This document shows, piece after piece, positions 1 through 64,000 of a stretch of DNA of 64,000 bases. The DNA comes from Terriglobia bacterium. GTDB lineage: Bacteria > Acidobacteriota > UBA6911. Positions within the stretch are counted from its first letter, which is position 1. Every line of letters starts with the position of its first letter. Where the stretch lies: NCBI GenBank assembly GCA_020072565.1, contig JAIQGI010000020.1, positions 62,001-126,000 on the forward strand, written 5' to 3'. The position numbers were made by a program, and so were the translations under genes. The notes below the pieces were generated by a model. It was given only the letters and a program-made list of their open reading frames with translations, did not search any database and was not told the origin of the DNA.

Positions 1-278
1 CCGGTGCCAGCAACTTCACCCAGCGCGGACCGGCCGACGAGTCCCACCAGGCTTTCAAGCAGAGCACGTGTCTCCTGCACCGGGTTCCCGGAAATGCGCG
101 CGTAACGCGTTATCGCCAGCCAGCAGTCCTCCTGTGCAGGCGTGGTAAGCTGCCTGACAGACTGAAACAGCGGATGGGATGAGTGGTTTTTAAAAAACGG
201 CGCATCCGCAGCATCGCGGGAAAACAGTGCAGCCTTGACGCTGACGGAGCCGAGGTCGATTCCGATAAAAATTGCCAT
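1..278 (-). CDS. BadF/BadG/BcrA/BcrD-type ATPase, N-terminal part
   Basis: The ATG is at 278 and the frame runs off the window edge without a stop, giving 92 visible residues. The start MAIFIGIDLGSVSVKAALF is the phosphate-1 loop of the actin/Hsp70-like ATPase fold used by activators of 2-hydroxyacyl-CoA dehydratases and benzoyl-CoA reductases (COG1924). These proteins couple ATP hydrolysis to low-potential electron transfer through a bridging Fe-S cluster. The cluster cysteines lie further downstream in the family and are outside the window, so the exact substrate system cannot be decided. The next gene on the same strand starts 1.8 kb upstream and ends 248 nt before this one. Confidence 0.7.
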   Translation of the reverse strand, partial: MAIFIGIDLGSVSVKAALFSRDAADAPFFKNHSSHPLFQSVRQLTTPAQEDCWLAITRYARISGNPVQETRALLESLVGLVGRSALGEVAGT

Positions 279-345
279 AGACAGATGTTTCCACTCGTTT
301 CAAACTCGGCCGCGCGAAGAACTGAGAGCCGGTTCGCCTTGATTC

Positions 346-413
346 TCTCTGAGCCTTAGAAGTGGGTTGTCAAAAACACCTTTAAGGCTCAGAGACTCCA
401 AGGCTCAAAGAGA
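346..413. repeat. Intergenic inverted repeat with a third copy
   Basis: A perfect 13-nt inverted repeat (346-358 TCTCTGAGCCTTA and 383-395 TAAGGCTCAGAGA) has a 24-nt spacer, and a third partial copy follows at 400-413. It lies between the radical SAM gene and the BadF-type gene. No T-run follows it on either strand, so it is not a classical intrinsic terminator. A further degenerate motif of the type CTCCGTTTCTCCGTGG follows at 438-455 and belongs with the dispersed repeats seen elsewhere in the window. Confidence 0.6.
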
Positions 414-526
414 TAGTAAAGGAAACGCGCCGGATGCTCTCCGTTTCTCCGTGGTAAATCCAAGATGCGTCAAAGCGGAGATGCGCCGGCATCTCCGCTT
501 TGGGGACTGGCAATCTGCAGGCCAGC

Positions 527-2143
527 TTAGATGATTTCCTGGCCCTGCGCTTTCCTGCGTCTCCGGTATTCTTCCGCCGGTATCGAGAATTGATCCTCGA
601 TGGTCGTGCGGTGCACGAGGCCGCCGTTGTAAGCGCAGAAAGGAATGATCCGGCCCGCCGGAGTGGCATAGTGGATGACGCAGCGCCGCACGCGCTCCAA
701 ATCGTAGTTGTAGGCATCCATAAAGTGCATCCCCGCCACGAGCAGGGTTTTGTTCGTGTACGTGCCGTCCTTTTCGCCCCGACCGGCTTCCTTGTCGAAA
801 AAGCCGTCGAGAGTCTGCAGGAAACGGGTGAAATCGAGGCCTGCCGGAGCCTTGTCCTTCTTGTAGTGTTTCTGCAGCTGGTAGAACGCGTTCATCTGGG
901 CGAAGCGCCTGAACCGGCTGGCCTTGGTCTTGGCAGCCTGGATCTCGATTTCCTTGAACATGCCTTCGACATCCGTAAAGCGCGTGATCGGGATCGCCTT
1001 GCCGGTGCTTTGCTCGATGAACAGGTAGGTACCGAGCGAGCAGTGCGGATGGCAGGTGATGTGAACAGTGTCCGCACCCCGTACCGAGCTGATGATTTTC
1101 GACACCGGCTGGACAAAGCTCAACGGATACCAATCGTCTTTGGTCGCGATCCCCGTCTGTTCCTCAATGCAACGAACCAGGTCGGGCAGGGTGAAACGGA
1201 GTTTCAGGCGCTCTTCATAGTTGATCCGGCCGGTAATGGCGACGGGCTGATAGCTAATGCCGCTCGAGACATCAATGTTGTCGAGGGCGAACTTGAGGAT
1301 TTTACCGACCTGATCCTCGTTGATCCCGCCGGCAATCGTCGGTACATAGACGATTTTGATCCCTGCCTTACGGACCGCCTCGACAGTCTTCAACTTATAT
1401 TCCAGCAGATTACGGCCGCGCGTCTGCTTGTAGACATGATCGTCCACGCCGTCGAACTGCAGGTAGATCGTGTGAAGTCCTGCTTCGGCGGCACGCATGG
1501 TGAAATCAGGGTCCGCAAACCGGATTCCGTTGGAAGCGACCTGGATGTGACTGAACCCCAGCTGTGTCGCCCCACGGAGGATCTCCAGGAAGTCGGGGTG
1601 GATCGTAGGCTCACCACCGGAAAACTGGACGAGGCGGCCTGCCACCGGCTGCTCCCCCCGATAAAGCCGCAACATCTCCATGACTTGGTCTTTGCTCGGC
1701 TCGTAAACTTTGCCGGTCACATTCGAGTTGGCAAAGCAGATCGGGCAGGTCAGATTGCAGCGATTGGTCAAGTCGATGTTGCCCAGCGAAGTGTGGCTGG
1801 CATGACGCTGGCAGATGCCGCAGTCGCGCGGGCAGAGCTCGCTATAGGTATTCGGGTTGGACAGCCCTTTGCCGTCGCCGAATTCCCATTTTTCCGCTTT
1901 CAGATAGAGCTCGACGTCGGACCAGTACAGATCCTTGCAGTAGCCGTGCTCCGGGCAAGTCTTGTCCATATAGACCTTGCCGTCCTCAGCGAACAGGCGG
2001 GCTGCGATCACTTTGCCGCAGTCCGGATCCGGACAGATCGATTCGACCCGCTTGGGAAGGCCTTTAGTGATGTTGTTGGTAGGCACGCCGCTATAGGTCG
2101 TGTTGAGCGGTTGCCTGACGATTTCCTTATCCACTGTTGCCAT
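527..2143 (-). CDS. COG1964-type radical SAM protein, related to tetraether/membrane-spanning lipid synthases
   Basis: This 538-residue protein carries a radical SAM cluster motif CNLTCPICF (Cys129, Cys133, Cys136) and a SAM-binding FSGGEP motif. Ahead of the core are two extra cysteine sets, C37/C42 with C63/C69 (CPEHGYC) and CPRDCGIC (104-111). That pattern, an N-terminal metal-binding knot followed by the radical SAM barrel, is what I know from the COG1964 family, which includes the archaeal tetraether lipid synthase Tes (MJ0619). Bacterial relatives (Mss) join lipid tails to make membrane-spanning lipids. Acidobacteria are known for iso-diabolic acid and branched tetraethers, so a lipid C-C coupling role is plausible but inferred. 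I prefer the ATG at 2143 because GGAGG lies 11 nt before it; an in-frame ATG at 2182 lacks a ribosome site. Confidence 0.75.
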   Translation of the reverse strand: MATVDKEIVRQPLNTTYSGVPTNNITKGLPKRVESICPDPDCGKVIAARLFAEDGKVYMDKTCPEHGYCKDLYWSDVELYLKAEKWEFGDGKGLSNPNTYSELCPRDCGICQRHASHTSLGNIDLTNRCNLTCPICFANSNVTGKVYEPSKDQVMEMLRLYRGEQPVAGRLVQFSGGEPTIHPDFLEILRGATQLGFSHIQVASNGIRFADPDFTMRAAEAGLHTIYLQFDGVDDHVYKQTRGRNLLEYKLKTVEAVRKAGIKIVYVPTIAGGINEDQVGKILKFALDNIDVSSGISYQPVAITGRINYEERLKLRFTLPDLVRCIEEQTGIATKDDWYPLSFVQPVSKIISSVRGADTVHITCHPHCSLGTYLFIEQSTGKAIPITRFTDVEGMFKEIEIQAAKTKASRFRRFAQMNAFYQLQKHYKKDKAPAGLDFTRFLQTLDGFFDKEAGRGEKDGTYTNKTLLVAGMHFMDAYNYDLERVRRCVIHYATPAGRIIPFCAYNGGLVHRTTIEDQFSIPAEEYRRRRKAQGQEII

Positions 2144-2373
2144 GTCTGGACGGACCTCCATTTCCGGTACATTTATAGGCAATCGTTCCGGAGTAGTAAA
2201 CAGCTATCTTAAACCACCCACCCCGGGGCGTGGCAAGTGTTCCCAGCCAAAATGATGGATATTCCCGGGTTCAAGTGCTACGCTCAGCCTCTCCGACAGG
2301 CCGAAAGGCGAGCCGTCTTTTTTTCAAAGGCTGGAATTGTACCAGCGCGACCCCAAAAGTGCGAGGTGCGATC

Positions 2374-5082
2374 GTGAAAAAGTTGTTTTCCCTTTTTCTC
2401 CTTACAGTTGCGTGTATTTCGGTGGCGGCCGGTCCGGATTTGCTTGACGAGCGCTGGGAACGCGCATATCAGGCATGGGACAGCGGAGACTACATCACCG
2501 CCCTGCGCGGGTTTGAGTCCCTATTGAAGGGCCCGGATGCCGACCGGTGGCTTGAGCGCATTGCCCTCGTCACGGGTGAACTGTATCAGGACACAGAACT
2601 TGCACCCGATGGCCGCACGCCCCGGTTCAGCGCGTCAGGTCGCTACGCAGCGTTTGAGAACGGCACGCGTCCTGCGGTGGTCACCCATATACTGGACGTC
2701 GAGCGTCAGTTGCATAAGGTCGTCGACATCCAGGGAGAAAGCCTCGTTTTCTCCCCCACGCGTGATACGGTTGCTTATTTTCGAGTGAAGGACACGCAGG
2801 AAATCTCGAACTTACGCAAGGAGATCGAGGCCCTCTCCAAGGCCGCAACCCAGGACCGGCAGACGCTTACGGCAAAGCAACGACAGCTTTCCGCACTCGA
2901 AACCAGAAGCATGGATCTCTTCCTTCGCGATCTTTCCTCCGGCAAGGAGCAGCGACTGGACGATGACGGACTTCTCAAGGCTGGGCTCGCCTTCAGTGCC
3001 GACGGCCGCGAAGTCTATTTCGCCGGAGCCAGAGAATCCGATACCTCCTCAAACGAGATTTACGCCGTGTCCGAGTCCGGAAGGCCGCATGCGCTCACCT
3101 CCGGGCCCGGCTTCAAGATCAACCCGATCATGGTTCCCGGAGGCAAATATGTGATCTACACCTCCTCGGCGCAGTCGCCGTTCCCTCGACCTGGAACGGG
3201 AGATCAGACGGGTCGTGGCGGTCAAGGCGCTGCTCCGGCAGCGGCAGCCGGCGGCCGTGGCGGGGGTGGAGGCCAGGGTACCGCTCCTGCAGGAGCAGCC
3301 GGCGGTCGGGGCGGCGGGCCTCAAGGCCGGCGCGTGGAGTTTGCGGTATTAAACCTTGTGGATGGCAAGTCAACCAGATTCACCGGCTCGGCAGCCCCGT
3401 CCATTTCGGCCGAGGGCTCCGCACTCGCCTTTCCCGCCGGCAGCGGCACCGAATACAACATCCAGGTTTTGAAACTCAGCGAGCCGCTGAACCCGGTTGC
3501 AATCAGAAAATCTCAAGACAGGATCGGATCGGCGGCGCTCTCTCCCGACGGCTCACGCATCATCTTTGAAATGCCCGTATCCCGCGAGAAGAACACCGAG
3601 ATCTATTGCATCAAGTCCGACGGTACCGGCGAAGTCAGGGTGAGCCGTGAGATCCAGCCGGATTGGGGACCGCGGTTCCTCAGCGGCAGCAAGGTTCTCG
3701 CCATCAAAGGCGAGCGCCGCCACGCCCGCTCCTATCTCTACGATCTCGACACATTGAAAAACTTCAAGCTGTTCCACAACAATACGGTCCGGACCATCGC
3801 CCCGGAGTACGAATGGGTGGCAAACCCTGCCGGCAACCTGATTCTGATCGTGGCCGACCGCGATGGGGACACTATCTCCCCGGAACGCGGAATTTACCTC
3901 CTGGATCTAAACCGGAAGATCACCCGGGACGGCCTGCTGACCCGCATCCAGACCGATCTCGCGTCCGAACAGGCTCTTCGCATGTCGGGCGAAGCGATGT
4001 ACCGCCCCATTGCCGGCAAAGTCAGAGCGGTCACGGACCAGGTATCGATCTGCAAGCTCTACGAGTATCAAGAGTCCTTGTTCAATTTTGACGTCAAGGC
4101 CATCGGGCAGCCGGGAAACAAGCTGGCAGGCGATTACATCTACAACACGTTCTCGTCGTTCGGATATCAGCCGGAGTACCAGTGGTTCGACGCCAGAGGC
4201 AATATCAGGACCGCCAACATCCTGGTAACCCTGCGCGGCACCGAGAATCCCGAGCTGATCTATGTGCTCGGCAGTCATTACGATTCTGTCCCCGCCGGGC
4301 CCGGCGCCGACGACGACTCAACCGGGATCGCGGTCCTGCTCGAGGCCGCGCGGGTGCTGGCCAGGACCCCCATGCCGGCGACGATTGTCTTTGCGGCGTT
4401 CACAGGCGAGGAAGCCGGCGATCTCGGCAGCCACGAGTTTGTACGGCAGGCGCAGGAGAAGAAGGTGCAGATTCTAGGGGCGCTGAACAACGACATGATC
4501 GGCTGGACGAACGATCACCGGCTCGACAACACCATCCGCTACACCAATGACGGCATGCGGAATCTGCAGCATGCCGCCGCCTTCCTTTTTTCCAAAATGA
4601 TCACCTACGACGCCCGCTACTACAAAGCTACGGACGCCGCGGCCTTCTACGACGCATACGGCGACATCGTATCAGGGCTGGGCTCCTACCCCGTGCTGGG
4701 GAACCCCTATTACCATCAGTCAACCGACCTGCTCGAAACCGTCAACCACCAACTGGTGACCGAGGCAGCCAAGATGACCACAGCCTCGATCATGCTCCTT
4801 GCAGCCAGCCCAGCCAGGGTGACAGGGCTCAAAGTCGAGAGTGTCACGAGTGATGCTGTCGAGCTCGCGTGGGCGGCTGCCCCAGAAAAAGGGGTGGCTT
4901 CCTACACGGTGGCATACGGACCGGAGAGCAATCCCATGGTACGGACCCTGACAGTAAAAACACCAAGGGCCCAGATCACCGGATTAAAGAAGGGCGAAAA
5001 ACTGATGATTGCGGTGAAGGCGGTAAACACCCGTGGGCTGTCGGGATGGGATTGGGCTCACACAACCGCAACGCCTCAATAA
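2374..5082 (+). CDS. Secreted M28-family zinc peptidase with beta-propeller and Fn3 domains
   Basis: The GTG at 2374 follows GAGGT and opens a signal peptide (KKLFSLFLLTVACISVAAG), giving 902 residues; upstream in-frame ATGs only add non-coding sequence. The middle third holds TolB/WD40-like propeller repeats (several D-G-x-x-I/L-x-F/Y turns). The M28 aminopeptidase domain then shows the expected metal ligands and catalytic acids: GSHYDSV, GADDDSTG, FTGEEAGDLGSHE, NNDMIGW and YYHQSTD. A fibronectin type III-like domain ends the protein. It should be a periplasmic or extracellular aminopeptidase releasing N-terminal residues from peptides. A Gly/Ala-rich spacer of about 45 residues interrupts the propeller around residues 285-330. 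It is a single-gene unit convergent with the parvulin gene. Confidence 0.85.
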   Translation: MKKLFSLFLLTVACISVAAGPDLLDERWERAYQAWDSGDYITALRGFESLLKGPDADRWLERIALVTGELYQDTELAPDGRTPRFSASGRYAAFENGTRPAVVTHILDVERQLHKVVDIQGESLVFSPTRDTVAYFRVKDTQEISNLRKEIEALSKAATQDRQTLTAKQRQLSALETRSMDLFLRDLSSGKEQRLDDDGLLKAGLAFSADGREVYFAGARESDTSSNEIYAVSESGRPHALTSGPGFKINPIMVPGGKYVIYTSSAQSPFPRPGTGDQTGRGGQGAAPAAAAGGRGGGGGQGTAPAGAAGGRGGGPQGRRVEFAVLNLVDGKSTRFTGSAAPSISAEGSALAFPAGSGTEYNIQVLKLSEPLNPVAIRKSQDRIGSAALSPDGSRIIFEMPVSREKNTEIYCIKSDGTGEVRVSREIQPDWGPRFLSGSKVLAIKGERRHARSYLYDLDTLKNFKLFHNNTVRTIAPEYEWVANPAGNLILIVADRDGDTISPERGIYLLDLNRKITRDGLLTRIQTDLASEQALRMSGEAMYRPIAGKVRAVTDQVSICKLYEYQESLFNFDVKAIGQPGNKLAGDYIYNTFSSFGYQPEYQWFDARGNIRTANILVTLRGTENPELIYVLGSHYDSVPAGPGADDDSTGIAVLLEAARVLARTPMPATIVFAAFTGEEAGDLGSHEFVRQAQEKKVQILGALNNDMIGWTNDHRLDNTIRYTNDGMRNLQHAAAFLFSKMITYDARYYKATDAAAFYDAYGDIVSGLGSYPVLGNPYYHQSTDLLETVNHQLVTEAAKMTTASIMLLAASPARVTGLKVESVTSDAVELAWAAAPEKGVASYTVAYGPESNPMVRTLTVKTPRAQITGLKKGEKLMIAVKAVNTRGLSGWDWAHTTATPQ

Positions 5083-5104
5083 AAGTGATGATGAGTAACG
5101 AGTT

Positions 5105-5174
5105 ATGAGTGAGGAGTGAGTGGTTGGGGTGACGCGCGCTCCCGACTGGTCGCCACTCCCCACTCATCTCTCAT
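5105..5174. repeat. Imperfect inverted repeat between convergent genes
   Basis: The segment ATGAGTGAGGAGTGAGTGG (from 5105) is roughly complementary to the sequence at 5152-5174 (CCACTCCCCACTCATCTCTCA). It lies exactly between the stop codons of the peptidase and the parvulin, and its right arm reaches the parvulin stop codon. It may act as a bidirectional transcription barrier, but there is no clean T-run. The sequence style resembles the other low-complexity intergenic repeats of the window. Confidence 0.4.
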
Positions 5175-6217
5175 TTGACGGCGTGGCGCTTGTTCCATTC
5201 CTCGTCGGTCATCAGGGTCTCAATCTTGACCTTGGCCTTGAGTTCGTCGACGTGCTTTCGGGTGGCTTCCTGCCTGGTCTTTTGCTCCAGGAACTTCAGG
5301 ATTTCCGGCTTGACTTTTTCGAGCGGCGTTTTCACTGCCGCTTTGACCTCGATGACGCTGATCAGATGATAGCCGAATTCGGTCTCCACAATCGGGGTCA
5401 GCGTTCCCGGTTTGGCGGTAAACGCTGCTTCTTCGAGCGGAGGTATCAGATCTCCGCGTTTGAAGGTGCCGAGATCCCCCCCGCTCTGGGCATTTTGCTT
5501 GTCATCGGAATTCTTAGCGGCAGCTTCCGCAAAAGTGATTTTCTTGTTCTCGATGTCGGCACGGATGTCATCGAGTTTTTTCTTGATCGCGGCCTTTTGT
5601 TCCGGCGTGGCAGCCTTATCTACTTTCATGAAGATGTGGGCGGCGTGGACCTGCGGGGGCTCTTCAAAGTACTTGGGGTTTTCGTCGTAAAACTTCTGGA
5701 CCTCGGCATCGGTAACGGGCGGAAGGTCTTTAAGCGCCTGTCCCAGCACCTGTTGGATCAGGACGCTGTCTTCGATGGACTTGCGCACGTCGGCCTCTTT
5801 GAGCCCCTGGGCCTGTATCGCCTTCTGGAACGCGTCCTCCGTCTGGAATTGTCCCCTCAGAGACTTGTAGGTCTCTTCGATCTTGGCCGGGTCGGCGACG
5901 ATGTTCTTCTCTTTGCCTTCATTCTTCAGCAGAACGCTTCCGATCAGCGTTTCAAGGGCATCTCTGTAATAGAAGGTGTCTTTCTGGAGCAGCTGCTGAG
6001 GGGAGGCCTGCTGCTGTTGAGCCCGCGCTATCTGGTTGATGGTGTTCAGAACATCCTTTTCTGTGATGGATTCGCCGAGCACCTTGACAACAACATCATC
6101 CGTGGCAGCTTGCGCCGCGGCAGGAGGTTTCACATCCTGGTTAGCCTTCTCTGCCGATCCCGTCAGCGGCAGGCAAGCCAGCAGAGCAGCAACCAGTACC
6201 ATGGATCGTCGGATCAT
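5171..6217 (-). CDS. Periplasmic parvulin-type peptidyl-prolyl isomerase (SurA/PrsA-like)
   Basis: A 348-residue secreted chaperone. The start MIRRSMVLVAALLACLPLTGSA is a signal peptide, preceded by AGGAGA. Residues about 40-180 form an N-terminal chaperone domain of the SurA/PrsA type with long charged helices. A parvulin catalytic domain follows at about 185-290, with HAAHIFMK, GGDLGTFKRGDLIPP and EFGYHLISV. A lysine-rich helix completes the protein. It should assist folding of exported or outer-membrane proteins by prolyl isomerisation. It stands alone; 430 nt without a gene separate it from the thiol peroxidase. Whether it is a lipoprotein is uncertain: the cysteine in LLACLP is not in a good lipobox. 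Confidence 0.88.
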   Translation of the reverse strand: MIRRSMVLVAALLACLPLTGSAEKANQDVKPPAAAQAATDDVVVKVLGESITEKDVLNTINQIARAQQQQASPQQLLQKDTFYYRDALETLIGSVLLKNEGKEKNIVADPAKIEETYKSLRGQFQTEDAFQKAIQAQGLKEADVRKSIEDSVLIQQVLGQALKDLPPVTDAEVQKFYDENPKYFEEPPQVHAAHIFMKVDKAATPEQKAAIKKKLDDIRADIENKKITFAEAAAKNSDDKQNAQSGGDLGTFKRGDLIPPLEEAAFTAKPGTLTPIVETEFGYHLISVIEVKAAVKTPLEKVKPEILKFLEQKTRQEATRKHVDELKAKVKIETLMTDEEWNKRHAVK

Positions 6218-6649
6218 CGAATTAGGGTCTCCTGAAGAATATTGGATTCTATCGTCAATTGCTCGGAACGCGTCCGCGTATCGTTTGGCTCGATCGATGA
6301 GAAGTCGAATGGAGGCAAGTGGCTACGCGCGGATACCGGTTTATTGTCCATCGAGGAGCCCCGCAAGTCAATGCGACATGGCCGTCGCAGCAACCCGGGG
6401 ATCGGGTGAAGGACAGGATATTGAGTGATGGATGCGTAAACGGGCCGCCGTCTGCGGGGGGCGCACCCAGACGCATGAAAACTACATCGAGTCTCAACAG
6501 CTCAACGCAAACGACGTGAAGCGTTCCCGGTCAAGGCAAAAAGCGCTCTGCTCTCTCTGCATTAATCTTTCGCTCTTCTAAAGTACATTCGAAACAGACG
6601 TTTCGGTTGGGCCTCGACCAGGGTGTCACCCAACACCAATACCCAGCAC
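6218..6649. other. 432-nt intergenic region, no gene seen
   Basis: No open frame here has a family match or a ribosome site. A weak stem (GTTGGG with CCCAAC, about 6607-6629) lies just past the 3' end of the thiol peroxidase gene and could help end that transcript, although no T-run follows. The part near 6218 should hold the parvulin promoter, but I cannot point to a convincing -35/-10 pair. Confidence 0.5.
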
Positions 6650-7171
6650 TCAATGCAGGAGGGCCTTGAGCGCAGCGAGCGCACGCTCGTAGTTGGGTTC
6701 GTTCACGATTTCCGGCACATACTCCACGTAACGGATCGTGTCCTTGTCATCCACGATGAAAACGGCTCGGCTGGACAGGTGAAGTTCCTTGATGAGGGTG
6801 CCGTAAGCCTGGCTGAAGGAACGATCGTAGTAATCTGAAACGATCTTTATTTTGTCGATGCCGGCGGCGCCGCACCAGCGCTTCTGGGCAAATGGAAGAT
6901 CCACGCTCACGGTGACGATTTCGACCTTATCCCCCAGTTTCGCAGCTTCCATGTTGAACCGGCGCGTTTCCGTATCGCAGACCGGGGTGTCGAGCGAGGG
7001 GACGGCGCTGAACAGCCGGATCTTTCCTTTGGTGTCGTCGAGGGTGAACGGCTTTAAATCCAGGGTGCGCGCTGTAAAAGCGGGAGCCTTGTCCCCAACT
7101 CGGAGTTCGGATCCAATCAGCGTGAGCGGGTTCCCTTGAAATGTGGTTCCATTCGGTCGTTCCATTTTCAT
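6650..7171 (-). CDS. tpx: Thiol peroxidase, Tpx-type 2-Cys peroxiredoxin
   Basis: A 173-residue cytoplasmic peroxidase with the family hallmark PSLDTPVCDTETRRFN carrying the peroxidatic cysteine, and the resolving cysteine in RWCGAAGI. It has the AhpC/TSA fold: GDKAPAF near the N-terminus, then the VIFSA-like strand (here IRLFSAVPSLDTPVC), and ending EPNYERALAAL. It reduces hydrogen peroxide and alkyl hydroperoxides with electrons from thioredoxin. The ATG at 7171 is chosen because AGAAGG sits 8 nt upstream; a longer in-frame start at 7228 would add a tail absent from the family. It is transcribed on its own, away from other redox genes of the window. Confidence 0.93.
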   Translation of the reverse strand: MKMERPNGTTFQGNPLTLIGSELRVGDKAPAFTARTLDLKPFTLDDTKGKIRLFSAVPSLDTPVCDTETRRFNMEAAKLGDKVEIVTVSVDLPFAQKRWCGAAGIDKIKIVSDYYDRSFSQAYGTLIKELHLSSRAVFIVDDKDTIRYVEYVPEIVNEPNYERALAALKALLH

Positions 7172-7282
7172 AAAAGAAGCCTTCTGAATATCGAATATCA
7201 GTAAACAGCGACTTGGGACGATAGGCAACAGGCACCGGATAGCCCAACCTGAGCGCCCCCCTGGCAGGAATGCAGATCCGGC

Positions 7283-8914
7283 CTATTCCTCACCCATGAA
7301 AGGATAGGCGAAATGCCGCGGTGGTACAAAATTTTCCTTGATGGCCCGCGGCGACGTCCATTTCAACAGGCTGAGGGCGGAGCCCACCTTGTCGTTCGTT
7401 CCGGAAGCCCGGCCGCCGCCGAAGGGTTGCTGGCCCACCACGGCGCCTGTCGGCTTGTCATTGATGTAGAAATTGCCGGCCGCATGACGCAGGCGCTCGC
7501 TCATCTTGACCGCAACACGCCGGTCGCGGCAGAAGATTGCACCGGTGAGGGCGTAAGGACTGGTGGTGTCGCACAGTTCCAGGGCTTCATCCAACTTCGC
7601 ATCATCGTAAACGAACATCGTCAGCACGGGCCCGAAGATTTCCTCGGACATGAGCTTGAAACGCGGATTATCCGTAAGGACCACTGTGGGCTGGATGAAG
7701 TAGCCTTTCGAGCTGTCACCCTTCCCGCCGCATAAAATCTGGGCCTCGCGTGATTCCTTCGCATAATTTATGTAGCCCATGATGGTGTCGAAGGCGGCGC
7801 GATCGATGACCGCGTTCATGAAGTTGCGGAAGTCCACCGGATCGCCCATGCGGATCTCGGCAATGTAACCCAGCATACGATCCTTCAAGCGCGGCCATAA
7901 AGAGCGCGGGACATACGCGCGGGAGGCTGCCGAGCATTTCTGCCCCTGGTATTCGAATGCGCCGCGCACGAGCGCCGTTGCCAGTTCATCGACATCGGCG
8001 GAGGCATGGGCAAATACAAAGTCCTTCCCGCCGGTCTCGCCGACGATGCGTGGATAGCCCCGGTAACGTCCGAGGTTGCGGCTCATCGTTTCCCAAATGG
8101 CATTGAATGTGCTGTTCGAGCCGGTGAAGAAGATCCCCGCGAAGTCGGAGCTGTTGAGAACCGGATCGCCCACGTGCCCGCCGCGCCCCGGGATGAAGTT
8201 GATGACACCCGGAGGAAGGCCGGCGGCCTCCAGCAATCTCATGATGTAATACCCGGAGAGCACTGCCGTGGAGGCGGGCTTCCACAGCACCACGTTCCCC
8301 ATCATGGCCGGGGCGGTCGCCAGATTTCCCCCGGTGGAGGTGAAATTAAAGGGGGTCAATGCAAAGATGAAGCCCTCGAGCGCGCGGTACTCGACATAGC
8401 TCCATGTTCCCTCCGAACTGGACGGCTGGTAGTCGTAGATGAGACGCATGTAGGCCGTGTTGAAGCGATAGAAATCAATCAACTCGCAAGCCGCATCGAT
8501 CTCGGCCTGATAGACGCTCTTGGACTGGTTGAGCATTGTGGCCGCATTCAGCGTGTCGCGCCAGGGTCCGGCCAAAAGTTCGGCGGCCTTTATGAAAATC
8601 GCAGCACGGGCTTCCCAAGACATCTCGGACCAACTCTGCCACGCGCTGCGCGCGGCCGACACTGCCTTTTCCACTTCTCTGGCGCCGGCCTGATGGCACA
8701 CCGCCAGCACATGCCCATGCTCGTGCGGACAAACAACTTTGATCGTCGATCCGGTGCGAATTTCTTCCCCGCCTATGATGATCGGGATCTCAATCTCCTC
8801 GTTCGACATCTCGAGGAGCTTGGCTTTGAGCGATGCCTTTTCGGGGGATCCAGGCGCATAACTGCGGACCGGTTCGTTAACGGCTTCGGGAACTCTCAGA
8901 ATGCTGTTGCTCAC
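7283..8914 (-). CDS. Delta-1-pyrroline-5-carboxylate dehydrogenase (ALDH4-type)
   Basis: This enzyme oxidises glutamate-gamma-semialdehyde (from proline) to glutamate with NAD+. The 543 residues show the aldehyde dehydrogenase signatures FTGSNSTFNAIWE, VGETGGKDF (general-base Glu region), YQGQKCSAASRAY (catalytic Cys) and EEIFGPVLTMFVY. The length and the loop GQQPFGGGRASGTNDK match the stand-alone mammalian-type P5C dehydrogenase rather than the bifunctional PutA. A GTG at 8914 is preceded by GGAGG with 7-nt spacing and is better than the upstream in-frame ATG at 8950. No proline dehydrogenase gene is in the window, so the preceding step must be encoded elsewhere. Confidence 0.9.
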   Translation of the reverse strand: MSNSILRVPEAVNEPVRSYAPGSPEKASLKAKLLEMSNEEIEIPIIIGGEEIRTGSTIKVVCPHEHGHVLAVCHQAGAREVEKAVSAARSAWQSWSEMSWEARAAIFIKAAELLAGPWRDTLNAATMLNQSKSVYQAEIDAACELIDFYRFNTAYMRLIYDYQPSSSEGTWSYVEYRALEGFIFALTPFNFTSTGGNLATAPAMMGNVVLWKPASTAVLSGYYIMRLLEAAGLPPGVINFIPGRGGHVGDPVLNSSDFAGIFFTGSNSTFNAIWETMSRNLGRYRGYPRIVGETGGKDFVFAHASADVDELATALVRGAFEYQGQKCSAASRAYVPRSLWPRLKDRMLGYIAEIRMGDPVDFRNFMNAVIDRAAFDTIMGYINYAKESREAQILCGGKGDSSKGYFIQPTVVLTDNPRFKLMSEEIFGPVLTMFVYDDAKLDEALELCDTTSPYALTGAIFCRDRRVAVKMSERLRHAAGNFYINDKPTGAVVGQQPFGGGRASGTNDKVGSALSLLKWTSPRAIKENFVPPRHFAYPFMGEE

Positions 8915-9103
8915 TTTTTCGCCTCCACTATCAGGATACGGCCTGAGCAACGCTTGGGCAAGGTTCCGACCTCCTCAGGTGATTTCCCGAAGAATCAACA
9001 GCTTGCCCGGATCCGGCGCCCAGACTGAATGCCTATCATCCTCGTGCTATAATGCATCTACCCGTAATGATTGATTGGGGATTGCTTTCGGGGGGGGAGT
9101 TAC

Positions 9104-10006
9104 TTGCGGCGCACGTCGTCAACTGGCACCACGATTAATGTGCTGTTCATTACGGCCGATCTCACGGAGGCGGATTACCTGGTATATGAGATCCGGGCAA
9201 GAGCACCCAACATACATCTGGAGGTGTTCCCCGGCGTCCAGCGGGCGATCGATCATTTCAAGGCCGGGTGTCATGATGCCGTGCTTGTCGATCACCGCCT
9301 GTCCGATGCAGACCGGTCAGAGCTGATCGCATACATCCAACATCTGGGACTTGCTACGCCCATAATCCTCATTTTTGGACCCGACATAGATAATCCCACG
9401 ATTCGCATGCTCAGAGCGGGCGCCGATGCACATGTTGTCAGAGGTCCGAACTTTGTCAACGAACTCCCGGTTATCATCCAACAAGCTCTCGCCGGCTCTC
9501 AATCCGAAGCCAAGGCCTCAGCCCTGAAATCATCACCACTGAAGGGGGACAGTCTTAAACCGGAAGGCCCGGGACCGGAAAGCACGGCCCGCACGCCCGC
9601 CAGTCCGCCGGCAGGAGCCACGGCAGCCCCAACCGGCCGCCAACGTTCCGTTTCGGACCGGCGCATATCGCAACGTCGGGAAGTCCGTATCCCTTGCCGT
9701 TTGGAGTGGCATGGGAATTCGGGCGCCGCATGGATCCACGATCTGTCTGAAGAGGGGGCTTTTCTCGAAACTTCAGCCCTGATGGCGGCAGGCAGTGAAA
9801 TAGTAATCCAATTTGATGCTGCCGGCACCGAAGTGCGGCTGGAAGCCACGGTCACGCACCACGGCTGGTATCTGAGCACGGATCGAAATTTCGACGGATT
9901 TGGAGTCCAGCTCCGAAATCTGACACCGGATTCAAGGCGGATACTTCAAGAATTGCACAGTAAGAGCACCAAACGGGCCCAGCCCAAGACCACTCTGGAA
10001 CGCTGA
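9104..10006 (+). CDS. Degenerate receiver domain fused to a PilZ domain
   Basis: About 300 residues. Residues 10-135 form a response-regulator receiver fold (INVLFITAD, AVLVDHRL with the acceptor Asp, ILIFGPD, GADAHVV). The switch Ser/Thr is not evident and the conserved Lys-Pro appears as RGP, so phosphorylation control may be altered. A Pro/Ala-rich linker leads to a PilZ domain (about 180-290) with RRISQRREVRIP and HDLSEEGAFL, matching the RxxxR and D/N-x-S-x-x-G motifs that bind cyclic di-GMP. It may link a signal to motility, exopolysaccharide or transcription, with no output enzyme. The TTG at 9104 follows a strong GGGGGGAG; an in-frame TTG at 9071 is an alternative. No histidine kinase lies nearby. 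Confidence 0.78.
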   Translation: MRRTSSTGTTINVLFITADLTEADYLVYEIRARAPNIHLEVFPGVQRAIDHFKAGCHDAVLVDHRLSDADRSELIAYIQHLGLATPIILIFGPDIDNPTIRMLRAGADAHVVRGPNFVNELPVIIQQALAGSQSEAKASALKSSPLKGDSLKPEGPGPESTARTPASPPAGATAAPTGRQRSVSDRRISQRREVRIPCRLEWHGNSGAAWIHDLSEEGAFLETSALMAAGSEIVIQFDAAGTEVRLEATVTHHGWYLSTDRNFDGFGVQLRNLTPDSRRILQELHSKSTKRAQPKTTLER

Positions 10007-10255
10007 GGCTCAGCAAGTTTGGCGCCGGAGTTGGGAAACCTGGACCTGGACATCCATCTCACTCTCCGCCCGGTTCCAGTGGGAGGCCCCAAGCGATTAT
10101 CTCAGGCTTGTGAGCAATCGCCAGCCGCATTGCCTCCCGGTAGTCGATCTCTCAACGGTATCCAGGCTATGGTCATGCCCTCTGGTGCGCTCTAATCTTC
10201 ATCAACCAGGGCGGGTTCTACCACTTGTTCCTGCTTTCAAGGAAGAGTCTTGTGC

Positions 10256-12181
10256 TTAATCCGCCACGATTCGGCCGGTCTCCTCGACCTCATAACCACC
10301 CATGGCGAGGACCTGTTTGATGAATTGCTCAGAGCGGATGATTTCGAGCAGGAGGCGCATGCGATCGTCGTCGAACAGGGCGACCGGGATGACAAGGTCG
10401 TAGCGCTCGCGGGTTAAGGGAATGAAGCCGAGATCCAGCGCTTTAGCCGCGGCCAGGACACCCAGCCCCACGTCTGCCCGTCCCGATGCGACCGCCATGG
10501 CCACGCTCATGTGCGTGTATTCCTCGCTTCGGTACCCGAGGATCGCAGCCGGATCGATGCCGGCCTTTTGCAGTTCATAGTCCAGCAAGATGCGCGTCCC
10601 GGAACCTGCCTGCCGGTTGACAAAGGAAACATCGGAGCGCGCCAAGTCCAAAATGTGCCGGACGTTTTTCGGATTGCCCTGCGCGACCATGAATCCCTGC
10701 CATCGGTGCACGAGAGTCATCAGGGTCACGGCTGTCTGCGGCAGATAGTGCCGGATGTAGGAGCGGTTGTAGTCGCCTGTCTGCTCATCCAGAAGGTGGG
10801 ATCCGGCGAAGTGGGCAATCCCCTTTCCGATCGCGAGCAGCCCGCCCAGGCTTCCGACATTGCTCGAGGATATCGTGACCGTGCCACCCGATTTTTCTTT
10901 GATCAGGCTCGCCAGCAGATCGATGGTGAGGTCGTGCGAACCGATCGCAAGCAGCCTGTTACCCAGGGCCTGCCTGGGGGTGAGAAGTTCGACTTCCACC
11001 CTCTCGCCCTCGGAATAGCCGGTGATTTCCGGGGCGATGCGCAGAATCCCGTCCGCGCGCACCAGGGAGGTCATCATTCCTGCCCCGCCGGCCAGAGGGA
11101 GAGCGACAACCCGGTCTCCCACCTTGCCGAGGATGACCCGCACATGCTCCTCCAGGCCGGGCTTGGAGGGGAGTTTGCGGCCGATGACTGCCTCGATTTT
11201 CTCCGAGTCCGGCGCCGCTACGCCCTGCATGCGATACAGCAGCGGCCGCACAAACTCGCGGAAAGAGATCACCGCGGAAACGGGATAGCCCGGGATGCCG
11301 ACGACCGGTTGGTCGTTCACCGCTGCGAGCAGTGTGGGTTTGCCCGGCATAACCGTGACGCCGTGAACGAGCAACTCGCCCATTTCGCTCAGGAGCGACG
11401 GCGTGTAGTCTTCAGACCCGGCCGAAGAGCCTGCGATGATCAGGATAAGGTGGTATCCGGCAGCCAGCCCTGAAGTCACGGCTTCCTTGATCTTCACAGG
11501 ATCGTCGGGCACGGTCGCACCGACGACGGCCCCGGCTCCGCACTCGGCGACCATGGATGATAGGACCTGGCCGTTCACCTCGACGATCAATCCTGGCTGC
11601 AGCGGGTCCTTTGCCTCTTCAGGCAGCACGATCTCACCGCCGGTCGGGATGATGAGCACGCGCGGCTTTTGAAAGACTTCCGCCGAGAGTATCCCGGCCG
11701 CGAGGAGGGCGCCCTGGTCATACGCGCGGATCCGGTGACGCGCCGGAAGCAGGATTTCGCCGACGACAATGTCTTCGCCCGTCTTGCGAACATTTTGCCA
11801 TGGGTATGCGGCTTCCCGGATCTCGAAGCAACCATCCCCGGATTCCACCTGCTCGATCATCACCACGGCATCGGTCCCCTCGGGAAGGGGAGCGCCGGTA
11901 TTGACGGGGATTGCCTCCGTGCCTGCGCTCATGGAAACCGGGTGTTCCGGCAGTGCGCCGAAAGTTGCGGCCGCGCGCACGGCGACACCGTCCATGGCCG
12001 CCCCATGGTAGGCCGGCACCGACCTGGCGGCCTTGACCGGACCTGTGAGGACGCGGCCCAGCGCTTCCCTGACCGGCACGATTTCCGGCTCCATGAGTAA
12101 ATCCTTGAAGCGCGTGAAGAAGATCTCCTTGGCCTCGCCCAGCGGTTTCAGTTTGCGATAGATCTGTCGGTGGCGTTTCAC
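10256..12181 (-). CDS. MoeA-like molybdotransferase fused to a periplasmic-binding-like (PBP) domain
   Basis: A 641-residue two-part protein. Residues about 20-400 are MoeA: a MoeA_N region with HGAAMDGVAV, the MoCF core with IIAGSSAGSEDYTP, PGKPTLLA and GIPGYPVSA, then the beta-barrel MoeA_C. Residues about 415-640 are a substrate-binding-protein-like domain (GSHDLTIDLL, NVGSLGGL, RQAGSGTRILLDYELQ, GRADVGLGV), a fusion known from archaeal and clostridial molybdopterin proteins. MoeA inserts molybdate or tungstate into adenylylated molybdopterin; the fused domain is thought to sense an anion or cofactor. The GTG at 12181 lies 16 nt after the previous MoeA stop and just past AAGGAGAGG, so the two genes form an operon. 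Confidence 0.87.
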   Translation of the reverse strand: MKRHRQIYRKLKPLGEAKEIFFTRFKDLLMEPEIVPVREALGRVLTGPVKAARSVPAYHGAAMDGVAVRAAATFGALPEHPVSMSAGTEAIPVNTGAPLPEGTDAVVMIEQVESGDGCFEIREAAYPWQNVRKTGEDIVVGEILLPARHRIRAYDQGALLAAGILSAEVFQKPRVLIIPTGGEIVLPEEAKDPLQPGLIVEVNGQVLSSMVAECGAGAVVGATVPDDPVKIKEAVTSGLAAGYHLILIIAGSSAGSEDYTPSLLSEMGELLVHGVTVMPGKPTLLAAVNDQPVVGIPGYPVSAVISFREFVRPLLYRMQGVAAPDSEKIEAVIGRKLPSKPGLEEHVRVILGKVGDRVVALPLAGGAGMMTSLVRADGILRIAPEITGYSEGERVEVELLTPRQALGNRLLAIGSHDLTIDLLASLIKEKSGGTVTISSSNVGSLGGLLAIGKGIAHFAGSHLLDEQTGDYNRSYIRHYLPQTAVTLMTLVHRWQGFMVAQGNPKNVRHILDLARSDVSFVNRQAGSGTRILLDYELQKAGIDPAAILGYRSEEYTHMSVAMAVASGRADVGLGVLAAAKALDLGFIPLTRERYDLVIPVALFDDDRMRLLLEIIRSEQFIKQVLAMGGYEVEETGRIVAD

Positions 12182-12197
12182 GGAGGCGATCCTCTCC

Positions 12198-13433
12198 TTA
12201 CATCCGGATGACTTCGACGACCTCTCCCTGGGCAAATCCTTCCACATGCATGGGCACCACGACAATCCCGCTCGCCTTGACCATCGTGGACAGCATCCCG
12301 GATTTGCCGAATACCGGCTGGGCGAAAAATCCGCCATCGGAGGCTTCCTCCAGGAAAACACGGACGAATTCCTCGAGCCCGACGGTAGAGTGGATGGAGG
12401 TGGATAACACGGCTTTCACGCGTTGCCCCAAGGGGCCCTTTTCCAGCCTTCCGCCCTGCAGGTACTTCAGAAAAGGAGCCAGAAAGGCCTGAGCAACTAT
12501 CAAGGCCGACACCGGGTGTCCGGGCAGGCCGAATATCGCCTTGCCTTTCTGCCTGGCCAGAAGCGTGGGCTTTCCGGGCCGGATCGCCACGCCGTGCGCC
12601 CGCACCTCAACCCCGGGGAGTGCGGCAACCACATCCACCATCAGGTCGCGCGTGCCCACGGAGCTGCCGCCGGAAACGACCACTATGTCGGCCTGGGCCA
12701 AACCGTTTTCGAGAGCTCCACCAAGCATCGCGCCATCGTCGGGAACAATATCAAAGCTCTTCGGCTCACCATCCACTGCCCGGACGAGGGCGGAAATCGA
12801 GTAGGTATTCGCGTCGCGGATTTGGCCCGGCTTGGGCGTCCGGTCAATGGGGACAACCTCATCGCCGGTGGAGATGACCGCCACCCGCGGCCGCCGATAA
12901 ACCCGAACGTGAGTGACACCCAAGGCCGCGAGCAGTCCGAGTTCCTGAGGTCGCAAGGCCCTGCCCGCACGGATTACCGATTCGCCGGCCTTGACGTCTT
13001 CGCCCTTCTCCAACACGTTCGTTCCGACCGTCAGAGGCCGGGTCACCTCGACGCGGTTTCCGCCGGCCGGGTTAGTGTACTCCACCATGACGACGGCGTC
13101 GGCGCCTGCCGGCAAAAAACCGCCTGTAGGTATGTGCGCGGCTTGCCCCGCCCGGATGGCGAAGTCGGGCATCGTACCCATCTCGACCGCCGCCACGACT
13201 TCGAGAAGAGCGGGCATCGAATCCGAAGCGCCGAACGTATCTACCGCGTGCACCGCATAGCCATCCACGGTCGAGCGCGCCCGTTCGGGCAGGTCTTCGG
13301 TTGCGACCACATCCTCGGCCAGGACGCGACGCAGCGATGCCCCCAACGAAACACGCTCGGACGCAAGCCTCGGGAAGCAGCCGAGTCGCTCGACAAACTG
13401 ATCGCTGGTGATCACTTTAAGAAATTCAGGCAA
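12198..13433 (-). CDS. moeA: Molybdopterin molybdenumtransferase MoeA
   Basis: A standard-length MoeA (411 residues) with RSTVDGYAVHA, VVMVEYTNP, STGDEVVPID, VVSGGSSVGTRDLMVD, PGKPTLL and GLPGHPVSALI. It should catalyse Mg-dependent metal insertion into adenylyl-molybdopterin in the cytoplasm. The frame extends far upstream, but the extension crosses repeat-like intergenic DNA, so I choose the TTG at 13433, which has GGGAG 6 nt before it and reproduces the family N-terminus (LPEFLKVITSDQFVERL). A GTG at 13418 is a second choice. It is directly followed by the MoeA-PBP fusion; having two MoeA types suggests separate handling of Mo and W, in line with the tungsten AOR downstream. Confidence 0.9.
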   Translation of the reverse strand: MPEFLKVITSDQFVERLGCFPRLASERVSLGASLRRVLAEDVVATEDLPERARSTVDGYAVHAVDTFGASDSMPALLEVVAAVEMGTMPDFAIRAGQAAHIPTGGFLPAGADAVVMVEYTNPAGGNRVEVTRPLTVGTNVLEKGEDVKAGESVIRAGRALRPQELGLLAALGVTHVRVYRRPRVAVISTGDEVVPIDRTPKPGQIRDANTYSISALVRAVDGEPKSFDIVPDDGAMLGGALENGLAQADIVVVSGGSSVGTRDLMVDVVAALPGVEVRAHGVAIRPGKPTLLARQKGKAIFGLPGHPVSALIVAQAFLAPFLKYLQGGRLEKGPLGQRVKAVLSTSIHSTVGLEEFVRVFLEEASDGGFFAQPVFGKSGMLSTMVKASGIVVVPMHVEGFAQGEVVEVIRM

Positions 13434-13500
13434 AGCATTCTCCCGACGACGAATTAACCAGCGATATGCACGGCTGGGCGTAGTCGCGGCCGATACCATG

Positions 13501-13541
13501 AACCACGAAAGACGCGAAAAAAATCCTTTCGTGTCGTTCGT
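13501..13541. repeat. Degenerate dispersed CACGAAA/TTTCGTG repeat
   Basis: AACCACGAAAGACGCGAAAA is followed by CCTTTCGTGTCGTTCGTA. It lies in the 208-nt gap between the HD gene and moeA and has the same sequence style as the copies at 14595-14634 and 18457-18485. It inflates the open frame upstream of moeA without encoding a conserved domain. Confidence 0.6.
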
Positions 13542-13641
13542 ATCCTCGGCGAAGAGCCAAGGCGCAACCAGGCTTGCGCGCTCCAAGGACTTCGTAGCGA
13601 GTTCATCAATCGAGCGGTCATCATCGCACTTGTCGAATCCA

Positions 13642-14538
13642 TTACCCAGCGATCTCAGGAAGGCAGAAGGACGTTTCAAGCTGCCCGGCGCAACCCCGGC
13701 AGGTCCAATCGACAATGAGCTTCCGGCACTTGACCCCCCGTTCCGTAGTCCAGGTCCGCTGCCAGCGGCCGCCGCACCGCGGACAGGTCCGGGAAGCGAC
13801 AAGGCGGACCTCCAGGGATCGTTTCTTCCTGGTGGGATGAGGCACGCGCATCCGCCGGACTTCAAGATCCGCGATTCCTGCATCCCGAAGGTCGGCAAGA
13901 AGCGAATCGAAAAACTTCAAGGAGTCCGCCGCTTTTTTCGCAGCCAGCCGCCGGCCGGCGGCTGTATGCATATTTGAAGGGAGGCAGGCCGCATAGGTGA
14001 GCTCCTTGCTCAGATGCCCGAGGACGGCGGATCCGAGCGTCCGGCCGCGGAGCGCAGACTTGACGAAAAAACTGGCGACACCCAGAGCGCCGAACTTGGA
14101 GAGAAAGTCAGCGTCATGAATGATCCGGGCGACGGCGTTCTTGGCAGCTTTCTCGCTGTACAGGGCCCGCAGCCCGGAAATGACGCGGTTGATGTCCGCC
14201 GACCTCATGCCGAACCGGCGCAGGAGCGGCTCGGCGATGCGAGCGGATTCTTCCTCTTCCGCCCCGGCGTCCTCGTGGTATCTTCCTCCCGCGAACTTCC
14301 CGGCATCATGAAAGAGCGCGGCAACCGCTGGGATCACGGGATCCAGATTTTCTGCCAGAGCCAGCCGGTGCGCCAGGGAAGCCACGTGCGTGGTGTGCTC
14401 CCAAAGAAAGCTCTCGGAAGAGCGGGATCCGCCATCATATTTCTGCTCGGACTCACGGATGACTTTCCTGACTTCCTCAGTCAATCCGGGAAACCGGGAG
14501 TCGACCACCCCGGAATAATGGAGCTTCTGATCTGCCAT
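13642..14538 (-). CDS. HD-domain phosphohydrolase-like protein with C-terminal zinc ribbon
   Basis: A 298-residue protein. The N-terminal half is an HD domain: WEHTTHVASLAHRLA supplies an early His, AALFHDAGKF the HD pair, and ARIIHDADFLSKFG the later His-Asp. The last 50 residues form a probable zinc ribbon, CPRCGGRWQRTWTT then CRKLIVDWTCRGC. HD proteins usually cleave phosphate esters of nucleotides or signalling molecules; the substrate here is unknown. It is divergently arranged with mobB across a 136-nt gap that holds an inverted repeat. The ATG at 14538 is the first start consistent with the family; no strong ribosome site is visible. Being next to cofactor genes hints at, but does not show, a link to molybdenum metabolism. 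Confidence 0.72.
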   Translation of the reverse strand: MADQKLHYSGVVDSRFPGLTEEVRKVIRESEQKYDGGSRSSESFLWEHTTHVASLAHRLALAENLDPVIPAVAALFHDAGKFAGGRYHEDAGAEEEESARIAEPLLRRFGMRSADINRVISGLRALYSEKAAKNAVARIIHDADFLSKFGALGVASFFVKSALRGRTLGSAVLGHLSKELTYAACLPSNMHTAAGRRLAAKKAADSLKFFDSLLADLRDAGIADLEVRRMRVPHPTRKKRSLEVRLVASRTCPRCGGRWQRTWTTERGVKCRKLIVDWTCRGCAGQLETSFCLPEIAG

Positions 14539-14594
14539 GGCGCTGCGATTATCCCGCGGCCCCGCCGACCCCGTCAAGGCAACCGACAAACATG

Positions 14595-14634
14595 CAAACC
14601 ACGAGAAAAGGGCTTTCGTGGGTTTCGTGGTTTG
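14595..14634. repeat. 10-bp inverted repeat (CAAACCACGA / TCGTGGTTTG) in a divergent promoter region
   Basis: The arms at 14595-14604 and 14625-14634 are perfect complements with a 20-nt spacer that itself contains further TTTCGTG motifs. It lies between the divergent HD and mobB genes. It belongs to the dispersed TTTCGTGGTT-type repeat family of this contig, and in this position it could also influence transcription. Confidence 0.65.
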
Positions 14635-14674
14635 ATTTCTATCGGGTGTGCTATAACTGCGCCCGGGCGCCATC

Positions 14675-15196
14675 ATGAAAATCATTGCCTTCGTCGGGCA
14701 TTCCGAAAGCGGCAAGTCACGGCTGATTGCCCGGCTCGTACCTGAATTGAAAAAGCGCGGCCTGACCGTGGCAGTAGTCAAGCACTGCAGCCACGGATTC
14801 GATCTCGGCAGTCCGGAAAAGGATTCGTCGAAGTTCCTGATGGCCGGAGCGGACGGAGTGGCCTTGGCGGCACCCGGGAGGACGGCGGTCCTGCGGAAAG
14901 GGGGGCGCGAAAGCGATCTGGTGGCTTTAGCTCGCGCACATTTCCGCGCGATCAACATTGTCCTGGTCGAGGGAGGCAAGAGCGACGCCAGGCTTCGCAA
15001 GATCGAGGTGCTCCGGAGAAGCTTGTCCGGGGGTATCCAGACGTCGCCGGGAGAGTTAGACGCCGTGGTCGCCGACTATGCTGCGGTCGCCGATTTGCCC
15101 CTCTTTCGTCCAGGCGAGGTGAAACGGATTGCCGATTGGCTGGTTGCATTTTACGATCTCAAAGCCAGGGGTGGCCGAATCTCCGGCGGGACATAA
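14675..15196 (+). CDS. mobB: Molybdopterin-guanine dinucleotide biosynthesis adapter MobB
   Basis: A 173-residue P-loop GTPase. The Walker A motif FVGHSESGKSRLI comes directly after the start, followed by VAVVKHCSHGFD and KDSSKFLMAGADGVAL, which match the MobB family, and INIVLVEGGKSD, the Walker B-like strand. MobB binds GTP and assists MobA in attaching GMP to molybdopterin. MobA is not in the window. The final 25 residues (KARGGRISGGT) are variable. It is encoded divergently from the HD/MoeA group, so the cofactor genes here make up two transcription units. Confidence 0.92.
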   Translation: MKIIAFVGHSESGKSRLIARLVPELKKRGLTVAVVKHCSHGFDLGSPEKDSSKFLMAGADGVALAAPGRTAVLRKGGRESDLVALARAHFRAINIVLVEGGKSDARLRKIEVLRRSLSGGIQTSPGELDAVVADYAAVADLPLFRPGEVKRIADWLVAFYDLKARGGRISGGT

Positions 15197-15231
15197 AGAG
15201 CTTCAACAAGATTTGCTGAGGGCAATCACGC

Positions 15232-15846
15232 TCAGGGCAGTGAATCGGCCACTCCTGATCCGCGCGGGACGCGCATGCGCGCCCAATCGATTTGCCACCG
15301 GCCTCTCAAAATGCGCCGCCAGATCAGGGGCCGCAGCGGAGTTCCGCGGCAGTGGTGATAAAGCACTGCGGCGCGCTGATAGAACCCTCTGGTGTGGGGA
15401 GTGCCGGTAAAACCGAACCGCAGCATGTCCAGGTGGTGGCAGAACTCGTGGCAGAGTGTGCTCAAGAAAGTGCCGAACGAGGTCACCCGGCGCTGTACTG
15501 CGGTCCGCATCCAGACCCTGATCAGCGCCGTCCTGGGATCGTAATCGCCAAAGAGCTCGGTCGCACCGGTCTCATAGACCCGCAACGGCCGGGCGGCGAG
15601 AACGCGCACATCCGGCTGAGCGACTCCGTAGAACCTCGCGGCTTCGGACAGCAACGCCGTGCAGGCAGCCCGGACAGGACGGGTCGAGCCGGAGGCCAAC
15701 GTGGCCTCGACCTCGAGCGCAAGCGCATGGAACCGGCCGTCGCCGGGAACTGCGAGCGCGATCATGGCGTCGCTGCTCTCATATTCGACGCGTCGCTTGC
15801 TGCTTCTCGGTACGGGATCGGTAATCATGGCGCGTTCTGAAACCAT
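15232..15846 (-). CDS. Small SprT-like putative zinc metalloprotease
   Basis: The 204 residues include a zincin motif in STLCHEFCHHLDMLRFGF, where HEFCH provides two zinc His and the catalytic Glu. The C-terminal end is rich in Arg and Trp (RRILRGRWQIDWARMR). The context around the motif is of the SprT/WSS1-like or DUF-type minimal metalloprotease group. I see no signal peptide, so it is probably cytoplasmic. Its substrate is not predictable. An internal ATG at 15828 is an alternative start. It faces mobB tail-to-tail with a 35-nt gap. Confidence 0.6.
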   Translation of the reverse strand: MVSERAMITDPVPRSSKRRVEYESSDAMIALAVPGDGRFHALALEVEATLASGSTRPVRAACTALLSEAARFYGVAQPDVRVLAARPLRVYETGATELFGDYDPRTALIRVWMRTAVQRRVTSFGTFLSTLCHEFCHHLDMLRFGFTGTPHTRGFYQRAAVLYHHCRGTPLRPLIWRRILRGRWQIDWARMRVPRGSGVADSLP

Positions 15847-15933
15847 TCAGACGACGAAACACATAAGTAGCAATCAAGACGCACCTCCCAGTGATTTCCG
15901 TTGCGCCCTGGCGCGCTTCGCGAACCGCTCCTG

Positions 15934-16926
15934 CTATCTCCGGTAGGTCATCCTGGCGTAGGTGAGGCCGATGGCGTCCAGGTACTCTCCCGACCGGCCC
16001 GCGAACCCCAGAGCCTGGTTCCCGGCCGGGACGTCGATACGGTAATCCCTGCTTACGCCACGCCCTCCGAAGACCTCGGATGTTCGCTTGTTGGTGATTA
16101 TGCGCAGCGAGTCGACGTTGTCACCGCAACGGCCCGCTATGCCGATAATGTACTCGTCGCGGTCGAGACGAAAGATGCGCTCGTTGCCCCCCGACCCGCC
16201 ATGCCGCGGGCCCTCGACCAAGCGGCCATCAAGCGTAAGGTAGATCAGTTGAACAGCATCGATCTGATCGCCCCCCCGCACGCGCACCTCGGCGATCCGC
16301 GCCCCTTCCGGAGCCTCCTGGTCCGAAAATGGATTGCCACCCCGACCGCCGGCCAGCTGCGTCTGGGCAAAGCGCGCCGGCGCCACCTGAGTGGGCGACA
16401 ATATGGCACGGCGGCGTGGAACCGGAGTATAGATCAATCCGATGGCATCCATAAGGTCCCCCGCCCGGCCTGCAAAACCCACGGCCTGATACCCGGCCGG
16501 GACGTCGATGCGGTAATCCCGGTTTCCGCCACGCCCCCCGAAAAGCGCCGACGTGCGCTTGTTGCTATGTATGCGCAATGAGTCCACTTGGTCGCCGCAG
16601 CGACCGGAAAGGCCAATGATGTATTCATCCGGGTCGAGGCGAAAGGTGTTGAGTCCGCCGCCCGAGCCGCCGTGTCGCGGGCCCTGCACGCTGCGCCCGT
16701 CGGCGAGGGCGTACATCATCTGTACCGAATCAATCTTATCGCCGGACCTGATCCTGACCTCGATGACGCGCGCTCCGGCAGGAGGCTGGAAATCCGAAAA
16801 CTCATCTCCTCCCCGCCCGCCGACAATGTCGGTCGCCGAAAGCTGCTGGGCGTTTCCCGGCATGCCTGCGCATAACAGCAGTGTCAATGCAGCAACGATC
16901 ACCCCATACAACGATGCTCGACGCAT
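15934..16926 (-). CDS. Secreted protein with two tandem jacalin-like lectin domains
   Basis: The protein has 330 residues and a clear signal peptide (RRASLYGVIVAALTLLLCAG ending near GNAQQ). Two homologous halves follow, about 33-165 and 188-328. Each starts with a GGRGG(D/N)xFSD motif and contains IxxVxVRxGDxIDxVQ, VQGPRHGGSGG-like glycine clusters, FRLDxDEYIIGxxGRCGD and a closing GFAGRxGxxxDAIGLxYxP strand. These are the beta-prism glycine and aspartate hallmarks of jacalin-related lectins, which bind carbohydrates. It probably binds plant or microbial polysaccharide, or the cell's own exopolymer, outside the cell. The two copies are closely similar, pointing to internal duplication. No carbohydrate-active gene lies adjacent. 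Confidence 0.8.
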   Translation of the reverse strand: MRRASLYGVIVAALTLLLCAGMPGNAQQLSATDIVGGRGGDEFSDFQPPAGARVIEVRIRSGDKIDSVQMMYALADGRSVQGPRHGGSGGGLNTFRLDPDEYIIGLSGRCGDQVDSLRIHSNKRTSALFGGRGGNRDYRIDVPAGYQAVGFAGRAGDLMDAIGLIYTPVPRRRAILSPTQVAPARFAQTQLAGGRGGNPFSDQEAPEGARIAEVRVRGGDQIDAVQLIYLTLDGRLVEGPRHGGSGGNERIFRLDRDEYIIGIAGRCGDNVDSLRIITNKRTSEVFGGRGVSRDYRIDVPAGNQALGFAGRSGEYLDAIGLTYARMTYRR

Positions 16927-17217
16927 GGCGTCCCCCTTTTCCCTGGTTTAAGAAGAATTATAAGAGATCCCATACGATTGGAGCGAGGCAAAAGCGCGCC
17001 ACTCCAGGCAAACGCGTGCCCATCCGATATATGGTGCGTCCTCCGGCATCCCCATGTCTGGCACGGTAAGAACGGCAATGAATCCTCCATTCTTCCGGTC
17101 GCTTCACATATGCGATGACGGAGTGCCCGGCTGCGAACGACGGGCGACGCTGAATTCTGAGGGGATCACCCCTTGTTTATCGTAGAATGCTCGAAAAATA
17201 ACGAATCGAGGCAAGCG

Positions 17218-18411
17218 ATGATCCCTTCACGCAGAACCTTCTTTAAGACCGCGCTCGGCATGGGCGTCCTGAGCAGAGGAACCCGCGCATATGCAGCATC
17301 TGTGCCCAGGGATTCCTCTTTCGACCCGTGGGTGGAAATCGATACGCCAAACTTCCGGCACAATGTGGCGGAGATCACCCGGCGGGTTTCGGGAAGACCA
17401 ATCCTGGCCGTCATCAAGAATAACGGCTATGGAACCGGTGTCGTAAATGTGGCCCGGGCTCTCGAGCCGGAGAGGGCGATCGCAGGCTTTGCAGTGGTCA
17501 AGCTGCACGAAGCCCATGCCTTGCGCGACGCGGGCATTCAAAAGCCGATCCTGCTCATGGGCCCTTGCGACGAAGGGGAGCTGCAAGACGCCGTTGTCCG
17601 GAAGATCCGGCCCATGGTCTATACCGCCCTCGGGCCGGCGCTGGACAGGGTATCGCGCAGGATTCGGGGCACAGTTCCCCTCCATATTTGCGTGGACACC
17701 GGGATTGGCCGCGTTGGGATTCCTTACAGGCAAGCGCCTGGTCTCATCGCGGATCTGGCCGGCCGTAAATCAGTGCAGGTCGAGGGAATGATGATGACCT
17801 TCACAGAGGACCCCGAATTCGATGTGGAACAGCTGAAGCGATTCCTGTCACTCGGGGGCGCGCTCGAGGGCAAGGGGCTCCAGCTCGGGAAAAAGCATGC
17901 CGCCTCGAGCTTCGGCCTGTTCCAACACGCCGATGCGTTTCTCGACATGGTTCGGCCCGGCATGGCTCTGTTCGGCATTTACTCCGAAAAGGAATTCCGC
18001 TCCCTCGGCTTGATGGCGCTGCGGCCGGCCTTGCGCCTCAAGGCGCGAGTCCTCTACGTCAAGCAGCTGTCCAAAGGGGAAAGTGCCGGATACAACCGCG
18101 CGTACCGGGCCGAGCACGACGTCTGGGTCGCGACACTGCCGGTCGGACATGCGGACGGCCTGCCTCGCGCCGCCGCAAAGGGCGCGCGCGTGCGCATCGG
18201 GGAGGTGCTCTACCCCATCATCGCATCGATCTCCGCCAGCCACTGCATCGTGGAGATCGGCTCAGAGCCGCGTGTGCACAACGGCGATATCGCCACTTTT
18301 TTTGATGCGCACGAAGGCTCCCGGCCGGAGGACTTCGCGGCGTCTTGCGATAGCTCGGTCTACGATCTGACGATGCACCTGAGCGCGTTGCTTCCCCGGC
18401 GCATGCTTTGA
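17218..18411 (+). CDS. Alanine racemase-like PLP enzyme with a Tat signal peptide
   Basis: The 397 residues begin with a twin-arginine signal, SRRTFFKTALGMGVL, and a likely cleavage site at AYAAS. The fold-type III PLP barrel follows: AVIKNNGYGTG holds the cofactor Lys (residue 67), VDTGIGRVGI, VRPGMALFGIYS with the pyridine-contacting Arg, and SAGYNRAY with the catalytic Tyr. The usual PIGYADGYPR reads PVGHADGLPR, so a phosphate-contacting Tyr is replaced by His. Export by Tat fits an enzyme that binds PLP in the cytoplasm first. It may be a periplasmic, possibly broad-specificity, amino acid racemase producing D-amino acids for wall editing. The ATG at 17218 has GAGG 6 nt upstream. Confidence 0.83.
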   Translation: MIPSRRTFFKTALGMGVLSRGTRAYAASVPRDSSFDPWVEIDTPNFRHNVAEITRRVSGRPILAVIKNNGYGTGVVNVARALEPERAIAGFAVVKLHEAHALRDAGIQKPILLMGPCDEGELQDAVVRKIRPMVYTALGPALDRVSRRIRGTVPLHICVDTGIGRVGIPYRQAPGLIADLAGRKSVQVEGMMMTFTEDPEFDVEQLKRFLSLGGALEGKGLQLGKKHAASSFGLFQHADAFLDMVRPGMALFGIYSEKEFRSLGLMALRPALRLKARVLYVKQLSKGESAGYNRAYRAEHDVWVATLPVGHADGLPRAAAKGARVRIGEVLYPIIASISASHCIVEIGSEPRVHNGDIATFFDAHEGSRPEDFAASCDSSVYDLTMHLSALLPRRML

Positions 18412-18766
18412 GCGAATCGCCGTGGAGTCAGCAGCCACGGAGCACTCGAGGAGTATTTCATGTGTTTCATGTGTTTCGTGGTTCCCTGATCTCCCGGGCT
18501 CGTACCCGGGAGTGAGATAAGTCTGATAACATATCCCGCCGATAGGCGCTGCATGGTCACCGTGGCTTACAGGCGCGCTGCTGCAGACGGCATTCACCTC
18601 GGTGCCCTTCTTCCTCGCCGGTGGATTAAAGATTGGGTATGATTTGTTGATTTACCGCAGTTTCCGTGCGCTGAAACCGCCTGAAGAAACATAGTCCACG
18701 CATCAGTTCTCTGACGCGCGCGAGGGCCGGACCGCTTCAGACAGCGGATTCGAAAGGGCATTCTCA
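18412..18766. other. 355-nt intergenic region with repeat and hairpin, no gene
   Basis: No credible coding frame was found. The stretch holds the dispersed motif TTCATGTGTTTCATGTGTTT running into CGTGGTTCC (18457-18485), and a perfect 8-bp hairpin CTCCCGGG/CCCGGGAG with a 6-nt loop (18491-18512). The promoter of the GT39 gene should lie near 18700-18760, but I cannot assign it. Confidence 0.55.
18457..18512. repeat. TTTCGTGGTT-type dispersed repeat plus 8-bp hairpin
   Basis: The repeat body (18457-18485) is built from three near-identical units of the form TTCATGTG/TTTCGTGG. It directly precedes the hairpin CTCCCGGG-CTCGTA-CCCGGGAG (18491-18512), which may help end the racemase transcript although no T-run follows. 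Confidence 0.6.
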
Positions 18767-20287
18767 ATGAAAGAATCCCGGGCACGACGAGATGTCATGT
18801 TCGCAGACCTTGGAATCCTCGTAGCTCTGGCATTGACAAAACTGATCCTGCACACACTTACCAACGCCAACTATGGATTCCACCGGGACGAATTAGCCAC
18901 GATTGACGATGCGCACTACCTGGCCTGGGGTTACGTGGCCTATCCACCCCTGACTCCATTCGTGGCTCGCATCGCGTTTGCGATGTTTGGTCCGTCACTC
19001 GCGGGTCTGCGGTTCTTCGCAGCGCTTTCCCAGAGCATCGCGATGGTGACAGCCGGACTGATGGCGCGCGAACTGGGAGGACGCCGCCATGCGCAAGTCG
19101 TGACCGCGGTCGCGGTGGCGATTGCGCCCATCTCCCTTGCCGCCAGTACTCTGTTCCAATACGTTGCGTTCGACTACCTGTGGTGGGTATTGACCGCCTA
19201 CTTCGCGGTCCGGCTGGTGAAGTCCGAGAATCCGCGCTGGTGGATTCCTATGGGGGCCGTGATCGGTCTCGGCATGATGACCAAGTACACGATCGCCTTT
19301 TACGTCGCAGCGATCGTAGCAGGACTGCTGCTCACCCGGGCGCGCCGGTTCCTCGCCGGTCCCTGGCTCTGGGCCGGCGTCGCTCTCTCCCTCTTGATTT
19401 TCCTTCCCAACCTGCTCTGGCAGCTCCAGCATGATTTCATCTCACTCGAATTTCTGCGCAGCATCCACGAACGCGACATACGGATTGGCCGCACCGGAGG
19501 CTTCCTGCTCGATCAGTTCAGGTTGGCGGCCAACCCGTTCACCGTCCCGCTCTGGCTTGCGGGACTTTACTTCTATTTTCGTGCGGCCGCCGGCAAGGCC
19601 TATCGCATGCTCGGCTGGATGGCCGTGGTGCCCGTGATCCTGTTCTTTGCCGCGCAAGGACGCGGTTATTACGCCGGGCCGGTCTACCCGATTCTCCTTG
19701 CCGGAGGGACGGTCTGTTGGCAGGAGTGGATCGCCGCGCTCCCGCCCGGCTGGGGGCGCCTGCTGGTGCGGATCAACTGGGGCATGCTCGCCATCGGCGG
19801 CGCGCTGATCCTGGCGTTGGGTCCTTTCTCGCCGGTCAACTCTCCCCTGTGGAACGTGGCAAGCAAGATCAACACGGACCTGAATGAGGAGATCGGCTGG
19901 CCCGAGCTGGTCCGGACCGTTGCGGGTATCTATGATGCCCTGCCTGCAGCAGAGAAAACGCGCACAGGCATCCTGGCGGGCAACTATGGCGAGGCCGGTG
20001 CCATCAACCTTTACGGCCCATCCTACGGCCTCCCTCGAGCAATCAGCGGGATCAACTCTTACTGGCTGCGCGGCTATGGCGATCCTGCACCCGCGACCCT
20101 GATCGTGATCGGCTATGACCGGAGTAGCGCCGAGCGCCTGTTTGAGGGATGCACCTTGGCCGGACAGGTCACAAACGCCTACGGCGTCAGGAACGAAGAG
20201 ACCACGCGCCACCCCGACATCTGGCTGTGCAAGGGACCGCGACTGTCCTGGCCCGAACTGTGGAAGCGACTCCAGCATTTCGGCTAA
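18767..20287 (+). CDS. GT39/ArnT-like membrane glycosyltransferase
   Basis: A 506-residue polytopic membrane protein of the PMT_2/GT-C fold. The first loop after TM1 has YGFHRDELATIDDAHYLAWG, placing the conserved acidic residues (RDE, DD) where GT39 enzymes bind the polyprenyl-phosphate sugar. Then come GYVAYPPLTPFVARI, about ten hydrophobic segments, and a soluble C-terminal domain after residue 360. Such enzymes transfer a sugar from a lipid-linked donor to a protein or lipid A acceptor on the periplasmic side. The acceptor cannot be inferred. The ATG at 18767 has no strong ribosome site. It is convergent with the WG-repeat gene. Confidence 0.8.
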   Translation: MKESRARRDVMFADLGILVALALTKLILHTLTNANYGFHRDELATIDDAHYLAWGYVAYPPLTPFVARIAFAMFGPSLAGLRFFAALSQSIAMVTAGLMARELGGRRHAQVVTAVAVAIAPISLAASTLFQYVAFDYLWWVLTAYFAVRLVKSENPRWWIPMGAVIGLGMMTKYTIAFYVAAIVAGLLLTRARRFLAGPWLWAGVALSLLIFLPNLLWQLQHDFISLEFLRSIHERDIRIGRTGGFLLDQFRLAANPFTVPLWLAGLYFYFRAAAGKAYRMLGWMAVVPVILFFAAQGRGYYAGPVYPILLAGGTVCWQEWIAALPPGWGRLLVRINWGMLAIGGALILALGPFSPVNSPLWNVASKINTDLNEEIGWPELVRTVAGIYDALPAAEKTRTGILAGNYGEAGAINLYGPSYGLPRAISGINSYWLRGYGDPAPATLIVIGYDRSSAERLFEGCTLAGQVTNAYGVRNEETTRHPDIWLCKGPRLSWPELWKRLQHFG

Positions 20288-20325
20288 GCCCACCGGGAAT
20301 ATATTACGCACGACATAGGAAAGGC

Positions 20326-20346
20326 GGGGACGTTTCATGCGTCCCC
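20326..20346. terminator. Hairpin between convergent genes
   Basis: GGGGACG (20326-20332), a TTTCATG loop and CGTCCCC (20340-20346) form a perfect 7-bp hairpin midway between the GT39 and WG-repeat stop codons. There is no strong T-run, so it is only a possible bidirectional terminator. Confidence 0.4.
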
Positions 20347-20402
20347 ACTTCTCCTCACATCCCAAGCAACCGCCGGCGGGTGAAACCTGTCGACAGCGCG
20401 TT

Positions 20403-21581
20403 TCAGTTCAGCGGACTCAGGCGCTCGTACCATGTCCTGGAAACGGTCAGCGATGCCAGACCCTCCGAGAAATACGACGCATCTGCGATGCCGGTCTGAG
20501 AGTTGAACACATATCGGCCGCCGCTGTCGATATAGCCGTAGCCCATCCTGCCGGCTGCGTCCCTGGCGCCGACCAGCGCCAGGCCCTCACTGAAATCGCG
20601 CGCCTCGTCGAACTTCGGAGCGATCGCCCACTCGCCGGATTTGTCGATATAGCCCCATTTGGCGCCGGAGCGTACCGCGGCCAGCCCCTGCGAAAAACGC
20701 CTCGACTGCTGGAATCGGGGATCGATGGCCAGGAAGCCCTTCCTGTCAATGAATCCCCACCCGCTTACAGCATCAGAACCCGAAACCGCTTGCCCATTGG
20801 AGGTTGGGCCGGGTGAGGTGGCGATGATCTGAACGGCGGCCAGACCGTCGGCAAACATGACGGCGTCCTCGAACCGGGGCTGGATGACGAAGATGCCGGA
20901 TCTATCGATGTATCCCCACTTGTCGCCATCGGGTTCCCTTACCTTTACGGCTGCCAGGCCATCGCTGAAGGAGCCGGCAAGCTCGAACCGCGCAGGAATT
21001 GCGAACCGGCCCGTTCTGTCAACGTAGCCCCATCTTGCGGCTCCTGCCTCCCCCACTGCTACCGCTGCCAGCCCTTCATGGAACGGATCGGCCGACTCAA
21101 ACTGCGGCCGGATCACAAACTTTCCGCTGACGTCTACGTAACCGAACTTGCCGGCCTGCGACACGGCCGCCAACTCATCGGAAAAGTCTGATCCCCGCTC
21201 GAACTGCGGTGAAATGCCGAATTCGCCCTTGTGATCGATGAAGCCAGCTTTGCCGTGGTGCACGACCAGGCTGAGACCGTCATGAAAGGAACCGGCTTCG
21301 GCGAAAGTCGGCGGGACAATCACGACACCACGTTTGTCGACATAGCCCCACTTGCCGCCTCTCTTTACCGGCGCCAGACCTTCAGCGAAGGCGGAAGTCG
21401 CCTCGTAATCGAGCGTTAACACCCGTTTGCCGTCTTTGTTGACGAACACGACCTTGGTCGGGGAACGCGTGGCAATCGCAAACAGCCAGAACCCCAGCAG
21501 GGTTGCCAAAATGACCAGGTGCGTTATCCGTATGGCTTTCGGCTTCCGGTCAATCACTCCCAGGCTCAATCCTCCGTTCAT
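20403..21581 (-). CDS. Membrane-anchored WG-repeat protein
   Basis: A short cytoplasmic N-terminus and one transmembrane helix (THLVILATLLGFWLFAIA) are followed by eight to nine WG (KWG) repeats of about 35-45 residues, each with a core such as KWGYVDKRGxxVIxPxFExAxxFxxGLAAV. The 392-residue protein should be tethered with its repeat domain in the periplasm. The repeats probably form a beta-structured scaffold for binding other molecules; no enzymatic residues are apparent. The ATG at 21581 has an excellent AGGAGGTGA 4 nt upstream, so the longer start at 21602 is rejected. It is divergent from the XRE regulator across an AT-rich gap. Confidence 0.85.
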   Translation of the reverse strand: MNGGLSLGVIDRKPKAIRITHLVILATLLGFWLFAIATRSPTKVVFVNKDGKRVLTLDYEATSAFAEGLAPVKRGGKWGYVDKRGVVIVPPTFAEAGSFHDGLSLVVHHGKAGFIDHKGEFGISPQFERGSDFSDELAAVSQAGKFGYVDVSGKFVIRPQFESADPFHEGLAAVAVGEAGAARWGYVDRTGRFAIPARFELAGSFSDGLAAVKVREPDGDKWGYIDRSGIFVIQPRFEDAVMFADGLAAVQIIATSPGPTSNGQAVSGSDAVSGWGFIDRKGFLAIDPRFQQSRRFSQGLAAVRSGAKWGYIDKSGEWAIAPKFDEARDFSEGLALVGARDAAGRMGYGYIDSGGRYVFNSQTGIADASYFSEGLASLTVSRTWYERLSPLN

Positions 21582-21698
21582 GATGTCACCTCCTGTTATC
21601 AATAGCAGTTAAAATATTCAATTTGCAATCTAACAACATCAATATGACATATATATCTTTCATCTGTCAAGCAAGAAATGCAATTTATAATTGACACA

Positions 21699-21717
21699 AA
21701 GCAAAACATATTTGCTT
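21699..21717. promoter_or_regulatory. Palindrome AAGCAAA-ACATA-TTTGCTT, candidate operator
   Basis: A perfect 7-bp-arm palindrome lies in the AT-rich divergent region, directly after TTGACA (21691-21696) and about 45 nt before the XRE regulator start. The size and position suit a small dimeric HTH regulator controlling itself and possibly the divergent WG-repeat gene. Binding by this XRE protein is inferred only. Confidence 0.45.
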
Positions 21718-21761
21718 CACATGCCGGCATCGGTTATCATGAGGGGCAAACGAAAACGGCT

Positions 21762-21968
21762 ATGGCAACCAACATCCGCATGAAAGTGGCTCGCGTCGAG
21801 AAGGGCTGGACCCAACAGGAACTGGCCGACAGAGTCGAAGCGACACGTCAGACGATCGGGCTCATCGAAAAGGGAGAGTACAACCCGACCCTGAAACTGT
21901 GCATACGGATCGCGAGGGCTCTGGATCGGACCTTGGACCGGCTGTTCTGGGAGGAGGAGACCCAATGA
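21762..21968 (+). CDS. Small XRE-family HTH regulator
   Basis: The 68-residue protein is almost entirely one HTH_3 domain: MKVARVEKGWTQQELADRVE is the first helix pair, ATRQTIGLIEKGEYNPT the recognition helix and turn, and LCIRIARALDRTLDRLFWEE the closing helices. This minimal type often pairs with a small membrane protein. Its stop codon overlaps the start of the next gene (ATGA), so the two are co-translated. It probably represses its own promoter through the palindrome just upstream. Confidence 0.85.
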   Translation: MATNIRMKVARVEKGWTQQELADRVEATRQTIGLIEKGEYNPTLKLCIRIARALDRTLDRLFWEEETQ

Positions 21969-22402
21969 AGCAATCCGGCGTGCAAGTCGACGAGCGCAGC
22001 GCCTCGATTTTTCGCAGGGTGTGCACTCGGATGTACCTGGCGACGATTGTGGTGCTTTGGCTGGATGTCCTTTACCGGCAGCTCTGGTTGCACCAGCCGG
22101 TTACGGACTTTATGGACCTAGCCCTGATCGTCATCGCCAACGTGGTGCTTCCGATTGGCGCAATTCTCTACTTTGGCGGCGTCACGATCCCCAGATTCCG
22201 TGCCTCGCTGGTAGCCTTCTTTTACGTGGTCTGCGTGGTCGCGGGCACGGCGTTCCGGATGCTGAAGGATCCCTCGGCTCCTCGCGGTGCAACTCTTGGA
22301 AAACTCCTGATCGTGGCTTCCGTTTCGGCCATACTGATCCTGTTGTACCTGCTGGCGGCGTATGCGGGCACCAGAAAACTGGACAAGGAAATAGAAGACT
22401 GA
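21965..22402 (+). CDS. Four-helix membrane protein, partner of the XRE regulator
   Basis: The 145 residues contain about four hydrophobic segments: YLATIVVLWLDVLY, LALIVIANVVLPIGAILYFG, LVAFFYVVCVVAGTAF and LLIVASVSAILILLYLLAAY. The ends are charged and cytoplasmic. I do not recognise a family with certainty; it resembles the DUF2178/DUF6773-like small membrane proteins that follow tiny XRE regulators, possibly sensing the membrane state. Coupling by ATGA overlap with the regulator supports joint function. Confidence 0.65.
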   Translation: MKQSGVQVDERSASIFRRVCTRMYLATIVVLWLDVLYRQLWLHQPVTDFMDLALIVIANVVLPIGAILYFGGVTIPRFRASLVAFFYVVCVVAGTAFRMLKDPSAPRGATLGKLLIVASVSAILILLYLLAAYAGTRKLDKEIED

Positions 22403-22471
22403 CTGAGACGCGGGAGATCGAGCGTTCTTCCCCCACGCGGGAGCTTTCGCGTCACGCTTCTCGAGACGAAT

Positions 22472-22620
22472 ATGGCGGGTGGGGATCGATTCCCGACAAC
22501 GCGCTGGTCCGCGATCGTCGCTGTGCGCAGTGAGGATCGTTCACAGCGGCTGCAGGCCGCCGAGTGGATCGCCACCTTCTATTGGAAACCGATTTATAAA
22601 TATAACCGAATCAAATGGCG
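22472..22620 (+). pseudogene. N-terminal fragment of an ECF-type RNA polymerase sigma factor
   Basis: The frame starting at ATG 22472 reads MAGGDRFPTTRWSAIVAV and continues to YWKPIYKYNRIKWRRS. That is the recognisable N-terminus of the planctomycete/acidobacterial ECF sigma group (FPxTRWS...YWKPxYxYxR). After WRRS the homology stops and the DNA continues as the truncated glyoxalase gene in another frame. Sigma region 4 and most of region 2 are missing, so it cannot act as a sigma factor. It is a deletion relic. Confidence 0.65.
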
Positions 22621-22926
22621 CAGAAGCTTCAAAAATTCTACGGCAAGTTGTTCGAATGGGAAATCAACGCCGACAATCCAATGGGCTATGGTCTGGTAAA
22701 GGCCGCTGGACCGGGAAGCATCGGTGGCGGCATCGGACCAACAAGCGAGGGCACCCCCGGACACGTGACCTTCTTCGTCCAGGTGCCGGACCTGGCAGCT
22801 TGCCTGAAAAAGGCCGAGAGCCTCGGCGGCAAAATACTCGTTCCCATCACCGAGATTCCCAACATTGTGACGTTCGCCCTCTTTCAGGATCCCGAGGGCA
22901 ACGCCATCGGTCTGGTGAAGGGTTGA
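22615..22926 (+). pseudogene. Glyoxalase/VOC-family protein lacking its N-terminus
   Basis: The 103 residues match the second part of a single-domain vicinal-oxygen-chelate protein: QKLQKFYGKLFEWEINAD, GGGIGPTSEG, GHVTFFVQVPDLAACLKKAE, FALFQDPEGNAIGLV. Family members begin about 18 residues earlier with a strand carrying a metal-ligand His (V-x-H-F-E-I), which is absent here. There is no ribosome site before the ATG at 22615. The break coincides with the sigma-factor fragment, with AGAAGC (22622-22627) shared by both at the junction. It could still be expressed but would lack a metal ligand. Confidence 0.6.
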
Positions 22927-22942
22927 TGCAAAAGGAGGAACC

Positions 22943-23770
22943 GTGAAGAGGATATGGATACCGGCGGTGGTTGCGTGTTTTCTTGGCATCGCAGCCACGA
23001 GCTTCATGCGGACGGCGGCACAGAATGAACAAAAGAAGGAAGTGATCCAGTACGTCGATACTGAAACCGGGAGGTGGATGGTGCATGACGAAAACCGCCC
23101 CGCGCCGCCGGTGATCACTCCGGGAACTTCCGGCACCCAGGAAACACCAGGGGCGGCCCCCTCCGATGCGATCGTGCTCTTCGACGGCAAGGACCTCTCG
23201 AACTGGACGGACATCAAGGGCGGGCCGTCGAGGTGGATCCTCCGTGACGGATACATGGAATCGGTCAAGGGCGCAGGATACATCAGGACCAGGCAGCAGT
23301 TCGGCTCCTGCCAGCTTCACGTCGAGTTCGCCACGCCGTCTGTGGTCGTCGGAAACGGCCAGGGTCGAGGCAACAGCGGCGTCTTTCTCCAGGGGATGTA
23401 TGAAATCCAGGTCCTCGACTCGTACGAGAACAAGACCTACCCGGACGGCCAATGCGGGGCGTTGTACGGCCAGGCCGTCCCGTTGGTCAATGCATCACGC
23501 AAGCCGGGACAATGGCAAACGTACGACGTCGTCTATCATCGGCCGATTTTCGACTCCGACGGCAAGGTTGCCAGAAAGACGATATTCACCGTCTTCCATA
23601 ACGGCATCCTGATCCAGGATCACGTCGAACTCCAGGGCGGCACCAACTGGATCAGCGCTCATGCGGTCACCGGGTATGTTCCGCACGGCGACAAGGGTCC
23701 CCTGATGCTGCAGGACCACGACAATCCCGTTCGTTTCCGGAATATCTGGATTCGCGAACTGAAAGACTGA
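22943..23770 (+). CDS. Secreted DUF1080 (3-keto-disaccharide hydrolase-type) protein
   Basis: The GTG at 22943 follows AGGAGG with 4-nt spacing and opens a signal peptide (KRIWIPAVVACFLGIAATSF) in a 275-residue protein. The DUF1080/concanavalin-like domain spans about 75-272: IVLFDGKDLSNWTD, WILRDGYMES, GRGNSGVFLQGMYEIQVLDSY, ALYGQAVP, GQWQTYDVVY and IWIRELKD. Members of the family cleave 3-keto-glycosides or act as periplasmic glycan-binding proteins. It is located 16 nt after the truncated glyoxalase gene and may be read from the same transcript. A Pro/Thr-rich linker follows the signal peptide. Confidence 0.87.
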   Translation: MKRIWIPAVVACFLGIAATSFMRTAAQNEQKKEVIQYVDTETGRWMVHDENRPAPPVITPGTSGTQETPGAAPSDAIVLFDGKDLSNWTDIKGGPSRWILRDGYMESVKGAGYIRTRQQFGSCQLHVEFATPSVVVGNGQGRGNSGVFLQGMYEIQVLDSYENKTYPDGQCGALYGQAVPLVNASRKPGQWQTYDVVYHRPIFDSDGKVARKTIFTVFHNGILIQDHVELQGGTNWISAHAVTGYVPHGDKGPLMLQDHDNPVRFRNIWIRELKD

Positions 23771-23868
23771 GAGGCGCACCGCTGGTTTACCACGTTCCAC
23801 AAAATCACCTGCGAGGTGGTGTCCGTGGACACCGACGCCAATACCATAATCTAGCCGTGGTCAGACGG

Positions 23869-24042
23869 TCACTTTTTGTTCCGGCTCTGATTGTTGCGCG
23901 GGTGCGCATTCTCCCAGGCCTTCTGCTTGGCCTGCCTGTCGGCCTGCTCACTCGGCGTCGGCGGCCGAACCGGCGGGGCGGGCCTCACCAGAGGCTGCGG
24001 CGGTTCCTGCCGGGACCTTTCGACACCCGGCCCGGATCTCAT
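23869..24042 (-). CDS. 57-residue proline/arginine-rich ORF after MoaD, possibly a gene remnant
   Basis: The ATG at 24042 lies 5 nt after the MoaD stop with GGAGG 9 nt upstream, so it could be translated by coupling. The sequence is Pro-rich (PPQPLVRPAPPVRPPTPSEQ) and ends KAWENAHPRNNQSRNKK. This resembles the C-terminal tails of longer acidobacterial secreted proteins, so it may be the surviving end of a deleted gene. I cannot assign a function. A shadow frame on the other strand has no support. Confidence 0.35.
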   Translation of the reverse strand: MRSGPGVERSRQEPPQPLVRPAPPVRPPTPSEQADRQAKQKAWENAHPRNNQSRNKK

Positions 24043-24047
24043 CGGAA

Positions 24048-24275
24048 TTACCCTCCGGAATAAATAGGAGATATGGCGATCCGGTCGCCTTCGGTCAGGA
24101 GTTCCTGCGGGGCCACCGCTTTGCCGTTGCGGGTCACGATCTTCGGCCGTTGTTTCGAAATGGCGATCAGATCGAGAAGCGCCTCAGCCGTCGTGGCCGC
24201 CGGCACGTCGACGTCTTTTTCGCTGAAACCGGCCTCGTAGATCAGGGGGCCGATCAGCTTGACCTTGATCTTCAT
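24048..24275 (-). CDS. MoaD/ThiS-type ubiquitin-like sulfur carrier
   Basis: A 75-residue beta-grasp protein ending in the required Gly-Gly (AISPIYSGG). MoaD's C-terminal thiocarboxylate donates sulfur to form the molybdopterin dithiolene. The start MKIKVKLIGPLIYEAG overlaps the AOR stop as ATGA, so the pair is translationally coupled. MoaD-like partners downstream of tungsten AOR genes are a recurring arrangement in anaerobes; it probably supplies cofactor for this enzyme. No MoaE or MoeB gene lies beside it. Confidence 0.85.
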   Translation of the reverse strand: MKIKVKLIGPLIYEAGFSEKDVDVPAATTAEALLDLIAISKQRPKIVTRNGKAVAPQELLTEGDRIAISPIYSGG

Positions 24276-26110
24276 GTCAATCTCGCAAATTTCTCCGCTG
24301 CCGCAGCTTCTGCCTTGAGGCCGAGTTTCTTCAGGGTGGCCTTGCTCGGAATCCCCCGGTTGTCGTATCCGCGCTGGTCGTAATAATGCTGGAGCAGGCC
24401 GTCGTACTTGTCGACCTCGAGGATCCTGCCGGCAATAGGACCTTCCTTGTCGGCGTTCGTGGGGTCGAACCAGACGGCCGGCGGGTAGTCCGCCTTGCGG
24501 GTTGTGTTCGGGAACTCCCGGAGATAGTTCAGCTTGATCAGGCCGTAAATCCGGTCGGCCGTGTCCCACATATCGTCGAGCGTCCAGTTGAGGCTGGTGA
24601 TGGTGTTGAAGTACTTGGGATAGTTGTCCAGCGACCAGCCCAGCTCGATCCAGGGGAAGCGGCAGGCGACGAGGAACTCGAACATGCCGCCGCGAATGCG
24701 CTGGAGTTCGATGACCTTGGCCGCTTTCTCGGGGCCATAGGAATCCCGGCTCGTGTGCTTGATCTCAAAGGTGATGATCCAGGCCTCCCGGTGGTGGGCT
24801 CCGATGGGGGAAACACCATATGCCAGCGCCTGGCCGGGGATGAACTTGCAATTGTAGGCCGCCACTTCAAGCCCCTTGACCTGCATGGCATAGGCTTCCG
24901 AGTTGTGCCCGAACTCCCGGGCCATGCGCAGCGACCCGTCGGCGAGGAGGTTCCCGACTTTCCCCTCCCGGTGGGCGGCCATCCGGAGCAGGTGCTTGGC
25001 CCGTTCGGCATCGCCGAACTTGAAGTCGCCGCTGGTCGCGCCGTGATCGATGGCATCGGCGTAGAAGCTGAGCACGCAGCCGGTCGACATCGTGTCCAGG
25101 CCGTACTCGTCGCATAAATAGTTCAAACATCCGACCTGAGCCAGGTCGAAAATCTCGAGGTTGGCACCGAGCAGGCCGATGTTCTCGTAATCGAGTTCGG
25201 ACTCATGACCTTCGCTGTCATGGATGGTGATCCCGCAGCGCATGGTGCAATTGGGGCATCCGTAGGTGGTAACGCGGGCGTTGTTGAGCCGCTCGCCGTC
25301 GATCTGCCAGGAATCTGGATGCTGGGTCTTGCGGAAGTTCCGCACCGGAAGGCCGGCCACTTCGTTGCAGAATTGCAGGACGCCGGTCGTGCTCTGCTTG
25401 GACCAGCCGGTTTCCTGATCGATCTTGTGGACTTTTTTCAAATCACCGGTTCCCAGTGCCTTCATGGCCGCTGGATCCGCCTGCGGAATCGGCCGGCTGC
25501 CTTTGACGACGATCGCTTTGAGGAGTTTCGAGCCCATGACCGCGCCCATGCCCGGCCTGCCTCCCGCGCGTCCTTCCAGACTGCGAATCACGGCATAACG
25601 GTTGAGGTTTTCACCTCCCTGTCCGATGTTCAACACACCTACGCCGACACCGTACCTGGCGTAAATCCAGTCGTTGGTCGCGTAGGTGCCCTGCCCCCAG
25701 ACGGCATCGGCCGGCAGGAACTCGACTTTGTCGTCCTCGACATAGATCATGGTCGGCCGATCGGCCTTGCCTTCGATGATCATGGCATCGTAGCCGGCTT
25801 TCCGGAGCTGCTCGGACACGCGTGTGCCCAGGTTGCCGTCGCCGTAGAAGCCGGTCAGCGGCGACTTGGCGGCCACGACACATTTGCCCGTGTTGGGCGC
25901 GGGTATGCCGGCGATGGGCCCGAGGGCGACGATGAGTTTGTTGCCGGGGCCGAACGGATCGGTCCCGGGCAGAACCTCATCGTAAAGGATCTTGGTGGCG
26001 AAACCGCGCCCACCCACCCATTTGTGCGCAAACTCCTCGCTGAACGGCTCCTTCTTAAATGTTTTCGTGGAAAGATCGATCCTGAGAATATTGCCGGTCC
26101 AACCGTACAT
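24272..26110 (-). CDS. aor: Tungsten-dependent aldehyde:ferredoxin oxidoreductase
   Basis: This 612-residue cytoplasmic enzyme oxidises aldehydes to carboxylates with ferredoxin as acceptor, using a W-bis-pyranopterin and a [4Fe-4S] cluster. The N-terminal AFOR domain starts MYGWTGNILRIDLS and contains WVGGRGFATKIL, GKCVVAAKSPLTGF and GRPGMGAVMGSK. The cluster cysteines appear as CPNCTMRC (285, 288, 292), and a fourth probably in FLVACRFPW. The length is typical. The ATG at 26110 has AGGAGG 7 nt before it. It forms a two-gene unit with MoaD. The exact aldehyde range (AOR versus FOR/GOR-like) cannot be assigned. The nearby MoeA pair fits tungsten cofactor demand. Confidence 0.9.
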   Translation of the reverse strand: MYGWTGNILRIDLSTKTFKKEPFSEEFAHKWVGGRGFATKILYDEVLPGTDPFGPGNKLIVALGPIAGIPAPNTGKCVVAAKSPLTGFYGDGNLGTRVSEQLRKAGYDAMIIEGKADRPTMIYVEDDKVEFLPADAVWGQGTYATNDWIYARYGVGVGVLNIGQGGENLNRYAVIRSLEGRAGGRPGMGAVMGSKLLKAIVVKGSRPIPQADPAAMKALGTGDLKKVHKIDQETGWSKQSTTGVLQFCNEVAGLPVRNFRKTQHPDSWQIDGERLNNARVTTYGCPNCTMRCGITIHDSEGHESELDYENIGLLGANLEIFDLAQVGCLNYLCDEYGLDTMSTGCVLSFYADAIDHGATSGDFKFGDAERAKHLLRMAAHREGKVGNLLADGSLRMAREFGHNSEAYAMQVKGLEVAAYNCKFIPGQALAYGVSPIGAHHREAWIITFEIKHTSRDSYGPEKAAKVIELQRIRGGMFEFLVACRFPWIELGWSLDNYPKYFNTITSLNWTLDDMWDTADRIYGLIKLNYLREFPNTTRKADYPPAVWFDPTNADKEGPIAGRILEVDKYDGLLQHYYDQRGYDNRGIPSKATLKKLGLKAEAAAAEKFARLT

Positions 26111-26259
26111 GATGATGCCTCCTGAAGAACTGCTGTTCGGGATATGACTGCGGCCTATTGCATAGCATAGGCACCATTTTTAGTCAATCAACGCCGGGTG
26201 CGCAGGCACGCAACCGGTGGTTGAAAACTGCCAGGGAATTGTCTGATGAGAGAAAGAGT

Positions 26260-27222
26260 TCAAAGGACGGTGTCTGCCACCAGGAGCGCCATGACCAACA
26301 GGGCATAGAGGTTTATCGCGCGGAATACCGGCAGGAGAGGCGTGGTCCCGGCGCCGCGCCGCACCAGTCTCGAGGCTTCCCAGGCGAGCCAGAAGCCGCA
26401 GGCAATGAGGCCCAGGCTCACCCAGGGAGAAAAAACGAGAAGATAGACCGGCAGCAACATGCTCGAGGCGGAGGTGGCGAGCATCCAGATGAAGGTCAGG
26501 CTGGCAAGCTGCCTCTTGCTGAAAACTCTCGTGAGCGCCGGCAGACCAGCCCGCTGGTAATCCTCGCCGAACTTGAAAAGCAGGAGCCAGAAGTGAGGCA
26601 CCTGCCAGATAAAAAAGAAGAAGGCGAGAGCGAGGACGTGCGGATCCAAAGGCCTCCCGCCGCCGGCGGTCCAGCCGATGACCGGGGGGAGTGCCCCGAT
26701 CAAGGCGCCGGGGACCACGGCAAACGCCGAGACTCTCTTCAGATAGGTATAGATCCCGTTGTACCAGGCGACGGCAAACAGTCCGATGAGCGCGGCGCCG
26801 GGATTGTGCACGAGCCACAGAAGCAGGAAGCCGCCGATATCCAGGAGTGCGGCAATCGCAAATCCCGTCTCTGGTCTGATGGTGCCGGCGGGAATGGGCC
26901 GGCGGCGCGTTCGTTGCATGCGCGCATCGAGGTCGCGGTCCTGGAACTGGTTCATGGCGCAAGCGCCCATCGCCAGGAGGAGAACACCCAGCGAGGCCGT
27001 GAGAATGCCCGGATTCAAGTCCCTGCGATAGACCATGTAGCCGGTTGCCGCAGAAAGCGTCGAAAGCATGGCAATCGGAAATTTGGTGAGCTCGGCGAGC
27101 ACCTTCCACCGCAAAGACGTCAGGACGCCAGGACGCAAAAAATCACCGGCGACTCGGCGTCCCGGTGTCCCGGCGGTCGCTGTGCAAGGCTGATAGTGAA
27201 CTGAGCCGTGCCCCGACATCAT
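26260..27222 (-). CDS. ctaB: Protoheme IX farnesyltransferase (heme O synthase)
   Basis: A UbiA-family membrane prenyltransferase (320 residues) that adds a farnesyl group to heme b to make heme O for the adjacent oxidase. The first Asp-rich motif is NQFQDRDLDARMQRTRRRP; the second is KFGEDYQRAGLP. About eight transmembrane helices follow. The start ATG at 27222 overlaps the coxB stop (ATGA). Residues about 18-39, between this start and the family N-terminus (VLAELTKFPIAM), are encoded by a dispersed intergenic-type repeat (see 27107-27178), so the gene has either gained an N-terminal extension or really begins further in. It is last in the respiratory operon. Confidence 0.88.
   Translation of the reverse strand: MMSGHGSVHYQPCTATAGTPGRRVAGDFLRPGVLTSLRWKVLAELTKFPIAMLSTLSAATGYMVYRRDLNPGILTASLGVLLLAMGACAMNQFQDRDLDARMQRTRRRPIPAGTIRPETGFAIAALLDIGGFLLLWLVHNPGAALIGLFAVAWYNGIYTYLKRVSAFAVVPGALIGALPPVIGWTAGGGRPLDPHVLALAFFFFIWQVPHFWLLLFKFGEDYQRAGLPALTRVFSKRQLASLTFIWMLATSASSMLLPVYLLVFSPWVSLGLIACGFWLAWEASRLVRRGAGTTPLLPVFRAINLYALLVMALLVADTVL
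27107..27178. repeat. Dispersed GACGCCAGGACGC-type repeat inside the ctaB 5' coding region
   Basis: The stretch holds GCAAAGACGTCAGGACGCCA, then GGACGC, and a second block GGCGTCCCGGTGTCCCGGCGG of the inverse type. It is low-complexity, built from repeated GGACGCCA-like units, and has the same character as 47511-47555. It falls within the reading frame of ctaB and encodes its atypical N-terminus. Confidence 0.6.
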
Positions 27223-28169
27223 TTCAGACTCTTGATAAGCTCAATGACCTGATTCAGTTCCGCTTCCTTCAGCGGGACGGAAGGCATCACGGGAGGGTAT
27301 CCCTTCACGACGTCCGCGCCTGGGGCCCGGATCGCATTCGCGAGGCGAGACTCGTCCACGGTGACTTCGCGTTCGCGGCCATCCGAATTTTTGACGGTTT
27401 CCTTTTGCCCATACAGGCCCATGAAGGTGGGCCCGACCATAACCCTGCCGTCGAGCGAGTGGCAGGACAGGCAGGATTTCTCCGTGAGGACCGCCAAAGC
27501 CGGATTGCCGGGCCGCGCGGCCGTGGCCGCCACCTTCGTCTGGCCCGGAAGCGGGGCGTCTTCATCCCCGAAGTACCAGGCTTCGAATTCGGCCACCGGC
27601 ACTACCACCGCCTTCGACAGCATGTTCGCGTGGTTGACCCCGCAAATCACCGTGCACTCGATGTCGAAGGTCCCCAGTCGCGTCGGAATGAACCAGGTGT
27701 AGTTCTGTTTCCCCGGGACGACATCCTCCTTGATGCGGAAGGCGGGAATGTAGAAGCCGTGAATCACGTCCAGGGAGCGAAGTTCCGCCTTCACGGGCTT
27801 GTTGAGAGCCAGAAACAGCTGTGTCGTCTGTTTTCCGTTCGGGTAGGTGAACGAATAAGCCCACTGGCGGGCCGTGACAGTAATGACCATGGCGTCGCGG
27901 GGCACGCTGCGCTCGTAATCGAAGTTAGTCCAGCCGAAATAAAACATGGCCAGGAACAGGATGGTCGGCGTGGCAGTCCACACGATCTCAAGCCGGGTGT
28001 TCCCCTCGATGTCTACCCCCTTCGGGTGCCTCTTCTTGCTGTATTTGATGACGAAGTACACCATGAGGGAAGTAATGAAGATCAGAAAAGCCACGCACAG
28101 CGCGGTGATGGCGAGGAAGACCGCATCTACTCTACCCGCGGCGCTCGACGCTTGCTGGAAGAATGGCAT
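27219..28169 (-). CDS. coxB: Cytochrome c oxidase subunit II with fused cytochrome c (caa3 type)
   Basis: A 316-residue subunit with two N-terminal transmembrane helices. The CuA cupredoxin domain contains DVIHGFYIPAF and CTVICGVNHANM, giving the His, two Cys, His and Met ligands; the residue between the cysteines that is usually Glu is Val, which should be tolerated because it binds through its backbone carbonyl. A C-terminal class I cytochrome c domain carries CLSCH and the distal Met in YPPVMPS. This fusion defines caa3-type oxidases, which take electrons from a soluble or ACIII-bound cytochrome c. It lies 6 nt after coxD and overlaps ctaB by 4 nt. Confidence 0.94.
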   Translation of the reverse strand: MPFFQQASSAAGRVDAVFLAITALCVAFLIFITSLMVYFVIKYSKKRHPKGVDIEGNTRLEIVWTATPTILFLAMFYFGWTNFDYERSVPRDAMVITVTARQWAYSFTYPNGKQTTQLFLALNKPVKAELRSLDVIHGFYIPAFRIKEDVVPGKQNYTWFIPTRLGTFDIECTVICGVNHANMLSKAVVVPVAEFEAWYFGDEDAPLPGQTKVAATAARPGNPALAVLTEKSCLSCHSLDGRVMVGPTFMGLYGQKETVKNSDGREREVTVDESRLANAIRAPGADVVKGYPPVMPSVPLKEAELNQVIELIKSLK

Positions 28170-28175
28170 GGCATA

Positions 28176-28478
28176 TCACCTGTACGAAAGATCGAGGAAG
28201 GTCAAGCCAATGAACAGGGTAAGCACGCCCAGCACCATGAAAACCAGGGTCTTCAAAAACGGCTTCTCGAATTTCAGGTGCATGAAATAGAAAAAGACCA
28301 GCCCCGCCTTGAGTGGAGTCAGGGTCAGCAGGGCAGGCACCGATAGCGCCTCGTGATAGACGGTGCTGACAAAAACCAGGAGGGCCGTGAGAAAGAGCAG
28401 CAGCAACCAGATCTTGACGAAAGTCCCATAAGAAACTATGTGGCCATGCGCCTCTGCGGGTTCCATGTCATGCTCCAT
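28176..28478 (-). CDS. coxD: Cytochrome c oxidase subunit IV (prokaryotic type)
   Basis: A 100-residue protein with three hydrophobic helices (FVKIWLLLLFLTALLVFVST, VPALLTLTPLKAGLVFFYFM, LVFMVLGVLTLFIGLTFL) and the conserved KAGLVFFYFMHLKFE motif of the COX4_pro/DUF-type subunit IV. It stabilises the oxidase complex and has no cofactor. The ATG at 28478 shares its first base with the last base of the coxC stop (TGATG); a TTG three bases upstream is the alternative. Confidence 0.87.
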   Translation of the reverse strand: MEHDMEPAEAHGHIVSYGTFVKIWLLLLFLTALLVFVSTVYHEALSVPALLTLTPLKAGLVFFYFMHLKFEKPFLKTLVFMVLGVLTLFIGLTFLDLSYR

Positions 28479-29098
28479 CAAGCCGCCAGATACAAAAGAG
28501 GCAAGAGGAAGATCCAGATCACATCAACCAGATGCCAGTAAAGCCCGACGTTCTCGAGCTTGTTGAAGTCGGTGCTCGTGATCTTGTCCCTGCGGACAAA
28601 GTCCAGGGTGATCGACAACGCAATGACGCCGGCCAGAACATGCAAGCCGTGCAGGCCGGTCATGCTGTAGTAAAGCCCATAAAAGATCTTCTCCCCGTCG
28701 GGGAGTTTGAGCAGCGCCGGCCCGTTGGGATAGATGCCGCGCCGGATCTCCTCCATCCACTCGATGTATTTGTTCAGCAGGAACATGAGGGCGAAGGCGA
28801 TCGTGGTCCCCAGGCACACCATAGTCAGCTTCCTGTTGCCCTTCTGGATCGCGGAGATGGCCACGGCCACCGTCAGGCTGCTCGTAAGCAATATCACCGT
28901 GTTGGCAACCCCGATGAACGTGTTGAGATGCTGGCCGCCGATGTGAAAATCAAGCGGATACTTTGCCCGGTAGGCGGAATAAAGCAGGAACAAGCCCCCA
29001 AAGAGAAGTATCTCGGTAAACAGGAAAAGCCACATGCCGAACTTGGCGCCCTGGTAATCCTTGTGGACCGGATGCGCGTGGGCTGGAACGCTGCTCAT
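28478..29098 (-). CDS. coxC: Cytochrome c oxidase subunit III
   Basis: A 206-residue heme-copper oxidase subunit III with five transmembrane helices, the common short bacterial form. Motifs seen are GMWLFLFTEILLFGGLF, MTGLHGLHVLAGVIAL and the closing YWHLVDVIWIFLLPLLYL. The ATG at 29098 overlaps the coxA stop (ATGA) with GGAGGCGG upstream. It does not bind redox centres; it supports proton uptake and stability of subunit I. Confidence 0.93.
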   Translation of the reverse strand: MSSVPAHAHPVHKDYQGAKFGMWLFLFTEILLFGGLFLLYSAYRAKYPLDFHIGGQHLNTFIGVANTVILLTSSLTVAVAISAIQKGNRKLTMVCLGTTIAFALMFLLNKYIEWMEEIRRGIYPNGPALLKLPDGEKIFYGLYYSMTGLHGLHVLAGVIALSITLDFVRRDKITSTDFNKLENVGLYWHLVDVIWIFLLPLLYLAA

Positions 29099-30723
29099 TT
29101 TGCCGCCTCCGGGTTGAATATATAGGGTCGTTCGGTGATCGTCGGGGGTTCTGCAAAGTTTTCCAGCGGCGGCGGCGACGGAGTCTGCCATTCGAGGGTC
29201 ACGCCTCCCCAGGGATTCGCCTCGGCCTTCTTCCCTCTGAAGAGGGCAACGATGAGGTTTGCGAAAAACAGGACGAGGCCGGCCGCCATGATGAAGCCGC
29301 CTATGGATGCGATGATATGACCCGTGTGGTACTGGGGCAGGTGGGTGTAATAGCGGCGCGGCATCCCCATGTAGCCCAGGACCAGCATGCCGCCATAGAG
29401 CATGTTGAAGCCGATTATGATCGGGAACCAGGCGATCGTGGCCACCCTCTCGTTGTACATCTTCCCGAACATCTTGGGAAACCAGTAGAGCAGGGCGGCG
29501 AAAAAGCCCATGCCGGTGCCGCCGAACATGACGTAGTGAAAGTGCCCCACGATCCAGTATGTGTCGTGGAGGTGAACGTTGACGTTGAGCGCACCCTGGA
29601 TGAGCCCGGTCAGCCCGCCGATGGAGAAGAGGAATATGAAGGTGAGCGCGAAGATCATGGGTGGTTTGAGTTCAATGGCCCCCTTGTAAAGGGTTGAAGT
29701 CCAGTTGAAGACCTTGATTGCGCTCGGAACGGCCACGAGGAAGGTGAAGAGCGAAAACATGACGTTTGCCGCATCCCCCATGCCGCTCGTGAACATGTGA
29801 TGCCCCCATACGAGGGATCCTAGCGCCGCAATGCCGATCGAAGAATATGCGATCGCCTTATAGCCGAAGATCGTCCTGTGGGCAAAGGTGGGGATGACCT
29901 CGGTGATGGCGCCCATCGCGGGCAGGATCATGATGTAGACCGCAGGGTGCGAATAGATCCAGAAGAGGTGCTGGTACAGAAGCGGATCGCCGCCTTTGGC
30001 CGGGTCAAAGACGCCGATCCCGAAAATGCGCTCTGCGATCACCAGCAGCAACGTGATTCCTATGATCGGGGTCGCGAGCACCTGGACCCAGGCCGTTGCA
30101 TAGGTGGCCCAGACGAAGAGCGGCATGCGATGCCAGTTCATTCCCGGCGCGCGCAGGCGGTGCACCGTGGTGACGAAGTTGATGCCCGTCAGGATCGAAG
30201 AGAACCCGAGGAGGAACACGCCGAACACCCCCATAGGTATGTTCGTCCCCGTCCGCAGGCTGAAAGGCACATAGAATGTCCATCCCGCGTCGGGCGGGCC
30301 ATTGCCGGTAAAGAGCGAGGTGATCACGACCAACGCCCCCGTGATAAAAAAATACCAGGACATCAGGTTCAGGCGGGGAAAGGCCACGTCGCGCGCGCCG
30401 ATCATGATCGGAAGGAAAAAATTGCCGAAAACAGCCGAAGCGCCGGGGAGCACGAACATGAAGATCATGATGACGCCATGCACGGTGAAGAATGCGTTGT
30501 AGACGGCTGGCGGGAAGAGGGGGTGAGCCGTGGAGAGTTGCTCGATCCTCATCAGGACGCCGATGGTCATCGCCACGAGAAAGAGGCTGACCATGCTGGC
30601 AAGGTAAAGGATGCCGATCCTCTTGTGATCCGTGGAGAGAATCCATGCCAGGATACCCCTGCGGTCACTTGCATCCAGGAAGCTCCGGTATGCGGGAGCC
30701 TCACCCTGAGCTAGAGTAGTCAT
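29095..30723 (-). CDS. coxA: Cytochrome c oxidase subunit I, A2-type
   Basis: A 542-residue, twelve-helix heme-copper oxygen reductase subunit. His82 (TVHGVIM) is a low-spin heme ligand; the CuB His and cross-linked Tyr lie in WIYSHPAVYIMILP (His259, Tyr263); the CuB His pair is in WGHHMFTSGM; and heme ligands are in VGHFHYVMFGG. The YSHP sequence replaces the Glu of the D-channel found in A1 enzymes, which places this oxidase in the A2 class with Thermus and Rhodothermus caa3. It reduces O2 to water and pumps protons. It overlaps sco and coxC by 4 nt each. Confidence 0.96.
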   Translation of the reverse strand: MTTLAQGEAPAYRSFLDASDRRGILAWILSTDHKRIGILYLASMVSLFLVAMTIGVLMRIEQLSTAHPLFPPAVYNAFFTVHGVIMIFMFVLPGASAVFGNFFLPIMIGARDVAFPRLNLMSWYFFITGALVVITSLFTGNGPPDAGWTFYVPFSLRTGTNIPMGVFGVFLLGFSSILTGINFVTTVHRLRAPGMNWHRMPLFVWATYATAWVQVLATPIIGITLLLVIAERIFGIGVFDPAKGGDPLLYQHLFWIYSHPAVYIMILPAMGAITEVIPTFAHRTIFGYKAIAYSSIGIAALGSLVWGHHMFTSGMGDAANVMFSLFTFLVAVPSAIKVFNWTSTLYKGAIELKPPMIFALTFIFLFSIGGLTGLIQGALNVNVHLHDTYWIVGHFHYVMFGGTGMGFFAALLYWFPKMFGKMYNERVATIAWFPIIIGFNMLYGGMLVLGYMGMPRRYYTHLPQYHTGHIIASIGGFIMAAGLVLFFANLIVALFRGKKAEANPWGGVTLEWQTPSPPPLENFAEPPTITERPYIFNPEAAK

Positions 30724-31592
30724 GCTGACGACCTCGTTTTTTCTTTGTTGCCGCGAGACCTTCCCTTCAAGACGAATACCACGAATACGGCCGCAAAGAC
30801 CAGAATGGCCGCGCCCGTCACACGGGTGATGTTGAGCACGTAGCGTCGGCCTTGGGGGTCGTAGCTGTAGCAGAAGGCCAGAACTCTCGATATCGTCGGC
30901 CGCACCTGCCCGGCCGCGGCCTCCTGAAGCGCCATCTGAACATCTGCGGGAAGGAAGCTGATGCCGTACAGGTACCGGCTCACGATCCCCTCGCGCGTAA
31001 GCACTAGGATCGCGCCCGCGTGGACATACCCGTTTCCCGCCGGACGGAAGATGAAACCCACGGAATCGGTCACTGCCTTCGTGGCTTGGGCGCTCCCGGT
31101 CAGGAAGCGCCAGGCCTGCGGGGGAAACGGCCGCTTCATCTGCTTCAGGTAGTTGATACGCTTCTGGAAGGCCACTTCGGGCGTGTCCTTGGGATCGAAG
31201 CTCACGGTGATGACCTGGTAGTCCTTGCCGGGCTCGAGCCCGAGTTCATTGATGGCATCGACCAGCCCATTCAATAGCGGGGAGCAAATCCCGGTGCAGG
31301 TGAAGTAATTAAGCGTGAGGATCGTGGGTTTGTCGATGAGCCCGTGCAACGTAACGTCCCTCCCCTCCTCGTCCTTCAGCGGGACGCCGAGGGAAACCTG
31401 CGCCCCGAGCTTCTCATTGATGCCGGGTTCGCCCGCAGCACCCCCCTGCGCCCGCACACAGACCGCTGCGCCCGAGCCCAGCACGGAGGCAAAGACTGTA
31501 GCCAATAGCAGGCAGTATCGAATCAGGCACATGACGATGGTTTTTCTCTTCTGCGCCCCAGTTGTAACTGCGATGAGTGTTTCCGTGCTCAT
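30720..31592 (-). CDS. SCO1/SenC-type copper chaperone
   Basis: The protein has 290 residues, a hydrophobic signal or anchor segment (CLLLATVFASVLGSGAAV) and a C-terminal transmembrane helix (VTGAAILVFAAVFVVFVL). The thioredoxin-like core carries the copper-binding CxxxC in FTCTGICSPL and the third ligand His in NGYVHAGAIL. SCO proteins deliver or reduce copper at the CuA site of subunit II. The start is uncertain: the ATG at 31592 has AAGGAG 13 nt upstream; an internal ATG at 31532 directly begins the hydrophobic stretch. The gene overlaps coxA by 4 nt, but its upstream side borders the four-helix-bundle cassette. Confidence 0.9.
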   Translation of the reverse strand: MSTETLIAVTTGAQKRKTIVMCLIRYCLLLATVFASVLGSGAAVCVRAQGGAAGEPGINEKLGAQVSLGVPLKDEEGRDVTLHGLIDKPTILTLNYFTCTGICSPLLNGLVDAINELGLEPGKDYQVITVSFDPKDTPEVAFQKRINYLKQMKRPFPPQAWRFLTGSAQATKAVTDSVGFIFRPAGNGYVHAGAILVLTREGIVSRYLYGISFLPADVQMALQEAAAGQVRPTISRVLAFCYSYDPQGRRYVLNITRVTGAAILVFAAVFVVFVLKGRSRGNKEKTRSSA

Positions 31593-31628
31593 GTATTGCG
31601 AATCGCTCCTTCAACCCCCGGCAAAAAA

Positions 31629-31662
31629 CCGATCACGATCACGACCACGATCACGATCGCGA
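31629..31662. repeat. Left arm of the 34-nt inverted repeat flanking the four-helix-bundle gene
   Basis: The arm runs CCGATCACGATCACGACCAC and continues to 31662. It is complementary to 32118-32151 at 32 of 34 positions. It lies between sco and the four-helix-bundle gene and is built from ACGATC/ACGACC hexamers. Confidence 0.9.
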
Positions 31663-31669
31663 GGTTTGG

Positions 31670-32077
31670 CTAGTCGGCCTGGCCAAATAACATCGGCTCC
31701 TCGCTGACGGAATAGCCACGACCTCCCATCTTGGTCAGCATTGCCACAATCCGGAATAAGTGGTCCTTCCCTGCCTGATTCTCCTTGGGTTGGATAGCCC
31801 GGCAGGCATCCAGGACATCCTGCAGTGCTGCACACTCTAGCGCTGAACCGCGAGCAATTGAGAAGAAATGATGTCGGTCCGCATCCGTTGCTCGCCCGTT
31901 CCCTTCCGCGATGTTGAGCGGAATTGACTGTGCTGCCCGCAGCAATTGATCCCGAGCATGCCTGTGTTTCCCAACCAGTCGCTCCGCGATCAAAAAAGCC
32001 CACTTGCAGTATTCAATCGCGAGTCTATAGACATCTAGTTTTTCGTGGCTGAATCCTGTCCGCGCCCCATCAACCAT
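31670..32077 (-). CDS. Four-helix bundle protein (23S rRNA intervening-sequence family)
   Basis: A 135-residue member of the S23/TIGR02436 four-helix bundle family: HEKLDVYRLAIEYCKWAF, ARDQLLRAAQSIPLNIAEGN, HHFFSIARGSALECAALQDV and a fourth amphipathic helix. This family was first seen as the ORF inside 23S rRNA intervening sequences; related Avd proteins assist diversity-generating retroelements. The frame could extend upstream to 32203 through HDHDHDHDHD, but that part is simply translated repeat, so I choose the ATG at 32077. The gene is enclosed by the 34-nt inverted repeats and interrupts an otherwise overlapping respiratory operon, indicating an inserted cassette. No retroelement reverse transcriptase is nearby. 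Confidence 0.85.
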   Translation of the reverse strand: MVDGARTGFSHEKLDVYRLAIEYCKWAFLIAERLVGKHRHARDQLLRAAQSIPLNIAEGNGRATDADRHHFFSIARGSALECAALQDVLDACRAIQPKENQAGKDHLFRIVAMLTKMGGRGYSVSEEPMLFGQAD

Positions 32078-32117
32078 AGCTTCGTCCTCTTCTCCCTCCC
32101 ATCGCATCGCTTTCCCA

Positions 32118-32151
32118 TCGTGATCGTGATCGTGGTCGTGATCGTGGTCGG
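32118..32151. repeat. Right arm of the 34-nt inverted repeat, with a third copy at 32206-32231
   Basis: The arm is the reverse complement of 31629-31662 with two mismatches. A more degenerate unit in the left-arm orientation (ATCACAACCACAATCACGGT, then CACGAT) follows at 32206-32231, directly before the stop codon of the cytochrome c gene. Confidence 0.88.
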
Positions 32152-32235
32152 CTTTTCGGTGCCCTTTTACTTCACCACGATCCCTCAATTCTCCTCCACG
32201 CATCGATCACAACCACAATCACGGTCACGATAGAC

Positions 32236-33150
32236 TCACTTTGCTGCCAGCCTGACGAGCTCGGCGTGGAGTTCCTTCCACTCCCCCGCGGTCAGGGTTG
32301 CCGCGCTCAAAGCGAATCCGTTGCCTGGGGCATCGGGCAAAACGGCGGCCGCGAGTTCCGCGGGGCCCTTCCGCCAGTTTTCAGGTCCGGCCAGAGTCTG
32401 AGCAGCTCGAATGGGATTCCGGATCACCTTGCGGAAAATCTCCGCACCAGGGCTGTGATCCTCGGGCGCGACCGCAAGCTGTGGAGGAGCCTTGAATTCC
32501 TCTTCCAATTTGGCCATGGCCATACTCACGGGAATCTTGTTGGGTGTCTTCTCTCCGGGCGCCGCGAGGACTTTCGACAGAGCCGCCAGAGCCTCCGGGC
32601 TCCCCGTCCCATGCGAAAACGCGCCCAGAGATTGAACGTAATGTGCCAAGGCCATACGGTCTTTCCGGGACAGATAATCAAACGATGCCATGGATGTGCC
32701 CGGCACGCCAGTGCTCACGGTCTTGTAGACCGCCGGAAGGTCGTAGCCGTTCGTCCAACCGCTGGGATTTGTGAAGTTGCGCGGCCGCGGATTCATGGTC
32801 ACGGACGCGGGCCCGTCGCCATGCCCTTGCTCGCCGTGGCAGGACACGCAATTGGCGGCGAAAAGTTCCTTTCCTCTGGTCATCAACGCCGCGGACGGCG
32901 CGATCAGGGTTGCGGGATCCACCGGGGGAATCACCCTCCCTCTCTCAGGCGGGAACTCGGTCGGATCGAGCCAGCCCGGCTCCCCCACGACGGGGTTCAC
33001 GGGTGTGGGAGTTTCCGGTTTGTTGGCGTTACGCAGCCCAGGCACGACGATCATGGCAAAAAGGCCGGCGATGGCCAGCGCCGCCATAACTACAACCAGC
33101 GTCGCCAGCAGGCGCCTGAGTTCTTCCGCGTTGACGTATTTCTCAATCAT
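32236..33150 (-). CDS. Membrane-anchored mono-heme cytochrome c of the ACIII operon
   Basis: The 304 residues have an N-terminal transmembrane helix (TLVVVMAALAIAGLFAMIVV) and one class I heme site, CVSCHGEQGHGDGP, with a candidate axial Met in VPGTSMASFDYL. The C-terminal 100 residues have no heme motif. It begins with ATGA overlap on the actF stop, and its position between ACIII and the oxidase suggests that it carries electrons from ACIII to the caa3 CuA site. The ActE cytochrome is already present as a fusion with ActD, so this is an additional cytochrome. Confidence 0.8.
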   Translation of the reverse strand: MIEKYVNAEELRRLLATLVVVMAALAIAGLFAMIVVPGLRNANKPETPTPVNPVVGEPGWLDPTEFPPERGRVIPPVDPATLIAPSAALMTRGKELFAANCVSCHGEQGHGDGPASVTMNPRPRNFTNPSGWTNGYDLPAVYKTVSTGVPGTSMASFDYLSRKDRMALAHYVQSLGAFSHGTGSPEALAALSKVLAAPGEKTPNKIPVSMAMAKLEEEFKAPPQLAVAPEDHSPGAEIFRKVIRNPIRAAQTLAGPENWRKGPAELAAAVLPDAPGNGFALSAATLTAGEWKELHAELVRLAAK

Positions 33151-34292
33151 AGGCGGAACTCCAGGCCTTCCCGAAGGAATGGATCTCCCACCGGCATGGC
33201 GGCGCCGCGGCTCATCAGGCGCCGGAACCACAGGAGGCTCGCGCATATGAAAAACAGGGCAAAGGACAACTCAGGCCAGCTGAAAAAAGGTCCTTTCCCG
33301 AGAACAGGAAAGATCATCCAGTAAAGGTCAAGCCAGTGCGCCAGCAGCATCAGCACAGCGACCCAAACGAGACGCTTGGGTTCGGTCTTAGCGATGCGCG
33401 GGATGAGTACCAGAAACGGGATAAAGAAATGAAAGACGGCGAGCACGAGAACAAGAGATCCCCAGAGCCCTTGCAGGCGCTCCTGGTACCAGAAGACTTC
33501 CTCGGGCATGTTCGCGTACCACATGAGCAGATACTGGGCAAAGCCGATGTAGGCCCAGAACACGGTAAAAGCAAACAGGAAACCACCAAGGTTGTAGATG
33601 TGGTCCGGCTCGACACCGGGGAGTTTCCCCCGGCCGCGTAGATAGAGGACTGCCAGCGTCGTGGCCGCCAGACCGGCGAGAAACGTGCCGGCAAAGATGT
33701 AGACACCGAACACATCGCTGTACCACGCCGGCTCCAAACCCGAGATCCAGTCAAAGGCCACAACTGTAATTGTGATTCCGAAAATGACGATGAAAACAGG
33801 GGCAAAGCGACGGGCACGCACGTTGAACCGAGGATCCTTCTCACGATCCTGCCGGATCGATCCGCTCACAAGAACCCTGTACGCGAGAATCCAGAGGCAG
33901 ATGCATGCCAGCACGCGCACAACGAAAAATGGCACGTTGAGCCAGGCCGCTTTGCCCGCGATGATCGGATCGGCCTGAGCTTCGGGCCTGGTCCACGGGT
34001 ACAGAATCGGCAGCGAGAGCAGCGCCAACAGCAGCGCAGGTCCCATCAGCAGCGCCAGGCTCGACAATCTCTCGGGGACCCGGCGCAGCGGCACACTCCA
34101 CTTGGCGCCCACCACATGCTCCAGGGCAACAATGAACAGGCAGCCGAGTCCGATCGTCAGCACAAACAAAAACCAGAAAATCCAATTGACCCAGAATCGT
34201 TCCCAACCGACGGCAAAACCCGTGGCCAGAACTCCCCCAAGTCCGGCGACCGCTCCCAAGGCGAACATTTTCGTCACGCCGCTCTCGTTCAC
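33147..34292 (-). CDS. actF: Alternative Complex III subunit ActF (quinol:cytochrome c oxidoreductase)
   Basis: A 381-residue, roughly ten-helix membrane protein of the NrfD/PsrC-like ActF type. Recognisable stretches include WVNWIFWFLFVLTIGLGCLF, LEHVVGAKWSVPLRRVPE, FDWISGLEPAWYSDVFG and FAQYLLMWYANMPEEVFWY. In ACIII the ActC and ActF subunits form the membrane quinol module. The start is GTG at 34292, overlapping the actDE stop (GTGA). Confidence 0.92.
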   Translation of the reverse strand: MNESGVTKMFALGAVAGLGGVLATGFAVGWERFWVNWIFWFLFVLTIGLGCLFIVALEHVVGAKWSVPLRRVPERLSSLALLMGPALLLALLSLPILYPWTRPEAQADPIIAGKAAWLNVPFFVVRVLACICLWILAYRVLVSGSIRQDREKDPRFNVRARRFAPVFIVIFGITITVVAFDWISGLEPAWYSDVFGVYIFAGTFLAGLAATTLAVLYLRGRGKLPGVEPDHIYNLGGFLFAFTVFWAYIGFAQYLLMWYANMPEEVFWYQERLQGLWGSLVLVLAVFHFFIPFLVLIPRIAKTEPKRLVWVAVLMLLAHWLDLYWMIFPVLGKGPFFSWPELSFALFFICASLLWFRRLMSRGAAMPVGDPFLREGLEFRL

Positions 34293-35434
34293 TTCCGAGT
34301 CTCCTTTGGGATGTCCGTATCCTTGGCATTGAGTGCGCGCTGCAGCACGCGCACGTAACGCACGACCGACCAGCGCTCGTCCTCGTTTAAATCCGCGGCA
34401 TAGGAGGGCATGGCGTTCTTGCCCATCATGATGACGAAGTAAATCTCGCCATCAGGATATTCCCGGATCTTGTCGGCCACAAGATTGGCGGGCTTGGCGC
34501 CATAGGCAGGGGTGAGCGAGGGCCTGCCGTCTCCGAGAATCCCGTGGCACACGGCACAGTGGGCATTGAATGCCTGCCGGCCTTTCTTCAGGACGGGTTC
34601 GGTTGCAGGCAGCGGGTTCCCCAGCACCACCGCATCTTCCTGGCTTCGAACGGAAAACGGCAGCGCGCCGCGCGGGATGGTTCCGGCAACGGGCATGCGC
34701 ATGCCGAAGTCGTCGTTGAAATAACCGTCCTCATGCTGGGGATCCAGTCGCGGTTGATCGAGCATGTTCACCATGGGAATGGTGATGGGGAACAACTTGA
34801 CTCCCCAGTACGTGAGATAGCCGGCCGCGAAGCAGGAGATTGCGATCCCAAAGACGACTCTCGTCAGAAAATTTGGGGAAATGAGACCGAGCGGACCAGG
34901 TTGCTCAATAACTTCGATCGCCTGAGCTCCCGATTCACGGAGCGCGGCCGTGATGACATCGACATCGAGGGCCTGCCCGTCCGCCTCGACGGCCAGAGCG
35001 AACTTATCCCGGGTGATCAACGGCATCGACTTCGAGCGCAGCATGGGGTGGCGGAAAAAGGGGAGCCGGTTCAGAAGGAAGAGCATCCCTAATCCCGAGG
35101 TAAAGCAGGCAAAAAGAACCGTCACTTCAAACATGATCGGGATGAAAGCCTGCCAGGAAAAAACGGGCTTCCCGGCCGTCACCAGCGGGTAGTCCATCCC
35201 TTCGGTCCAGAGCTCAAATGCCAAGGCCGAGATGGCGCCAATCAATCCCATGATAAAGATCATTCCCCCGACGGGCGACTTCCTCAGCCCGAGCAGCTTA
35301 TCAATCCCATGAATCGGGTAGGGGGTGTAGGTCTCGAGGCGTCCCGACACCTTGGCTTTGACGGCCGGTATAGCATCCACCAACTGCTGCGAGCTGTCGA
35401 AGATCCCGAGGACGGAGAATGTCGTATTACTCAT
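34289..35434 (-). CDS. actDE: Fused Alternative Complex III subunits ActD (DUF3341) and ActE (cytochrome c)
   Basis: One 381-residue frame covers two ACIII subunits that are usually separate. Residues 1-180 are DUF3341/ActD: VLGIFDSSQQLVDAI, YPIHGIDKLLGLRKSP, GGMIFIMGLIGAISALAFEL, then a second helix. Residues about 200-380 are ActE-like: a signal-type helix (FGIAISCFAAGYLTYWGV), DPQHEDGYFNDDFGMRMPV and a cytochrome c with NAHCAVCHGILGDGRPS and a candidate Met in KNAMPSY. The start ATG at 35434 overlaps the actC end by 8 nt. The natural fusion keeps the subunits at 1:1. No internal start with a ribosome site was seen. Confidence 0.85.
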   Translation of the reverse strand: MSNTTFSVLGIFDSSQQLVDAIPAVKAKVSGRLETYTPYPIHGIDKLLGLRKSPVGGMIFIMGLIGAISALAFELWTEGMDYPLVTAGKPVFSWQAFIPIMFEVTVLFACFTSGLGMLFLLNRLPFFRHPMLRSKSMPLITRDKFALAVEADGQALDVDVITAALRESGAQAIEVIEQPGPLGLISPNFLTRVVFGIAISCFAAGYLTYWGVKLFPITIPMVNMLDQPRLDPQHEDGYFNDDFGMRMPVAGTIPRGALPFSVRSQEDAVVLGNPLPATEPVLKKGRQAFNAHCAVCHGILGDGRPSLTPAYGAKPANLVADKIREYPDGEIYFVIMMGKNAMPSYAADLNEDERWSVVRYVRVLQRALNAKDTDIPKETRK

Positions 35435-36833
35435 AGGCGCCCCCCGCATGCCGGGGCTGCGCCCCCGGGAGCGCGCTCTTGGTCTCGCTGGTGGCAATCA
35501 CGGGCAGGACTCTGGCAAAGAGCAGCACCAGGGTGAAGAAGAGGCCGAAGGATCCGAGGAGGATTCCGATGTCCACCAGTGTGGGCTTGTAGACGTACCA
35601 GGCCGAGGGCATGTAATCCTGGTGCAGCGAGCTCACGATGATCACGAAGCGCTCGAACCACATGCCGGTGGTCACCGCGAGCGCCACGAAGATCATGGCC
35701 GGGTAGCTGCGGCGGAACCGACGCACCCACAGGAGCTGCGGGATCATGACATTGCAGGAAATCGTCAGCCAGCCTGCCCAGGCATAGGTCCCGGCAATGT
35801 AGGCCCAGAAGGTGTGGTGGACATATGGGTTCATGCTGTACCAGGCGGTCCATCCCTCCATGAGATAGGCGTAGCCCATCAGGCAGGAACAGGTCAGGAT
35901 GATCTTGTTCATCACCTCAAGGTGATACATCGTGATGATGTGCTTCAGGCTCATCGTCTCGCGTACGACCACCATGGCCATTACCACCATCGCGAAACCC
36001 GCAAAAATGGCGCCGGTCACGAAATAGGGTGGGAAGATCGTCATGTGCCAGCCGGGGACCAGGGACACAGCGAAATCGAACGACACCACGCTGTGTACGG
36101 ATAAAACAAGCCCTGTGGCGATCCCGGCGATGATCAGGTATGCCCTCTCGAAATGCACCCAGTGGGTAGATGACCCGCGCCACCCGACCGACAGCATCGC
36201 GTAAAAGAACTTCCGGATCCCGCTCTTTGTGCGGTCTCGCAGCGAAGCGAAATCGGGCACCAGCCCCAGGTACCAGAAAAGAAGAGAAACGCTGAAATAC
36301 GTGCTCACTGCAAACACATCCCACATCAGCGGAGAGCGGAAATTCGGCCAGATACCACGCTGGTTCGGATATGGGAAGAGCCAGAAGGCGATCCACGGCC
36401 TCCCGACATGCAGGATCGGGAATATGCCGGCAACCATGACGGCGAAGATCGTCATCGCTTCGGCGAACCTGGAGATGGCATTGCGCCACCGCGCCCGGAA
36501 CAGGAGCAGGATGGCGGAGATCAAGGTGCCCGCATGGCCGATCCCGATCCAGAACACGAAATTGATGATGGCGAAGGCCCAGGCTACGGGAATGTTGTTC
36601 CCCCAGACGCCGATCCCCGTGGCGACGGTGTATCCCATCAGAGCAACGCCCACGAGCATGACGGTGGAGGTGCATGCAAAGGCAATGAACCAGGCGCGCG
36701 GCGGTTTGCGCTCGACCGGACTGAGCACCTGGTCGTCGAGGTCCCCGGGTCTGACCGAACCGATCAGGACGGGCTGAGTCCTCAGCATCTCGGGCAGCAT
36801 TTCACCGGGCGAAGAGACGACTTCGGAATTCAT
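35427..36833 (-). CDS. actC: Alternative Complex III subunit ActC (NrfD-like quinol module)
   Basis: A 468-residue integral membrane protein with about ten helices. NrfD/ActC motifs include WAFAIINFVFWIGIGHAGTL, ILHVGRPWIAFWLFPYPNQR, WRGSSTHWVHFERAY, VSLVPGWHMTIFPPYFVTGA and EGWTAWYSMNPYVHHTFW. ActC is thought to bind menaquinol or ubiquinol and pass electrons to the ActB Fe-S clusters. It overlaps actB by 4 nt and actDE by 8 nt. Confidence 0.94.
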   Translation of the reverse strand: MNSEVVSSPGEMLPEMLRTQPVLIGSVRPGDLDDQVLSPVERKPPRAWFIAFACTSTVMLVGVALMGYTVATGIGVWGNNIPVAWAFAIINFVFWIGIGHAGTLISAILLLFRARWRNAISRFAEAMTIFAVMVAGIFPILHVGRPWIAFWLFPYPNQRGIWPNFRSPLMWDVFAVSTYFSVSLLFWYLGLVPDFASLRDRTKSGIRKFFYAMLSVGWRGSSTHWVHFERAYLIIAGIATGLVLSVHSVVSFDFAVSLVPGWHMTIFPPYFVTGAIFAGFAMVVMAMVVVRETMSLKHIITMYHLEVMNKIILTCSCLMGYAYLMEGWTAWYSMNPYVHHTFWAYIAGTYAWAGWLTISCNVMIPQLLWVRRFRRSYPAMIFVALAVTTGMWFERFVIIVSSLHQDYMPSAWYVYKPTLVDIGILLGSFGLFFTLVLLFARVLPVIATSETKSALPGAQPRHAGGAYE

Positions 36834-39800
36834 GCCTTGCCTTTTCTGGTTACAGGGTTGGAAATGTCCATGAGGTAGGTCACCGACGGCTTGACGCCAA
36901 GCTCTGTGAGCATCTTATAGCCGCGATCCATCCTGGACATTTTGGATACTTTGCTTTGGGAATCGTTCAAGTCACCGAACACGATCGCCTCCGCGGGGCA
37001 CGCCACGGCGCATGCCGGCATGATCTCCCCGTCCCGGATGGAACGGCCTTCGACGTTGGCCCTCTGCCGTACATCCTGAATGCGCTGGATGCAGAAAGTG
37101 CATTTTTCCATGACGCCGCGCGGACGCACGGTCACTTCTGGATTGAACACCAGCCTCGCGGGATCCTTGATGAATGAGGTGTAGTCAAAGAAATTGAAGC
37201 GCCGGACCTTGTAGGGACAGTTGTTCGAGCAGTAGCGCGTGCCCACGCACCGGTTGTAAGCCATCTGGTTTAGGCCATCGGGACTGTGCGTTGTCGCGTT
37301 AACGGGACAAACGACTTCGCAAGGTGCGTCATCGCAGTGTTGGCAGAGGACAGGCTGGTGGATCACGGAGGGATCCTTCGGGTCCCCTTCGTAATAGCGG
37401 TCGATCCGGATCCAGTGCATCTCCCTGCTCTTGTGGACGCGCTGCGGCCCGACGACGGCGATGTTGTTTTCCGACTGGCAGGCAATGAGGCAGGCGCTGC
37501 AGCCGACGCAGGCCGAGAGGTCGATGGCCATCCCCCACTTGTGCTCGGTGAACTTCTGTGCGGGAATGAGCGAGATCAGCTCCCGCTCCTGTTTCTTTGC
37601 GCCCTCGCCTTTGACCTGCCGGGTATACTCCGCGAGGGTCCATGAGCGCGCCGGATTGCGGCCTTCCATGCGGAAGTGCTCTTGGGTCCTCGGTACCGCA
37701 CGATGTCCCCCAGTGCCTTCTATGGTCACGGCTCTGCGCAGGTGCGGGGATGAAGAAAACACGTCCATTAATGGATAAGCGTTCGCGCCCACACCCGTCG
37801 CCACGTTCCCCGTGCTCCGGCCATATCCCACAGCAAGACTCGCAACCCCAGGGGCCTGTCCCGGCTGGATAATGACCGGGACCGCCAGGCTCTCTGTGCC
37901 TGCAGTGATCTTTACAACGTCCTCGTCATGGAGTCCGAGTCGTTCGGCATCGGAAATAGAAATAAGAATTGGATTGCCCCACGTTGCCTTGGTCACGGGA
38001 TTGGGCAGCTCATTGAGCCACCCGTTGTTCGCATAACGCCCATCGTAGGCTCCCGGATCCTGCAGGAGCACCAGCTCCAATGAGCCGGCGGTAACCCTGC
38101 TCGCGATGGCCGCATTCACGGCCTCCACGACGGCTCCGGCGCGTGGAACGCGCGGCGGCCCCGCCTTGGCCTCGCGCCTGAGCACGCCGTCGTGCAGCGC
38201 CGCATCCCAAAAGGATTCAAAAGGCACAGGGCTTTCGGACGGATAGACTTCCCTTTGCCACCTGGCCTTCATGTAATCCAGGTAGTTAGGGGGTCTCTCG
38301 ACTCCTAGGGAGCGCAACCAGGAGAGCAGAATGTCTTCGCCTTGCCGTGTGTTGTGGAGAGCCCCCATGGCAGGCTGGCGCAGGCTGAGAAGATCCGCGG
38401 CGGGCTCGAAATCCCCCCAGGCCTCGAGCCAGTGATGCTCTGCAAGCCGCCAATGACAGTCGAGCGCCGTTTCGTCCTCGTAAAGGCCCATCCGGATCTT
38501 CATGGGGATTTTCGCCGCAGCGCTCTTCCAGGCAGTCGTCTGGGGGAATGAGAACGCCGGATTGGTGTCCCAGAAGATGGCAGCCGCAAACTCTCCCCGC
38601 GCGGCTACCTTGAGAAGCTCCTGCAAACCGCCAAAAGTCAATAGCTCGGGACTCGGCGAAGCAAGGGTGGCATCCACGGTGTGCCCCTCCGCACCCAGCA
38701 TGACATTCAGCAACTGGCAGGCCACGTGCGCTTCTTGGGGAATGGCCGGGCCGGCGAGCACCAGGGCCGCCTTCCCTGCCCGCTTCAAGTCCCCAGCCAG
38801 TGTTCTCAGCACGGTCGTCTCGACTCCGAGATCCTTGGCAAGCGAGTCCAGATCAAAAGGCTGCAGGATGTCGGCAGTCACCCCGTTGGGAAGAGGCACG
38901 CTGTACAACGCGTTCAGGTAGCGGGCCAGCGCAAAAACCAGCGGGGCGATTTGCGAGGGCCGGACTTGCAGGCGTTGATCTGCGTTGGCGCCTGTAAGGG
39001 TCATGCAGCCTTCGATGACCCACAGGCGGTTCATGGGATCGGCCGGTCCGGAAATGCCGCGCCGCGCGGCAAAATCCTGAATAAGGGCGGGGGCATTGCC
39101 GTCGACGCCGAGAAAATCCGCCTGGAGCGAGAGGATCACGTCTGCGCGATCAAAACGGAGTCTTGGGAGGACAAAATCGCCGTAGAGCGCTCGCGCAGCA
39201 AGAATTTCCGGCTGCGGCGCCGCCGGCTCCCAGGAGGCATGGCGCAACGACGGCATCACTCGCTTCAGATCCTCGATAAGTGCCTTCCGCGTAGGAGAAA
39301 CGACAGCTTCCGTGAGCAGAAGCACCGGTTTTTCCGCATCCCGGGCCGCCTTGAGAGTCTTCACAATTTCCTGCTCGGCCTGCTCCCAGGTCGAGGGCAC
39401 GCCATCGAGGGAAGGATTACGAAGGCGGTCAGGATCATAAAGCCCGAGCACGTCAGCCAGGGCCCTGAGCGTGGTCTTGCCGCGGGAAATGGCGTGTTCC
39501 GCGTTCCCTTCCAGATGGATCGGTCTCCCTTCGCGTGTCTTCACGAGGACGCCATGAGTAACGAGGACTTCCTGGAAGGTGCTTGCGTAGTACGTCGCCA
39601 CGCCTGGAATGGCCTCTCCGGGCTTCTTGGTGTAGGGAACGATCTTTCCCCGGTCGATCCGGCTGCAGGCAGAGGTGCCCAGCGCGAGAGCGGCAGAGGC
39701 GGAGAGAAGGCTCAGGAATCTGCGGCGCGAGAGGCCGTCCGCGGGCACCTCCATGGCGAGCATGGCATCGGCGGCGAACTCATCGAGGCGCTCGCCCGCC

Positions 39801-39898
39801 AACTCACCAGCCAGCTCAAGTTCGACCCACTCGCCGAGAGAGCGGTAATGGCGAGGCTCCTGGGCCGGCAATTCCAGATCTGTTGAATCCTTGCTCAC
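36830..39898 (-). CDS. actB: Alternative Complex III subunit ActB (molybdopterin-oxidoreductase-like plus four-cluster ferredoxin)
   Basis: A 1022-residue, Tat-exported protein (signal [19 protein letters not shown], preceded by a typical ActB leader of about 55 residues). The first two thirds are a molybdopterin-oxidoreductase-like domain which in ACIII carries no Mo cofactor. The last 250 residues are an HybA/NrfC-type ferredoxin with [43 protein letters not shown] and [10 protein letters not shown], forming an electron wire from the quinol module to ActA. It lies 25 nt after actA and overlaps actC by 4 nt. Confidence 0.95.
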
Positions 39899-39923
39899 GA
39901 TACTTCGTCCTCGTGGGTATCGC

Positions 39924-40535
39924 CTACCGGTGGCATGCGTTACAGTTCTCGGGCCCCCGGTTTATTTTCGAATCGGCCGGCAGCGCATCGTGCGGATCGC
40001 GATGGCATCCAAGGCAGTTGCTCATGCGCATGGACATGTGCTGATAGAGAACATCCATGGTCTGCACTTCGCCGTGGCAGGTCTGGCAGAGAATGCCGGC
40101 ACTCACGTGCGGTCTGTGATCGAAAAACACGTAATCCGGCAACGCGTGAACCCGCTGCCATTTCAACGGCTCACCCGAAGCATAGAGGGCGGCGAGCTTC
40201 TTGATATACGGGCTGTCGGTCTTCGTCACCCTGTGGCAGTTCATGCACTTTTCGACGGCCGGGATTTCGGCCAGGCGGGATTTCAAAGCGCCCGAGTGGC
40301 AGTAAAGGCAGGGAATCTTCAGGATGCCGGCATGGAGCTTATGCGAGTATGGGATGGGCTGCACGGGCTGGTAGCCGCGCACGTAGCGATCGGGCTGCGT
40401 ATACCAGCCGACGCCCAACACGGTGATCAACACGGCCGCGACGCCCAGTGGAAGAATGAATCGCGAATAGTTGAGGAACTCTCTGCCGGATTGTTGCCAG
40501 CGGCTGAAATTAAAGCGTGTCCAGCTGAAACGCAC
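39924..40535 (-). CDS. actA: Alternative Complex III subunit ActA (pentaheme cytochrome c)
   Basis: The 203 residues have an N-terminal signal-anchor (FILPLGVAAVLITVLGVGWY) and five heme-attachment sites: CLYCH, CMNCH, CQTCH, CLGCH and CNACH. It matches the pentaheme ActA that collects electrons from ActB. The GTG at 40535 is preceded by GGAGGAG with 5-nt spacing; a longer upstream frame is non-coding. As first gene of the operon, its upstream 341-nt region must hold the main promoter. Confidence 0.94.
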   Translation of the reverse strand: MRFSWTRFNFSRWQQSGREFLNYSRFILPLGVAAVLITVLGVGWYTQPDRYVRGYQPVQPIPYSHKLHAGILKIPCLYCHSGALKSRLAEIPAVEKCMNCHRVTKTDSPYIKKLAALYASGEPLKWQRVHALPDYVFFDHRPHVSAGILCQTCHGEVQTMDVLYQHMSMRMSNCLGCHRDPHDALPADSKINRGPENCNACHR

Positions 40536-40876
40536 GCCGACTCCTCCGCGATCACAAATCCCATGAGCTTCCCTAGCTATCTTCAGGCAGGAACAAATAT
40601 TAGTCAACGCCGAGAAAGCAAAATTCTTATCCGAACGCGAGGCGTCAGATCTTGGGAGTTTCCTCTTTCGCACAGGACTGCTCTTTGCGGTTCTTCGATC
40701 GCGATAAGGAAGGTCCTCAGGACTTGACTCCTTCCAACTGATTAATGCTGTAAGGGGCGGTCCGGTGGTAAAATAGGCGGCCGAGCAACGACGCGCGAAC
40801 CAATCGAAGGCCTTTCCCGGGCTCACAGCACGGGAGTTCGCCTGAGCGTGATCATTCTAGCGGTAGCCGGATCCTC
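40536..40876. other. 341-nt divergent region between actA and plsY
   Basis: No gene is visible. On the minus strand, TTGACT (40602-40607) occurs near an AT-rich AATATTTG stretch and could be the -35 of the act-cox operon, with a poor -10 (AAGATA) about 18 nt on. This is a weak promoter call. No FNR-type or other known operator was recognised. Confidence 0.35.
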
Positions 40877-41485
40877 ATGGAGTCCTTTTCTGGGCCTGTC
40901 AGAGAACTGATATTGATATGCGCCGGATACACGCTCGGCTGCTTCTCAACCGGTTACTATCTGGTCCGACTTCGCACCGGCCAGGATATCCGCACGATCG
41001 ACAGCAGGAGCACCGGCAGCACGAATGTCGCGAATGTTCTCGGTGCGGCGGGGTTCTGGGCCACCATGCTCGGCGATTTCGCCAAAGGCGGTCTCGCAGT
41101 CTGGGCCGCATTTCATTTCGGGCTCTCACCCTGGGGTATCGTGTTCGTCATGATCGCCGTGATGGCGGGACACATTTGGCCGGCACAGTTGGGATTCCAC
41201 GGCGGGAAGGGGCTGGCTACAGGACTTGGAATTCTGGCGGCCTTCGATTACCGTCTCGCGTTGATCACCGGCGGCATCGCCCTGCTGGGGCCGTTGCTCG
41301 GCTTCGGAACTGTAAGTTTCATGGCTGCCGCGATCGTATCTCCCGTTGTTGCTCTCTTCCTGGATCACCAGGCGACTGAGGTGGCAGGGCTAGTGGTACT
41401 CGTATTGCTGGTTTTGATTGCTCACAGGGACAACATCCGCGCATTTTTCGACGGCTGGCGCGGCAGGAAAGGACTGCAGGCATGA
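40877..41485 (+). CDS. plsY: Acyl-phosphate:glycerol-3-phosphate acyltransferase PlsY
   Basis: A 202-residue membrane enzyme making lysophosphatidic acid, the first committed step of phospholipid synthesis. All PlsY motifs are visible: GCFSTGYYLVRL, RSTGSTNVANVLGAAGF, GHIWPAQLGFHGGKGLATG and AHRDNIRAFFDG, with five to six helices. The stop overlaps the next start (ATGA), coupling PlsY to an unusual GNAT/aminotransferase fusion and suggesting that the partner works near lipid metabolism. Confidence 0.94.
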   Translation: MESFSGPVRELILICAGYTLGCFSTGYYLVRLRTGQDIRTIDSRSTGSTNVANVLGAAGFWATMLGDFAKGGLAVWAAFHFGLSPWGIVFVMIAVMAGHIWPAQLGFHGGKGLATGLGILAAFDYRLALITGGIALLGPLLGFGTVSFMAAAIVSPVVALFLDHQATEVAGLVVLVLLVLIAHRDNIRAFFDGWRGRKGLQA

Positions 41486-43131
41486 CGCAAACGAGAGCAC
41501 TTTCATTCAAGATTGCCACTGACCAGTCAGAATTCGAACAGATCCATAAACTCAACTACCAGGCGTTCGTTGTGGAAATTCCGCAGCACCCACCCAATGC
41601 CGAACGTTTGCTGGTGGACAGGTTTCACGGCGAAAATACTTACGTGATCTGCAAGTGCGGCGATCGTGTGCTTGGCATGACAGCCATACGCGAGAAACGA
41701 CCCTTCTCCCTGGACCAGAAGCTGGAAGGGCTCGAATCATTCCTTCCCGAACATCGTGCGGTCTGTGAGCTCCGGCTGCTTGCCGTCGACAGGGAACACC
41801 GGAATTCCCGGGTTTTCCAGGGGCTTTTGCTGAAGGTTTGCGATTACTGCGAGGGCCGCGGTTATGACCTCGCTGTCATGTCCGGAACCATCAGGCAACT
41901 GAAGCTGTACCATCAGCTGGGTTTCGTGCCTTTTGGGCCGCTGGTTGGCTCCGGGGAGGCACTCTTTCAGCCGATGTATCTCACCCTGAATGCCTATCAG
42001 GGATTAAAGGCGCGGTCCAGAACCTTCCTGCATTTGGCGCCGCCCCCTTCTCCCGGACGAGGCCACGTGGCTCTCTTGCCTGGGCCGGTGGCCATCAGCC
42101 AGCCGGTCAGGCAGTCCTTCGGCGAGGCACCCGTATCCCATCGATCCAAGGCCTTCATGGAGGAGTTTGCCCAGACTAAGCAGTTGCTGTGCCGGCTCGT
42201 AGGCGCACGGCACGCCGAGATTCTTTTAGGCTCAGGCACCTTGGCCAACGATGTGATCGCCGGCCAGCTCTCGTTGATTGCCGGATCAGGCCTCGTGCTC
42301 AGCAACGGCGAGTTTGGCAACAGGCTCATCGACCACGCCACCCGCTTCCGTCTCCGCTTCAAAGCCCTGCGAACCGAGTGGGGGGAGGCTTTTAATCCCG
42401 ACGATATACGGAAGGCGTTGAAGGAAAAACGCGCGATCGATTGGCTTTGGGCCGTCCATTGTGAGACATCGAGCGGCATCCTCAACGACATCGAGCTGCT
42501 CAACGAGCTGTGCGCGCCCCGCGGCATCCGCCTCTGCCTGGACTGCATCAGTTCGGTCGGCACCGTCCCGGTCGATCTGAGCGAGGCCTTTCTCGCATCC
42601 TGTGTGAGCGGCAAGGGGCTTGCCGCATACCCCGGTTTGGCCATCGTGTTTTACAACCACGAAGTCGTGCCGGCGCAGCACGCACTGCCGCGCTACCTGG
42701 ACCTGGCGATGTACGCCGCCTGTGAAGGCGTGCCGTTTACGACCTCCTCCAACCTTGTCTATGCCCTCCTGACCGCCTTGCAGCGGTTCGAGCCGGGACG
42801 CTTCGAAGCGATTGGCGCGCTGTCCTCCTGGTTGCGATCCGAGTTGCGCAAGTCCGGATTTCAGATCATAGGCGCCTCCTCCCCGACTTCGCCGGCCGTG
42901 ACCACAATTGTTCTTCCCGAGACGATCAGCTCGGAATGGGCGGGGAGGAAGCTGAATGAAGCCGGTTACCAGCTGAGCTACCGGAGCCGGTACCTGCGCG
43001 CGCGCAATTGGATCCAAATCTGCTTGATGGGTGAGGTGGACCAGGAGAGCCTTATCCAGCTGGTAGCCCTGCTGACCCGGCTGTGCGCTGCCGCCGGCCC
43101 CCAGGAAAGGGCGGCTCACCTCTCACCGTAG
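41482..43131 (+). CDS. GNAT-like acyltransferase fused to a class V aminotransferase
   Basis: A 549-residue two-domain protein. Residues 1-175 are GNAT-like: FEQIHKLNYQAFVVEIPQH, RVLGMTAIREKRPFS, ELRLLAVDREHRNS and a YHQLGFVPFGP end. This start resembles long-chain acyltransferase-like GNAT proteins such as N-acyl amino acid synthases. Residues about 190-540 are a PLP aminotransferase class V domain: LLPGPVAISQ, LLGSGTLANDV, LDCISSVGTVPVDL and the PLP Lys in VSGKGLAAYPG (Lys378). The pair could make and then acylate an amine or amino acid. Overlap with plsY points to a lipid; this is inference. It converges on the GH13 gene and overlaps its end by 16 nt. Confidence 0.8.
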   Translation: MTQTRALSFKIATDQSEFEQIHKLNYQAFVVEIPQHPPNAERLLVDRFHGENTYVICKCGDRVLGMTAIREKRPFSLDQKLEGLESFLPEHRAVCELRLLAVDREHRNSRVFQGLLLKVCDYCEGRGYDLAVMSGTIRQLKLYHQLGFVPFGPLVGSGEALFQPMYLTLNAYQGLKARSRTFLHLAPPPSPGRGHVALLPGPVAISQPVRQSFGEAPVSHRSKAFMEEFAQTKQLLCRLVGARHAEILLGSGTLANDVIAGQLSLIAGSGLVLSNGEFGNRLIDHATRFRLRFKALRTEWGEAFNPDDIRKALKEKRAIDWLWAVHCETSSGILNDIELLNELCAPRGIRLCLDCISSVGTVPVDLSEAFLASCVSGKGLAAYPGLAIVFYNHEVVPAQHALPRYLDLAMYAACEGVPFTTSSNLVYALLTALQRFEPGRFEAIGALSSWLRSELRKSGFQIIGASSPTSPAVTTIVLPETISSEWAGRKLNEAGYQLSYRSRYLRARNWIQICLMGEVDQESLIQLVALLTRLCAAAGPQERAAHLSP

Positions 43132-44402
43132 AGAATGACCGCTTGCCCGGGCTGCAACGTCGCCTCGTAGACCTCGGGAACCCTGCACTGCGCATGCTCC
43201 ACGGAGATGTCTCTCATTTCACGCGGCTGCCCGAGCAACTCCCGGGTGTTGTCGATCCTGACATGCTGCAAACCGCCCAGGTCCGTATTGAGAAAAACCA
43301 GCGCCCGCCGGCGTTCGTCCGCGGCGGTTTTTCTCATCGCAAACACCCAAGGATTGGATGATGACACGGCGTCAATCCGGCTTTCCTCACCAAACACCTG
43401 GAAGCCTGCCTTGAGCGCGTTTGTGTTCCGAATGAACTCGATGAGGTCGCAGCGGGCCGGCTCCCAATCCTCCGGGCGCGTCTGTACGACATCCAGCCGG
43501 TTCCGGAAGCAGAATTCGTACCCTATGACCATCATGACGCCGCTGGAAAAGACGGCGGCAAAGAGGTAACGCATCTTTATCCCCGGCAGACTCCCGTTCA
43601 GATCGGCGGCGAGGCGCATCGTATCATGGGAATCGGGGAAGCTGATGGAAGGCGATCCCTGGCACCTGTTTTGTTCATACTGCTGCAACGCCCAGGAGTC
43701 CCTGAAATTCCACCACTTGGAACTATTGAAGTTGTATTCGAAGCCGGCTTTGCCCAGTTCGATACATAGCCGGAAATCGCAACCAAGCGTCTCGGCGTAA
43801 AACTTCGCCGCCGGATTTACCTGATGTGCCCTTTGGATCATGCGCTGCCAGAGGGGAATGGGGACTTGATATGCGGCATCGCAGCGAAAGCCATCCAGTC
43901 CCAGCGAAAGATAGTATGTGACGAGATCTTCCCAGTAGCGCCACAGGTTGTCCCGATCCCGGGCATTCCTGTTGTCAAGCGACGCCAGATCGCCCCACAC
44001 GACGCCGCTGTCCGGAGCGCCGGGATGCACGAGCCGGCCGCCATCGTCGTGCTTGTACCAGTCGGGGTGTTGGGAGACAAGAACAGAATCGAAGGCGGTG
44101 TGGTTGACCACCAGGTCCAGCATAACCTTCAGTCCCAAGCTATGCGCCCGGGCTAAAATCCCTTTGAACTGCTCTTCGGCGGAGAGGCTGCTGCCGGGAT
44201 CAAGGTAGCGGGCGTCAATGCGATAGTGGTCCTTGATCGCATACATGCTCCCCGAATAGCCGCAGTCCTGAATAGGATTGATGAAAATCCAGTTGAATCC
44301 CATGGACGCGGCGCGTTCGAGGTGCCCGCCCCAGCTCGCGAAAGGGCCGGCCAGACGCGGAAACAGGTTGTAGATGATCGGTGGCGCCTGAGTAGAATTC
44401 AT
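43116..44402 (-). CDS. GH13 alpha-amylase-family enzyme
   Basis: The 428 residues form an (alpha/beta)8 GH13 catalytic barrel without a signal peptide. Conserved regions are LDLVVNHTAF (region I), GFRCDAAYQVP with the nucleophile Asp175, FYAETLG with the acid/base Glu204, and FPDSHDT with Asp260. The set, including GFRCDAAY and AETLGC, resembles GlgE-type maltosyltransferase or other transglycosylating GH13 enzymes more than secreted amylase. The substrate is therefore probably an internal glucan or a phosphorylated or trehalose-like sugar. The ATG at 44402 has AAGGAG 8 nt upstream. It overlaps the convergent aminotransferase gene by 16 nt. Confidence 0.82.
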   Translation of the reverse strand: MNSTQAPPIIYNLFPRLAGPFASWGGHLERAASMGFNWIFINPIQDCGYSGSMYAIKDHYRIDARYLDPGSSLSAEEQFKGILARAHSLGLKVMLDLVVNHTAFDSVLVSQHPDWYKHDDGGRLVHPGAPDSGVVWGDLASLDNRNARDRDNLWRYWEDLVTYYLSLGLDGFRCDAAYQVPIPLWQRMIQRAHQVNPAAKFYAETLGCDFRLCIELGKAGFEYNFNSSKWWNFRDSWALQQYEQNRCQGSPSISFPDSHDTMRLAADLNGSLPGIKMRYLFAAVFSSGVMMVIGYEFCFRNRLDVVQTRPEDWEPARCDLIEFIRNTNALKAGFQVFGEESRIDAVSSSNPWVFAMRKTAADERRRALVFLNTDLGGLQHVRIDNTRELLGQPREMRDISVEHAQCRVPEVYEATLQPGQAVILYGER

Positions 44403-44498
44403 CGTTCCCACTCCTTCGTTGCAGCTGACACATTATACCGGCACAGAGATCGCAGTATAGGCCGGCGGACACAATCAAATCGGCCATGCAGTCGGGCT

Positions 44499-44528
44499 GT
44501 GACTGAAATCCCCGATTTCGGGTATATT
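44499..44528 (+). promoter_or_regulatory. Putative sigma-70 promoter with palindrome upstream of the coiled-coil gene
   Basis: GTGACT (44499-44504) and TATATT (44523-44528) are separated by 18 nt, and a palindrome GAAATC-CCC-GATTTC (44505-44519) fills the spacer. Position about 80 nt before the small coiled-coil ORF suits an operated promoter. The assignment is by inspection only. Confidence 0.4.
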
Positions 44529-44607
44529 GTAGGCAGTGGAAGTCGACATAAACGCGTCGCAGGCGCCTCCTGGAGAGAGCTTCTACGAAGGAGGGGAAGG
44601 GCTACAT

Positions 44608-44892
44608 ATGTCCAACAATGAAGAAATAATGGCAGAACTCAACAGGCTCCGCGCCGAAAACGAGGCGCTCAAAGGAATTGTGCAGCTCCGGTCTGAAAAC
44701 GAGGAGCTTCGGAAAACCGTAACGCAAGGCACCAGCTTGAGAGTAAGCGAGAAGGGCGGTGTTTCAGTGTACGGCCTCGGCCGGTTTCCGGTGACGCTCT
44801 ATAAGGAGCAGTGGCAGAGACTCCTAGCCATGGCGGATGAGGTCCGGGAATTTATCAGGGTCAACGACGATAAACTGAAATCCCGGGGCTAA
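44608..44892 (+). CDS. Small coiled-coil protein of unknown function
   Basis: The 94-residue protein starts MSNNEEIMAELNRLRAENEA at 44608, with a GGAGGGG-rich ribosome site. Residues 5-45 form a leucine-zipper-like coiled coil with heptads (ELNRLRAENEALKGIVQLRS). The second half, RVSEKGGVSVYGLGRFPVTL followed by YKEQWQRLLAMADEVREFI, is a compact conserved-looking motif typical of small acidobacterial ORFs. It has no membrane segment or enzyme residues. It is probably a dimeric regulatory or structural protein. It precedes the ECF sigma gene by 172 nt but separate transcription is possible. Confidence 0.6.
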   Translation: MSNNEEIMAELNRLRAENEALKGIVQLRSENEELRKTVTQGTSLRVSEKGGVSVYGLGRFPVTLYKEQWQRLLAMADEVREFIRVNDDKLKSRG

Positions 44893-45076
44893 GGGTTTCG
44901 GCGAAAACCCGGGCGACAGGTACTCACGGCCGAAATTCCCGCCCGGCGTGCTGAATCCATACAGCCTTTGTGTGGAATCCGAACAAAACCCGGAATGTTG
45001 ATACCTGCAAGTCATTGATTCGTATAGTCTTGCTAGTGGCACGGCAATTGCAGCTATCTTTCTCGTGTGGCACGAA

Positions 45077-45736
45077 ATGAACTGCGAGGAAGATCGGGAA
45101 CTTATCCGCCGCTGCCAGCAGGGCGACGAATCAGCCTTTGAGAGCCTGGTGCTCAAGTATCAGCGCGAGCTGTTCCACATGGTCTCATGGCATGTCGGCA
45201 GCGCGATCGAAGCCGAGGATATCGTTCAGGAGATTCTCTGCAAGGTTTATTTTTCCCTGCGCAAATTCGACAATGATCGCCCCTTTTACCCCTGGCTCCG
45301 GCGCGTGGCGATCAATCAATGTTATGACGAGCTCAGGCGTGTGCGCCGGCGCAAGATCCTGAAATTCACGGAGCTCAACGATCAGGACGCACGCCTCATC
45401 GAACGGCTCATGGCCAGCCCGCAGGCGGAGCAGGCTGCGCCCTCACCCGCAGACGGCGAGGAGGTGCGCTCCCTGATGCAAAAGGTTCTGGACCGGCTGC
45501 CGGAGAGGCAGAGACTGGCGATCGTACTGCGCGATTTCAAGCAAGTCCCCTATGAAGAGATGGCAGACATCATGAAGTGTTCAAAGCAGGCCGTGCGGTT
45601 GAAGGTCTTCCGTGCGCGGGCCCGGCTGCGCACACTGCTCACAAAGGCCATGCGCCGGCAGGAGAAGCTCGGCCATGGATCGGAGAGCGTGGCCTACAGG
45701 GGCGCCAGGCTGGCTCCGGCCGAGGCTGAATCCTGA
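45077..45736 (+). CDS. ECF-type RNA polymerase sigma factor (RpoE-like)
   Basis: A 219-residue group IV sigma factor. Region 2 is DESAFESLVLKYQRELFHMV, with AEDIVQEILCKVYFSL as the -10-binding helix; region 4 is LPERQRLAIVLRDFKQVPYE followed by KCSKQAVRLKVFRARARLR, the -35 HTH. An ATG at 45077 (MNCEEDRELI) is preferred; a GTG at 45065 also fits. The 30-residue C-terminal tail is variable. No anti-sigma factor gene follows: the next 68 nt contain only a short frame and then the convergent DUF4342 gene, so its regulator must lie elsewhere. Confidence 0.9.
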   Translation: MNCEEDRELIRRCQQGDESAFESLVLKYQRELFHMVSWHVGSAIEAEDIVQEILCKVYFSLRKFDNDRPFYPWLRRVAINQCYDELRRVRRRKILKFTELNDQDARLIERLMASPQAEQAAPSPADGEEVRSLMQKVLDRLPERQRLAIVLRDFKQVPYEEMADIMKCSKQAVRLKVFRARARLRTLLTKAMRRQEKLGHGSESVAYRGARLAPAEAES

Positions 45737-45804
45737 CCAGGTTGACATGCGCTGTTCCCCGGAGCTCATGCGGGCGATGGCCGCGGCGCCCCTGGAAATG
45801 AGCC

Positions 45805-46071
45805 TCACTGTTTCTGCTCGCCGCTGGTTTCGACGCGCTCCACCTCAATGGAGCAATCGGTCAGCAGGGCGGCGATGGCACCAATGGCAGCAAGCACGGG
45901 TGCGGCCAGGGTGCCTACAACGCCGACCGTCAGGGGGAACTCGGCTACCGACCGGGACCCCTGTTTTATGATGATGCGGCGTACGTTTCCCTCATGCACG
46001 ATCTTCTTGACGCGGTCAAGGAGTTCCCCGCCCTCGACTTTAACCGACTCCCACCAGGTACGCTCTGGCAT
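45805..46071 (-). CDS. DUF4342 small protein
   Basis: The 88 residues match DUF4342: a UBA/TS-N-like helical part, WWESVKVEGGELLDRVKKIV, then HEGNVRRIIIKQGSRSVAEF and a hydrophobic segment PLTVGVVGTLAAPVLAAIGA. The family is common in Acidobacteria and Firmicutes; its role is unknown and it may associate with membranes through the hydrophobic stretch. The ATG at 46071 has AGGAGGAAGGAGT upstream. It is convergent with the ECF sigma gene. Confidence 0.78.
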   Translation of the reverse strand: MPERTWWESVKVEGGELLDRVKKIVHEGNVRRIIIKQGSRSVAEFPLTVGVVGTLAAPVLAAIGAIAALLTDCSIEVERVETSGEQKQ

Positions 46072-46147
46072 ACTCCTTCCTCCTTGCAACCTGGCTCCCG
46101 TGCCGCAGGCAGCTCGGGAGCAGGGATTATGTTAGGATGCGCGGCGG

Positions 46148-46456
46148 CTAGTGCAATCTCTTTCCGAGGCGCTTGCGTGCCGGCCGCAGGCCTTCGCGCC
46201 TGTGCCAACGCTTGTTTATGTTTTCACGCCCCATCTCCTTTAGACGCCTGGCCCCCTTTGACAAGCCTAGGCGATAACCCTTGAAGACAATCGAGGACAC
46301 CGTTCGGCCGAGCACTCGAGCAATATCCGCGTTGCTGCGAGTGCGATACAGGCGCTTTAGGGTCGAGACCTCCTCAGTGGTCCATCGTGGGCGCTTCCGG
46401 GAGGGCCGGTGAGGCCGCCGCATCCTTCCTGGGCTGGCGGTTGCGGATTTTGGCAT
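46148..46456 (-). CDS. Small basic HTH (Myb/SANT-like) protein
   Basis: The 102-residue, strongly basic protein has a helix-turn-helix at 24-68: RWTTEEVSTLKRLYRTRSNA then DIARVLGRTVSSIVFKGYRL. The pattern (TxxExxxLxxLY...SNxxIAxxLGRTxxSI) is a Myb/SANT- or GcrA-like DNA-binding fold used by phage and bacterial small regulators. The N- and C-termini are Arg/Lys-rich. The ATG at 46456 has GGAG 8 nt upstream. A longer frame on this strand reads through the DUF72 gene and is rejected. It precedes DUF4342 by 76 nt on the same strand. Confidence 0.7.
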   Translation of the reverse strand: MPKSATASPGRMRRPHRPSRKRPRWTTEEVSTLKRLYRTRSNADIARVLGRTVSSIVFKGYRLGLSKGARRLKEMGRENINKRWHRREGLRPARKRLGKRLH

Positions 46457-46636
46457 ATTTACTTCTCCAAGTAGGAACTTGCTTCCAGTAGCGTAGCCCC
46501 TCGACAGAGCTAATGCAATCCCTGATGACATTAAAAAACAGCAACGTTTTCCACGGACCGCCTGATATGTCGGCCCTATTTCTTCCGCCTGCGGGTGTCC
46601 GGTTTCCCGGAAGCGCCGTGCTACAATTTGCCGCGG

Positions 46637-47581
46637 ATGCGTTCTATGCAGGCAACATTTCCGTCCAACCTTCGCGTGGGGACTTCGAGCTGGAGCTCCC
46701 CGGACTGGTGCGGCACCTTCTACCCGGAGTCGATCGATCCTGGCGACATGATCTCTGCGTATGCGCGGCAACTCTCCACCGTGGAGATAGACTCGACCTG
46801 GTACCACCTGCCGAGCCAGACCATGGTCGATGGCTGGGGCGCCCGCACGCCCGCGGGATTTGTTTTTTCGGCCAAAGTCCCCCGTGTGATCAGTCACGAG
46901 AAATACCTGGAAGGTTGCGAAGCGGAGCTGCACCAGTTTCTCGCAGCCATGGCGCGGCTGGGGGAAAAACTTGGTCCCCTCGTCCTGCAGTTCCCGTACG
47001 TGGCCAAAGGGAAGGATCCCGAAGAGTATGCGACGGGGGCGCAGTTTCTCGCCCGCCTGAAGAAATTCCTCAGGGTGCTTCCCGGCGGCTTCCAATGGGC
47101 GGTCGAGATTCGCAACTCGCGCTGGGTGCAGCCGGAGCTTCTCGACGTCCTCCAGAGCCGCGAGATCTCACTGGTCTTCATCGATTATTACACGATGGAC
47201 CCGCTTCCCAAGCTTGCGACGCGCAGGGGGATCTTTACCGCCCCCTTTGTCTACATCCGTTTTTTAGGGAATCGCAAACAGATGGATGCAGCCGTCCAGA
47301 GTGCGCGGGCGGAAGGAAAGCGGGATTCAGATTGGGGGAGTTTGCTCGTGGACCGGACCCAACAGTTGAAGTCCTGGATGCCTGCGATACGGGAGATCGT
47401 GGCCGGGCACGTCCCCACTTATGTGTATTTCAACAACCACTACGCCGGTTACGCTCCCGGATCGGTAGAACTCTTCTCCAGGTTGTGGAATGAAGCGGAC
47501 GGACAGGATCCCCCGCCGGGACGCCAGAACCGCGGGGCGCCAGAGAATGAACGGTTGCGGCCTCCTGGCGGTTCATGTTAG
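46637..47581 (+). CDS. DUF72 (YecE-like) TIM-barrel protein
   Basis: The 314 residues match DUF72: LRVGTSSWSSPDWCGTFYP at the start, STVEIDSTWYHLP, GFVFSAKVPRVISHEKYL, LGPLVLQFPY, WAVEIRNSRW and VPTYVYFNNHYAGYAPGS. The biochemical role is not settled for the family; it resembles metal- or cofactor-binding TIM barrels. ATGs at 46637 and 46646 are equally possible. The last 25 residues (after YAPGSVELFSRLWNEADG) are encoded by the dispersed GGGACGCCAG repeat, so the gene end has been altered by repeat DNA. Confidence 0.85.
   Translation: MRSMQATFPSNLRVGTSSWSSPDWCGTFYPESIDPGDMISAYARQLSTVEIDSTWYHLPSQTMVDGWGARTPAGFVFSAKVPRVISHEKYLEGCEAELHQFLAAMARLGEKLGPLVLQFPYVAKGKDPEEYATGAQFLARLKKFLRVLPGGFQWAVEIRNSRWVQPELLDVLQSREISLVFIDYYTMDPLPKLATRRGIFTAPFVYIRFLGNRKQMDAAVQSARAEGKRDSDWGSLLVDRTQQLKSWMPAIREIVAGHVPTYVYFNNHYAGYAPGSVELFSRLWNEADGQDPPPGRQNRGAPENERLRPPGGSC
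47511..47570. repeat. Dispersed GGGACGCCAG-type repeat at the DUF72 3' end
   Basis: CCGCCGGGACGCCAGAACCG continues with CGGGGCGCCAGAGAATGAAC. It is low-complexity and related in sequence to 27107-27178. It forms the last codons of the DUF72 gene and lies within an upstream in-frame extension of mutY. Confidence 0.5.
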
Positions 47582-47612
47582 TGAACCTTGCCTTTTTACC
47601 GGATATGACAGT

Positions 47613-48749
47613 GTGAACAGCCCAGTGGATCGGAGTTGGAAAAGGGAGAAAATACGGAAACTCCAGGAGCGGCTTCTAGCCTGGTACAGGCACCACAAGC
47701 GCGTGCTCCCCTGGCGTAGCAATCCTACGCCCTACCGTGTCTGGATTGCAGAAATCATGCTCCAGCAAACCCGGGTTCAGACCGTTCTCCCGTACTATGA
47801 CCGCTTCCTCGCGCGGTTTCCCGATGTCGGTGCTCTGGCTGCGGCCTCGGAAAGCGAGATCATGGAGCTGTGGGCAGGCCTGGGGTATTACCGGCGTGCG
47901 GGGCAGCTTCGGAACGCCGCACGGAAGATCATCACCGAATCGGGGGGCAGGTTTCCTCAGACTCTCGAGGGGATCAGGAAACTCCCGGGCGTGGGCCGCT
48001 ATACGGCAGGTGCAATTCACTCCATAGCCTTCAGCCGGCCCGAACCGGTGGTGGACGGCAACGTGCGCCGAGTCATCAGCCGCCTGCAGGGCATCGCCGG
48101 CGCGCCGGACAGTTACTTCTGGCATCAGGCAGAGTCGTGGCTCGCAAGAGACGAACCCGCCGATTTTAACCAGGCAGTCATGGAACTCGGCGCCCTGGTA
48201 TGCGTGCCGTCCCGCCCGCTTTGTGGCGGGTGCCCGCTCAGGTCTCTGTGCAGATCGTGCCGGCTGAACCGGGTGCCCCCCTCAAGCAGGCGTCCGGTGC
48301 GCGCAAAGGAATCTGTCCAACTCGTTATGCTCGTGGTGGAATGCGACGGGAGGGTGCTGCTCGCACGGCAGGCGGAGACCGGATACATACCAGGCGAATG
48401 GGGACTGCCGGTGCGCATCCTGCGAAAGGGGGCCCGACCTCTTTCCTGCGCCAGGAGCCTGGCGCGCCGGGTCCTTGGCACCGTTCCCCCCCTCCATGCA
48501 GGTCCCAGTGTGCGTCACGGCATTACCCACCGGCGCATTCTAGCGCATGTCTGCCGGGCGGCACTCAAGCCCCCGCTGCTCCGGCTCGCCGATGGCGGAC
48601 GATTCGCATGGTTCCAGAAATCCGAGCTCGGCCGGCTTCTGACCTCATCGCTATATCGCAAGGGCATGGCCGCTGCTAAAACTGGCTGTTGCCGTTGCTG
48701 TCCAGAGGTGCAAGAACCAGCACCCCGCCTGCACGAACCCGGAGGTTGA
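47613..48749 (+). CDS. mutY: A/G-specific adenine glycosylase MutY
   Basis: A 378-residue base-excision enzyme that removes adenine opposite 8-oxoguanine. HhH-GPD motifs are EIMLQQTRVQTVLPYYDRFL, the hairpin LPGVGRYTAGAIHSIAF and the catalytic Asp in VVDGNVRRVISRL. The [4Fe-4S] site is CVPSRPLCGGCPLRSLC (C-x6-C-x2-C-x5-C). The C-terminal NUDIX-like domain recognises oxoG. The start is uncertain: I choose the GTG at 47613 because the earlier in-frame ATG at 47490 lies in repeat DNA inside the DUF72 gene; no good ribosome site is visible. The last 74 nt overlap the convergent secreted-protein gene. Confidence 0.88.
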   Translation: MNSPVDRSWKREKIRKLQERLLAWYRHHKRVLPWRSNPTPYRVWIAEIMLQQTRVQTVLPYYDRFLARFPDVGALAAASESEIMELWAGLGYYRRAGQLRNAARKIITESGGRFPQTLEGIRKLPGVGRYTAGAIHSIAFSRPEPVVDGNVRRVISRLQGIAGAPDSYFWHQAESWLARDEPADFNQAVMELGALVCVPSRPLCGGCPLRSLCRSCRLNRVPPSSRRPVRAKESVQLVMLVVECDGRVLLARQAETGYIPGEWGLPVRILRKGARPLSCARSLARRVLGTVPPLHAGPSVRHGITHRRILAHVCRAALKPPLLRLADGGRFAWFQKSELGRLLTSSLYRKGMAAAKTGCCRCCPEVQEPAPRLHEPGG

Positions 48750-49506
48750 AGAAGGAGCTGCGCGATATCCCGTTTAGTTTTGCCATCAGTGGGTCACCGC
48801 GCAACGTAAACAGATCGAGCCGTGCCGTCAGATCGGATGATCCGGTATTCTTCAGAATGATCTCGGTGGCCCAGCCGCCTCCTTGAACGAAATTGGGCAG
48901 CAGGAATGCGCCACTGCCCCCGATGCCGGGAAATATCTCCGGCAAAGCGGATGCCGCTGACAACTGATCCGGCGTTTCCATGCTGAAGCCCACCCCGCGG
49001 AATCGCATGCCTATGATCGCCACGGGACTCGTCGTTGAGATGCTGAGCGTGCCGGTGAGTTCCTTGGGCAAGACGGACAGCGCGGAAAAAAGTTGCGTCA
49101 GCAGTTGGGAGATCTGCCAATGGGGCGGAATGAAAATCGTCTGTGATCCGACAGTAATCCCGTCATTACGGCGCAGGGTCATGATTACACGGACCTCGGT
49201 GTCGCCGGGATTTGTGATCGCCAGACCCAGGTTCCGGGCGAAGCGGTCGGAGATGCTCACGAAAAAGAGCGCGCTGGTAGTCATCTGGGGAGCAGCGGCG
49301 CCGGACTGCAGGAGGGCGGATCCATCCATAAAGCCGAAAGTCTGGGACACCTGCAAATCGGTTGCGGATCCAAAAGTAGGGGTGACGACCGCGTAACCAA
49401 CTTGAATTGAACCCAAATCGTCCGAAACATCCCTGGGCAGCCCGCCGGCAATTGGGCCTGCGTGCAACACTGCGGCAAGCAATAAGATAACGCCCATTTT
49501 CTTCAT
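48676..49506 (-). CDS. Secreted Ig-like protein of unknown function
   Basis: The 276 residues open with a signal peptide (KKMGVILLLAAVLHAGPIAG) after a strong AGGAGGTGAG site. The mature part is two beta-rich repeats of the type RNLGLAITNPGDTEVRVIMT, with IFIPPHWQISQLLTQLF, GTLSISTTSPVAIIGMRFRG and FLLPNFVQGGGWATEIILKN. This repeat is common in acidobacterial exported proteins, but I know no function. It is likely a surface or matrix component. It overlaps mutY's 3' end by 74 nt on the opposite strand. Confidence 0.7.
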   Translation of the reverse strand: MKKMGVILLLAAVLHAGPIAGGLPRDVSDDLGSIQVGYAVVTPTFGSATDLQVSQTFGFMDGSALLQSGAAAPQMTTSALFFVSISDRFARNLGLAITNPGDTEVRVIMTLRRNDGITVGSQTIFIPPHWQISQLLTQLFSALSVLPKELTGTLSISTTSPVAIIGMRFRGVGFSMETPDQLSAASALPEIFPGIGGSGAFLLPNFVQGGGWATEIILKNTGSSDLTARLDLFTLRGDPLMAKLNGISRSSFFNLRVRAGGVLVLAPLDSNGNSQF

Positions 49507-49713
49507 AAAGACTCACCTCCTGGAGCCGGAGCGTGCGACTCCCGTGGACTATTTGGTAGGATTGACGAGACCGCCGCCTCGCCAACTATTCTCTCTATAG
49601 TCTAAGAGATGATCGCCGTTAAGGAAAGGGTCATACGTTCTCTTAGATTTGTGCGATAGGTCCCATAGCTGGCGTGGCCATCAGCCCGGCCAGGAATCAA
49701 ACCGGACGGGCTC

Positions 49714-50856
49714 CTAGATCTCGCGCAGCGCATCCACTGCCCGCTTGCGCGCGGCGTGCCAGGCGGGAATTCCCGCGGCCGCGACCCCGACGAAAATCCC
49801 GATCGCGGCGCAAAGCAGGACAGTCCCGTTTGTTACGTAGAAGCGTTGCACGAACCCTGCAGTGATCGACGATATCTTTACCCGGAGAAAGGCCACACGT
49901 GCGGCATAAGCGCCGATGAGCGCGCCGCCCAAAGCGAGGAGAGTCGACTCGCCGACGAGCAGCCACAGGATGTGGAGCTTTCTGAACCCCAGCGCCTTCA
50001 GGATGGCAATCTCGCGCACGCGCTCGCGGATTGACATCGCCATGGTGTTCGCGGCCACAAGCACGATCGTGAAGATCACCACCGTCGCAATCGTGGTGAT
50101 CAGAAGCCGGACATTGCCCACCTGGGAGAGAAAGGCAAGTACAAAGGCCTTTTCGGTCTCTGTCTTGGTCGGCGCGCTCGTGTTGCGGAACAGGCTGTCC
50201 ACCCCGTCCGCCACTGCCGGCACATCCGCTGCCGAGCGCGCGAGGATCGAATACATGACGGTGAACCCTCTGTCGTTCACCCCCTCATTAAAGTAGTCCC
50301 AGTGAAAGTACAGCGAACTGCCGCCGTCGTAGCCTCCGCCATAAATTCCACGGAGCGTCAACTCCGGGTCGAACTCAAAAAACGTGCCGAGCAAATGGAT
50401 CCTGTCGCCGATCTTCCAGCCGAACCGCTCGGCCAGGTTCTCACCGGCGATCGCCCCGGTCCGGTCCTCGAGGAAGGCCTGTTTCTGGCTCTCCGGCATG
50501 CGCATGTCAGCGTTGACGATAAAAAACTGATCGGCGCTGACGGCGAATTGGGGGAAGAAGTTTTTGGGATCTTTATAGACGCCGCCGAACCAGAGCGAGG
50601 CAATCACTGCCTTCACCCCGTCGACCTGGGCGATTTGGGCGCGATAGGCAATGGGCAGGATGTTGACGATGGAGACCCTGTGCCGGGTCACCAGGCGCAA
50701 CGCAGACTCCGGGGTGTCGGCTGAGCTCTGCAACTCTGTGAGTACCGTCCGCAGCGTTGCCACAAGAAACAGCGATGCCGCGATGCTGGTAATGGTGAGT
50801 ATCGTTCGCCGCCGGTTGCGAGCCAGATTTCTCAGAAGCAATTCGAGGAACTTCAT
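49714..50856 (-). CDS. MacB/FtsX-type ABC transporter permease C
   Basis: A 380-residue permease with TM1 (RRTILTITSIAASLFLVATL), a periplasmic MacB_PCD domain at 50-250, and three C-terminal helices (LLITTIATVVIFTIVLVAAN, LWLLVGESTLLALGGALIGA, VLLCAAIGIFVGVAAAG). It is strikingly similar to permease A of the same cluster (NRRRTIL, ESALRLxTRHRVS, FGGVYKDPKNFFPQF, NLAERFGWKxGDRIHL). It lies 90 nt after the ATPase. With the other genes it should export a small molecule or lipoprotein-type substrate. No HlyD-type adaptor is present. Confidence 0.88.
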   Translation of the reverse strand: MKFLELLLRNLARNRRRTILTITSIAASLFLVATLRTVLTELQSSADTPESALRLVTRHRVSIVNILPIAYRAQIAQVDGVKAVIASLWFGGVYKDPKNFFPQFAVSADQFFIVNADMRMPESQKQAFLEDRTGAIAGENLAERFGWKIGDRIHLLGTFFEFDPELTLRGIYGGGYDGGSSLYFHWDYFNEGVNDRGFTVMYSILARSAADVPAVADGVDSLFRNTSAPTKTETEKAFVLAFLSQVGNVRLLITTIATVVIFTIVLVAANTMAMSIRERVREIAILKALGFRKLHILWLLVGESTLLALGGALIGAYAARVAFLRVKISSITAGFVQRFYVTNGTVLLCAAIGIFVGVAAAGIPAWHAARKRAVDALREI

Positions 50857-50946
50857 CTGATTTCGCTCTGCGGAGGAAGCCGCAAATGGACGGTGAAACG
50901 GGGTGGTATCTGCAAAAGTCGAAATCTCACGGCGAGTTTTGACGTT

Positions 50947-51633
50947 TTATTCCTGCTTTTCCTCCAGGACGCCTTTGTCGAGATAGTGCCTGACCTTGGC
51001 GTAGGCAGCCGCGCGGGGGTCATGGGTCACCAACAGGATGGTCTTGTGGAACTGCTGGTTGAGACCATGCAGCACCTCCATCACCTCCACGGCCGACTCG
51101 GCGTCCAGGTCGCCCGTGGGCTCGTCGGCCAGGATGAACGTAGGATCCGTCACAATGGCGCGCGCCATGGCGACGCGCTGTTCCTGTCCCCCGGAGAGCT
51201 GGCGCGGAAAGTGGTCGGCACGGTCTGTCAGGCCGACCAGCTTGAGCGCAGTCGTGACATGCTCGCGCCGTTCCCGGCGGTTCAGCGAGGTGAGCAGCAA
51301 GGGCAGTTCCACGTTGCCGAAGGCCGTCAGGACGGGGATCAGGTTGAAATGCTGGAAGACGAATCCGACATGATGGTTGCGCCAGGTGGCAAGCTGGTCC
51401 TCGGTCATGGAGAGCAGGTCGGCATCGAGCACATGCAGTTCTCCGCCTGTCGGCCGGTCGATCCCGGCAACGATGTTGAGAAGTGTGCTTTTCCCCGATC
51501 CCGATGGCCCCATGAGGCTGATGAAATCGCCTTCATACACTTCGAGATTGATGTTGCGCAACACCGGGATTTCCACGCTGTCCCGCCTGAATGTCTTGCT
51601 CAGACCCGTCATCTCGATCAGCGGTTCGGCCAT
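50947..51633 (-). CDS. ABC transporter ATPase (MacB/LolD type)
   Basis: A 228-residue nucleotide-binding subunit. Walker A is [16 protein letters not shown], the signature is [15 protein letters not shown] and Walker B is [12 protein letters not shown], with a Q-loop in [34 protein letters not shown] is typical of the LolD/MacB family that powers mechanotransmission-type export. The ATG at 51633 has AGAGG 9 nt before it; the ATG at 51642 has none. It sits between permeases B and C and probably serves all three. Confidence 0.93.
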
Positions 51634-51653
51634 GATCGTCATCCTCTCGACAG

Positions 51654-52811
51654 TTAATCCCTCAATAATTCAATGAGCCTGACACGGGCCGCGCGGCGCG
51701 CCGGAAGGTAGCCGCCCGTGATTCCGACTACGAGCGAGAACACCAGTCCGCGCAGGAGAATCTCCGGCGTGAGCTTGAAGTGAAAAAGCACCTCGCTGAA
51801 GGTTTCGAAATTCGCGGTCGCCGCAGAAATGCCATGCATCGGCAGAGCGAGCAGACAACCGAGGAGGCCCCCCAACAATCCGAGCAGCATCGATTCGAGC
51901 AGGAAAGATGCCAGGATGTTTCTTCTCCGGAAGCCGATCGCTCGCAGGGTGGCAATCTCGCGCGAGCGCGACATAACCGAGCCGTACATCATGTTCATGG
52001 CGGCGAAGCATGCGCCGACGCCCATGATGACGGCGATGAAGTTGCCGAGCATTTTGATCCCGACGGCAGTCGACGCCTGATCTGCGAAGTACTGCTTCTG
52101 CGGGATCGCCTGCAGATTGATTCTCTGGTCGTCGGCAATGCGCTTGCGAATCAGCTCCGCCGCAGATTGGCTTTCCACGCGCAAGAGTATGGAGGAATAG
52201 ATCGGGCGGTCCCAATCCTGGGCCACGGCACCGTAATCCGCCCACACCTCGGAGTCATAAGCGGTTCCACCGGTATCGAACAGGCCCACGACCGCCCAGT
52301 CGCTGCGCCCGAAGCGAACCGTCGCGCCCGGCGTCAGGTTCTGGAAGCGCCGCGACAGTGAACGGCTCGCAACCACCTCGCGCAGTCCGCTCCGGAACAT
52401 CCGTCCCTCCACGATCTTCGCCTCAGGCCGCAGCGTCAACACCTGTTCGGAAGTGCCCCGCAGGATGATGTTCGAGCTTTCGCCTCCCATGCGCGTATGG
52501 TTGACGTTGACGACGATCTCCCCGATGGCGAGGGGTCCCTGGCCCGTCCCCTGTGCGATTCCCGGGAGGAAACGGACAACCTGGAACAGGTCGCGGCCGA
52601 AGTAGCTGTTGGTTTCGTTGAGCGATCCCTGGCGGATCACGATCAACTGATCGTCATGACCGGTCTCGACAAACGTTGATTCCAGGCCGGCGACGAGTGC
52701 CGTCATGGTAATAAATATCGATACCGTGAGACCAATGCCGAAAACAGTCATGACGGTGCCCGTACGCCGGGCCCAGAGACTGCCTATGTTGTATCGAAGC
52801 GGAATTTTCAA
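51654..52811 (-). CDS. MacB/FtsX-type ABC transporter permease B
   Basis: A 385-residue permease with TM1 (RTGTVMTVFGIGLTVSIFIT), a MacB_PCD domain and three C-terminal helices including GNFIAVIMGVGACFAAMNMM and LLESMLLGLLGGLLGCLLAL. The sequence differs clearly from permeases A and C, so the functional pore is probably a heterodimer of B with A or C. I choose the TTG at 52811, which has GGAG 8 nt upstream; the longer frame overlaps permease A. It is followed 20 nt later by the ATPase. Confidence 0.87.
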   Translation of the reverse strand: MKIPLRYNIGSLWARRTGTVMTVFGIGLTVSIFITMTALVAGLESTFVETGHDDQLIVIRQGSLNETNSYFGRDLFQVVRFLPGIAQGTGQGPLAIGEIVVNVNHTRMGGESSNIILRGTSEQVLTLRPEAKIVEGRMFRSGLREVVASRSLSRRFQNLTPGATVRFGRSDWAVVGLFDTGGTAYDSEVWADYGAVAQDWDRPIYSSILLRVESQSAAELIRKRIADDQRINLQAIPQKQYFADQASTAVGIKMLGNFIAVIMGVGACFAAMNMMYGSVMSRSREIATLRAIGFRRRNILASFLLESMLLGLLGGLLGCLLALPMHGISAATANFETFSEVLFHFKLTPEILLRGLVFSLVVGITGGYLPARRAARVRLIELLRD

Positions 52812-52842
52812 TTCATCTGCTCCAGTCCGGCGCCGGGAGCCG

Positions 52843-54003
52843 TCAATCGACTCTGCGCAGCGCATCCACGACCTGCCTGCGCGCGGCCTGCCACGCGGGG
52901 ACGCCCGCAGCCACCACTCCCACAAACAGCCCGATGGCAGCGCATAACGCCACGGTGCCCATGGTCACGTTGAATCGCTGCACGAAGCCGGCCGTAAAGG
53001 ACGAAATCTTGAACCGCGAAAAGAGCGCTTTTGCACCCAGAGAGCCGATCAGCGCTCCCATCATCGCGAGCAATGTGGACTCGCCGATCAGAAGAGAAAG
53101 GACATGAGCTTTCTTGAAACCAAGCGCTTTCAAAATGCCGATCTCCCGGATCCGTTCACGGATCGACATCGCCATCGTGTTGGATGCGACCAGTACAATC
53201 GTGAAGATCACCACCGATGAGATCGCAGTGATCAAGAACCGGACATTCCCCATCATCGTCAGGAAGCCGAGCACGAATGCCTTCTCACTCTCGGTCTTTG
53301 TGGGGGCAGTGCTGTTGTGAAAGAGTTCGTCCACCCGGCCGGCGACCGCAGCCACCTCGTCGGCCGAACGGACACGGATCGAAAACGTGCCGGTGAAGTC
53401 GGACCCTGCGAAGCCGCTTGCTTTCAGCCCTTCGTTGAAATATTCCCAGTGGAAAAACAGGCTGCTGCCGTCATCGGAGCCCGCCCTATAAATGGCGCGC
53501 ACCGTCAATTCCGGATCAAACTCGAACAAAGCCCCGGTCAGATGGATCCTATCGCCTGCTTTCCACCCGAAACGCTCCGCGAGATTGTCCCCCACCAAAG
53601 CGCCGGTTCGGTCAGCGAGAAAGGCTTCCTTCTCGCTTTCCGGCAGGACCATGTCTGCGTTGACGGCAAAGAACTGGTCGGTGTCGACAGAAAACTGCGG
53701 AAAGAAATTCTTGGGATCCTTGTAGACGCCGCCAAACCACATCTCCCCGACGACCGCTTCCACCCCCTCCACCTGCGCGATCTTGGCCCGATACGCGATA
53801 GGCAACATATTGGCCAGAGAAACCCGATGCCTCGTGATCAGACGAAGAGCCGACTCGGGAGTCGACGGCGGGCTCTCCAGTTCCGTCAGCACCGTCCGCA
53901 GAGTTGTGACCAGGAACAGGGATACGGCGATACTTGTCACGGTGAGAATGGTGCGCCGCCGGTTGCGCAGCAAATTCCTGAGGAGAAACTGCAAATATTT
54001 CAT
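52843..54003 (-). CDS. MacB/FtsX-type ABC transporter permease A
   Basis: A 386-residue permease starting MKYLQFLLRNLLRNRRRTIL, with the same architecture as permease C and high identity to it through most of the length (FGGVYKDPKNFFPQFSVD, GLVGDNLAERFGW-like, LGFKKAHVLSLLIGESTLLA). It is the first gene of the cluster; the next, permease B, starts 31 nt on. Duplication of one permease around a B/ATPase core is the simplest history. The start could be the ATG at 54003 or 54009. The strong promoter is not recognisable in the 112-nt gap to nrdJ. Confidence 0.87.
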   Translation of the reverse strand: MKYLQFLLRNLLRNRRRTILTVTSIAVSLFLVTTLRTVLTELESPPSTPESALRLITRHRVSLANMLPIAYRAKIAQVEGVEAVVGEMWFGGVYKDPKNFFPQFSVDTDQFFAVNADMVLPESEKEAFLADRTGALVGDNLAERFGWKAGDRIHLTGALFEFDPELTVRAIYRAGSDDGSSLFFHWEYFNEGLKASGFAGSDFTGTFSIRVRSADEVAAVAGRVDELFHNSTAPTKTESEKAFVLGFLTMMGNVRFLITAISSVVIFTIVLVASNTMAMSIRERIREIGILKALGFKKAHVLSLLIGESTLLAMMGALIGSLGAKALFSRFKISSFTAGFVQRFNVTMGTVALCAAIGLFVGVVAAGVPAWQAARRQVVDALRRVD

Positions 54004-54115
54004 CCGCATCCGCTTCGAAAGAGCAATAGTGTAACAGGGATGCAGCACAGAAGAAACACCGACGCAGGCCTCCGACATCCGGCCAGCTGCTGAAGGATCC
54101 GGTCGGAGGTCGGAT

Positions 54116-56866
54116 CTAGGAGCAGCCGCTGGTCTCGCCGCAGTTCATGCACTTGTAACAGGATCCGTTGCGCACCATGATGCTTCCGCATCCGGCGCAG
54201 GTCGGCGCGTCATCGAGGGCATACATGGATTTGAAGCCCTGCAGCGGATCGACGCTGTCGCCTGTCGGCGTGAGCGCGGGGACGGTCGCGGAAGCAACGT
54301 CGCGGACATGAACTCCCGTCTGAAGCTGCTCATCGCGGGGCAGGAACTTGGAAGCCAGCCACCGGAAGATGTAGTCCACGATCGATTTGGCGTAGGGGAC
54401 TTCCGGATTGCCTGTGTGCCCCGACGGCTCGAAGCGCACATGGGCGAACTTGTCGATGAGCACCCTGAGCGGGACTCCGTACTGGAGCGCAAGGGAGATT
54501 GCCGTTGCAAAGGAATCCATCAGTCCGGAGATGGTGCTTCCCTCCTTGGCCATCACCAGAAAGATCTCGCCCGGCTGCCCTTCGTCGTACATTCCCACCG
54601 TGATGTAGCCTTCGTGCCCCCCGATCGTGAACTTATGGGTTATGGCACGCCGTTCAGAGGGGAGCTTGCGGCGCACGGGCCGGAATGCCGGGGCCTCCGC
54701 GGGCTGGGTGGCGGTCTTGCCTTTGCCCGCAGTCAGAGGCTGAGTGTGCTTGGAGTTATCCCGGTAGATGGCGATTGCTTTCACCCCCATCTTCCACGCC
54801 TGCATGTAAGTTTCCATGATTTCCTCGACCGTGACGTGCTCGGGCACATTCACGGTCTTGGAGATGGCGCCGGAGATGAAGGGCTGCACCGCGCTCATCA
54901 TCTTGAGGTGACCCAGGTAGTGGATCGAGCGCGTGCCCCGCTGAGCCTTGAAGGCGCAGTCGAACACAGTGAGGTGCTCCGGCCGCACGAACGGTGCACC
55001 CTCGATCGTGCCGTTCTCGTCGATGAACCTGGTGATCGCTTCGACCTGATCTTTCGGATAGCCAAGCTTGGCCAGCGCCGTCGGCACCGTGTTGTTCACG
55101 ATCTTCATGACCCCGCCGCCAACCAGTTTCTTGAATTTCACCAGGGCGAGATCCGGCTCAACGCCGGTCGTGTCGCAGTCCATCATGAAGCCGATCGTGC
55201 CGGTGGGCGCGAGGACGGTGGCCTGGGCATTGCGATATCCATGAACCGTCCCCTCGAGAACCGCCAGATCCCAGGCCTCCTGCGCCGCCTGCATCAGATC
55301 CTTGGGCACGTGCTTGGGATTGACTTTTTGCAGAGCATTGCGATGCATACGCATGACCTCGAGGAAGGGATCCCGGTTGCCGGCATAACCCGGACAGGGG
55401 CCAAGCTTCGAGGCGATGCGCGCCGACTGAAGGTAAGCCTCTCCCGTCATTACGGCAGTAATCGCCGCCGCATAATCCCGCCCCTCCTCGCTGTCATAGG
55501 CCAGGCCGTTGTACATCAAAAGTGCGCCCAGATTTGCATAACCCATGCCCAGCGGCCGATATTCGTGACTGTTGACGGCGATTTTGTCAGTCGGATAACT
55601 GGCATTGTCGATAATGAACTCCTGGGCCGAGATCACGATGTCGACGGCCCGGCGAAAGCTCGCAGCATCGAAGTCCCCATTGCTGTCGACGAACTTCATG
55701 AGGTTGAAGGAAGCCAGATTGCAGGCAGAGTCATCCAGAAACATGTATTCGGAGCATGGATTGGAGGCGTTGATGCGCCCCGAGTTCTTACAAGTGTGCC
55801 ATTTGTTGATGGTAGTGTCGAACTGCATCCCCGGGTCGCCGCAGATGTGTGTCGACGCCGCGATCCTCTTCATCAGGTCACGAGCCTTGTATGTGTGAAT
55901 GACATCCCCCGTGCGCCGCTCTTTGGTCTCCCACACGCCATCCCGCTCCACCTCCTCCATGAACTCGTCCGTGACCCGCACACTGTTGTTGGCATTCTGG
56001 AAAAATATGCTGGAGTATGCTGCTCCGTCGACAGCTGCGTCATAACCCGCCTCGATCAGAACCCAGGCTTTTTTCTCCTCCTTGGCCTTGCATTCGATGA
56101 ATTCCTCGATGTCGGGGTGATCGATGTTGAGAATCACCATCTTGGCCGCCCGGCGCGTCTTGCCGCCGCTCTTGATCACGCCGGCGAAGGCGTCGAAACC
56201 CTTCATGAAGCTGACCGGACCGGAGGCAATCCCCCCGCTCGAAAGCCGTGCCCGCGAAGAGCGCAATGGAGACAGGTTGGTTCCCGTGCCTGATCCCCAC
56301 TTGAAGAGACGCCCCTCGGTGCGCGCCAGTTCCAGGATGGAGTCCATGGTATCTTCGACGGAATTGATGAAGCAGGCCGAGCACTGCGGCCTAGGCTCGA
56401 CACCGCAGTTGAACCAGACCGGAGAATTGAATGAGACATACTGGTTCAACAGGAGAAACGCAAGCTCGTCGCCGAATACGCCGGCCGCCGCTTCGGAAGC
56501 AAAATAGCCGCCTTTGACACCCCACTCGGTCATGGTACGGACGACCCGGCTCACCAGCTGGCGCACGCTGTTCTCGCGCTGCGGCGTGCCTACCTGCCCA
56601 TGGAAATACTTCGAGACCACAATGTTCGTGGCCGTCTGAGACCACGCTTTGGGGATCTCCACGTTTTCTTGCTGGAAAAGCACCTCGCCTTTTTCGTTCG
56701 AAATGGTAGCAGTCCTGCTCTCCCACTCGATTTCATCATAAGGAGACACACCCTTGCGCGTGAAATGACGAGGAAATTCGACACCGGTCGGGGCTTCCTT
56801 CCGCTCCTCTGCCGCATATCTCGCTGCGACACCTTGTTCCGAAGGCACTGCCCTGTTGCTTTCCAT
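54116..56866 (-). CDS. nrdJ: Adenosylcobalamin-dependent (class II) ribonucleotide reductase
   Basis: A 916-residue enzyme that makes deoxyribonucleotides without oxygen, using B12 to generate a thiyl radical. Motifs include FNSPVWFNCG, PQCSACFINSVEDT, FKWGSGTGTNLS, SGGKTRRAAKM, NPCSEYMFLDDSACNLASFN with the radical Cys, and APTGTIGFMMDCDTTGVEPD. The C-terminus bears a zinc-ribbon-like tail, CAGCGSIMVRNGSCYKCMNC. The ATG at 56866 has GGGAGG 5 nt before it; the frame continues upstream to 56992 without family match. Two NrdR boxes lie about 155-200 nt upstream. No cobalamin riboswitch was recognised in the leader. Confidence 0.94.
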   Translation of the reverse strand: MESNRAVPSEQGVAARYAAEERKEAPTGVEFPRHFTRKGVSPYDEIEWESRTATISNEKGEVLFQQENVEIPKAWSQTATNIVVSKYFHGQVGTPQRENSVRQLVSRVVRTMTEWGVKGGYFASEAAAGVFGDELAFLLLNQYVSFNSPVWFNCGVEPRPQCSACFINSVEDTMDSILELARTEGRLFKWGSGTGTNLSPLRSSRARLSSGGIASGPVSFMKGFDAFAGVIKSGGKTRRAAKMVILNIDHPDIEEFIECKAKEEKKAWVLIEAGYDAAVDGAAYSSIFFQNANNSVRVTDEFMEEVERDGVWETKERRTGDVIHTYKARDLMKRIAASTHICGDPGMQFDTTINKWHTCKNSGRINASNPCSEYMFLDDSACNLASFNLMKFVDSNGDFDAASFRRAVDIVISAQEFIIDNASYPTDKIAVNSHEYRPLGMGYANLGALLMYNGLAYDSEEGRDYAAAITAVMTGEAYLQSARIASKLGPCPGYAGNRDPFLEVMRMHRNALQKVNPKHVPKDLMQAAQEAWDLAVLEGTVHGYRNAQATVLAPTGTIGFMMDCDTTGVEPDLALVKFKKLVGGGVMKIVNNTVPTALAKLGYPKDQVEAITRFIDENGTIEGAPFVRPEHLTVFDCAFKAQRGTRSIHYLGHLKMMSAVQPFISGAISKTVNVPEHVTVEEIMETYMQAWKMGVKAIAIYRDNSKHTQPLTAGKGKTATQPAEAPAFRPVRRKLPSERRAITHKFTIGGHEGYITVGMYDEGQPGEIFLVMAKEGSTISGLMDSFATAISLALQYGVPLRVLIDKFAHVRFEPSGHTGNPEVPYAKSIVDYIFRWLASKFLPRDEQLQTGVHVRDVASATVPALTPTGDSVDPLQGFKSMYALDDAPTCAGCGSIMVRNGSCYKCMNCGETSGCS

Positions 56867-56981
56867 ACCTGCCTCCCAAATCGTATGAATCCGATTGCGC
56901 GTGTTCGAATGAAGGTGACAAGGATCACTGAAGCTCACTCCAGCAGCCCGCAACCCGCCGGATTGCCTGGAGGATTTCCCT

Positions 56982-57010
56982 CTTGTACACAATAGTCACG
57001 GCAGCGTCAA
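56982..57010 (-). promoter_or_regulatory. nrdJ sigma-70-like promoter
   Basis: On the minus strand TTGACG (57010-57005) and TACAAG (56987-56982) have the ideal 17-nt spacing and end about 115 nt before the nrdJ ATG. The NrdR boxes lie immediately upstream of this -35, where a repressor could block RNA polymerase. Confidence 0.5.
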
Positions 57011-57021
57011 TCAAAAACTCT

Positions 57022-57063
57022 CTATATATTGTACCTCAGCATGGGGCCCACCACAATATATAG
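57022..57063. promoter_or_regulatory. Paired NrdR boxes upstream of nrdJ
   Basis: Two copies of the NrdR core occur, CTATATATTG (57022-57031) and CAATATATAG (57054-57063). Both match the palindromic core of the NrdR consensus, acaCwAtATaTwGtgt, and start 32 bp apart, that is, three helical turns. Tandem boxes at this spacing are the hallmark of NrdR control of ribonucleotide reductases. They lie upstream of nrdJ. nrdR itself is not in the window. Confidence 0.82.
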
Positions 57064-57313
57064 CGCTCTCAACATTCCCCCAGCCGGCTCATTCTGCAGC
57101 ATTTGCGGTGAAAAAGAAGTTGAAATCAAAGCGGCCGGCAGCCCCTGCGGACCCTAAAAACTCCTCTTTGGCAGCGTCCATCAGAAAAGCCGGGGGTCAG
57201 ATGTCGGAGATCATGGTTCTGAGGGCGAATCTCGGGTGCAGCGAGTCTGTTTGACAATAGGCAGCGCCTCATCCAGAATGGCGACGGGTGCTGGCTTCCG
57301 CTACCGCTGGAAT

Positions 57314-58111
57314 ATGATTCGATATCTCGTTTTCGACATCGAGACCCGGGTTGACAAAGCGCTGGTCAAGCAGCTTTATGACCCGGAAGATGCCCTGACC
57401 CTGGATCAGGCTTACGACAAGGCTCGGGACCAGATTTTGGAACGGAGCGGCCAGCAGAGCGATTTCTTTCCCATTCCCTTCCACATTCCAATTGCCATCG
57501 CCACGCTCCAGGCCGACGAGAATTACCGGATTCGCTCTCTGGGCTGCCTGGGGATCGACCGCTTCACGGAAGCGGAGCTGATAGCGCGTTTCTGGCAGAT
57601 ATTCGACAATGCCGGAACGCTCGTAACCTTCAACGGCCGGGGCTTCGATCTGCCGGTTCTCGAGATCCAGGGATTGAAGCACGGGCTGTCATTGCCGCGC
57701 TATTTCGCAGCCGGGGAATCGAGACAGACTTATAGAGGCCGCTACAGCGAGGCGCATCACATGGACCTATGCGACTTCCTTTCGAATTTCGGCGCGGCTC
57801 AGCGTCGAGGTTCGCTGGATGTCCTCGCCCGTCTGATCGGGCTGCCCGGGAAATACATGATCGCCGGCGAGGATGTGGAATATTTGTTTCGCCAGGGGCG
57901 CCTGAAGGAGATCAACCAATACTGCATGACGGACGCGCTACAGACCTTCCTCCTTTTCCTGCGGGTGGAATTGCTGAGGGGCAAACTCAACGCCGAGAGC
58001 TACCAGACAGCGATCACAGCAGCACGCGAAGACCTTGTCCAGCGTGCCGCGGGCGCCGGCCCCGAGAACTTCCTGTCGGACTTCCTCCGGCGCTGGACTG
58101 AATCTCGATGA
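57314..58111 (+). CDS. Predicted PolB-like 3'-5' exonuclease
   Basis: The 265 residues form a DEDD/RNase H-fold nuclease. The three exonuclease motifs are visible: FDIETRVD (Exo I), TFNGRGFDLPVL (Exo II) and YCMTDALQTFLLFL (Exo III, of the DEDDy type with Tyr), with helical CLGIDRFTEAELIARFWQIF between. It belongs to the PF10108 group of PolB-like exonucleases with no polymerase domain. It could act in repair, RNA decay or CRISPR-independent defence; none is indicated here. The ATG at 57314 begins the conserved part (MIRYLVFDIET). It is convergent with the ACT-domain gene, 4 nt apart. Confidence 0.85.
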   Translation: MIRYLVFDIETRVDKALVKQLYDPEDALTLDQAYDKARDQILERSGQQSDFFPIPFHIPIAIATLQADENYRIRSLGCLGIDRFTEAELIARFWQIFDNAGTLVTFNGRGFDLPVLEIQGLKHGLSLPRYFAAGESRQTYRGRYSEAHHMDLCDFLSNFGAAQRRGSLDVLARLIGLPGKYMIAGEDVEYLFRQGRLKEINQYCMTDALQTFLLFLRVELLRGKLNAESYQTAITAAREDLVQRAAGAGPENFLSDFLRRWTESR

Positions 58112-58115
58112 TTTC

Positions 58116-58562
58116 CTACTCGTGGCAATTCTGAATGAGATGTCGCAGGAGGCGGACAGCGCGCGGAAGATCGGCCTTCTGTACCAGTATATGATCGCTT
58201 GAGAGAGTAGAGACCGGCAGCGCACTGATTTTCGAGTTCGCCAAGATGCTCCCAATAACCGACATGTAGCCAGGGACGACCATGGAAAGCTTGTGGTCAA
58301 ATCCGATCACCTTCATGGGAGCCGATACCGTGCGCCTGTCAAAAATGTTCTGCATCCGCAGCCACTTTCGGCGCGTCACGATCAGGCTGATCTCCTTCGG
58401 TTCTCTGATGAAAACCGCAAATCGAGTGGTTGCAGGGCGATACCATTCCCCAGGAATGGGTTTGATGTCCTGAGGCAGTCGTATTACCAGGTAGTCTTCG
58501 GGCAGCACCGTCAGCTTAGTGCGGACTAATAGCTTTTTCAGTTCAGCAGAGAGAACAGCCAT
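58116..58562 (-). CDS. ACT-domain protein (CASTOR-like)
   Basis: The 148 residues end in an ACT-like fold, VIGFDHKLSMVVPGYMSVIG through LVQKADLPRAVRLLRHLI, which in the ACT_7/CASTOR group binds amino acids; an N-terminal half with EYLVIRLPQD-like and EWYRPATTRFAVF strands probably forms a second ACT. It is likely a small metabolite sensor without an enzymatic partner in the window. The ATG at 58562 has GAGG 5 nt upstream. It is convergent with the exonuclease gene. Confidence 0.7.
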   Translation of the reverse strand: MAVLSAELKKLLVRTKLTVLPEDYLVIRLPQDIKPIPGEWYRPATTRFAVFIREPKEISLIVTRRKWLRMQNIFDRRTVSAPMKVIGFDHKLSMVVPGYMSVIGSILANSKISALPVSTLSSDHILVQKADLPRAVRLLRHLIQNCHE

Positions 58563-58748
58563 GGATGCCTCGTGCACTTGTGGGGAAAACAATAAAGCTT
58601 CGTCTCTATGTACCACAGTCTCAGACAGGGAACAAGTCGCAGAAATTCCGTGTCAGGAAACATAATCCCCAGGCTCGAGTCGCCAGGTTGACTAACGCGC
58701 CGCATGCGGTAGCCTTTCAGGCAGGGGTCATCTCAAGGAGTACCACCT

Positions 58749-59282
58749 ATGCATCATCGACTCGTGGCAGGTATCCCGTTGCTCCTGACCTGGAGCATTC
58801 TCATCGCTTTTGCGCAGCAGCCTCCTGCGAACCAGACCGGCACGCTGAAGGTCGGTGACAAGGCTCCCGACTTCAGCCTGCCGGATCAGGACGGCAAACC
58901 TGTGCGGCTTTCAAGCCTCCTCGGGAAGGGTAGAGTCGTCTTGGCGTTCTACGTTAAAGCCTTTACCTCCGGCTGAACACTCGAAGTACAGGGCTACCGG
59001 GATAATATGGACAAATTCCGGAAGTCCAATGCCCAGGTGCTGGGCATCAGTGTTGATTCCATCGCCGACCAGAAAGAGTTCGCCAGACAGAACAAGGCCG
59101 ATTTTCCCCTCCTGAGCGATTCCAAAGGCGAGGTTGCTCGACTTTACGGCGTGCTGAACAAGGAAAACGGCTTGGCCAACCGCGCAACGCTGGTCGTCGA
59201 CGCGCAGGGGAAGATCATCAGTATTGAGCTCGGCAGAAGCGCAATCGATGTGGCAGGAGCACTCTCAGCTTGCTCGAAGTAG
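58749..59282 (+). CDS. Secreted peroxiredoxin with an in-frame UGA at the peroxidatic position (probable selenoprotein)
   Basis: The frame begins with AAGGAG and a signal peptide (HHRLVAGIPLLLTWSILIAF), then GDKAPDFSLPDQDGKPVRLS and VLAFYVKAFTSG. Codon 76 (58974-58976) is TGA, and the same frame continues with TLEVQGYRDNMDKF, AQVLGISVDS, FPLLSDSKGEVARLYGV and NRATLVVDAQGKI to 59282. In relatives the corresponding motif is F-Y-x-K-A-F-T-x-G-C-T, so TGA replaces exactly the peroxidatic Cys and would encode selenocysteine. Total 177 residues. A 7-bp stem-loop starts 20 nt after the UGA. The N-terminal signal places it in the periplasm, where it would reduce peroxides. The selenocysteine machinery is not in the window. 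Confidence 0.85.
58997..59021 (+). promoter_or_regulatory. SECIS-like stem-loop downstream of the peroxiredoxin UGA
   Basis: CCGGGAT (58997-59003), an 11-nt loop AATATGGACAA, and ATTCCGG (59015-59021) form a 7-bp stem with one G-U wobble. The loop starts 27 nt after the UGA, inside the 16-37 nt window of bacterial SECIS models, and contains G residues, as SelB recognition requires. It lies within the coding sequence, as bacterial SECIS elements do. The structure is read by eye, not computed. Confidence 0.65.
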
Positions 59283-59742
59283 TTGAGCGGGCTTGGTGAA
59301 TTGCCCGCACCACTGGAATTGCCGGCGGACCGGGCGCAAGCTACGAGACGGCTAGGACAGCAGCTCAGGCCTCGACGGCGGCCGGAGATCGCTATTCTGC
59401 CCCCTTCATCCCCTCACGAGTTACTCGCGGATCTCAGCACCCAACAAAATGAGTGAGAGTGTCGAAGATATTTACAGAGGGCAGATTCAAGGGAAATAAA
59501 TTAAAAGACGTTTATTGTCAAAGACATGTGGTTCACGCCGGCAATATCATCCGGGGATCGTCGCTGGAAGTGTCGGAATTGATTACAATATTGCCAGTTG
59601 CACCATCCCGGCTGGACCGGATTCTATTGGGAGGTCCAGATTATTTCATGATTAAACAAGTACTATTTTATCAAATATTTATCATGTTGATATTTTATCA
59701 TCAAACGTCCGGCCTGGCAAATCAGGCATGCGAATTGCTTTA

Positions 59743-59921
59743 TGTGGTGGGACTGAGAGGATTCCGATGCTGGTGCGAACACCAGCATTTGCAGCGCTCC
59801 TTATCCCTTCACCGGCGCTCACCCAGACAGCTCAGTTCGTATCCGGACGTATCAGAGAAGCCCCTCACCGCAGTAGAACAAGAAGCGCTCGCGGGACACG
59901 TGCCTGCGAGCGTTTCTTTTT
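59743..59921 (+). ncRNA. Candidate structured RNA with intrinsic terminator
   Basis: A 9-bp helix can close the region (59743-59751 with 59864-59872). It contains a perfect 9-bp hairpin ATGCTGGTG-CGAA-CACCAGCAT (59767-59788) and is followed by a strong terminator (59883-59921). The roughly 180-nt size, AT-rich upstream DNA and lack of a credible ORF suit a small RNA, possibly of the 6S class, but I cannot match a known family. The plus-strand orientation is inferred from the terminator. Confidence 0.4.
59883..59921 (+). terminator. Intrinsic terminator
   Basis: A stem of about 13 bp (59883-59895 with 59903-59915, one or two wobbles, loop ACACGTG) is followed by TTTCTTTTT. Because DUF1684 is transcribed towards it from the other side, it may act in both directions, though the plus-strand T-run is stronger. 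Confidence 0.75.
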
Positions 59922-59959
59922 GCCGTATCATGGGCTGATGAGCCATGACGTGCGCGGAC

Positions 59960-60613
59960 TCAATGAATGGGTGCGTGCGGATAGTCCTTCTCTCCGGCCC
60001 GGATCTGGATCGAGAGCCGGTTCTCCTCCGGAGGAATGGGGCAACTGAAGTCCCCTCCGTAAGCACAAGACGGGTTGTAAGCCCGATTAAAATCGAGGTC
60101 GTAGAGACCGGAGGTATTCTCCCGCAGGTCCAGATAACGGCCCGCCGCATAGGTTTCCTTTCCGGTCGTGGCATCTCGAAACGGTATGAACAGAGAGGGT
60201 TGCCCGGGATTATCATTGTCATCCAGGCGATAAACCTGCAGCCGGCAAGCTACTCCTCCGGCACGAAACTCGAAGTAGCCATACTTCAGGCCATCCCTCA
60301 CTTCACCGGTATTGGTAGCCATCCTGATGCGTTCAGGAACGGGGTAGCGGTTGAGTTGCACACGGAAACGCAGATCAGGGTTAAGCGGGAAGTATTCGAG
60401 GCCCTGGAAGCGAGTCCGGTCCTGTGCCGGAATGGGGGATTGAGGATCCGACTTGAACGCAATGTCCCGTTCTCTCCTGGCTCGCAACACAGGATCAACC
60501 GGCGTGGCCGGGGCTTGCGGGCCCTCGGCGCAAGCTGTAAAAAGGGCCGTCTCAGTAAGCAGTCCGAATGCCAGAACCCATAGAAGCGCCTTGCCGCACT
60601 TGGACTTCTGCAT
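59960..60613 (-). CDS. DUF1684 probable lipoprotein
   Basis: The 217 residues have a signal ending FGLLTETALFTAC, with an imperfect lipobox (FTAC), so the protein is probably lipidated and periplasmic. The mature part is the DUF1684 domain: FIPFRDATTGKETYAAGRYL, YDLDFNRAYNPSCAYGGDFS and CPIPPEENRLSIQIRAGEK, the family signature. The function of the family is not established. The ATG at 60613 has no ribosome site; instead TATAAT ends 7 nt before it (60626-60621), so the message is probably leaderless. Confidence 0.83.
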   Translation of the reverse strand: MQKSKCGKALLWVLAFGLLTETALFTACAEGPQAPATPVDPVLRARRERDIAFKSDPQSPIPAQDRTRFQGLEYFPLNPDLRFRVQLNRYPVPERIRMATNTGEVRDGLKYGYFEFRAGGVACRLQVYRLDDNDNPGQPSLFIPFRDATTGKETYAAGRYLDLRENTSGLYDLDFNRAYNPSCAYGGDFSCPIPPEENRLSIQIRAGEKDYPHAPIH

Positions 60614-60620
60614 GTGCAGT

Positions 60621-60626
60621 ATTATA
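60621..60626 (-). promoter_or_regulatory. -10 element for a leaderless DUF1684 transcript
   Basis: A perfect TATAAT reads on the minus strand 7 nt before the ATG at 60613, which places the transcription start at or next to the A of the start codon. A -35 of TTCGGG with 17-nt spacing is weak. Confidence 0.5.
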
Positions 60627-60793
60627 CGGTGTCCAAGCCCTTTCCCGAAGGGACGCATACCTTGTTATGATCCTGGCGGCGTGCCGATTCTGGAATGATG
60701 CGGATATCCCGTTCAGATAAAAGTATGAAAAAGGCAACTTTCCGAGACGGTTTTTCGTCTAATAAAGTACCCATTCAATAACCTCCTTCGTGG

Positions 60794-60838
60794 GCGGCGG
60801 GATCGGCCTTTTCCATACCGTTTCCGCCGCTTTTTTTT
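60794..60838 (+). terminator. Intrinsic terminator with no upstream gene
   Basis: GCGGCGGGA (60794-60802) pairs with TTCCGCCGC (60822-60830), giving a 9-bp GC-rich stem with one wobble, followed by eight T. It reads on the plus strand, where no coding gene precedes it for 1.5 kb except the peroxiredoxin, whose transcript should already stop at 59921. A short non-coding transcript from about 60630-60700 is the simplest explanation. Confidence 0.8.
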
Positions 60839-61126
60839 GCGGGGGTGGAGAAGAAACACCCTATTTTTTCGTCCACGCATTGCCGGAATGCAGCTTGTAG
60901 TCGAAAGCCGAGCCGTGATAACGTAGACGCGCTTGAATTGCAGCCGGACGGTGCCCAACGTCGCCCGGGGAATGAGAAAGACCCATTTGGAAACGGTGCA
61001 AGTATTAAGGTTTTGCCGCATTTTTACCGATCTGCCCTAGAGCAAGGAAATGTTTATCCGGCCCCTATGGAGAGTTTCTCTTTAGGGAAGCCCCATTTCA
61101 ATATTTAGGCTGATCAGGAGTGACAC

Positions 61127-62578
61127 ATGCCCTCCGGTAAGGATTATGCCAGTCGGCTCCAGGAGGAGACTCGTCGAACGCTGGCAACACATATTCACGG
61201 CTTCGAACAGGAGTTGCGTACCCTCCAATCCAGTCTCGCCGCTTCCGTAGCTCAGATTGCCCAGCGACTGGCGCCGATTCTTGAAATCGAAATCCCGGCG
61301 GTGGAGGCGATCATTTCGGATGCCGTTTCAGAGAGAGCTTTGGAAGGAGCGCGTCGCCGGGCTGATGAGATGCTGCATCTCGCGCATTTTGCTCATGACC
61401 TTCGGCGCAAAGAAACGCAGGAGGAGATCCTGATCTCTCTGCTAGACGGAGCGCACCGGTATGCTCCACGGTTGGCGCTGTTTGTTACGCGCGGAGCCCA
61501 GTTTGTCGGGTGGTCATCGCGAGGCTTCACCGAAGAGGCGGCGCAAAAGCTCAACAAGTGCGTCTTTGCGCTCTCGGAGACCCCCCTGTTGCGCAACGCG
61601 CTCGAGGCGGACGGATTGACGACTGCCCATGACCTCTCCCGGGAAACGGTCCTTCCGCAGCTGCTGTCCGGCGGGATGGAAGGGCCGTGGCATGCTTTCC
61701 CCATGAAGGCCATCGGACGCCCTGTCGCTGTCTTACTCGCTTCAGCCGCGGAAGGGCGCGGCTGCGATCTGGAACCGCTCTGCATTTTGATGGACCTGAC
61801 CGGGCTGTGTGTTGAAAACATGGCTCTCAAGGTACTGCATGAGATCAAGGTGGCAAGATCTTCCGCCTCGGTTCCAGCCGCCCATCGGGCGGCTGGAGAA
61901 CCTGCTGTGGAAGCGGTCCCCGCCGCGGCAGCAGGCGTTGCGGCAAAGCCCGTGGCAGAAGCCCCTCTGATGACTCCGGCAGAGGCGCCGATACCCCACA
62001 ACGTGCCGCAGCAAGGCACGCCGGAAGCAGCTGTCCCGCCCGAACTCCATGTCGAGCCCGGCGCCCAGGAAGCTGAATCGCACGCCGTCATCCTCGAACC
62101 GCCCCCTGCTGCCGACTCAGGACTGGAAGCCGGGCAACCGCCGGAGGCTTGCGAAAGCGCAGCCGCTGTGCCGGAACGGGAGCAGCCGCCACCCACGGTC
62201 GCCGAGGCCGCTGCCGACGAAATGGAACCTCCTGCACCCGAAGCGCCGGAACCGGTCAGGACCGCTGTGCTGAGAGAGGTCCAGCCCCTGACGGAAGAAG
62301 AAAAGCTTCACGCCGACGCAAGACGATTTGCACGATTGCTGGCATCTGAAATAAAGCTCTATAATGAACAGCGGGTCATGGAGGGACGCAACAACAGGGA
62401 TTTATACACACGGCTCAAACGCGATATCGATCGCAGCCGCGATATGTACGAAAAACGGGTTTCGCCCCTGGTCTCCCGCAAGGTCGACTATTTCCACGAT
62501 GAGGTGATTCGTATCCTCGGGGACAACGACCCTTCCACACTCGGGGGCGACTATCCCGGACCCCGAGTCGAAGGCTAG
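61127..62578 (+). CDS. GAF-like domain protein with a conserved C-terminal helical domain
   Basis: The 483 residues start at an ATG with AGGAGT upstream. Residues 1-85 are a charged helical N-terminus; 85-235 look GAF-like (LISLLDGAHRYAPRLALFVT, ARLFVGWSSRGF-like, WHAFPMKAIGRPVAVLLASA); a long Ala/Pro/Glu linker follows to about 385. The last 95 residues, EKLHADARRFARLLASEIKL then DLYTRLKRDIDRSRDMYEKR, form a conserved helical module common to acidobacterial proteins of unknown function. I do not recognise the family. It ends 7 nt before the transglycosylase start in the same frame register, so the two are probably co-transcribed. Confidence 0.65.
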   Translation: MPSGKDYASRLQEETRRTLATHIHGFEQELRTLQSSLAASVAQIAQRLAPILEIEIPAVEAIISDAVSERALEGARRRADEMLHLAHFAHDLRRKETQEEILISLLDGAHRYAPRLALFVTRGAQFVGWSSRGFTEEAAQKLNKCVFALSETPLLRNALEADGLTTAHDLSRETVLPQLLSGGMEGPWHAFPMKAIGRPVAVLLASAAEGRGCDLEPLCILMDLTGLCVENMALKVLHEIKVARSSASVPAAHRAAGEPAVEAVPAAAAGVAAKPVAEAPLMTPAEAPIPHNVPQQGTPEAAVPPELHVEPGAQEAESHAVILEPPPAADSGLEAGQPPEACESAAAVPEREQPPPTVAEAAADEMEPPAPEAPEPVRTAVLREVQPLTEEEKLHADARRFARLLASEIKLYNEQRVMEGRNNRDLYTRLKRDIDRSRDMYEKRVSPLVSRKVDYFHDEVIRILGDNDPSTLGGDYPGPRVEG

Positions 62579-62584
62579 ACGGAC

Positions 62585-64000
62585 TTGCAGCTGCATCAGT
62601 TAAAATCCGAGCCGATCTATCCGGAATCACCCAAGGTCCCCGGCACCGGGCGACTTCTTATCCGGGTGGTTGTCTTTTTCCTCGTCGCCTCCTCGGTCGC
62701 TGCCGTCAAAGACACCAGAAATGCGTCCGCGCAGCTTTCCGCCACCCTTGACCCGCTCAGCTATAAGTATTCCTCCGTTCTCCAGGCGACGCTGGGCGCA
62801 TTCGGGACAGGGATGGGAAACTTCTCCAGCGGCCTTTTCGCAGCGGCCGCAGCCGCATTCCCCGATCTCTCAGCCGCCGCGTCCACCGCCGTGGCGGATT
62901 ATATTCTGCTATACAAGGCCAGGGCTTGCCTGGAATTGGGAAAGGGGAAGGAGGCGCTCGATCTCTTCCGTGCGCTTCAGAGCCAGTACCCTGATTCACC
63001 GGTTCTGGCGCAAGCCATTCAGGGTCAATCCCAGGCGCTGTTGATCCTCCACGATCCCACGGCGGCACTCGGCACTCTCGACAGCGCGCAGGTCAAGGAG
63101 GATGCCGGAGTATCATGCCTGCGGGGACAGGCACTGGAAGCCTGGGGCAAGGGCGCAGAAGCAGCCCGGATTTATCTCCATATCTTCACCGATCACGTCG
63201 ATTCCGGTGAGGCGGACTTCGCGGAACGACGCTTGCGCGCCCTCTCTCCGGCTTTCTTGACGAAAGCTGAAAACCGGGAAATGCTTGTGCGGCGCAGTGA
63301 AAACCTGATCCGCGCCGGCAGAAGCCTGGAGGCCAGAACGCTGCTCCTGAAACTGGAAAGCGCTCGCCTGCCCGGGCCTGGGGAGGGGAAAATATACTTG
63401 CTGCTGAGCGACGCGGACACCAACCTGAGGCGGTTGACCGAGGCACTCCGCTATCTGCGCCGTGTCACGGATCCCAACCTCGCGGCCCAGGCCAACTATC
63501 TCGAGGGCGTCTGCTACCGCGGCCTCGGCAACGAAGCCGGTTTCCTGAAGACCCGGGACCGGGCGCTGCAGCTGTTTCCCCAGTCGCCATTCACCGAGAA
63601 ACTGCTCTATTCGGTTGCCACGTACTATGATGTCGACAACAAAATAGAAGCAGCTCGCGAAGCCTACCAGGCGATTGCCCGAGGCTTTCCCAAAGGGGAG
63701 TACATTGAGCGTTCCCTGTGGAAGCTGGCGCTGTATTCCTATTCGGGAAAGCACTATGAAGAAGCGCTCAACGGATTCTGGCAGTATCTGCAGGCTAATC
63801 CGAGCCCGGGTGCGGCCAGTGCGCCGGCTTACTGGATGGGTCGTTGCTTCGAAAATCTCGGAGATCCGGACAAGGCTGCCTCCCTGTACGGCCGCGTCCA
63901 GTTTCTCGCCAACAACAGTTACTATGGCCAACGAGCCCGGGAGGCTCTGGCTGCGATGGTATCCCCAAGCCCGACAACCACTCTCGCCCCCACAACCATC
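62585..64000 (+). CDS. Soluble lytic murein transglycosylase-type TPR protein, 3' end beyond the window
   Basis: The TTG at 62585 follows the GAF-like stop by 6 nt; an early hydrophobic stretch (LLIRVVVFFLVASSVAAV) is the signal sequence. The frame is open to base 64000. The visible 472 residues are a superhelix of TPR-like helices: ALDLFRALQSQYPDSPVLAQ, NYLEGVCYRGLGNEAGFLKT, ALQLFPQSPFTEKLLYSVAT and APAYWMGRCFENLGDPDKAA, then SYYGQRAREAL, as in the N-terminal U domain of Slt70. The lysozyme-like catalytic domain that cleaves peptidoglycan would lie past the edge. A GTG at 62666 is an alternative start. Confidence 0.78.
   Translation, partial: MQLHQLKSEPIYPESPKVPGTGRLLIRVVVFFLVASSVAAVKDTRNASAQLSATLDPLSYKYSSVLQATLGAFGTGMGNFSSGLFAAAAAAFPDLSAAASTAVADYILLYKARACLELGKGKEALDLFRALQSQYPDSPVLAQAIQGQSQALLILHDPTAALGTLDSAQVKEDAGVSCLRGQALEAWGKGAEAARIYLHIFTDHVDSGEADFAERRLRALSPAFLTKAENREMLVRRSENLIRAGRSLEARTLLLKLESARLPGPGEGKIYLLLSDADTNLRRLTEALRYLRRVTDPNLAAQANYLEGVCYRGLGNEAGFLKTRDRALQLFPQSPFTEKLLYSVATYYDVDNKIEAAREAYQAIARGFPKGEYIERSLWKLALYSYSGKHYEEALNGFWQYLQANPSPGAASAPAYWMGRCFENLGDPDKAASLYGRVQFLANNSYYGQRAREALAAMVSPSPTTTLAPTTI

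Follow-up and report, generated by a model that had tools for sequence, protein, structure and literature searches.

The window, that is, the whole stretch of DNA that was analyzed, comprises 64,000 nt from a Terriglobia bacterium (assembly GCA_020072565.1, contig JAIQGI010000020.1, positions 62,001-126,000). The element under study takes up approximately 0.6 kb of it and is located between a cytochrome c gene and a sco gene (Table 1). An earlier note on this DNA had described a break of about 640 nt in an operon of overlapping genes, and this was reproduced: the gap from the cytochrome c stop codon to the sco start spans 643 nt, and elsewhere in the operon genes overlap by 4 nt (e.g., 30720-30723 and 28478-28481). 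The S23 gene and the operon both lie on the minus strand. In gene order, the element is composed of arm A, a spacer, arm B, the S23 gene, and arm C. S23 is its sole gene. It has no transposase gene of its own, and it possesses terminal inverted repeats, as would be required of an insertion sequence or a MITE.

Table 1. Features of the element and of its two neighboring genes (positions within the window)
Feature	Position	Strand	Description
sco (SCO1/SenC) gene	30720-31592	-	downstream of the insertion; assigned by profile match and empty-site comparison
Arm C	31624-31662	+	lies 3' of S23; its hexamers are degenerate (CGATCA/CGACCA, opposite strand RTCGNN)
S23/IVP four-helix-bundle gene	31670-32077	-	probable true extent, with ATG at 32077; longest ORF reaches 32203 through arm B
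Arm B	32118-32156	+	can pair with arm C (39 nt, 92% complementary) and also with arm A; border CGAAAAGCCGA
Spacer (hairpin loop)	32157-32203	.	between arms A and B
Arm A	32204-32231	+	third copy of the arm, more degenerate than the others; adjoins the cytochrome c stop codon
Cytochrome c gene	32236-33246	-	upstream of the insertion; stop codon about 5 nt from arm A

The arms are built from hexamer repeat units, which read RTCGTG on one strand. The complementarity of 32 of 34 bases reported earlier for 31629-31662 and 32118-32151 was confirmed, and the pairing extends outward to the 39 nt given for arms B and C. As a control, 419 fake "genes" of 312 nt were slid along the 64-kb window and scored identically. 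Herein, the arm pair of the element is the maximum with a score of 33, followed by an overlapping neighbor with 23 and the next independent place with 18; the 99th percentile lies at 17. Arm A is oriented in the opposite sense to arm B. The predicted pairing energies amount to -45.5 kcal/mol for A/B and -67.6 kcal/mol for B/C, and since arm B pairs with either A or C, the two predicted pairings are mutually exclusive. The border CGAAAAGCCGA of arm B also occurs in gene-less hairpins elsewhere in the genome.

The single S23/four-helix-bundle reading frame that had been recognized between the arms is intact. It matches PF05635 with an E value of 6e-21 (75 bits, curated cutoff 33.8) and, concordantly, TIGR02436 ("four helix bundle protein"; 69.8, cutoff 24); a search of PHROGs gave no match. 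The longest reading frame of 177 amino acids begins inside an arm, and its DHDHDHDH stretch is translated repeat. Hence, translation probably starts at the ATG at 32077. The predicted structure consists of four helices (pLDDT 88.6) and shares its fold with Xcc0516 (2GSC) and BT_0352 (2RLD) at TM-scores of about 0.75-0.9, and with the Avd protein of DGRs (4DWL, 8UB7) at 0.65-0.8. No catalytic domain is recognizable in S23, neither a nuclease nor a reverse transcriptase fold. In an alignment of 24 sequences, N55, I56, E58, G59, S78, and E81 are invariant, and L14, Q44, R47, and S51 are nearly so. Most orthologous or paralogous S23 pairs with enough changes yield a dN/dS of 0.06-0.16 and are, by this measure, under purifying selection; the recent copies L002 and L004 show 0.83, based on only seven changes.

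The junction between cytochrome c and sco, at which the earlier note had suggested looking for empty sites, is indeed unoccupied in relatives. In eight loci from seven genomes of the same family, the two orthologs are adjacent without S23 between them, and no more than about 30 nt separate the stop codon of cytochrome c from the probable start of sco, as opposed to the gap in the window. The cytochrome c proteins of these relatives are only 54-72% identical to that of the window; therefore, the exact bases before insertion cannot be given. A target duplication is not definable for the window copy. Genomes G012 and G003 contain the S23 genes closest to that of the window (62% and 61% amino acid identity, respectively); both have empty cytochrome c/sco junctions and carry their S23 gene on other contigs, with neither cytochrome c nor sco adjacent. 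With the window protein as query, named genome contigs yielded a single relative. Relatives with the gene at this site but without the arms, which would have refuted the idea of a mobile cassette, were not seen. As judged from these comparisons, the element is inserted between cytochrome c and sco in the sense of the operon, with neither gene broken, and it is the S23 family that moved and not the site.

The source genome contains eight S23 loci. Arms similar to the ACGATC/ACGACC arms of the window are present on S23 elements and hairpins of this genome, but there is no single conserved repeat, and the unit varies by family. Gene-less hairpins with window-like arms and a common AAAGCCGA border are located on contigs C1, C3, C7, C27, and C41. 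When 15 genomes of the family were queried with this hairpin, matches were restricted to the source genome and, weakly, G012; the congener G004 has neither S23 nor a hairpin match. A second S23 family occupies four loci (L002, L004, L007, and L008), whose matching segments are 94-95% identical. Its arms consist of the hexamers GTGGAC/TTGGAC, and its ends read CATAGGCGTTAACTTAA. One member, L007, is placed inside a dispersed REP-like repeat, of which other copies are empty (CCGGGCGTGAGCCCGG; nine empty copies are listed). At L007 and at the gene-less L090, GGGCGTGAGCCC stands on both sides (GGGCGTAAGCCC at one end of L090), representing a 12-bp duplication of a small hairpin.

The dispersed REP-like repeat is approximately 170 bp long with a central hairpin CCCGGGCGTGAGCCCGGG (L007, L081, L084-L086, and others), and on some contigs Y1 transposase matches lie near its copies (C130:3819, C67:3204). 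Gene-less copies of the GTGGAC family (L083, L087, L092, and L097) have one end intact and the other truncated, as might result from an RNA intermediate or from deletions. A further gene-less hairpin family with varied RTCGNN hexamers (L131, L139, and L140) is situated beside a second REP-like motif (CGGGGCGCACCC...GCATGAAAA).

Within the phylum, S23 is present in 117 of the 247 sampled genomes, often with 5-17 matches per genome. For each locus, the flanks of 300 nt on either side were compared for their best inverted repeat, and a score of at least 18 was counted as arms. They accompany 113 of the 124 S23 loci surveyed (91%), compared with 5.8% of fake genes in the same loci (55 of 950) and 3.9% of 2000 mispaired flanks. 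The dominant arm period is 7 in 87 loci, 8 in 13, 9 in 6, and 6, the class of the window, in 5. The heptamers follow the consensus NNNNYAG when read inward on the S23 sense strand, with A at 77% and G at 94%; its information is 3.13 versus 2.12-2.25 for permuted unit positions. Some S23 lineages carry 9-mer (AGTCTAGGA) or 8-mer (AGAGTTGC) units (L166, L173, L129, and L212), and unit length tracks lineage. Heptamers had also been considered as suppliers of stop codons in all frames, a candidate that was dropped without a formal test since many units (e.g., CAGTGGG and CAGGGGA) are free of stops.

Arms are likewise found at 15 of 16 S23 genes on named plasmids of Cyanobacteriota, Gemmatimonadota, and Azospirillum (hosts: Nostoc, Calothrix, Anabaena, Pseudanabaena, Geminocystis, Picosynechococcus, Leptolyngbya, Gemmatirosa, and Azospirillum). 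Several of these plasmid elements sit inside operons, with orders such as cas6-S23-cas4 and cas10-S23-cmr3. The S23 elements within CRISPR-cas operons on cyanobacterial plasmids (L302, L307, and L311) may explain why the IVP domain appears among CRISPR-linked domains (PMC10910872). Rfam gave no match in the window or in 20 other S23 loci, and no rRNA was present at any locus tested; the candidate of an escaped piece of rRNA was rejected on this basis.

The repeat unit varies between loci, and the two arms of one locus agree. Arm similarity correlates with S23 protein identity (Mantel r 0.32; maximum of 999 permutations 0.10) after pairs with homologous flanks had been left out. Together, the locus-specific units with matching arms and this correlation indicate that the arms and the S23 gene move and evolve together. 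At the level of sequence, the correlation amounts to joint inheritance and is not proof of binding.

The elements lie at the 3' ends of genes. The orientation of neighbors was taken from the longest ORFs at 108 loci with both neighbors called, and the upstream gene has the same sense as S23 in 91 of them. Between co-directional genes, S23 lies in sense 60 times and in the opposite direction 12 times (p 8e-9); divergent gene pairs flank it in only five loci. The arm starts no more than 12 nt from the upstream stop codon in 49 of 91 cases, and in convergent pairs, stop codons are adjoined by arms on the other side as well. For heptamer elements as a class, target duplications showed no excess over mispaired ends. 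The pdhA/pdhB junction in the genus of G143 (L241-L270) contains S23 in 4 of 30 species, with two S23 types and different arms, and a solo-arm remnant in one species; most remaining species are without insert. This junction is an intergenic hot spot, and some species have further, longer spacers. Some orthologous S23 insertions are kept between species (L271-L273).

Individual events can be followed base by base in finished Nostoc plasmids. At site B, the empty sequence reads GGTTCTAG GTT ATG, and the filled one reads GGTTCTA, followed by AATCAGGAGTCAG...S23...CTTCTGGA and then by TTCTAGTTATG, with a 5-bp duplication of TTCTA. Site A is filled in some copies and empty in others, and one copy has a gene-less hairpin; this hairpin (L319), with GGGAAC arms, occupies the same site as the S23 element of sister plasmids. 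In a sister plasmid, a different S23 element is located instead at the junction next to site B (site C), and at site D, an arm adjoins the nrdA stop codon. From plasmid to plasmid, the elements of sites A and B show 99.0-99.4% identity against a flank divergence of 5-18%, which argues for recent spread, be it by insertion or by very local recombination. The duplications are of unequal length, measuring 5 bp here and 12 bp in the second family of the source genome.

The suggestion of the earlier note, a mobile cassette laid out like an rRNA intervening sequence (IVS) but located outside rRNA, is thus upheld by the empty sites and, through the frequency of arms at S23 genes, becomes general. The anatomy, the generality, the insertions and empty sites, the ownership of the arms by the element, and the purifying selection in orthologous pairs are established as far as sequence comparison reaches. 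With a probability of roughly 0.8, the locus is read as a small S23-encoded mobile element at cytochrome c/sco and as one member of a wide class whose arm units, 6-9 nt long and mostly NNNNYAG, are particular to the S23 lineage and whose insertions lie at 3' ends of genes, usually in sense.

In the mechanism proposed for this element, transcripts of the host operon would serve for the synthesis of S23. The protein would form a ring like that of Avd, bind the cognate tandem repeats on the element nucleic acid, and promote the copying of the element or its insertion at the end of another gene. In read-through mRNA, the two arms would form a long stem, and RNase III-type trimming would free the S23 segment such that both neighbors stay translatable. 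Gene-less hairpins would be non-autonomous derivatives. That S23 binds its arms is inferred without binding data and appears rather likely; for the trimming, which rests on a strong predicted stem and no RNA data, the chances are about even; and it is doubtful that S23 itself is the mobilizing enzyme, which is likewise an inference. The RNA stem of the arms, as inferred, probably makes insertion between genes tolerable. In the simplest reading, S23 recognizes the arms (an inference) and joins in copying or insertion by unknown chemistry. A farther-reaching version can be put forward only tentatively: S23, a pentamer-type bundle with invariant N, E, and E, would be the mobilizer of a new transposable class and would read co-evolving 6-9-mer arms, and the still unexplained heptanucleotide repeats known from cyanobacteria and xanthomonads would have arisen from it as footprints and non-autonomous derivatives.

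Candidate partner enzymes were searched for in 35 S23-rich genomes. RVT_1 had no match in 20 of them, including the single-contig G121 (10 S23), the 8-contig G246, and G143 (17), and Y1 transposase had none in five, including G243 (17 S23 matches) and G151 (10). Both reverse transcriptase and Y1 transposase were rejected as obligatory partners on these grounds, with the caveat that present absence is not past absence and that divergent enzymes may escape profile searches.

Among the other explanations, the one that survives best, and is still unlikely, holds that the arms are REP- or MITE-like palindromes moved by another enzyme, for example, a Y1 transposase of the RAYT/IS200 type, with S23 as passenger or later capture. 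Like REP/REPIN-RAYT systems and MITEs, the elements are small palindromes that are dispersed and encode no transposase; hairpins that bear the same arms but no gene occur (including that of the Nostoc plasmid), one S23 family lies in a REP-like repeat, and a Y1 transposase occurs in 30 of the 35 S23-rich genomes, with eight in the source genome. However, they differ from these systems in carrying the S23 gene, and the Y1 enzyme is not always in the genome. A mere passenger also leaves unexplained why arm units track the S23 lineage, and S23 stands nearly always between such arms, across phyla. Duplications of 5 or 12 bp would not be expected of Y1 enzymes. The elements share inverted ends with insertion sequences and MITEs; target duplications are present in two cases, but not definable in the window copy and not above chance in the class, and unlike insertion sequences the elements have no transposase.

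It is less probable still that S23 belongs to a retro-element, acting as an Avd-like partner of a reverse transcriptase in trans while copies are made from the folded transcript. The shared fold fits, given that Avd is an accessory protein of DGRs (PMC10053308), and both the sense bias and the one-sidedly truncated gene-less copies would suit an RNA intermediate. Against this stand the many S23-rich genomes without an RVT_1 match, and selection for expression can also yield a sense bias. Unlike a DGR, the window element has no template and variable repeats and no adjacent reverse transcriptase; the only RVT_1 match of the source genome is on contig C121, the window being on C20, and no DGR-like genes are among the ORFs listed around the element.

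To the same low degree, the element could be a stable IVS-like cassette, with RNase III excision as its main property and rare, ancient insertions without ongoing mobility. In the 23S rRNA IVS of Coxiella burnetii, complementary termini are cut by RNase III (PMC4990558), and the layout is the same: a lone S23 ORF, complementary terminal arms, a length of about 0.4-0.6 kb, and the suspicion of a selfish element; the strong predicted closing stem in the window agrees with this. Yet the spread is recent, as seen from 99% identical elements in flanks that differ by 5-18%; near-identical copies stand at several places in one genome, and presence among congeners is patchy. The defining location of an IVS, inside a 23S or 16S rRNA gene, also fails, with the window element in a cytochrome c/sco operon and the class at the 3' ends of protein genes, and, unlike in an rRNA IVS, the arms are degenerate tandem 6-9-mers that track the S23 lineage, with empty sites and target duplications seen. 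A normal host gene surrounded by a hairpin with regulatory or insulating function, or by arms that are unrelated chance repeats, would suit the purifying selection on S23 and the insertions kept between species, but it is contradicted by the empty sites, the target duplications, the low control rates, and arms that differ by locus and still pair within it, and can hardly be maintained.

The S23-encoded mobile element therefore remains the preferred reading, and its arms invite comparison with published heptanucleotide repeats. These comprise the hyp-operon repeats csR1 and csR6 (PMC2408588), pairs of GGGAATC, for which no general association with mobile elements was found (PMC4692102), and the TAACTGA repeat (PMC4679880). 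Cyanobacterial and xanthomonad repeats share with the arms short tandem units in mostly intergenic positions, those of Xanthomonas often as convergent inverted pairs, and the csR1.1 heptamer TTGTCAG fits the arm consensus NNNNYAG. Unlike the arms, the published repeats carry no stated link to S23 (PMC2408588, PMC4692102, PMC4679880). Searches of the open-access literature gave no account of tandem-repeat arms around S23 at sites other than rRNA; subscription papers were outside the scope. Because the location of an IVS fails, the parts of a DGR are missing, a transposase is absent, and heptamers have not been linked to S23 in open-access papers, the S23-encoded mobile elements are here called a new class, with the caveat that it is related to the rRNA IVS, either by descent or by common design.

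If this is true, a "four helix bundle protein" that is very common and has no known function would turn out to be the gene of a widespread class of mobile elements with no known transposase. This would account for the arrival of S23 in rRNA, as the IVS, in operons, and in CRISPR-cas loci, and it would offer an origin for heptanucleotide repeats that have been noted for decades. It also raises two testable questions, namely whether DNA insertion may be driven by a protein without a known catalytic fold, and whether RNA trimming may serve as a buffer for insertions in operons.

Follow-up and report, generated by a model that had tools for sequence, protein, structure and literature searches.

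A peroxiredoxin frame interrupted by a single stop codon where the family carries its peroxidatic residue raises the question of whether the gene is decaying or whether the codon is read as an amino acid. In the window, by which we mean the whole 64,000-nucleotide stretch of DNA analysed here, such a frame carries one in-frame TGA, at codon 76, and is otherwise unbroken (Table 1). A preliminary description had regarded this TGA as the sole interruption of a peroxiredoxin frame, placed it at the position of the peroxidatic Cys and proposed a probable selenoprotein. These claims have held up: nothing else breaks the frame as far as the TAG, phmmer aligns residue 76 with CP, the peroxidatic Cys, of two solved peroxiredoxins (2ywn and 5epf), the in-frame UGA thus standing where homologues have Cys, and the selenoprotein reading is strongly supported by the genome's decoding machinery, by TGA-bearing orthologues and by selection. 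We conclude that UGA codon 76 is very probably decoded as selenocysteine (Sec) in a selenoprotein and is no sign of decay, and that the best explanation of the gene product is an exported selenocysteine peroxiredoxin of AhpE/BCP type, with export predicted from its N terminus.

Table 1. Features of the putative selenocysteine peroxiredoxin gene and its presumed SECIS hairpin, in window coordinates
Feature	Position	Strand	Basis or remark
Probable ribosome binding site AAGGAG, 8 nt upstream of ATG	58735..58740	+	sequence inspection
Sec peroxiredoxin gene	58749..59282	+	177 aa with Sec76; ATG at 58749, TAG stop at 59280-59282
Likely signal peptide; tentative cleavage site after AFA (residue 22)	58749..58814	+	sequence inspection, hydrophobic-stretch rule
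Val69 codon, place of Pro in Pxxx(T/S)xxC of peroxiredoxins	58953..58955	+	alignment
Thr73 codon of TxxU motif	58965..58967	+	T in 42/42 core-clade rows
UGA probably read as selenocysteine (Sec76), peroxidatic position	58974..58976	+	frame, structure alignments, orthologues
Outer stem 5' arm, presumed SECIS hairpin	58991..58995	+	weakly conserved
7-bp inner stem 5' arm	58997..59003	+	paired in 4/4 family members with the gene, one double change
11-nt apical loop AAUAUGGACAA	59004..59014	+	UGG kept in three TGA members of the family
Inner stem 3' arm	59015..59021	+	family alignment
Outer stem 3' arm	59023..59027	+	fold and family alignment
Arg145 codon, catalytic Arg of peroxiredoxins	59181..59183	+	by alignment; R in 41/42 clade rows, one gap
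Cys175 codon, the gene's only Cys codon, candidate resolving residue	59271..59273	+	translation and clade alignment

The source genome (G000; 7.46 Mb in 135 contigs, 98% complete, 3.8% contamination) encodes two selA, two selB and two selD genes, all over their family cut-offs. A tRNA-Sec model gave 10 matches in it, the strongest eight of which were typed with ARAGORN: the best is tRNA-Sec with anticodon TCA, and the other seven are other tRNAs. The set of genes that the preliminary description had proposed to look for (selA, selB, selD and the tRNA-Sec, here with anticodon UCA) is present in one genome. Among the 60 genomes searched (own included), selB was found at E <= 1e-60 in 54 and above its curated cut-off in 52. 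A genome-wide altered code was considered and ruled out, as TGA is an ordinary stop in G000, terminating 6 of 11 genes checked, each of them without internal stops.

The TGA is conserved among relatives. In 47 of the same 60 genomes the protein finds a match at E <= 1e-15, and each of the 12 near-full-length matches with at least 48% identity carries a single TGA, which falls on this codon. When named genomes were searched for peptide patterns that avoid the Sec site, at least 593 stretches with at least 577 relatives came up, the best-scoring 80 of which have TGA (59), TGC (18) or TGT (3) at the Sec-site codon. Within the phylum, 29 of 396 genomes carry TGA directly after the motif FYVxAFTxG, at 30 places and in 17 of 210 genera, and none of the 396, which are a sample drawn from a larger group, has TGC, TGT or TGG there. 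As the pattern includes the Val, it is informative on the codon but says nothing of the Pro, and it misses the orthologues of G004 (FYS, with TGA at the Sec site) and G005. The latter, which is split across two contig ends and reads FYALAFTGG followed by TGG, is the one orthologue in which the site carries another residue, the circumstance that the preliminary description had thought damaging to its case; otherwise both the UGA and the frame downstream of it are conserved in orthologues. One genome has the motif with TGA twice (G179:C8 and G179:C10). The G005 halves, L176 and L177 (at the ends of G005:C92 and C113), overlap by 14 bases, with the GG of the hairpin loop lost and the inner stem kept.

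Over the 100 codons that follow the TGA, the window and its G001 orthologue differ with pS 0.62 and pN 0.10, bearing out the earlier argument from downstream conservation against simple decay. A nonsense mutation or a miscalled Cys codon, for which one could cite the draft state of the assembly with its 135 contigs, is scarcely credible as the origin of the TGA, and we rule out a pseudogene or miscall on the strength of the TGA shared by all 12 close matches, the pattern test across the phylum and the strong purifying selection after codon 76.

In a 106-row tree, the window falls in a clade of 49 rows, all with TGA, on a branch of weak support (87/85); its 42-row core is better supported (98/95) and again has TGA in every row. 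The whole tree requires six changes between Sec and Cys, four of them forced by well-supported branches. The core rows are mostly Acidobacteriota, with Anaeromyxobacter oryzisoli (Myxococcota) inside the core on a long branch, and sequences of Rokubacteria and Betaproteobacteria are placed beside it. Left out of the tree were the truncated L145, the near-copies L028, L034, L035 and L036, the fragments L043 and L044, and G005; L110 was cut at +59, the codon at the place of its C-terminal Cys being unreadable and its frame continuing into the start of another peroxiredoxin.

What kind of selenoprotein this may be follows from its domain, its predicted fold and its active site. With the TGA translated as Cys, the protein scores 140 bits (E 5e-41) against Pfam AhpC-TSA, for which the curated cut-off is 26. 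An AlphaFold model, likewise with Cys at codon 76 and built on 32 sequences chosen from 48 (the window and 47 others), has a mean pLDDT of 90.9, falling to 56-69 over residues 1-30, and BcpB, Bcp1, Bcp4 and AhpE rank highest for it in Foldseek. The AhpC/TSA domain and the predicted peroxiredoxin fold thus place the protein in the peroxiredoxin superfamily, and alignment identifies Arg145 as the distant active-site Arg. The definitive motif of that superfamily, given as Pxxx(T/S)xxCP in PMC5302317, is only partly present: Thr73 is retained, Sec replaces Cys, and Val69 stands in place of Pro.

This loss of Pro extends to all 49 members of the clade. At position 69, 41 of the 42 core rows have Val and the remaining one Ser; all three Rokubacteria have Val, and all four Betaproteobacteria Ile. 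By contrast, 31/31 Cys homologues have Pro there, as do 23 of the remaining 26 Sec homologues (two of the others have Val and one has Cys), in a comparison that covers the homologues near enough to be picked up and is no census. Because the Pro of the defining motif is absent, peroxidase activity should not be taken for granted. Sec might be decoded in a protein that is no peroxidase and serves instead as a selenol oxidoreductase of a different kind, for example as an exported oxidase of thiols or as a trap for some other electrophile, a reading with which the contrast between clade and Cys homologues at position 69 agrees, as does the failure of the protein to reach the cut-off of any of the 13 NCBIfam families matched (the PrxU equivalog NF040737 gave 72.6 bits, under a curated cut-off of 270). 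We nevertheless consider this unlikely, since all core rows keep Thr73 and nearly all keep Arg145, the closest structural matches are peroxiredoxins, and the protein contains neither UxxC nor CxxC. From these sequence features, peroxidase activity of the Sec protein appears quite likely, and the protein is probably a homologous variant that acts like a peroxiredoxin.

Export is predicted across the core of the clade. By a simple hydrophobicity rule, which is not a trained predictor, a hydrophobic N-terminal stretch is present in all 42 core rows, with a Met ahead of it in 39, compared with 3 of 21 Cys loci. The preliminary description had called Sec peroxiredoxins with signal peptides uncommon, a view weakened, at least for this phylum, by these 42 rows, by the spread of the strict motif over genomes and genera described above, and by a second exported-looking example in the same genome, L057. 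Predicted exported Sec peroxiredoxins thus recur in Acidobacteriota. L057 (G000:C11:106488-106934), whose N terminus resembles a signal peptide and which has a Cys at +4, and L056 (G000:C8:99031-99414) are further TGA peroxiredoxins of G000. As ordinary annotation likely truncates such genes at the UGA, the exported protein may be absent from gene catalogues.

The preliminary description had also pointed to a 7-bp stem with a loop 27 nt after the UGA that, in its words, fits a bacterial SECIS. Both stem and loop are present (Table 1), with 27 nt between the UGA and the apical loop. A 57-nt segment folds at -16.5 kcal/mol (z -3.2), a value equalled by 1 of 200 shuffles; the first 50 nt give z -1.2, with 27/200 shuffles as stable, and 91 nt give z -1.7, with 10/200. 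The hairpin with its flanks reaches -17.8 kcal/mol, as low as in 1% of 300 codon shuffles. Within the window's family, whose members with the gene are the window, G001, G004 and G005, the inner stem pairs in all four with one double change, the outer stem is broken in some, and covariation over these four sequences is not above chance, its score being reached by 190 of 500 shuffles. The loop UGG is present in all three members with TGA but missing from G005, the member with TGG, a coincidence that hints at a SECIS role and, as a single case, is suggestive and no more.

The bSECIS rule, as set out in PMC13188914, asks for a loop of 3-9 nt, a G at loop position 1 or 2, a spacing of 16-37 nt and an MFE <= -7.5, although the same source mentions putative bSECIS elements that fail the model, and the rule is therefore not absolute. 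Like a bSECIS, the window hairpin is a stem-loop within the coding region, 27 nt from UGA to loop and with an energy well below -7.5 kcal/mol, but it differs in its 11-nt loop without an early G. The earlier claim thus stands as to a stable hairpin with a conserved inner stem and a suitable spacing and energy, and fails as to loop size and the early G. No strict-rule hairpin occurs in the window or in G004, and G001 satisfies the strict rule only through a different hairpin (-11.5). The sister clade has a canonical SECIS with a small loop, whose presence in the window was considered and ruled out, neither L025 (the window) nor L027 having a strict-rule hairpin.

That canonical element is well defined in the sister clade, where the typical fold is a stem with loop AGGCU or AGUCU, 22 nt past the UGA. 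In 43 distinct rows (from 46 distinct among 50, without the window, G001 and G004), codon choice in the SECIS region departs sharply from that elsewhere in the same genes: Ala is GCT in 24/25 cases (13% elsewhere), Ser TCT in 8/8 (4%), Asp GAT in 31/32 (40%) and Tyr TAT in 29/34 (28%). Covariation was assessed on 36 of the 43 rows, without Rokubacteria (3), Betaproteobacteria (3) and Anaeromyxobacter (1). In these 36 sequences 76.7% of cells pair, against 68.2% in shuffles, and 22 cells are changed on both sides, against 8.2; none of 500 shuffles reaches the pairing, the both-sides count or the covariation score, whereas the number of double-change pairs (4; 115/500) and of further pair types (8; 199/500) do not rise above shuffles. 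Columns 21 and 36 show G-C, C-G, A-U, U-A and U-G pairings, and in a sliding control the true register scores highest (0.166, against 0.125 for the runner-up), although kinship inflates such scores. The alignment thus establishes RNA constraint downstream of the UGA in the sister clade, in the form of a clear, covarying predicted SECIS. As implemented here, the bSECIS rule is passed by 33/38 sister-clade loci, by 31% of their codon shuffles and by 8/21 Cys homologues; since so many shuffles and Cys homologues pass, passing the rule alone says little.

Sec might accordingly be inserted in the window's protein while SelB reads something other than the hairpin at 58997-59021, insertion depending on some other structure or on a relaxed SelB. 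Such a reading draws on the large loop without early G, on the lack in both the window and G004 of any strict-rule hairpin and of the sister clade's AGGCU/AGUCU-loop hairpin, and on the rule-conforming hairpins that both of the other Sec peroxiredoxins of G000 (L056 and L057) possess. We think it possible though rather doubtful, given the inner stem paired throughout the family, a fold energy reached by so few codon shuffles and the fate of the loop UGG in G005. We read the window hairpin as an atypical SECIS, which offers a chance to test how far SECIS can drift.

The remaining question concerns catalysis after the first step. Of the 42 core rows, 41 have just one Cys beyond the Sec, at a distance of 96 to 108 residues, and none within the 40 residues preceding it; the exception is L110, where the corresponding codon is unreadable. 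We lean slightly toward a role for Cys175 in a resolving step, as its placement in the sequences suggests. In the mechanism that we propose, the ribosome would insert Sec at UGA 76 using SelB, Sec-tRNA(UCA) and the hairpin 3' of the codon, and the signal peptide would carry the protein out of the cytoplasm, where Sec76, flanked by Thr73 and Arg145, would attack peroxide and become a selenenic acid. Cys175 would then most likely bond with Sec76 as a selenenylsulfide, intrachain or across a dimer, to be reduced by some extracytoplasmic thioredoxin-like protein; no redox partner emerged from the gene neighbourhood of the peroxiredoxin. Alternatively, Cys175 may be no resolving residue, and the protein may, in the manner of AhpE, be a 1-Sec peroxiredoxin for which a small thiol or a partner protein is the direct reductant. 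This is a serious contender, if a somewhat less probable one: in the wider clade, the Rokubacteria (3/3) and Betaproteobacteria (4/4) lack any Cys after U, and AhpE, titled a 1-Cys peroxiredoxin, is among the nearest folds, but the near-constant lone Cys of the core, with its one exception an unreadable codon, argues for the resolving role.

Sec peroxiredoxins with a TxxU site are a known family (Prx), named in PMC1088965, PMC1794560, PMC2398784 and PMC13188914. The window protein shares with these (PF00578) TxxU at the peroxidatic site and the AhpC/TSA domain; its clade may be set apart from them by a predicted signal peptide, Val, Ile or Ser for Pro, and the lone C-terminal Cys. With AhpE of Mycobacterium tuberculosis and with BCP/PrxQ, its model shares the predicted fold (Foldseek E 1e-16 to 1e-14), and it agrees with the AhpE motif PxAF(T/S)xxC over the segment AFT and has, before U, the Gly described for PrxQ, both as given in PMC5302317. 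It differs from these proteins in having Sec for Cys, no Pro, a predicted export signal and a C-terminal Cys. Exported or proline-less Sec peroxiredoxins were not found as a topic in the titles and partial abstracts of the open-licence papers that the searches listed. On its sequence features, the Pro-less, C-terminal-Cys clade with predicted export is a distinct variant of the known Sec Prx.

Why selenium stays at some sites and yields to sulphur at others is a long-standing question. This clade keeps Sec, with no Cys exchange in 49 rows, together with the loss of a residue of the defining motif, and because it keeps Sec without the motif Pro, the dependence of catalysis on Sec should be testable by U76C, V69P and C175S. 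We tentatively hypothesize, with a real if not quite even chance of being right, that the clade is a lineage of exported peroxiredoxins in its own right, dependent on Sec, where selenium has made the near-universal Pro dispensable: Cys reversion would not occur because the Pro-less site works only with a selenol, the C-terminal Cys would resolve via a selenenylsulfide, and the window's branch would have remodelled its SECIS into a large-loop hairpin accepted by its SelB.

Several observations bear on the wider genome. Besides a dispersed first set of Sec genes, G000 has a second cluster, selA-selD-selB with a 4Fe-4S protein (L055:6659-12946; G000:C19 at about 226.7-232.9 kb), in whose stretch no tRNA genes were found. 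As the beginning of L055 matches G001 with 81% identity across 825 bases, this contig probably belongs to the G000 genome; only one selB was found in G001, and a related second cluster occurs in G006, its selB 38% identical. The SelD encoded at L055:9735-11438 (- strand) bears a C-terminal carboxymuconolactone decarboxylase (AhpD-type) domain with a CxxC; PMC2398784 names SelD fusions with Ndh and NifS. Near the peroxiredoxin gene, 0.7 kb away, lies a DUF1684 gene (59960-60658, - strand), which is also within 0.7 kb of the orthologue in G001 and about 2.6 kb from that in G004, and a DUF1684-like gene also stands beside the second selB cluster of G006.
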